From positions 1-21,754 of IMG/VR virus record IMGVR_UViG_3300034759_000131: 21,754 bases of DNA; one strand, 5' to 3'. This document shows positions 1 to 21,754 of this stretch, in pieces; the first letter of the stretch is position 1; each line of letters begins with the position of its first letter. The stretch is from a virus. Made by a program: the position numbers and the translations under genes. Under the pieces are notes generated by a model, which did no database searches, was not told the origin of the DNA, and worked only from the letters and a program-made list of their open reading frames with translations.

Positions 1-378
1 AACACTTGGTGCAAGCCATCCTTTGTATCGACGCCTGTTCAAAAATCTTGGTTTTCTATATCTTCTCTTACGGTACCTTCTGTTTCTTCTATACTCTCTT
101 CTCTTCAATAATAACTTCTTTATATATTGTCGCAGTTCTACTTCCATACTGAGTAGTTCTTGTTTTTCTGTTATTGCTGAAATACCAACTACTTTTGAGC
201 CAATATCAATACCAACAGTTACTGGCTGTGTGTATGTCGTTGCATCATACAACAACTGAATTGTGAAGGGCTCTCTTCTAACAACTTTTGCAAGCCCCTG
301 CTTTAAAAGCTTTCTCACTTTGCCGTGCCTTTTGGTAGGCATTAGTGGTTTACCGTTTTTTGAAATAACATAGACCAT
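1..378 (-). CDS. iscB: IscB RNA-guided nuclease, N-terminal part (partial at left edge)
   Basis: The minus strand is open from an ATG at 378 to the window edge, giving 126 residues. They begin with the IscB-type PLMP domain (residues 9-16 read GKPLMPTK) followed by a basic stretch. A RuvC-I strand follows (VGIDIGSKVVG, catalytic Asp58), then an arginine-rich bridge helix at about residues 92-117. IscB is the ancestor of Cas9 and cuts DNA using an omega RNA encoded just upstream. The HEARO RNA sits exactly there (379-638), which supports the call independently of the protein. A GGAGG ribosome binding site lies 8 nt before the start. The HNH, later RuvC and C-terminal parts lie beyond the window, so the related HNH-less IsrB cannot be excluded and activity cannot be judged. 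The GC content looks clearly higher than in the phage genes. Confidence 0.9.
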   Translation of the reverse strand, partial: MVYVISKNGKPLMPTKRHGKVRKLLKQGLAKVVRREPFTIQLLYDATTYTQPVTVGIDIGSKVVGISAITEKQELLSMEVELRQYIKKLLLKRREYRRNRRYRKRRYRKPRFLNRRRYKGWLAPSV

Positions 379-638
379 ACAATTACCTCCAATCGTCTTT
401 TGACGATAAGTCAGGGAAACCCTGTAAGATGCTCATCCCCAATGTTAGACTGGCTTGTTATGCCTGCCACACTGTCCCTACCCCTCAGGACTGTTTAATG
501 ACAGACGACAGAGCCTGAAACTTGAGCAGCATTTCAGGGTGTCGTGACCAGTCTAACGTAGCCATTTCAGTGGCTGAGGGTAGTCAACTAGGGCTTTTTC
601 TACAAGCCCCCACCTCTATAGGTGGTGGGTAGTTGACT
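379..638 (-). ncRNA. HEARO / omega RNA of the IscB element
   Basis: This roughly 260-nt, comparatively GC-rich stretch lies directly upstream of iscB on the same strand and is full of complementary segments. A long-range stem pairs 630-638 with 582-590 (AGTCAACTA with TAGTTGACT). It encloses two hairpins, CCACCT/AGGTGG around 610-626 and GGGCTT/AAGCCC around 591-608. A second perfect 10-bp stem pairs 548-557 with 444-453 (GTTAGACTGG with CCAGTCTAAC). Local hairpins include CCTGAAA/TTTCAGG, CAGGG/CCCTG and ATCGTC/GACGAT, the last just before the iscB ribosome binding site. This matches the known HEARO arrangement, in which the RNA precedes the ORF and guides IscB. In that family the guide is the roughly 16 nt 5' of the scaffold, here about 639-654 (TTATGATAATATAGAT). 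The exact RNA ends are inferred. Confidence 0.85.
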
Positions 639-854
639 ATCTATATTATCATAAATCACAGAAATGAAAACAGTTTCTTCATTATTAGTTGGAACTTCTG
701 AAAATAACAACATTGCTTTCTTTTGTACAGTAAAATTGAATTCTTTATCAAAAAAGTCTTCAACTACTCTGAAATATATAGCATTCTGATTCTTCTTAAA
801 TTTTAATAATGTTATAAGCTTATCAAACAAGCTCTTAACATTTTCTTTTTCCAT
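600..854 (-). CDS. Phage protein of unknown function, 3' end replaced by IscB element
   Basis: The 84-residue frame starts at an ATG with a good upstream site (AAAGGGAG) and follows the 874-1320 gene by 19 nt, so it belongs to the polymerase operon. Residues 1 to about 72 are ordinary phage sequence, with a helical, lysine-rich start and then alternating beta-like segments ending in SVIYDNID. The last 12 residues (SQLPTTYRGGGL) are encoded by the 5' hairpin of the HEARO RNA, and the stop codon at 600-602 lies inside that RNA. The simplest reading is that the element inserted into the gene and gave it a foreign tail. The rest of the original gene may lie left of the window. I do not recognise the family. 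Its position beside a neck-like protein makes a virion role possible, but this is only inference. Confidence 0.6.
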   Translation of the reverse strand: MEKENVKSLFDKLITLLKFKKNQNAIYFRVVEDFFDKEFNFTVQKKAMLLFSEVPTNNEETVFISVIYDNIDSQLPTTYRGGGL

Positions 855-873
855 CGCTGATAACTCCCTTTAA

Positions 874-1320
874 TTAATTATTATCTTCGTACATGATATT
901 TAGTACTACACTATAACATATATCTCTATGAATATCGGTACTACCTAGTTTAAACTTGTATAAAACATCGTCATAAGGCAATTTAAGTTCAATAATATCT
1001 CCTTCTTTAGGTGCATCTGAAAATTTCATCATACCATTAATAGATGTATTTGTCTCTATACTCTGGCCATAGGACTTAAGCACTTCGTTGAATCTTTGAT
1101 AGTCAACATATACATAAGTATTACTTACATCATATAAATCTTCACTATCATCTAAGACTATCTGGTCTTGATAAAGAGGATCTAGTACTGCTTGATTGCC
1201 TATCCATTTTTTATGCTTACATGGTATACCATACATGTCTATTATTTCATCTACATATTGACGTAAAAGTTCTTTATCAAGAGTTTGGTGGAAAAATTCA
1301 TTAAAATTTATCTCAGCCAT
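874..1320 (-). CDS. Possible T4 gp14-like neck/head-completion protein
   Basis: This encodes 148 residues, starting with the ATG at 1320 directly after the peptidase stop codon. A weak GGTGAT site lies within the end of that upstream gene, so the two are probably translationally coupled. The sequence has a YGIPCKHK segment early, then a DPLYQDQ segment and acidic beta-strand pieces. A C-terminal stretch with PKEGDIIELKLPYDDVLYKF precedes CYSVVLNIMYEDNN. This order (YG near the N-terminus, DPLY, then GDxIxL with a YKF strand) recalls virus neck proteins of the T4 gp14 type. That is my impression from pattern alone and is weak. No catalytic motif, signal peptide or membrane segment is visible. 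Confidence 0.55.
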   Translation of the reverse strand: MAEINFNEFFHQTLDKELLRQYVDEIIDMYGIPCKHKKWIGNQAVLDPLYQDQIVLDDSEDLYDVSNTYVYVDYQRFNEVLKSYGQSIETNTSINGMMKFSDAPKEGDIIELKLPYDDVLYKFKLGSTDIHRDICYSVVLNIMYEDNN

Positions 1321-1321
1321 A

Positions 1322-1840
1322 TTATATCACCAAACTTAACCAATTTATTTTTTTATCATTTCTCATAGCTGATAACATGTGTTCTAAACTATTATAATAT
1401 ATATATAACCTTTTTCTTTTAACTGCGTCATAATAAGATAACCAATATAAATGTTTAGGACCTAAATCTGCATGTATATATGCCCTGTTAGGATCATTAC
1501 TAGATTGATAATAACCAACTCTATTAAATATTTCCGTTGTTTTAAATAATACATCTATACCTTTTAAACTTCTTAAAGTAACAAAATCTGCTGCATCTCC
1601 TTTAACATGCAGACTAGTATCTTTCGAACCAACTTGTCTATTATGTTCTAAACATCTGAAACCACTAGTTATCTTAATAGGAGATTTTATAGCTTCACGT
1701 AATTGCTCAAATCTACATACCAATTCATCATTAATAATTAACTTGCCACAATGTTTACACGCAAACTCTATTGCACTAAAATGTGGCGATAATCTCCTAT
1801 GTCTAACTTCCTTTGGATCATATATTCTTATATAAGGCAT
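1322..1840 (-). CDS. M15-family zinc peptidase (peptidoglycan-cleaving, lysis- or tail-associated)
   Basis: The 172-residue product has the M15 D-Ala-D-Ala carboxypeptidase / L-Ala-D-Glu endopeptidase pattern. It reads SPHFSAIEFACKHCGK near the N-terminus, ITSGFRCLEHN at 57-67, then SLHVKGDAADF and YIHADLG. The expected zinc ligands are His78 and Asp85 (HxxxxxxD spacing) and His123, with Asp125 nearby. Such enzymes cut peptide cross-links or termini of cell-wall peptidoglycan. There is no signal peptide, so export would need a holin or delivery in the virion. The start at 1840 has an excellent AAGGAGG site and follows a small hairpin at 1859-1876. It lies downstream of polB in a co-directional operon rather than in an obvious lysis cassette. 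Whether it is an endolysin or a tail protein cannot be decided here. Confidence 0.85.
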   Translation of the reverse strand: MPYIRIYDPKEVRHRRLSPHFSAIEFACKHCGKLIINDELVCRFEQLREAIKSPIKITSGFRCLEHNRQVGSKDTSLHVKGDAADFVTLRSLKGIDVLFKTTEIFNRVGYYQSSNDPNRAYIHADLGPKHLYWLSYYDAVKRKRLYIYYNSLEHMLSAMRNDKKINWLSLVI

Positions 1841-1858
1841 AAAAATTTTCCTCCTTAA

Positions 1859-1876
1859 CTGAGCTATAGAGCTCAG
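1859..1876 (-). other. Intercistronic RNA hairpin
   Basis: CTGAGCT and AGCTCAG form a perfect 7-bp stem around a 4-nt loop. It contains the stop codon of the Hint-like gene and lies 2 nt upstream of the AAGGAGG site of the peptidase gene. There is no U-tract, so it is not an intrinsic terminator. It could be a processing site or could modulate initiation of the peptidase; this is inference. Confidence 0.55.
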
Positions 1877-2409
1877 CGACTTTGAAAAAAATCAACTTCG
1901 TCTTTATTCTTCTTGCGTCCTCTCTTCTTTTTAGGAGCTTCTGGATTTTTAACTAATGCTATACTATCTACTAATAGACTAGTCATGTGCTCTTCCAATT
2001 CCAATATATAATATGTATATATATTCTCTTCATCATTTATGTGTATATAATCTACGTTTAAATAGCCGTTAGCAGTAAGAAGTTTATCGTTAACCTTTAC
2101 TTCTTCTAATTTAATAGGATTAAAGCTAGTGTCATAAATAGAATAAAATTGGTTTGGATATACGATAATATCTCTAGGTTTCAAACCTACACCAGAAACT
2201 CTTAACGATATTCCTACTGCAGCATCTATCTTTTCGATACTTAATATCTTTGACCTTATTTCACCTTGCCTCTCTAACCCTGCAACTACTATGTTCTTGT
2301 CTAACTTATTTGCAATATATATACTATACAGCTCTTTCATTATTATTGGACCATGAGAGGTATACAGCAAGTTGTCTTCATGTACTATAAACTTTTTTGT
2401 ATTACTCAT
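1873..2409 (-). CDS. Degenerate freestanding Hint-domain (intein-like) protein
   Basis: The 178-residue product looks like an intein/Hedgehog (Hint) fold with no exteins. An N-terminal strand-turn (DNLLYTSHGPI, residues 12-22) matches intein block A. YPNQFYS (84-90) sits at block B, IKLEEVKVNDKLL (99-111) matches the 'extein-side' strand, and NIYTYYILELEEHMTSLLVDSIALVKN (129-155) matches blocks F and G, as in the splicing-competent intein inside NrdJ in this window. The catalytic residues are lost: no Cys/Ser at the block A start, Gln87 in place of the block B His, and Lys154 before Asn155 instead of His. It should therefore not splice. A basic tail (PKKKRGRKK, 159-167) follows. It lies 19 nt downstream of polB, has an AAGGAGAG site, and may be a domesticated intein remnant. 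The fold call comes from pattern only. Confidence 0.6.
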   Translation of the reverse strand: MSNTKKFIVHEDNLLYTSHGPIIMKELYSIYIANKLDKNIVVAGLERQGEIRSKILSIEKIDAAVGISLRVSGVGLKPRDIIVYPNQFYSIYDTSFNPIKLEEVKVNDKLLTANGYLNVDYIHINDEENIYTYYILELEEHMTSLLVDSIALVKNPEAPKKKRGRKKNKDEVDFFQSR

Positions 2410-2428
2410 TATTTTATCTCTCCTTCTT

Positions 2429-5302
2429 CTAAATTAATTTTAATTTTGACTTCCTGATATTATTTTTCTTGCTATTTCTAGCTAATTTATTAAATACTCC
2501 ACTATTATTAGATAGCGCTTCAAACGGTAAATTCCAATTTAATGCGTCATAAAAAGCTTTAACTGGTTTAATAATCAATCTTTCTTTCATCTTATCATAA
2601 TCCACAACAATATTTTTCTTTACTAATTCCCAATAGTTGTTACCATCAGGAACAGATATTACATATTCTTTATTTTTATTCAATTCATTCAAAATCTCTG
2701 GATTCCAACTCTTTACATACACATATTTAACTTTACCACTTTGAATTCTATCGCTTTTCTTAACTGCAAAATATTCATTCCATAATCTAGCTCCTCTTAT
2801 ATGTACCGGTAAATTCTTAGTATAACTATCTATATTATTTACAGATATTGGTAATGCTATATCAGATACATCATATTCGTTTTTCAACTTATCACATTCT
2901 TCGACTATTAATGTATCAATGTACTCCTTATCTTTTAATTGTAATATACTAGTTAGCACTTTTTCTAAAAATGGTTTAAAAGCTTTAGGAGTACTTGAAC
3001 GTTTAAGCGATATTCCTACAAATTTAAGTTTATCTATTGGTACGCCTTCATTGAATATAATGTGTATTGCATAAGCTTTCTTAGCAACGAATATTCCAGT
3101 ATCTGCTAACCATTCATTTTTTATTATTAAATAATTATTATAAGTATTTACATTGGTCTTATAGAAACAATTCTTACATAACCATATCATAGACTTATTT
3201 ATAAAGTCTTGGCATTCCTTAGATACATTAGATATTTCTTCCAATATCTTCGGATCACGTGTTGAAGGTGGATATTTAACCAAGTCCTGTAGTGTGAATA
3301 TTATTGAATCAGTATCATTAGTTATAGCAAAATCTTTACCTTCAGTATTACATTTACTGTTAAGAAAATCGTTAAGTATTTTAGTACTACTTCTTATTAT
3401 AAGCTGTCCACTAGTCGTTATACCTTCTGATATTTTAATGTTGAACATTCTAAATCTTTCACTAGCCGTTGCTCCGTATACTGAGTTGTTGACAATTTTA
3501 ACAGCTGTTTGATATATATTATATACATTATATAAATCGTGATTACCTTTTTTGAGATTAACAAACATTAGTTTCTTATACTTTTCGCGTGATTCCATGA
3601 TGTCTGCGATAATCTTAGCTATGATAGCATCATCTTTATTTTGGTCTACTATAAGACCATTAGGTAACATACAAAAATTCTTTTCTTTTAACCATTTCCT
3701 GAATTCTTTTAAATTATTGAATGACCTGGGATATTTTTTATTCTTATACAAATCGTAATATTCTACTTCAATATCCAAAGGCTTTTTATCTATCTCATTT
3801 AAATCTATCTTACCACCTGTTTGTTCTATATCTTTTAATAGTCTAAAATCATATTGTAGATATTTAGGTAATAAATCTTCTTTTATCTTATTTAAATCAT
3901 CTATATTAAAATTTTTAGCCAATGTGTAAGCAACTATTTGTTGATAACAATTAACTATACCAACCAGTGTTTCAGTCGAAATCATGAAAGTCTTTACTAT
4001 AGATGGATATAGTGATTTAAAGTCCAAGTCTGATACCCATTTGAATAAACCTTTTATAGGTGGCTTAACATAAGCTCCAAGATATTTAGCCTTTTCTGAA
4101 TGCAGAGGCTTTGATGGTAGTGCATACAACCAATTGTCATGTTCTCTTCTCTTCACTGCTTCCATCAATAATATGTTATCTATAATTCTGGTCTCAAAGA
4201 AAATATCCTGAAAATCTATTTTAGCAATGTTTCTTATGGTAACAGCTAGATTAAGTATCTTTAATTTATCTTCCAACATTACTAGTAATCGAACGTCTTG
4301 TATATTATACTTACAAAACTTAACAAAGTCTTTAATATACAGCTCTGAAGTATCCATGAATTCATCGTCGTCAGCACCATTGACTAACTTTGATTCTCCT
4401 AACTCTTCTTCAGCGATGTATTTAAGAGCATACGATGGTTTTTCAGAAGATGAATATTTTTTATATAATGTCAGCATATCTATAATATCGATACCGGGAA
4501 TGATTGAAGTCAATTCCAAGTTTTCATTATTATCTAAAGCATAAGTAATCTTACTGCTGACATAGTTAAATGGACTTATTTTCTTTAATGTATCCAGTCC
4601 TAGATAATCTATTATCTTTCTACAAATATATGGAATGTCAAACTTGATGTTCCAAGCAGTTATAATATCTGGTACATTCTTAATTAAAAAGTTTACAAAT
4701 GATTCTAATAAACTTTTAGGTGAATCAAAGAAATATAATTCAGCCTCACCATATTCTTTAATCGTCTTTTCTACTTCTTTTCTAGTAGTCTTTGATTTTT
4801 TCACAGTATCATCATTAAGTAAAAACCAACAATAAAATTTCTCAGTATAGTTGTCGTAAATAGTAATGGCATTTATATCAGCTATATTATGTTTAAAGCT
4901 TGGCAAATTACCGTCCATTACATAAGTTTCTATGTCTAGAAAAAATATTCTAGGTAATATATTACTTGGAAATTCAACGTCATAAAATGAATCACACATA
5001 AAACGTTGCTCAGGAGATACATCCGCCTCAGCATGTTCGTATTTATTTTCTTTATATATGTTATAAGCTTCCCTTGGATCTAAATATGCTTTTATTAAAG
5101 GCTTACCAGTATATAGGTGTTTATATATAACATCTGTATTTCCATACTTCCTATAAGTATCGGATACAAATATATAGTGGTCAAAGGGAATGGTTGCTTT
5201 GAAAAGCTTTTTGGTATTCTTTTTTCTGTAAAACAAACTAATCGTCTTATCCTTAGTATTATATTTTACTTTTGTCGGTAGAAAATTTATCTTTCTTCCC
5301 AT
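2429..5302 (-). CDS. Family-B DNA polymerase with 3'-5' exonuclease (T4 gp43-like)
   Basis: This 957-residue polymerase has all the diagnostic motifs. Exo I is FLDIETY (Asp123, Glu125), Exo II is WNIKFD (Asn218, Asp222), and Exo III is YNIQD (Tyr332, Asp336). Polymerase motif A is DLDFKSLYPS (425-434), motif B is KIVNNSVYG (602-610), and motif C is NDTDS (Asp663, Asp665). Both proofreading and synthesis are therefore expected to be active. The length is close to T4/RB69 gp43 (about 900 residues). It would replicate the phage genome with the sliding clamp and loader encoded further right. The ATG at 5302 follows a GGAGG site. An own promoter at 5355-5383 and the terminator of the previous unit lie upstream, so polB heads the leftward operon. 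No intein interrupts it, although a Hint-fold gene follows it. Confidence 0.97.
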   Translation of the reverse strand: MGRKINFLPTKVKYNTKDKTISLFYRKKNTKKLFKATIPFDHYIFVSDTYRKYGNTDVIYKHLYTGKPLIKAYLDPREAYNIYKENKYEHAEADVSPEQRFMCDSFYDVEFPSNILPRIFFLDIETYVMDGNLPSFKHNIADINAITIYDNYTEKFYCWFLLNDDTVKKSKTTRKEVEKTIKEYGEAELYFFDSPKSLLESFVNFLIKNVPDIITAWNIKFDIPYICRKIIDYLGLDTLKKISPFNYVSSKITYALDNNENLELTSIIPGIDIIDMLTLYKKYSSSEKPSYALKYIAEEELGESKLVNGADDDEFMDTSELYIKDFVKFCKYNIQDVRLLVMLEDKLKILNLAVTIRNIAKIDFQDIFFETRIIDNILLMEAVKRREHDNWLYALPSKPLHSEKAKYLGAYVKPPIKGLFKWVSDLDFKSLYPSIVKTFMISTETLVGIVNCYQQIVAYTLAKNFNIDDLNKIKEDLLPKYLQYDFRLLKDIEQTGGKIDLNEIDKKPLDIEVEYYDLYKNKKYPRSFNNLKEFRKWLKEKNFCMLPNGLIVDQNKDDAIIAKIIADIMESREKYKKLMFVNLKKGNHDLYNVYNIYQTAVKIVNNSVYGATASERFRMFNIKISEGITTSGQLIIRSSTKILNDFLNSKCNTEGKDFAITNDTDSIIFTLQDLVKYPPSTRDPKILEEISNVSKECQDFINKSMIWLCKNCFYKTNVNTYNNYLIIKNEWLADTGIFVAKKAYAIHIIFNEGVPIDKLKFVGISLKRSSTPKAFKPFLEKVLTSILQLKDKEYIDTLIVEECDKLKNEYDVSDIALPISVNNIDSYTKNLPVHIRGARLWNEYFAVKKSDRIQSGKVKYVYVKSWNPEILNELNKNKEYVISVPDGNNYWELVKKNIVVDYDKMKERLIIKPVKAFYDALNWNLPFEALSNNSGVFNKLARNSKKNNIRKSKLKLI

Positions 5303-5354
5303 TACATACCTCCGAAAATATTAAATGTATTATTTATAACTTATCAATGCTATA

Positions 5355-5383
5355 ATTATACAACAAACTTTAACATTTGTAAA
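5355..5383 (-). promoter_or_regulatory. Promoter of the polB operon
   Basis: On the minus strand, TTTACA (5378-5383) and TATAAT (5355-5360) are separated by 17 nt, a near-consensus sigma-70/A promoter 53 nt before the polB start. Confidence 0.75.
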
Positions 5384-5410
5384 TAATCAAAAAGTCAAAA
5401 ATAAAATATT

Positions 5411-5432
5411 AACCCTAGATTAATCTAGGGTT
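5411..5432 (-). terminator. Intrinsic-terminator-like palindrome upstream of polB
   Basis: The 22-nt sequence is a perfect palindrome (AACCCTAGATT followed by its reverse complement). It lies between the end of the small membrane protein gene and the polB promoter. The downstream minus-strand run is only moderately U-rich (TTAATATTTTATTTTT). Termination is likely but may be leaky. Confidence 0.65.
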
Positions 5433-5461
5433 GTTTTAATCTTTTACAATTTAAAATCATT

Positions 5462-5677
5462 TTATAATTCCTTATGTAAGACTAAAAACCTCAAAAACTT
5501 AACCCAAATATAATGGGTTATAACCGCAGCAGATGTTATAACGAAATATTTAAATATTCCATGATGCGGCCATGGATAATGAGTACTCAACCACAATGCT
5601 ACCATAAGCATTGGTAAAAAGGCTATTATTAATACTATCAAATAAGATAATGTGTTTACTGTTTCCTTCCTATTCAT
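5462..5677 (-). CDS. Small two-helix membrane protein, function unknown
   Basis: The 71-residue protein has two clear hydrophobic segments, at about residues 10-30 (LSYLIVLIIAFLPMLMVALW) and 43-66, joined by a short loop containing HYPWPHHG. The ends are charged. This is a small integral membrane protein. Holin is one possible role because of size and topology, but no lysis gene is adjacent and no family is recognised. It forms its own unit, with a strong promoter at 5714-5741, a GGAGTTGG site before the ATG, and a palindromic terminator at 5411-5432. Its promoter and leader are nearly identical to those of the 9885-10298 gene. Confidence 0.75.
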   Translation of the reverse strand: MNRKETVNTLSYLIVLIIAFLPMLMVALWLSTHYPWPHHGIFKYFVITSAAVITHYIWVKFLRFLVLHKEL

Positions 5678-5743
5678 TTCCTTCCAACTCCTTTATTTAT
5701 TATTTACATTATTATTATAACATATTCTAGAAATTTGTAAATA
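5675..5743 (-). repeat. Promoter-leader cassette, copy 1
   Basis: This stretch, from the start codon to beyond the -35 element, matches 10296-10364. The first 38 nt are identical, and only scattered differences occur in the promoter spacer. It carries the TTTACA/TATAAT promoter and the AAAGGAGTTGG ribosome binding site. The downstream coding regions are unrelated. Confidence 0.8.
5714..5741 (-). promoter_or_regulatory. Promoter of the small membrane protein gene
   Basis: TTTACA (5736-5741) and TATAAT (5714-5719) are 16 nt apart with an extended TGT before the -10 element. It lies immediately downstream of the nrdJ-operon terminator. Confidence 0.8.
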
Positions 5744-5750
5744 GCCAAAT

Positions 5751-5778
5751 AAAAAAAGACCACCATTAAGGTGGTCTT
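5751..5778 (-). terminator. Intrinsic terminator of the nrdJ operon
   Basis: On the minus strand AAGACCACC pairs with GGTGGTCTT around a 5-nt loop and is followed by a run of seven U residues. It lies 18 nt after the stop codon of the 5796-6053 gene. Confidence 0.9.
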
Positions 5779-5795
5779 CAGTTTTAGCAAATAAT

Positions 5796-6053
5796 TTACA
5801 GCTGTATTTCATCGGTCGTGTTTTCTGCTGTACTACTCTTATAAAAATCAAATACTTCAGCAGCTTTTTCTTGGAATTCTTCTTGTGTTACCAATCCTTT
5901 TTCTATTAAAAGCTTTACTATAGCCTCTAATCTTACGGCGAATTGAAACAATGTTACATCATTTTCACCTAAAATATTTTCAATCTCCTTTATCTTCTTA
6001 GCTATCCTTCCATCAAGTGTCTTATCTGAGCGGTTTTTTGTTCTACTACCCAT
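5796..6053 (-). CDS. Small helical protein downstream of nrdJ, unknown
   Basis: This encodes 85 residues, mostly predicted helical. It has a basic start (GSRTKNRSDKTLDGRIAKKI), a long amphipathic middle and an acidic C-terminus (TTDEIQL). There is no cysteine, membrane segment or recognisable motif. It begins 23 nt after the nrdJ stop codon with a GGAGG site, and an intrinsic terminator follows, so it is co-transcribed with the reductase. A role with the reductase is possible from position only. I do not recognise the family. Confidence 0.75.
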   Translation of the reverse strand: MGSRTKNRSDKTLDGRIAKKIKEIENILGENDVTLFQFAVRLEAIVKLLIEKGLVTQEEFQEKAAEVFDFYKSSTAENTTDEIQL

Positions 6054-6076
6054 ATCATTATTCCTCCTTCATATTA

Positions 6077-9000
6077 TTATTTACAATCTGAGAATCCACA
6101 ACTTGGACAAACCGAACAACCAGATGTCTGCATCATTTGAACCCCGCATTCCGGACACCAATTCCTGTAATGCCCAAATTTATTATCATCCGAACTTATT
6201 TGTTCTTTAACTGAAGTAGCATCTATTATAGTCTCACAACCACGATGCTTAAAAGTCATCTTATAATAAGTATTCAAATCTTTTAACATCTTAGCAACTG
6301 CGTCTGGAATACTCTTAACTACGACCTCTTCTCCATCTAATAAATTATATACCCAAACTTCAGAACCAGATATGTTGCTTATCGTATTTATTAAATCTTC
6401 AATATCAACTCCTGACCTTAATGCCAAACTTATAACTCTACTCAAAGCTTCAGTTATGGATTTTGAAACACTACCGGACTTACCTGAAGATATAAAAGTT
6501 TCAAACATATTTCCATCATCATCAAAGTTTGCTGTGACATATATAGAACCATACGGTGAATCAGATTTAGTAGTAACTCCTTTCATAAATCTTGGTCTTA
6601 TCCTTATTTTATTTACTTTATTACCATAATTGTCTTTAATTACCTCCTTCTTTTCTTCTTTCTTATCCTCTTCAATATCACCTTTAATCGGTTGATCTTT
6701 AGAACCATCTCTGTATATCGTAATACCCTTTATCTTATACTCGTAACATTTTTCATATACCTTCTTAACGTCTTCAACTGTGGCATCTGACGGTAAGTTT
6801 ACTGTCTTACTTATAGCGCTATCAACATACGGTGCAAATATTGCTACAACTTTAACGTGTTGTTCAGGAGTTACATCATGGGCTTTAATAAGTAATCCTT
6901 TTTCTTCATTTTCTTTGTTATATAGCCTGTGGTAATACATTAATGTCTGCTTTTTATTATCTTCTACAGTTACTTGCCTTGTCCATCTATAATGGAAATT
7001 AGGTTCTATTCCTGAGCTGGTATTTAATATCAATGATATAGTTCCAGTTGGAGCAATGGACAATCTTCTTGAATTTCTTAAGCCATCTTTGTTTGGTGTA
7101 GTGCTGAATATTGATTTAAGCAAACCAACCATATATTCTTTATCTATACCCATATAACTTTCTTTATAATGAACTATGGCATTTCTAAATGATATTGGTA
7201 TTTCGTCATTTTCCTGTATTCGTTTAATTATCTCATCAATATTATCTATCGAAATTTCCGTATCTTTAACGAATTGTGTTAAGAAAGCTCTTTCTCCTTT
7301 TGGAGCATCGAAATGTGGATATGGACCTTTAAGCTTAGCCATAGATACTGTACCTATCAAAGAATACGTAGCCATTATCTTTGCTATCTTATCGGCGAAA
7401 TCTTCAAATTCTTCAGAGCCATATTTAATTCCCATTTTTATACAAGCATCTGCTAATCCCATAATTCCTAGACCAATTGGTCGTATATCCTTTGTATTTC
7501 TTTCTATAATTTCTAATGGATAACTAGTAGCATCTATAACTAAGTCTAGATAATATACAGATCTTAATACTTGTTCTTTAAATGCTTCATAATTAAATTC
7601 ACCTGAATCATCTACAAATTCGTAAAGGTTTATCGAACCTAGGTTACAGCTTGAGTTATTTGGTAACGGTTGCTCTCCACAGTTATGTACTAGTATCCTG
7701 TTAGCAAAAAAGTTGTGATTCTTTTTAACTGTTATATCATAGACGTCTTCATTTTCAGCTTTAGATATATCCTTTAATCCTGTAAAATTATATGTTAAAC
7801 CATTATCTTCTATTATGATTAAAGTGTCATTTTTAGTAAGATTACTTGCTTCTACATAACCACGATTTTCAGTATATACTTTGTGGTCTGGAGTTAGTTT
7901 TAATACTTTACCATCTTCTAATTCTATTTTTATTATATTAGCATTCTTTCTAGTACAACCGTAAAATTCAACCTTTTCAGTCTCGAATTCTTTAGTCTCA
8001 ATATTAAATGTAATTACATAATCGTCGGTCGTTATCTCATCTATACGCTTCTCTCCTTCAGTCGTCATTACTAATGTATCTCCGGTCAAGCAAGGATTCG
8101 TTGATTCTATATAATATTTTTCATCCATTTTTAATATATTATCTTTATTAGCTGTATCGATGAAGAATATTCCTGGATCTCCATTTCTGTGGGCATTCTC
8201 ACAAATCTTATCCCAAATCTTTCTAGCTTTAACCTTTCTTACTACTCTACCATCTGCTGGAGAAATCAATTCGTATTCATCATTATTCTTTACAGCTTCC
8301 ATAAATTTGTCATCTATAGCTACAGAAATATTAAAATATGTTAAACTTTTATTATCACTTTTAGCTGTAATAAAGTCTTCTATATCTGGGTGATGTGAAT
8401 ATAGCATGCCCATTAAAGCAGCTCTTCTCTTACCGCCCTGTACTACAGTTGAACCCATTGTATTCCAGTTTTGCATGAATGAAATAGGCCCGGAAGCTTT
8501 ACCACCCAAACCACCTGCTATTAAAGCACCTTTTTCTCTTAGGTTACCAAAGTTGGCTCCAACTCCTCCACCAAACTTAGAGATTATAGCAGCATTCTTT
8601 ACACTATCAAATATTCCTTCAATTGAATCTGGAACATCTATAGTAAAACAAGCAAACATCATTTGATTTTTGCTGTAATTACTCTTAATCTTTCTATATG
8701 TTTCTTTTATCTCGTCGATCGTAGAATTTCTTAAATCCTTGTATAATAATTCACTCAATTTTGGATCGGTACTTATACCAACTCCTGCTGAGAATAAAGC
8801 CGGGGAATTAAACAAGAACCTATGGCTCATCATATCATTGTATATATTAGTTTCAATATTGACTAGATGTTTAAGATCTTCAGCAGTCATATCTTCTTTG
8901 AATTCAGATGCAACAACTACCTTAGCTACACGTCGGCAAAGTTGAGAATATTCTTTTTCCTTATCACCATCTGGCAAATCCATATAATACCTCATCTTAA

Positions 9001-9091
9001 GTATTTCTTGTGCATTATGATCGATATCTTTTTCTCTCAACGGTGATAGCTTACCGAATACCTCTCTGTAAAGATTAGTAATATTATACAA
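6077..9091 (-). CDS. nrdJ: Class II (adenosylcobalamin-dependent) ribonucleotide reductase with mini-intein
   Basis: The 1004-residue precursor gives about 867 residues after splicing. It reduces ribonucleotides to deoxyribonucleotides for phage DNA synthesis using adenosylcobalamin. Class II signs are FNSPALFSAG (94-103), GGGVGANFGNLR, the NPCGE active-site loop, SSCNLGS, APTGTISLILNTSSGIEPNF, and a C-terminal zinc-ribbon/redox tail with CPECG and CSVCPSCG. By comparison with the Thermotoga enzyme, Cys471 is the thiyl-radical cysteine, Glu473 its partner, and Cys148 and Cys482 the redox pair (the 11-residue spacing is kept). No separate radical-generating subunit is needed. The start is TTG at 9091, supported by AAAGGAG 9 nt upstream. 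A 137-residue intein interrupts the active-site motif (separate entry). A divergent nuclease-like gene lies upstream, and a small helical-protein gene follows in the operon. Confidence 0.95.
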   Translation of the reverse strand: MYNITNLYREVFGKLSPLREKDIDHNAQEILKMRYYMDLPDGDKEKEYSQLCRRVAKVVVASEFKEDMTAEDLKHLVNIETNIYNDMMSHRFLFNSPALFSAGVGISTDPKLSELLYKDLRNSTIDEIKETYRKIKSNYSKNQMMFACFTIDVPDSIEGIFDSVKNAAIISKFGGGVGANFGNLREKGALIAGGLGGKASGPISFMQNWNTMGSTVVQGGKRRAALMGMLYSHHPDIEDFITAKSDNKSLTYFNISVAIDDKFMEAVKNNDEYELISPADGRVVRKVKARKIWDKICENAHRNGDPGIFFIDTANKDNILKMDEKYYIESTNPCLTGDTLVMTTEGEKRIDEITTDDYVITFNIETKEFETEKVEFYGCTRKNANIIKIELEDGKVLKLTPDHKVYTENRGYVEASNLTKNDTLIIIEDNGLTYNFTGLKDISKAENEDVYDITVKKNHNFFANRILVHNCGEQPLPNNSSCNLGSINLYEFVDDSGEFNYEAFKEQVLRSVYYLDLVIDATSYPLEIIERNTKDIRPIGLGIMGLADACIKMGIKYGSEEFEDFADKIAKIMATYSLIGTVSMAKLKGPYPHFDAPKGERAFLTQFVKDTEISIDNIDEIIKRIQENDEIPISFRNAIVHYKESYMGIDKEYMVGLLKSIFSTTPNKDGLRNSRRLSIAPTGTISLILNTSSGIEPNFHYRWTRQVTVEDNKKQTLMYYHRLYNKENEEKGLLIKAHDVTPEQHVKVVAIFAPYVDSAISKTVNLPSDATVEDVKKVYEKCYEYKIKGITIYRDGSKDQPIKGDIEEDKKEEKKEVIKDNYGNKVNKIRIRPRFMKGVTTKSDSPYGSIYVTANFDDDGNMFETFISSGKSGSVSKSITEALSRVISLALRSGVDIEDLINTISNISGSEVWVYNLLDGEEVVVKSIPDAVAKMLKDLNTYYKMTFKHRGCETIIDATSVKEQISSDDNKFGHYRNWCPECGVQMMQTSGCSVCPSCGFSDCK
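7682..8092 (-). other. Mini-intein in NrdJ (residues 334-470)
   Basis: The insertion begins with Cys334 (CLTGDTLVMTTEG, block A) and has block B LTPDHKVY (399-406, with His403). It ends with blocks F and G, EDVYDITVKKNHNFF and ILVHN (Asn470), followed by Cys471 as the +1 residue. All splicing residues are present. At 137 residues there is no room for a homing endonuclease, so it is a splicing-only mini-intein. Excision restores the sequence NPCGEQPLP. The +1 nucleophile for splicing is also the enzyme's catalytic thiyl cysteine. Confidence 0.93.
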
Positions 9092-9121
9092 TTTTAAACA
9101 CTCCTTTTACCAATATTTATA

Positions 9122-9150
9122 AATATAAAATTAATAATAACAATAATCAA
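9122..9150 (-). promoter_or_regulatory. Probable nrdJ promoter
   Basis: On the minus strand TTGATT (9145-9150) and TATATT (9122-9127) are 17 nt apart, 30 nt before the nrdJ start. The match is weaker than at the other promoters in the window. The surrounding 9092-9197 gap also serves the divergent gene at 9198. Confidence 0.45.
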
Positions 9151-9197
9151 TTTGAATAATTATAATTTACCATCCTTTCATACTAGGAGTTGGTCTT

Positions 9198-9845
9198 GTG
9201 AGTACTAAATTTGACTTCCTTGAAGACTTAAAGAAGAACTACGATCACCACCCCGCTATTTGTTATTATTGCGGAAAACCCCTCTCATTCAAGAAATTCT
9301 ATAAGCAATATGAGCTCCCCAAAAAATTCTGTAGTAAAAAGTGTAAAAAAAGTTTTATTGAAGAAACTAATGAAGATATTAACGAAAAAAATTACGAATT
9401 TTCTTCCCAAACTGAAAAAGCTATTTACACCTTTCTGACATTAAATTACCCCAATTATGTAATAAAACATAACTTAAAAGATGTATTCCCTCCTTATGAA
9501 ATTGATTTGTTAATCGAGACTAAAGAATTCCCCATCTATATCGAATATAATGGAGTATTGCATTGTACTAGAAAACTAAAAGGTTCTATGGACAGAGTAG
9601 TCCAAAAAAGACGTATTAACGATAATATCAAGAAGAACGAAATATGCTGCGATCGTCAACAAAAAATGATACGAATATGGAGTGAGATTGGAATATACTC
9701 AAAACCCACTATATTTAATATAGCACTCAAACAACTTAAGAATGACATAGACATATTGATAAGCAATAATATTGCAGGTGGAAAGTGTATTGAGATTATA
9801 ATAGATAAAAATGGTACAATACACAGGTATGTCGATAATTATTAA
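9198..9845 (+). CDS. Zinc-finger nuclease-like protein (Vsr/EDxHD-type homing endonuclease candidate)
   Basis: This is the only convincing plus-strand gene in the window. It starts at GTG 9198 with AGGAG 8 nt upstream. The 215-residue product has a treble-clef-like zinc motif, CYYCGKPL then FCSKKCKK (Cys22, Cys25, Cys45, Cys49). A PD-(D/E)XK/Vsr-like core follows: SSQTEKAIYTFL (Glu73), NYVIKHNL, YEIDLLIE (Glu101, Asp103) and IYIEYNGVLHC (Glu116, Asn118). EID followed by IEYNG on adjacent strands is typical of phage-borne Vsr-like homing endonucleases such as the EDxHD group. It is isolated, divergent from nrdJ, and has its own terminator, as freestanding homing endonuclease genes commonly are. 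Reductase genes are frequent targets of such enzymes. A non-mobile nuclease is the main alternative. Confidence 0.75.
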   Translation: MSTKFDFLEDLKKNYDHHPAICYYCGKPLSFKKFYKQYELPKKFCSKKCKKSFIEETNEDINEKNYEFSSQTEKAIYTFLTLNYPNYVIKHNLKDVFPPYEIDLLIETKEFPIYIEYNGVLHCTRKLKGSMDRVVQKRRINDNIKKNEICCDRQQKMIRIWSEIGIYSKPTIFNIALKQLKNDIDILISNNIAGGKCIEIIIDKNGTIHRYVDNY

Positions 9846-9854
9846 AGTTTATTT

Positions 9855-9885
9855 GAGAGAGACCTTGTGGTCTCTCTCTTTATTT
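9855..9885 (+). terminator. Intrinsic terminator between convergent genes
   Basis: GAGAGAGACC (9855-9864) pairs with GGTCTCTCTC (9869-9878) around a TTGT loop and is followed by TTTATTTT on the plus strand. It ends the plus-strand nuclease gene. The near-symmetric stem, meeting the end of the 9885-10298 gene, suggests it may act in both directions. Confidence 0.9.
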
Positions 9886-10298
9886 TATAAATATTTTAAT
9901 TTTCTTACAATTTCATCTTTTATACTATACAATCCTATAACAAGATATCTCAACATTTTTTCATTAACTTCGAAGTTCCTATCAACTTTTCTCACAATCT
10001 CATCTATTACTATATCTACCAAATCATTGTCTGAGAATTCTCCAAATTTATTAATTTCTACCTTAATGGCATGTGTATCAAAAACCGCGGCAGATTCATC
10101 GGCTACAATTGATTCAAAACATATACTGGATAAAATCCTAAATTTTGTATCATTTTCTTTTTGTATATAATAAAATATACTTCTACCATTTTTAACATTG
10201 TCTGTAAAGTCTAGCAAAAACTTCTCTAATAATTCCATATATTCTTTATCTTCCAAAACTTCTAAACCTTCGTCTAGTAGTAGCTGCTTTCCGTCCAT
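9885..10298 (-). CDS. Hypothetical phage protein, unknown function
   Basis: This encodes 137 residues, acidic in the first half (LLLDEGLEVLEDKEYMELLEK), with alternating strands in the middle and a helical, basic end (IKDEIVRKLKYL). There is no catalytic motif, membrane segment or signal peptide, and I do not recognise it. It starts at ATG 10298 with an AAAGGAGTTGG site behind a strong promoter (10335-10362). It therefore has its own transcript, which ends at the terminator shared with the convergent nuclease gene. The promoter and leader are a near-copy of those at 5675-5743. Confidence 0.75.
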   Translation of the reverse strand: MDGKQLLLDEGLEVLEDKEYMELLEKFLLDFTDNVKNGRSIFYYIQKENDTKFRILSSICFESIVADESAAVFDTHAIKVEINKFGEFSDNDLVDIVIDEIVRKVDRNFEVNEKMLRYLVIGLYSIKDEIVRKLKYL

Positions 10299-10364
10299 TT
10301 CCTTCCAACTCCTTTATTTATTATTTACATTATAATTATAACACATATAAGGAATTTGTAAATA
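10296..10364 (-). repeat. Promoter-leader cassette, copy 2
   Basis: This is the near-identical partner of 5675-5743. It shares the start codon, AAAGGAGTTGG leader, -10 and -35 elements in the same register, with an identical 38-nt block from the ATG outward. Confidence 0.8.
10335..10362 (-). promoter_or_regulatory. Promoter of the 9885-10298 gene
   Basis: TTTACA (10357-10362) and TATAAT (10335-10340) have a 16-nt spacer with extended TGT. The promoter starts 8 nt after the stop codon of the upstream gene, with no terminator between, so read-through is also possible. Confidence 0.8.
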
Positions 10365-10370
10365 TCTAAT

Positions 10371-11039
10371 TTAGAATTCTACACTAGCCAAATTACTCAG
10401 TTGTAACAGGCTGCGATATACTTCAGTAGCATTATATTCGTTTATATCTCTGTTAACTGCTTCTTCTAAGGTCAGACAGGGGTGATACGCAGCCATGGCG
10501 TATCTTATATTATTATTTTTACTTAACCTAGACATTATAGCGATCGAGCTGTAATAGTCTTTACCCTTCATATTAGCAACTAATTGGGAATAATTAGAGA
10601 CAGTCTGTATACTTACTTTATCAACAGTTTTACTCTTTGAAGAGCTCTTCTGTTTGACATTACGCATAATATCGTCTATCTGTTCTTTACTTAATTTAAT
10701 AAACAGTGTATCTCCTAACTCATCATCGAGCATTCTGTACATGTAAATATGAACTTCTCCAGCACCTGTTAATATTTCATACTTATAGTAATAACTATCT
10801 TCCTTAAACATATTTTCGCCGATTAAAGTCAATCTATTAAAGTCGTTTCTGTGTATTACTGCTACAGTTATATATGAGGAGAATTTATCCAAATTATTTA
10901 TTAAATATTTAATTTCTGGAGCCTTCTCAGAATAAACGTAACCAGTATTATCACTATTATCTACTAATACTGCAGCCATGGCTATATTACAAACCAACAT
11001 TATTAATACCGTTATAACTCCTATCATTATCTTTCTCAT
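10371..11039 (-). CDS. Exported phage protein of unknown function
   Basis: The 222-residue product begins with a clear signal peptide: MRKIM, a hydrophobic core (residues 5-16) and a likely cleavage after Ala-Met-Ala near residues 21-23. The cysteine at position 17 lacks a proper lipobox, so a lipoprotein is less likely. The mature part has beta-rich and acidic segments and a Ser/Lys-rich linker (KQKSSSKSKTVDK, about 129-141). A second helical domain follows, with AMAAYHPCLTLEEAVNRDINEYNATEVY. No catalytic pattern is recognised. It follows the 42-residue gene by 19 nt with a GGAAGGGAG site and is read from the 11782-11809 promoter. A secreted phage product could act at the cell surface, for instance in exclusion or lysis control, but the sequence does not show which. 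Confidence 0.8.
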   Translation of the reverse strand: MRKIMIGVITVLIMLVCNIAMAAVLVDNSDNTGYVYSEKAPEIKYLINNLDKFSSYITVAVIHRNDFNRLTLIGENMFKEDSYYYKYEILTGAGEVHIYMYRMLDDELGDTLFIKLSKEQIDDIMRNVKQKSSSKSKTVDKVSIQTVSNYSQLVANMKGKDYYSSIAIMSRLSKNNNIRYAMAAYHPCLTLEEAVNRDINEYNATEVYRSLLQLSNLASVEF

Positions 11040-11058
11040 TTTAATATCTCCCTTCCTA

Positions 11059-11187
11059 TTAATATCTACGTAAATGTTCTCTTTTATGCTTATTATTGTT
11101 TTTTCTTCTATTCTTTCTTTTTTCTTTTTCTTTTATCTTATCTTCATAATTCTCGTAGTAATAATCTTTAAACCTACCATGCGGCAT
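11059..11187 (-). CDS. 42-residue highly basic small protein
   Basis: A short frame runs from ATG 11187 to TAA at 11059, between two co-directional genes that otherwise leave a 166-nt gap. It has a proper GGAAGGAG site 9 nt upstream. The product begins MPHGRFKDYYYENYEDK and continues as an almost uninterrupted Lys/Arg/Asn stretch ending HLRRY, so it should be strongly positively charged and could bind nucleic acid. Spacing on both sides (18 and 19 nt) matches operon organisation. The low-complexity purine-rich coding strand makes a chance frame possible, but the ribosome binding site favours a real gene. Confidence 0.6.
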   Translation of the reverse strand: MPHGRFKDYYYENYEDKIKEKEKRKNRRKNNNKHKREHLRRY

Positions 11188-11205
11188 TATAGTAAACTCC
11201 TTCCG

Positions 11206-11739
11206 CTAAAATACTTTATGTCTTTTTCTTATTTTGTATTGGGTATCAATAATCATATCTAAACCTATGGTTTGGAACCAATTAACTATAAAATCTGTCA
11301 TGAATTTCTTTCTTTCAGCTTTATTCATTCTTGCACAAAGTTCTTCCATATCTATACTGTAAAAATCCATCAACATCCTTGCTGTACCAGTATAGACATG
11401 AGTTAACTCATACATATCTTTGCATATTCCACACCTCAAATCTTTCTCTGGACCTCGTATAATCACAAATTCACACACAAATTCACAATCTTCTAAGTCA
11501 CAATTAACCGCCAAAAAATACTCTCCTTCAAGAAACTTATTTTTAACTGATCTTAAAAAATATGTTGGAAGCTTCTTCATTTCCAACGGAGTAACTTCAT
11601 CAATGAAATATACTCTGAAGTCTTCAACCGGAAATTTACCAAATTCCGGAGTCCTTTTCCTCTTGTTGCTTACTTTAAAGTAAACTTCGTAATTCCTCCT
11701 GAATTCCTTATCAAACTCATCTACTACTACCAAAAACAT
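11206..11739 (-). CDS. Hypothetical phage protein, unknown
   Basis: This encodes 177 residues, starting at ATG 11739 with an AAAGGAGTTG site. It has mixed alpha/beta composition, with a beta-rich N-terminal half (MFLVVVDEFDKEFRRNYEVYF). A cysteine-containing middle follows (NCDLEDCEFVCEF, then CGICKDM), which could bind a metal although the spacing matches no finger I know. The end is helical and basic. There is no signal or membrane segment. It heads a three-gene unit (this gene, the 42-residue protein, the exported protein) behind the promoter at 11782-11809. I do not recognise the family. Confidence 0.75.
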   Translation of the reverse strand: MFLVVVDEFDKEFRRNYEVYFKVSNKRKRTPEFGKFPVEDFRVYFIDEVTPLEMKKLPTYFLRSVKNKFLEGEYFLAVNCDLEDCEFVCEFVIIRGPEKDLRCGICKDMYELTHVYTGTARMLMDFYSIDMEELCARMNKAERKKFMTDFIVNWFQTIGLDMIIDTQYKIRKRHKVF

Positions 11740-11781
11740 CTCCGATCAACTCCTTTACCATCTAATATCATTTACATTTTA

Positions 11782-11809
11782 ATTATAACACATTTCTGGA
11801 ATATGTAAA
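11782..11809 (-). promoter_or_regulatory. Promoter of the 11206-11739 unit
   Basis: TTTACA (11804-11809) and TATAAT (11782-11787) have a 16-nt spacer and extended TGT. The -35 element overlaps a 10-bp palindrome AAACATGTTT (11807-11816), which recurs at the same place in the 20813-20841 promoter. It lies just after the helicase gene, with no terminator before it. Confidence 0.8.
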
Positions 11810-11816
11810 CATGTTT

Positions 11817-13403
11817 TTATTCAATACTCAAATCTGGTCTAAAGATTGTATAATCTATATCATTTATCAAATCTTTTATATATTCAGTATTTTTAAATTG
11901 TAATTCCTTTATATACTTTAAATTGTTAAAATATTTATGGATAAGCAGCAATTCCTGTAAATATTCACCTATGCTTATAGAACCTATCTCGAATATATTT
12001 TCTATTATATTTAAAAACCCTTGTAAATCAATTATTGGATTTTCCATTGCTAAATCTACCAATATTTTAGCAGTACTTAAATTTCTTTCTAAACTCCATT
12101 CTGATAAATACGCGCTTGTTATATATCTTTTAAACATGTCAACTTGATACTCATTATAAACTTCTCTTAAACTATTTAAATATTCAACTATTATCATATT
12201 ATTTTGTTTAGTTAAATTATAATAATAATCTAGCTTATTACCTGGATAAGAGAATTTATCACACATTAATGCTTCTTCTTCTACAGTTCTTCCAGCTATT
12301 AAAGCTTTATTATCTACATCCACCATTATATTAGTGTCTTCTAGTTTAGCTTTTGTGTATCTTATAAACTCGTTTTTCATATCTACATGTTTACTTTCGA
12401 CAGGAGAATTTTTGAGCCATGTAGCTATTCCAATCTCACTTTGTCCATATCTACCGGCTCTACCTACCATTTGATTGAATTCTGAAGGTTTAATAAAACC
12501 AAAACCTTGTTTATAAAGCTGCGCTAATACTACATATTTAGCGGGTAAATTTACTCCTAATGAAAGGGCATCGGTACCTACTACTGTATCGATGTAATCA
12601 TGTCTATAAAGAAACTCAATGAACATTTTTTCTTTGGGTAGCAGCTTTCCATGATACCTTGAAATACCTATCTCCCATTCATCAAAAAACTTAATGTTAT
12701 AATGTACTGCTAATTTAGAGATCTCTTTAATTGTTTTTGTGTTAATTTTATTTCTATACTTATAAAATTCTCTTATTAAATACTCAATGCTCTTGCGGGA
12801 AAAACAAAAGACCAAGCTATCTTTAATATCTTTTAATTGAATTCCATTTATATCAAATTCAAGTGGTACTAACCTCTCATTAGAAGTAGCTAAACTGAAT
12901 TTTTTGCCTGTCAAATTTTCTAAAAAATGTTTTATATTTTCAGGTTTCTTACACGTAGCGGACATCAATAATATCTTTGATTTTGGATGAGTATTAGTAA
13001 TTGATTCTATATAACACCTAGCCCTATCAAAATTATTGAATATATAATGGAATTCGTCTATTATGACGTAAGCAGGTTTAGTGTAGTAGAATTGATGGTA
13101 TATCTCTTGTGTCATACATAATATTTGAGCGTTAGGATTCCATTTAACGTCTCCTGTCACCAAACCTACGTCTAACCCTTGCTTACTCAATTCTCTATAT
13201 CTCTCATTAGATAGGGCTTTTATTGGAGCAGTAAATATTATTTTAGTGTAATCATCTCTTAATACATCAGCCCATTTATAAGCTACTAATGTCTTACCTG
13301 AATTTGTAGGCATTGTAACTAAAGCATTCTTATTTTTTATTTGTTTAATAATTTTCTTTTGATATTTCGTAGGTACTAGCTTATTACCTAGGATATTTTT
13401 CAT
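11817..13403 (-). CDS. Ski2-like SF2 DNA/RNA helicase
   Basis: From the ATG at 13403 the product has 528 residues. Superfamily 2 motifs are complete: MPTNSGKT (Walker A, 31-38), APIKALSNER (Ia), DEFH (II, 116-119), SAT (III, 148-150), VGTDALSLGVN (V, 275-285) and QMVGRAGR (VI, 311-318). The APIKALSNER form and the VI motif resemble the Ski2/Mtr4/Hel308 group rather than UvsW or RecG. It probably remodels DNA in recombination or fork restart, since it is last in the operon with the 5' nuclease and SbcCD. An in-frame TTG at 13424 is open, but it overlaps the only ribosome binding site (GGAGG at 13418-13422). The ATG at 13403 is therefore chosen even though its spacing, 14 nt, is long. Confidence 0.92.
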   Translation of the reverse strand: MKNILGNKLVPTKYQKKIIKQIKNKNALVTMPTNSGKTLVAYKWADVLRDDYTKIIFTAPIKALSNERYRELSKQGLDVGLVTGDVKWNPNAQILCMTQEIYHQFYYTKPAYVIIDEFHYIFNNFDRARCYIESITNTHPKSKILLMSATCKKPENIKHFLENLTGKKFSLATSNERLVPLEFDINGIQLKDIKDSLVFCFSRKSIEYLIREFYKYRNKINTKTIKEISKLAVHYNIKFFDEWEIGISRYHGKLLPKEKMFIEFLYRHDYIDTVVGTDALSLGVNLPAKYVVLAQLYKQGFGFIKPSEFNQMVGRAGRYGQSEIGIATWLKNSPVESKHVDMKNEFIRYTKAKLEDTNIMVDVDNKALIAGRTVEEEALMCDKFSYPGNKLDYYYNLTKQNNMIIVEYLNSLREVYNEYQVDMFKRYITSAYLSEWSLERNLSTAKILVDLAMENPIIDLQGFLNIIENIFEIGSISIGEYLQELLLIHKYFNNLKYIKELQFKNTEYIKDLINDIDYTIFRPDLSIE

Positions 13404-13426
13404 AATATATATAATAGCCTCCAAAA

Positions 13427-15226
13427 TTAATCGACAAATTGGGCTGATGATACTTTGTCTTTCTTAGTAACCAATATACGTCTTAAATCTACGCTTTCAT
13501 CTATATCCTCTAAAGGTAATGGTATATGTGATATAATATATAAATCTATATTATGTCTCTTTTGTACATCAATTAATGTTTGTGTAACTGCTTCTATTCC
13601 TGGATAATCAAGAGAATCATAAATTTCATCTAATATCATAAACTTAGGTATGTTTGGATTAAGGTGCGATGTAAATTCATAAAGTGATAATATCATTGCT
13701 ATATCAATTCTCTTTCTTTCTCCAGAACTCATCTGCCAATAGTTTATCTCGAAATTGTCTTTATACAATATAAAATCAATTTGACCAGAATCATCTATCT
13801 CTATTTTACTTAATATCTCATTGTTATACAATTTAGACACGTAATACTCAAAAATATCAGATAGAATGTTTATGTATTTACATATTATAGTACTACGCAG
13901 CAGTGATTTTGGAGCAAGTAAATCATACCAATAATTTGCTGATTCAGCCCAATTTTCACGCAATTTAATCGCCTTTTCAATATGCTCTAATCTCTTCTCA
14001 TATTTATTCTTATCTACATTTTGGGTATCATCATTCTCCAATTCTTCTATGTCTCTCTTTACTTTCTTTATTTCCTTTTTAATGCTATTTATCTTTTGAT
14101 TATGCATATAAATGTCGTTTTCTATCTTATTTATATTATTCTTAATAACATCGGCTTTTTCTTTTATCTTCTTTATCTTACCATTAATAATATCATATTT
14201 TTCTAGCAATGTATCTAACTCTTGTTGATGCTTATCTATCTCTTTTTTATAAACATTATTAATGTTATTTATATGGGCTTCGCCTATATATTGTTTACAT
14301 GTCGGACACTCGCCACCTGAAAGCTTATTTATCTTCTGTACTTCTTTATTTAGTTTATCAATAGTCTTCCTAGTATAAGATATATTGCTTTGTATTTCGA
14401 CTAATTCTTCATTTGCTAAATCGATTGCTTCTGTATACTTTTTATACTTTTCTTTCAATTTATCAGTATCTTCAAACTTTACGCTCTTAAGTTTCTCCAA
14501 TTCCGAATACAATTCATTTAATCTATTAACAAGATAACTCTTATATTTATCTTTATTTTCATCGACAATGTCTATTATCTCTTTCGTACTCTTATAATTC
14601 TGCTTTAATCTATATAAATGTTTTTCATTTTCATTTCTAAAATCCTTAACTTTTACATAATAATCATCTATAATAGATAAATCTATAACCTTTTTAAAGA
14701 AGTCTAACCTTTGGCCATAGTTCATTGATAGCAAGTTTAAATTATCTCTATAATAGACGATGATTTGAGAAAATATATCGGGATTAATGTTTATAAATAA
14801 GCTTATATCTTTATCAGATAATCTTTTAGTTCTCTTAGTTTTTGATTCTCCATCTATTAATATATTAACATTATTTGGACCATCTAATATCTTCTCTCTT
14901 TCTATACTTAAAGTTTTAACACCTTCTTCCGTATTAATAAAATATTCTATACGATTAAACATTCTATCAGTACCATGTCTTATTAAGTCATTCAATTTTA
15001 CCTTTTGTTTAGAACCTCTTAAACCTTTACCATAAATATTAAATGTCAATGATTCTCCTATTAGGGCTGACTTACCACTTCCATTGCTAGCATCTTCATT
15101 ATCTCCATCATAGTTTAATCCGTCTATCAAATAAAGCTTTGGCGTCTCATTAATATCATTGATAAAATCCAAATGTACATTCTCAAACGATAGAAAATTT
15201 TCAAGTTTAATGCTCTTTATTCTCAT
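13427..15226 (-). CDS. sbcC: SbcC/Rad50-type recombination ATPase (T4 gp46-like)
   Basis: The 599-residue SMC-type ATPase has a Walker A motif NGSGKS (48-53). Two long Lys/Glu-rich coiled-coil arms (about 195-300 and 320-425) flank a zinc hook CPTC (307-310). These are followed by the ABC signature MSSGERKR (499-506), Walker B FMILDEIYDSLD (529-540) and the H-loop His567. With the SbcD-like nuclease two genes upstream, it forms the complex that resects DNA ends for recombination-dependent replication, as gp46/gp47 does in T4. The coiled coils are short, giving phage-type length rather than the roughly 1000 residues of bacterial SbcC. The start at 15226 is served by a GGAGAA site within the end of the preceding small gene, so translation is probably coupled. 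The helicase gene begins right after it. Confidence 0.95.
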   Translation of the reverse strand: MRIKSIKLENFLSFENVHLDFINDINETPKLYLIDGLNYDGDNEDASNGSGKSALIGESLTFNIYGKGLRGSKQKVKLNDLIRHGTDRMFNRIEYFINTEEGVKTLSIEREKILDGPNNVNILIDGESKTKRTKRLSDKDISLFININPDIFSQIIVYYRDNLNLLSMNYGQRLDFFKKVIDLSIIDDYYVKVKDFRNENEKHLYRLKQNYKSTKEIIDIVDENKDKYKSYLVNRLNELYSELEKLKSVKFEDTDKLKEKYKKYTEAIDLANEELVEIQSNISYTRKTIDKLNKEVQKINKLSGGECPTCKQYIGEAHINNINNVYKKEIDKHQQELDTLLEKYDIINGKIKKIKEKADVIKNNINKIENDIYMHNQKINSIKKEIKKVKRDIEELENDDTQNVDKNKYEKRLEHIEKAIKLRENWAESANYWYDLLAPKSLLRSTIICKYINILSDIFEYYVSKLYNNEILSKIEIDDSGQIDFILYKDNFEINYWQMSSGERKRIDIAMILSLYEFTSHLNPNIPKFMILDEIYDSLDYPGIEAVTQTLIDVQKRHNIDLYIISHIPLPLEDIDESVDLRRILVTKKDKVSSAQFVD

Positions 15227-15233
15227 TTCCGTA

Positions 15234-15458
15234 TCATTCTCCTATCTTTTTAAGATTTTTATCAAGCTCTTCGTAAAAATCAACCCCCGTAGTTTCTTTA
15301 TACATATGTTCTAAATATCTAGCCCATGTATTAATGGCTGTTACTAACGCAATACCTTCTAAACTAGTTTTATCAATTATCCTAATAGACATTTTAATAA
15401 AAAATATCGCCAAACCTAATCTTATACCTGAAAAAAATTCTTTAATTCTTCTGAACAT
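15234..15458 (-). CDS. Small protein between sbcD and sbcC, unknown
   Basis: This encodes 74 residues. The first 35 or so form a basic, amphipathic to hydrophobic helix (FRRIKEFFSGIRLGLAIFFIKMSIRI), followed by a second helical region (LEGIALVTAINTWARYLEHMY) and a charged end. It may associate with membrane or with the SbcCD proteins. No family is recognised. T4-like phages often keep small genes between 47 and 46, so the position is typical. AAGAAAGGGAG precedes the ATG at 15458, and the stop codon lies 8 nt from the sbcC start. Confidence 0.75.
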   Translation of the reverse strand: MFRRIKEFFSGIRLGLAIFFIKMSIRIIDKTSLEGIALVTAINTWARYLEHMYKETTGVDFYEELDKNLKKIGE

Positions 15459-15480
15459 TATTGCATCTCCCTTTCTTCTT

Positions 15481-16620
15481 TTAAATACGATTTATATAAT
15501 CTATTATCTTTAAAGCCGTTTCTTTACATGGTGGTTCTTTAAATTGTATTGCATAATCTACAAGTTTTTCATGTGTTATAAGATTATTAGTAATCAATTG
15601 TTCGAATTCTTGTAATATATTATTGTTTATATTAGTTAAATTATTATTATCCAAATTATCCATCCTCTTAGCAAATTTAATAAGTTTTAATTTATCTTTA
15701 AATTGTAGAGCTTTGCGCATATCAGTTTCGCCAGAATATTTATAAAGCACCTTAGTCTTGCTTAGTTTATATGGTTCATTATTCTTACAATAATTCGCTA
15801 AATCATCTAAATTGTCAAATATCTTATATACGTACGTATAAGGATTATTTATAAACTTCATATCGAAAGTATCAAAGTCAAATATGTATATTCCTTTTTC
15901 TTCTCCTAAATTCCTAAAGTCTACATTTCTGCAAGAACCTATATATTTAGCATATTTACCATCGACTTCATATTCAGCCGGGTCGTGTATATGTCCCAAT
16001 AATACTAAATCATAATTGTACTTTCTTATTAATTCTTCAGCTGAAGGATGTTTCCTATCTTCATTTCCTGCTTGTTTATGTCTATAAAAAACTTGGTACA
16101 TATCGAAATGTCCCATTAATATTCTCTTGGTACCAGCACTAAAATGCTTATCTGCTTCAGCTAAACTTTCATATATATCTGTAGAATAAGGTATAAAAGC
16201 AACTTCTACTCCATCTTGTATTTTAACGACTTTCGGAGAATCAAATACTATTACGTTTGGATAGAAAGCAAATGGAGATAATAAAGAGCTTCTTACCTTT
16301 ATATTGCGATCGCCGACTTTTACCTCAGAAACTTTATTATCAAAATCATCATGGTTACCTACTATAAATAACGTAGTCGTATCAACTGATATATCAGCAA
16401 TAAGTTTCGATACGATACTTATTACAGATGAACTGATTTTGTTAGGCGAATTGAAGACATCACCAAAGAATATAACAAAATCAGGTTTTTCCTCATCTAT
16501 AATATTTCTTATTAAATCAAATAAATTAAAAATCTCATGAAAAGAATCACTATTTGTTATAGAGGTCTTTACATTATCTATATGCAAGTCACCGATTAGT
16601 AGAGCTTTCAGCTCAATCAC
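15481..16620 (-). CDS. sbcD: SbcD/Mre11-type nuclease (T4 gp47-like)
   Basis: The 379-residue calcineurin-type metallophosphoesterase carries all five motifs: GDLHID (10-15), GDVF (53-56), GNHDD (88-92), GHFDM (170-174) and GHIHD (209-213). A C-terminal region without conserved catalytic residues probably contacts SbcC. It is the nuclease partner of the SbcC-like ATPase, for processing double-strand ends. The ATG overlaps the last four bases of the upstream 5' nuclease gene (stop and start share bases), and GAGGTGA lies just before it, so the two are translationally coupled. The length matches T4 gp47 (about 340 residues) better than bacterial SbcD (about 400). Confidence 0.95.
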   Translation of the reverse strand: MIELKALLIGDLHIDNVKTSITNSDSFHEIFNLFDLIRNIIDEEKPDFVIFFGDVFNSPNKISSSVISIVSKLIADISVDTTTLFIVGNHDDFDNKVSEVKVGDRNIKVRSSLLSPFAFYPNVIVFDSPKVVKIQDGVEVAFIPYSTDIYESLAEADKHFSAGTKRILMGHFDMYQVFYRHKQAGNEDRKHPSAEELIRKYNYDLVLLGHIHDPAEYEVDGKYAKYIGSCRNVDFRNLGEEKGIYIFDFDTFDMKFINNPYTYVYKIFDNLDDLANYCKNNEPYKLSKTKVLYKYSGETDMRKALQFKDKLKLIKFAKRMDNLDNNNLTNINNNILQEFEQLITNNLITHEKLVDYAIQFKEPPCKETALKIIDYINRI

Positions 16621-17681
16621 CTCTTTCTATTTTTCATTATGCTTATAGCTTTTAAAGTCTTAGCTGCTTGAAACTTGAATACTGTAGCTGCTTTAGCATT
16701 CTTCTTTAATATTTGATGATATTCGTCTTCTCCTTCATATATATTTAAACATAAATATTTTAAAAATTTTTTATGGCTATAGTTTAATTTCCTCTCAAAT
16801 AATTCTCTTGTTATCGTGTTGTTTATCTTATATATAAACGGATTTTCTAGGTTTGATAAATCTATTATAGACTGATTATCACTTATTATCTTTTTATTTT
16901 CTTTGGTTAAAATATTATTAAATCTTTTTAATAAATTTAAATCTTTTTTATCTAAAGAAGTATTATTATCTATAGCATATTTAACACAGTCATGTAGTAC
17001 TTCAACGTTGTCATATACCATATCTTTATTATACACTAAATTTAGAATATTGAAAACATGTGAAACTTTCTGCCAACCCCAATTTTTTATACCATCTATA
17101 TTATCACTCTTATCACCTACTATGGATTTACCTAAAGCGTAATTCTTGTGATTAAAATAAAAATCTAGATTATATTTCTTATACCAATTATCTTTATTAA
17201 TATAGCCTTTATTAAAATTGTAGAGCTCTACATTATCATCTAAAATTTGTATAAAGTCCGAGTCGTTTGAGACCACTGTAAACTTAGCTTTATTATCTAG
17301 TCTCTTTATATAATTGATTAAAATATATATAATAAAGTCGGCTTCAGTATTTTTGACTTCTATGAATGGAGTAGGTAATGTATAAAGTATTTTCTTAATA
17401 TATTCTAAATAACTCTTTTCTTTCTCTTCCTCAGTTAAGCTCTTCATTCTCTTTCTATTTTCCTTGTAATTTTTAACTATGGCTTTGGCTCTTTTATTAT
17501 AGCCATTATCTGAACAAAAATAAACGACGTCAGGTTTGTTCTCTATTATTATGTTGGATATGTTATTTAACAAACCATATGTCACTTTAGTTACTATCTC
17601 TGCTTCATCTAGTTCAGACAAACTCTGTACATGCGTATAACGTTTTACTAAATTAAACCAATCAAATATAATATGTTGCAC
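16617..17681 (-). CDS. 5'-3' exonuclease / flap nuclease (T4 RNase H-like)
   Basis: The product has about 354 residues in the FEN/PIN-like nuclease family. Using the GTG at 17681, metal-binding acidic residues appear in order: FDWFNL (Asp7), CSDNGYNKR (Asp58), NTEADF (Glu113, Asp115), SNDSDF (Asp140, Asp142) and GDKSDNI (Asp190, Asp193). GIKNWGWQKV follows as the helix-hairpin-helix. In T4 the homologue removes RNA primers from lagging-strand fragments, and it stands here with the other replication genes. It heads the sbcD/sbcC/helicase operon behind the 17725-17753 promoter. The GTG at 17681 is preferred because GAGG lies 9 nt upstream; an earlier GTG at 17696 has no ribosome binding site and forms part of that signal. 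Confidence 0.9.
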   Translation of the reverse strand: MQHIIFDWFNLVKRYTHVQSLSELDEAEIVTKVTYGLLNNISNIIIENKPDVVYFCSDNGYNKRAKAIVKNYKENRKRMKSLTEEEKEKSYLEYIKKILYTLPTPFIEVKNTEADFIIYILINYIKRLDNKAKFTVVSNDSDFIQILDDNVELYNFNKGYINKDNWYKKYNLDFYFNHKNYALGKSIVGDKSDNIDGIKNWGWQKVSHVFNILNLVYNKDMVYDNVEVLHDCVKYAIDNNTSLDKKDLNLLKRFNNILTKENKKIISDNQSIIDLSNLENPFIYKINNTITRELFERKLNYSHKKFLKYLCLNIYEGEDEYHQILKKNAKAATVFKFQAAKTLKAISIMKNRKR

Positions 17682-17724
17682 GCCTACATTCCTCACTTTT
17701 CATTTAAGTTTTTTTTACTTTATT

Positions 17725-17753
17725 ATTATAACATAGTTTAAGTTATTTGTACA
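17725..17753 (-). promoter_or_regulatory. Promoter of the recombination operon
   Basis: TATAAT (17725-17730) with TGT before it is preceded by TGTACA (17748-17753) at 17 nt, a slightly altered version of the TTTACA used elsewhere in the window. It directly follows the terminator of the clamp unit. Confidence 0.7.
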
Positions 17754-17780
17754 AAAAAATGCCCTCATACGAGGGCATTT
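17753..17780 (-). terminator. Intrinsic terminator after the sliding-clamp gene
   Basis: AAATGCCCTC pairs with GAGGGCATTT around a 4-nt loop, and the minus strand continues with seven U residues. It separates the clamp unit from the recombination operon. Confidence 0.92.
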
Positions 17781-17784
17781 AATC

Positions 17785-17871
17785 TAAGTGTTATATATAA
17801 GTGAACTACCTCCACTTATAGAAGTGGTGGCTTCTGTTGCTGTTTAGTTAAATTTATTTTCATAACACTTA
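17785..17871. repeat. 10-bp inverted repeat enclosing a transposon-end-like hairpin
   Basis: TAAGTGTTAT (17785-17794) and its perfect reverse complement (17862-17871) bracket 67 nt of non-coding DNA between the clamp stop codon and its terminator. The bracketed segment holds the IS200/IS605-end-like hairpin described separately. No gene fits in this 17697-17880 gap. Confidence 0.7.
17801..17840. mobile_element. Orphan IS200/IS605-end-like palindrome
   Basis: On the plus strand GTGAACTACC, the hairpin CCACTT-ATAG-AAGTGG and then TGGCTTCTG align closely with the outer end of the HEARO element at 600-638 (GTCAACTACC, CCACCT-ATAG-AGGTGG, GGGCTTGTAG). Read on the minus strand it resembles the right end of a tnpB-type element, ending in GGTAGTTCAC. 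No transposase or nuclease gene is adjacent. It is either a remnant, a minimal non-autonomous element, or a hairpin with some other role. Confidence 0.55.
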
Positions 17872-17880
17872 ATTAAAAAT

Positions 17881-18675
17881 TTATTCTCTGATAGCCGTAA
17901 TAGCGATAGTAATTATTGAATTCTCTTCTTCATCTTTAACTGTAAGGGCGATAATTAAATCACTTATAAGCATCTCTACTTTTTCATTATCCTTAAGTTT
18001 CATTACTTTATTTAAATGTTTAATGAGCTCTATGCTATAGGTACAGTTCAATTGACCATCCACAGGTACATTGTCAAAAGTATATTCAATCTTATTACCT
18101 AACATATCTTTGCTTTTTACGAACAACTTACCGTTACGGCTTTTAAATGTTATACTGGTAATGTTTACAAAAGATGATATAGTATTAATAAGCTCTTTAA
18201 ACTCATCTAAATCTGGTTCAAAAAGGACATAATTGGAATCTTCAATACCATTATCATCTTTAGCTAATTGATACAATTCTAATCCTGTATAAGGGAATTC
18301 CATTATATCATCTTCGCTTACAGAAAACAAGGACAGTGTTATCCTCTTATTTGGACTGCTTGCAACTATTTTACTCTTTGAAACTTCTAAGGTGGTAAAA
18401 TCTGAGTTGAGTATTATATTCGTAAGTGTCTTATTGAGGGGTAATAGTATAATCATTCCTGTATTCTCTTCCAATTCTATATCGTTAATCTTTGATCTAC
18501 CAGAAAATACGACATCACCGTTAATATCTATAGCTTCTATAGACACATAACTAATTCCGTCCTCATCTTTAAAAAATTTTACAGGTACAGATGGGAAAGT
18601 ACCTGGACAAAACAAAACCAGATTTTTTAAACTCTTTATACCTTCTTCATTAAGTGTTATCATCATTTCTTCCAT
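17881..18675 (-). CDS. Sliding clamp, PCNA/T4 gp45-like
   Basis: The 264-residue protein shows the two-domain PCNA/gp45 pattern. The N-terminal half alternates strands (SYVSIEAIDINGDVVFSG). The C-terminal half has the typical CTYSIELIKHLNKVMKL helix followed by KVEMLISDLIIALTVKDEEENSIITIAITA. It would form a ring that tethers the family-B polymerase. It is slightly longer than T4 gp45 (228 residues) and has no enzymatic motif, as expected. The start at 18675 has AAAGGAGG upstream, and the gene follows the dCMP-hydroxymethylase-like gene by 28 nt, so both are read from the 19822-19849 promoter. A strong terminator follows. Confidence 0.88.
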   Translation of the reverse strand: MEEMMITLNEEGIKSLKNLVLFCPGTFPSVPVKFFKDEDGISYVSIEAIDINGDVVFSGRSKINDIELEENTGMIILLPLNKTLTNIILNSDFTTLEVSKSKIVASSPNKRITLSLFSVSEDDIMEFPYTGLELYQLAKDDNGIEDSNYVLFEPDLDEFKELINTISSFVNITSITFKSRNGKLFVKSKDMLGNKIEYTFDNVPVDGQLNCTYSIELIKHLNKVMKLKDNEKVEMLISDLIIALTVKDEEENSIITIAITAIRE

Positions 18676-18703
18676 TACTCAATTCCTCCTTTATTATTCA
18701 TAT

Positions 18704-19783
18704 TTATATTATTATATCAAAAAACGAATCAAAGTACATAGTATTTATTTCGTTTAAACATTCTTTATCAAAGTGTATTATTTTATTTTCATGAATGTCA
18801 CTAACAAAAGAAACAAAAGTATCAGCAATATTTAAAGCTATATCCAATATATTCATAAAATTGCAATGCGAATATTTCATTTTTTCTAATTCTAATCTTA
18901 CAAATTCAAAATTATCTTTCATATTTACGTTTAAAATAATATTATTTTTCTTAAATTGTTCATCGATTTTATATAATATTAAATCAAGGAAACCAATCAA
19001 ACCATCTATAATTGCAGCATTATCTCTTAAAATTAACCTATTCCATTTAATATCAGTCTTAGTAAGTTTATCTATCAGCTCAAAATCTCTTTCATAAAAA
19101 TGAGCGCTACCTATATTAACTTGCATATATTCATATTGTACATTTAAAATTCTAGACAAAAATTGCGCTACAATATCCCACCAAGGAATATCGAATGTTA
19201 ATCCCTTAATTGCATCTGAAGACCTTATATGGATTAAATTAAACAGTTTACCTTCTCTTACTAGGAAATGTTGGTTTTGTGTACATGTAAAATCTTTTAT
19301 ATTATCCTCATAAATAACAGGTAGTGTGTATTGAATTATTGCCTGTCTACTATGAATATCCTTTTCTAGAGTCTTAATTACATATTTAAAAGGTGAATTA
19401 TTTCTATCATATTCGTATTGTTCTACAACATCTTTATGGAACACATGATAACCGTAATTTGAATTGACTGCATTCGCATAATTAACATTATTTATATGGA
19501 GCTCATCCCTTATTGGATTTCTCAATTTATCCCACATCTTACCAAATAATGCTATATAATCCGGATAAATATGACCGGACATATACCACATAAATTCTGC
19601 TCTTAAATACTTACCTTCAGGTGTCTTGTTATTCGTAGTATTTCTAAGTTCAGAATTTATAATAACTTCATTATTGGTAACTTCCAACCTCTCACCTATT
19701 CTTTCTTTAATCAGCATACCTCTTGGACTTGTTACATAACTATCAATATTAATTCGTTGTATTAAATCCTTGTATAAATTCAT
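18704..19783 (-). CDS. Thymidylate-synthase-family enzyme, probable dCMP hydroxymethylase (T4 gp42-like)
   Basis: The 359-residue product has the thymidylate synthase fold pattern. It reads FMWYMSG with Glu63 before it, SNYGYHVF (108-115), SRQAI with the phosphate-binding Arg146, and catalytic Cys167 in FTCTQNQHF. RSSD (187-190), GLTFDIPWW (194-202) and HFY (His228, Tyr230) follow. In thymidylate synthases the residue after GxxF is Asn (Asn177 in E. coli), which selects dUMP. Here it is Asp198, as in T4 dCMP hydroxymethylase, so dCMP is the likelier substrate and a modified cytosine in phage DNA is implied. Hydroxymethyl versus methyl transfer cannot be told from sequence. The C-terminus is long and lacks the usual thymidylate synthase ending. 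ATG 19783 has AAAGGAG upstream. Confidence 0.82.
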   Translation of the reverse strand: MNLYKDLIQRINIDSYVTSPRGMLIKERIGERLEVTNNEVIINSELRNTTNNKTPEGKYLRAEFMWYMSGHIYPDYIALFGKMWDKLRNPIRDELHINNVNYANAVNSNYGYHVFHKDVVEQYEYDRNNSPFKYVIKTLEKDIHSRQAIIQYTLPVIYEDNIKDFTCTQNQHFLVREGKLFNLIHIRSSDAIKGLTFDIPWWDIVAQFLSRILNVQYEYMQVNIGSAHFYERDFELIDKLTKTDIKWNRLILRDNAAIIDGLIGFLDLILYKIDEQFKKNNIILNVNMKDNFEFVRLELEKMKYSHCNFMNILDIALNIADTFVSFVSDIHENKIIHFDKECLNEINTMYFDSFFDIII

Positions 19784-19821
19784 ATATCATTTCTCCTTTC
19801 TTCCACTATATTCTTATTTAT

Positions 19822-19849
19822 ATTATAACAAAAAATGGGAGGCTGTAAA
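19822..19849 (-). promoter_or_regulatory. Promoter of the dCMP hydroxymethylase-like/clamp unit
   Basis: TTTACA (19844-19849) and TATAAT (19822-19827) have a 16-nt spacer and extended TGT. The -35 hexamer lies inside the terminator hairpin of the preceding clamp-loader gene. Confidence 0.8.
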
Positions 19850-19870
19850 TTATAATTTACAGTATCTCCC
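19830..19870 (-). terminator. Terminator of the clamp-loader gene, overlapping the next promoter
   Basis: A perfect 20-bp palindrome (19843-19862, centre AATTATAATT) is extended by GGGAG/CTCCC arms (19837-19841 with 19866-19870). On the minus strand it is followed by ATTTTTTG. The hairpin contains the clamp-loader stop codon. Confidence 0.75.
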
Positions 19871-20780
19871 TTAAAGTAAAAATACAACTCATTAAAACTA
19901 AGTCTTTATCCACCACGAATCGGTCTTTATAAGCATGTTCGGCTATAGCTATGATAGCTTCAGGACTATCATAATTGTTAATAACATATTTTTTTAATTC
20001 TGCATATATATCATCGCTTAATACTAGTTTTTTAACTACATTGGCAATTTCTTTTACTGACTTATTTTTATCTAGTAGAAGCTCGAAATAACTGTCGTTA
20101 TTATTCTCAACATCTACTATCTTCAATTCACCATATATATTGTATATTTTTTGAGTTTCATTAATAATCTTACGAATATCTGTATTGTATTTTTTAACTA
20201 TATAAACTATGTAGTCTTTTGTAAAATCTACACCTTCTTCACGTAAAATTTCTACCAATCTCTTAACAATATCTTTTGGTCTTGGTTTGAGTTCAAACTC
20301 TACACACCTGCTGCGAATGGCATCATTAACTCTACTTATACTATTACAAGTTAAAATATATCTACAATTATTTGATACATTTTCCATTATTTCACGTAAA
20401 GAATCTTGAGCAGCTGGAGCAAGTCCATCTGCCTCATTCAATACTACTATCTTTGGTTTAGAGCCCCAAGCTGCAGTTGTTGAAAAACCTAAAACTTTTT
20501 CACGAATAGTATCTATTCCACGTTCTTCAGATGCATTGATAATTAATTTAACACAATCGATGTTAGTTAACAGAATATTAACTATCGAATTCTTTCCTGT
20601 ACCGGGTCGACCATATAACAACAAATTTGGAATTGACTGCTTCTTTATACAACTAGTAACGAAGTTTTTAACTTCAGGAGAAGCAATCAATTCATCAGGT
20701 TTAGAAGGTCTATACTTCTCAACCCACAACTCTTCCAACTTATTAACAATTTGAACTCCTCTTCCATATACGCTGCTCAT
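19857..20780 (-). CDS. Clamp-loader ATPase, RFC small subunit / T4 gp44-like
   Basis: The 307-residue AAA+ protein has WVEKYRPSKPDELIA at the start, as in RFC small subunits. Walker A is GRPGTGKNS (57-65), Walker B is IVVLNEAD (111-118), followed by a sensor segment ILTCNS and the SRC arginine-finger motif (157-159). It would load the sliding clamp encoded downstream. Two positions are unusual: the Walker A residue after Lys63 is Asn instead of Thr/Ser, and the first Walker B acidic residue is Asn115. Glu116, the catalytic residue, is kept, so ATP hydrolysis remains plausible. A separate gp62-like subunit is not seen in the window. ATG 20780 has AAAGGAGG upstream, and the promoter is at 20813-20841. 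Confidence 0.93.
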   Translation of the reverse strand: MSSVYGRGVQIVNKLEELWVEKYRPSKPDELIASPEVKNFVTSCIKKQSIPNLLLYGRPGTGKNSIVNILLTNIDCVKLIINASEERGIDTIREKVLGFSTTAAWGSKPKIVVLNEADGLAPAAQDSLREIMENVSNNCRYILTCNSISRVNDAIRSRCVEFELKPRPKDIVKRLVEILREEGVDFTKDYIVYIVKKYNTDIRKIINETQKIYNIYGELKIVDVENNNDSYFELLLDKNKSVKEIANVVKKLVLSDDIYAELKKYVINNYDSPEAIIAIAEHAYKDRFVVDKDLVLMSCIFTLREIL

Positions 20781-20812
20781 TAAAAAACCTCCTTTAAAAT
20801 TCTTCTCTTATA

Positions 20813-20841
20813 ATTATAACACAGAAGAGGAGTTTTGTAAA
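20813..20841 (-). promoter_or_regulatory. Promoter of the clamp-loader gene
   Basis: TTTACA (20836-20841) and TATAAT (20813-20818) have a 17-nt spacer and extended TGT. The -35 element overlaps the palindrome AAACATGTTT (20839-20848), which also occurs at 11807-11816. No terminator separates it from the permease gene. Confidence 0.8.
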
Positions 20842-20849
20842 CATGTTTT

Positions 20850-21754
20850 TTAAATCTTTACACCTCTTTCTTCAGGAGTACCAGGAATCAAACTATCACA
20901 AATAGCTGCAAGTATTCCTGCGACTGCCATCGGTGTCTTTAAAATACCCCAAATTATTTGACCTATAACTCCATAATCAAAGAATACTTCTTGTTGTCCT
21001 TCTACCCAACCTGGTAGACCAAGAGCCATTAAGAAGGCGAAACCGACTATTAAAACATTTCGTTGACTAGTCATGTCGGCTTTCAAAAGAACTTGTATAC
21101 CTAATGCTCCTATAATTCCAAATAAAGCTATGTAAGCTCCACCTATTACAGGACTAGGTATGGTAGCTATCAATGTACCTAGTTTTCCTATCATACTGAG
21201 TATTATAAGAATAACTGCACCTATTCTTACGACATATCTGGAAGCTACACCTGTAAGACTTATTAAACCTATGTTTTCTGTATAAGATGTAGTACCTACA
21301 GCTCCAAATATTCCAGCTAAAGCACAACCTATTCCTTCAGCTCCAATACCACGACTTATGGTATCTGAATCAGGGTCGTCTAAACCAGCTGCATATGAGC
21401 AAGAATGATAGTCTCCTATAGACTCTATCATTACGGCAAAGAAACCTGCTAATATAGCACCGAATGCTAAGAAACTAAATTTAGGAATTCCCCAAGGCAT
21501 AATGAAATTAAACCTAAACCATGACACCTTAGTAACATTAGTTAAATCTACGTAAGCTGGATGCCCAGCGGTAAACACTTCAGTTACGCTCAGTATTAAA
21601 CATATTAAATAGGATATAATAATCGATGACAATATAGCAAATATATTAACATACTTATTCTTGGATATTAGACTAAAAATGAATATCAATGCTACTACTA
21701 AAAGCGATATCGGCCAGTAATTAGCAGCATTGTATTCAACGGCGACGGGAGCTA
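20850..21754 (-). CDS. NCS2/NAT-family nucleobase permease, C-terminal part (partial at right edge)
   Basis: The frame is open to the window edge. About 300 residues are visible, from APVAVEYNAANYW to the stop at 20850; an internal TTG at 21689 is not a credible start. Many hydrophobic segments indicate a multi-pass membrane transporter. Family marks are ESIGDYHS, with the substrate-site glutamate, and TENIGLISLTGVASR, matching the NxGxxxxT signature. Segments around ISRGIGAEGIGCALAGIFG and the conserved SRNV-type loop (TSQRNVLIVGF) resemble the SVCT-like branch of the family as well as xanthine/uracil permeases. Substrate could be uracil, xanthine or a related compound. It is co-directional with the replication genes and ends just before the clamp-loader promoter. 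A transporter of this kind is unusual in a phage and could be an auxiliary metabolic gene. Confidence 0.9.
   Translation of the reverse strand, partial: APVAVEYNAANYWPISLLVVALIFIFSLISKNKYVNIFAILSSIIISYLICLILSVTEVFTAGHPAYVDLTNVTKVSWFRFNFIMPWGIPKFSFLAFGAILAGFFAVMIESIGDYHSCSYAAGLDDPDSDTISRGIGAEGIGCALAGIFGAVGTTSYTENIGLISLTGVASRYVVRIGAVILIILSMIGKLGTLIATIPSPVIGGAYIALFGIIGALGIQVLLKADMTSQRNVLIVGFAFLMALGLPGWVEGQQEVFFDYGVIGQIIWGILKTPMAVAGILAAICDSLIPGTPEERGVKI

What the first reader, a model, noticed from the sequence alone, without database searches (positions are those of the whole stretch)
1..638. IscB/HEARO element carried inside a T4-type phage genome
The minus strand shows a textbook order: HEARO/omega RNA, then an IscB start with PLMP domain, RuvC-I Asp58 and Arg-rich bridge helix. 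IscB elements are known mostly from bacterial chromosomes. One inserted in the middle of a phage replication/structural operon suggests phage-borne spread and an RNA-guided nuclease acting during phage competition.
Basis: partly seen in the sequence, partly recalled or inferred. Interest (0 to 1): 0.8.

Follow-up and report, generated by a model that had tools for sequence, protein, structure and literature searches.

The report
IscB guide-RNA nuclease element in phage
A tailed phage carries a small mobile element that encodes an RNA-guided DNA-cutting enzyme (IscB, the ancestor of Cas9) with its guide RNA, inserted into a phage gene that is unbroken in close relatives; it is a well-documented new example of a known kind of element.

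Summary
Window 637..424 (-) is a full-length HEARO/omega RNA (177.5 bits, gathering 83) and 378..1 (-) is the first 126 aa of an IscB, cut off by the contig end. A near-identical contig (L004) supplies the rest: a 425-aa IscB with RuvC, HNH and a C-terminal region, and a right junction back into the same phage operon. A 99.7%-identical contig (L002) lacks the element, and two related phages have the split gene unbroken. So it is a real insertion, not a chimera. The element is about 1536 bp, starts exactly at HEARO position 1, and is flanked by ATGA, as in all six near-clade copies checked. It has no transposase. Its nearest IscBs are in thermophilic Bacillota and Thermotogota. Phage-borne HEARO/IscB is already published, and I found 107 viral-contig relatives, so this is a new member of a known kind. 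Best mechanism: the guide copied from the left flank lets IscB cut element-free copies of that site (retention or homing). New details: one phage contig holds six HEAROs, and the only element-free allele keeps the 16-nt guide match but has CTGA instead of ATGA and an apparent 22-nt deletion there. Phage competition is untested.

The parts
424..637 (-). HEARO (omega RNA) scaffold; its first base (637) is the left end of the element
   Evidence: Rfam RF02033, model 1-211 in full, 177.5 bits; alignment to the element-free contig L002 stops at this point
638..653 (-). Predicted 16-nt guide TATGATAATATAGATA, derived from the left-flanking phage gene
   Evidence: Sequence directly 5' of HEARO position 1; 16/16 identical in the element-free allele L002. 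That the guide is the 5' region of the HEARO RNA is established for the family (PMC9755519); the length of 16 nt is from general knowledge of IscB
385..390 (-). GGAGGT ribosome-binding site of iscB
   Evidence: Sequence
1..378 (-). iscB, first 126 of 425 codons (PLMP, RuvC-I Asp58, Arg-rich bridge helix); truncated by the contig end, complete in L004 4917-6194
   Evidence: Pfam RRXRR, NCBIfam NF040563; full copy
638..854 (-). N-terminal part of the phage gene split by the element (123 aa when unbroken; the ORF as called runs on into HEARO to 600)
   Evidence: Unbroken in L002 4862-5233; unbroken homologues in L182 and L185 in the same gene order
874..1320 (-). Phage gene upstream of the split gene (148 aa), conserved neighbour used to find the same locus elsewhere

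Best explanation
It is a transposase-less IscB (OMEGA/ISC-type) element that entered a tailed phage from a thermophilic bacterial lineage and sits 5' of an ATGA motif inside a small, dispensable phage gene. Transcription through the phage operon makes an RNA of about 16 nt of flanking phage sequence (guide) plus the HEARO scaffold. IscB binds it and cuts DNA that matches the guide and carries the motif next to it, that is, the same site without the element. The occupied copy is spared because HEARO, not ATGA, follows the guide. Repair of the cut from an occupied genome restores or copies the element, so the nuclease keeps the element in place and can spread it among co-replicating phage genomes. 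Movement to a new site probably needs a Y1 transposase supplied in trans. Shown: structure, both ends, element-free allele, flanking motif, intact catalytic residues. Inferred: expression, cleavage, homing, trans-transposition.
For: Complete HEARO and IscB with HNH and RuvC. L004 gives the right junction; L002 and the related phages L182/L185 give the unbroken gene. ATGA lies at a fixed 20 nt from the start of GTCTCC in 6 of 6 near-clade copies; ATGA frequency in their flanks is 0.0077, so about 2e-13 by chance. The guide matches the element-free allele 16/16. The IscB is nested with thermophile chromosomal IscBs at 100% SH-aLRT. Same transcription direction as the operon and a good RBS. No Y1 transposase in L004 or L002, one in phage contig G008. 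Retention and gene drive by the analogous TnpB are reported (PMC11870625).
Against: No cleavage, expression or homing data exist. The only element-free allele found has CTGA, not ATGA, and 22 nt fewer than the flank-joined L004, so it may not be a substrate. Only one contig spans the right junction. Cut phage genomes might simply be lost rather than repaired. The exact motif read by this nuclease is not known; ATGA could reflect the transposase's site choice.
Confidence: 0.68

Rival explanations
1. A passive passenger: a recently inserted, neutral bacterial element that rides in the phage and does nothing useful there.
For: It breaks a gene, has no transposase of its own, and a degenerate copy with an internal deletion exists in another phage contig (L007: HEARO kept, IscB reduced to 106 aa).
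Against: The reading frame, catalytic residues (D58, E152, H206/H207, H295, D298) and HEARO pairing are all intact; several phage contigs of the same IMG number series carry 3-6 HEAROs.
Confidence: 0.2
2. A weapon against competing phages or the host, with the guide aimed at another genome.
Against: The guide is exactly the insertion-site flank. Among all sequences held, guides of 18 elements gave no convincing target in another phage next to an NTGR motif; the one exact extra hit (L180) is an AT-rich match in an unrelated contig found by a collection-wide scan. Whole genomes of co-occurring phages and hosts were not scanned.
Confidence: 0.08
3. Assembly chimera joining host or other DNA to a phage contig.
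For: The contig ends inside the element, a typical place for assembly breaks.
Against: The window and two contigs from different IMG assemblies share the left junction (L003 with 3 SNPs, L004), and L004 crosses the whole element into the next phage genes, which match L002 with 2 mismatches in 1899 bases.
Confidence: 0.01

Closest known systems
IscB/HEARO (OMEGA) elements of bacteria, e.g. OgeuIscB (PDB 7utn, 8csz) and the HEARO nucleases of Aliaga Goltsman et al. 2022 (PMC9755519)
   Same: PLMP, split RuvC, Arg-rich bridge helix, HNH; HEARO RNA directly upstream; no adjacent TnpA, as in most of the family
   Different: HNH lacks the CxxC...CxxC zinc ligands of the six other family members aligned; this is shared with its thermophile sister clade, not unique to the phage copy
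IscBs of Thermoanaerobacter thermocopriae (74% aa), Caldicoprobacter oshimai (71%), Athalassotoga/Thermotoga (63%)
   Same: Same clade; in the copies whose right end was read (L096, L156, L094), the same right end, GTCTCC + 14 nt + ATGA; similar left end where found
   Different: Those are in bacterial contigs; the T. thermocopriae copy is frameshifted into two ORFs
TnpB of IS200/IS605 elements as retention factor and gene drive (PMC11870625)
   Same: Guide is copied from the insertion flank, so the nuclease targets the element-free site
   Different: TnpB's guide is at the 3' end of its RNA (own knowledge); here the guide is 5' of HEARO and the motif is on the right flank; the drive was shown for plasmids, not for this phage
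Free-standing HNH homing endonucleases of T4-like phages (own knowledge)
   Same: Would spread by cutting the vacant allele in mixed infections
   Different: Target chosen by RNA guide rather than by protein

Membership tests
IscB (OMEGA) element | HEARO/omega RNA directly upstream of the ORF | tested here: met
   RF02033, 177.5 bits, ending 45 nt upstream of the ATG
IscB (OMEGA) element | PLMP domain, RuvC-I/II/III and bridge helix | tested here: met
   NF040563 361.5 bits on the full L004 copy; alignment to OgeuIscB; D58, E152, H295, D298 invariant
IscB (OMEGA) element | HNH domain (separates IscB from IsrB) | tested here: met
   Pfam HNH E 3.1e-7 in the full copy; VHH, N221 and H230 invariant
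IscB (OMEGA) element | Guide from the left flank and conserved target-adjacent motif on the right flank | tested here: met
   16-nt flank intact in the element-free allele; ATGA in 6/6 near-clade copies. The motif is that of the insertion sites; the nuclease's own requirement was not measured
IscB (OMEGA) element | RNA-guided dsDNA cleavage | not testable with these tools
   Needs biochemistry
Autonomous ISC/IS605 transposon | Own Y1 transposase (TnpA/IscA) | tested here: not met
   No Y1_Tnp in the L004 or L002 records; none recognised among the window's ORFs
T4-type phage | T4-like replication module | tested here: met
   gp43-like PolB, clamp loader, SMC/Rad50-hook ATPase (gp46-like), 5'-3' exonuclease
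T4-type phage | T4-type structural genes | not tested
   None identified in the 21.7-kb window; not searched for in the related contigs
Phage genome (not host contamination) | Large terminase in related contigs with the same gene order | tested here: met
   G001 and G002, which hold L182 and L185, have a Terminase_6N match over the cut-off

The most novel reading that the evidence does not exclude
The element-free allele L002 is an escape allele: IscB cut the vacant site in phage populations, and L002 survived by end-joining that removed about 22 nt next to the cut and left CTGA in place of ATGA, while keeping the gene in frame. This would be natural evidence of IscB acting as an RNA-guided homing nuclease, and of resistance to it, among phages, in a set of related samples where a single phage contig carries up to six such elements.
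Probability: 0.2. Interest if true: 0.68.

Novelty: new member of a known kind. Interest (0 to 1): 0.4.

Why it matters
Occupied, element-free and related-phage alleles of one locus make the question of what IscB does for its own spread directly testable in phages, where many genomes share one cell and a guide aimed at the vacant site could act as a drive. It also supplies a thermophile-related IscB without HNH zinc ligands that could be of practical use.

Tried and rejected
DNA search of 1-2500 in named phages: no match. Search for a donor of the 23-nt right-flank stretch (its first 21 nt as pattern): found only in L004. Search for more alleles of the site by guide, by gene and by right flank: only the window, L003, L004 and L002. 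Trans-targets of 18 phage-element guides within the sequences held: nothing convincing. Chimera: rejected. MicX hit at 9886..9756: below gathering score, taken as chance. The Altae-Tran 2021 paper and one further look-up by DOI (10.1038/s41586-023-06597-1) were not held, so they were not used as evidence. A query for a repeated motif upstream of genes was badly chosen and gave nothing; a self-comparison replaced it.

Full report
Observation. The window is the whole of one IMG/VR record of 21,754 bases. On the minus strand, 637..424 matches the Rfam HEARO model from its first to its last position at 177.5 bits against a gathering score of 83, and the strand folds well below shuffled controls, z = -4.67. 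The ORF 378..1 matches RRXRR and guided_IscB over their N-terminal parts and stops only because the contig ends.

Completing the element. The neighbouring 148-aa gene was used to find the same locus elsewhere. L004 (IMGVR_UViG_3300033986_000064) is 100% identical to the window over 5294 bases and runs on through a 425-aa IscB into more phage genes, ThyX first. L003 (3300033987_000078) shares the left junction with three SNPs over 7320 bases. L002 (3300034684_000109) is 99.7% identical but lacks the element; the alignment breaks at HEARO position 1 and the gene continues in frame for 123 codons. Two related phages, L182 and L185 (PolB 66-69% identical), have the same gene order with an unbroken homologue of the split gene, 37-39% identical.

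Ends and motif. In L004 and five near relatives (L007, L096, L156, L094, L097) ATGA begins 20 nt after the first base of GTCTCC in all six; the ATGA frequency in the flanks is 0.0077 per position, so six out of six is about 2e-13 by chance. The element is therefore L004 4658-6193, 1536 bp, with HEARO position 1 as its left end, and it is followed by ATGA. Wider relatives often show ATGA or ATGG at the same place (read by eye, not counted).

The vacant allele is odd. Between the end of the element and the point where L004 and L002 agree again (TGAAGACG), L004 has 23 nt, ATGAAAAAGATTAAAGATCCAAA; L002 has a single C. The unbroken homologues have 14 residues between the conserved (M/I)Y and DEGL motifs, L002 has 6, and the flank-joined L004 would have about 13 (counted by hand from the sequences). 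This favours a deletion in L002 starting at the insertion point over extra DNA in L004, but the joined L004 sequence is out of frame by one base, and with one contig on each side the direction is not settled. The 23-nt stretch was found nowhere else in the viral collection. In L004 the ATG of this stretch overlaps the IscB stop codon (TGATG) and opens a frame into the C-terminal part of the split gene, so that fragment may still be made.

Protein. The full copy passes the IscB equivalog model (361.5 bits against a cut-off of 175) and aligns to OgeuIscB in the PDB. D58, E152, H206/H207, N221, H230, H295 and D298 are invariant in seven family members. The HNH lacks the CxxC pairs seen in the other six; the thermophile sister sequences lack them too, so it is a clade trait.

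Origin. The closest cellular sequences are mostly from thermophiles: T. thermocopriae 74%, C. oshimai 71%, Thermotogota 63%. In a tree of 89 IscBs the phage copy pairs with C. oshimai (98% SH-aLRT) inside a set with four cellular sequences (100%), and viral and cellular labels need 19 changes, at least 12 of them forced by strongly supported branches. Exchange between phage and bacterial DNA in this family is therefore frequent. One direct case: the element of the 185-kb phage contig (L063) and one in a Thermotogota MAG contig with cellular neighbours (L135; GTPase, FeoA-like and phosphotransacylase-like genes, read by eye) are 95% identical in DNA. Caveat: the viral label is IMG/VR's; terminase was confirmed for four contigs only.

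Context. Several phage contigs of the same IMG number series hold more than one HEARO: six in 3300034684_000299 (185 kb, with terminase and one Y1 transposase), three in 3300033998_000095, three in 3300034683_000093; the relative that holds L185 has one at another site. No Y1 transposase was found in the L004 or L002 records.

Mechanism. Established for the family (PMC9755519): the 5' part of the HEARO RNA is the guide and the protein cuts double-stranded DNA next to a target motif. Applied here, the guide is the phage sequence TATGATAATATAGATA, identical in the vacant allele, so the predicted target is the vacant site. That is the logic shown for TnpB on plasmids (PMC11870625). Cleavage, expression and homing in this phage are inference.

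Known or new. Viral HEARO nucleases were reported in 2022 (over 16% of fragments) and 107 viral-contig relatives were found here. This is a new member of a known kind. The alleles around it are what raise its value.

Noticed in passing
IMGVR_UViG_3300034684_000299 (G008; L190, L195, L199, L202, L203, L204): One 185-kb phage contig with a terminase carries six HEARO RNAs with six different flanks/guides and one Y1 transposase.
   Followed up: partly
L007 2751-3378 (IMGVR_UViG_3300033998_000355): Internal-deletion derivative of the same element family: HEARO and both ends kept, IscB reduced to 106 aa, flanked by ATGA.
   Followed up: partly
L135 and L063: Element DNA 95% identical between a Thermotogota MAG contig with cellular neighbours and a phage contig, a sign of recent exchange.
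   Followed up: partly
window 6077-9091 (-): B12-dependent ribonucleotide reductase interrupted by a small intein of about 130 aa with no endonuclease domain matched.
   Followed up: no
window 9198-9845 (+): The only sizeable gene on the + strand between the replication genes: 215 aa with CxxC zinc motifs and a possible Vsr/EDxHD-like endonuclease core (by eye; only a weak PHROG match); possible free-standing homing endonuclease beside the intein-bearing gene.
   Followed up: no
window 18704-19783 (-) and L004 6371-7003 (+): The phage has both a ThyA-family protein and a ThyX; one may make a modified base.
   Followed up: no
window 5675-5743, 10296-10364, 11766-11809: An AT-rich sequence repeated (91% over 69 nt; 86% over 44 nt) just upstream of three minus-strand genes, perhaps a phage promoter.
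   Followed up: no
window 20850-21752 (-): A nucleobase (xanthine/uracil family) permease gene at the right end of the phage contig, unusual cargo for a phage.
   Followed up: no
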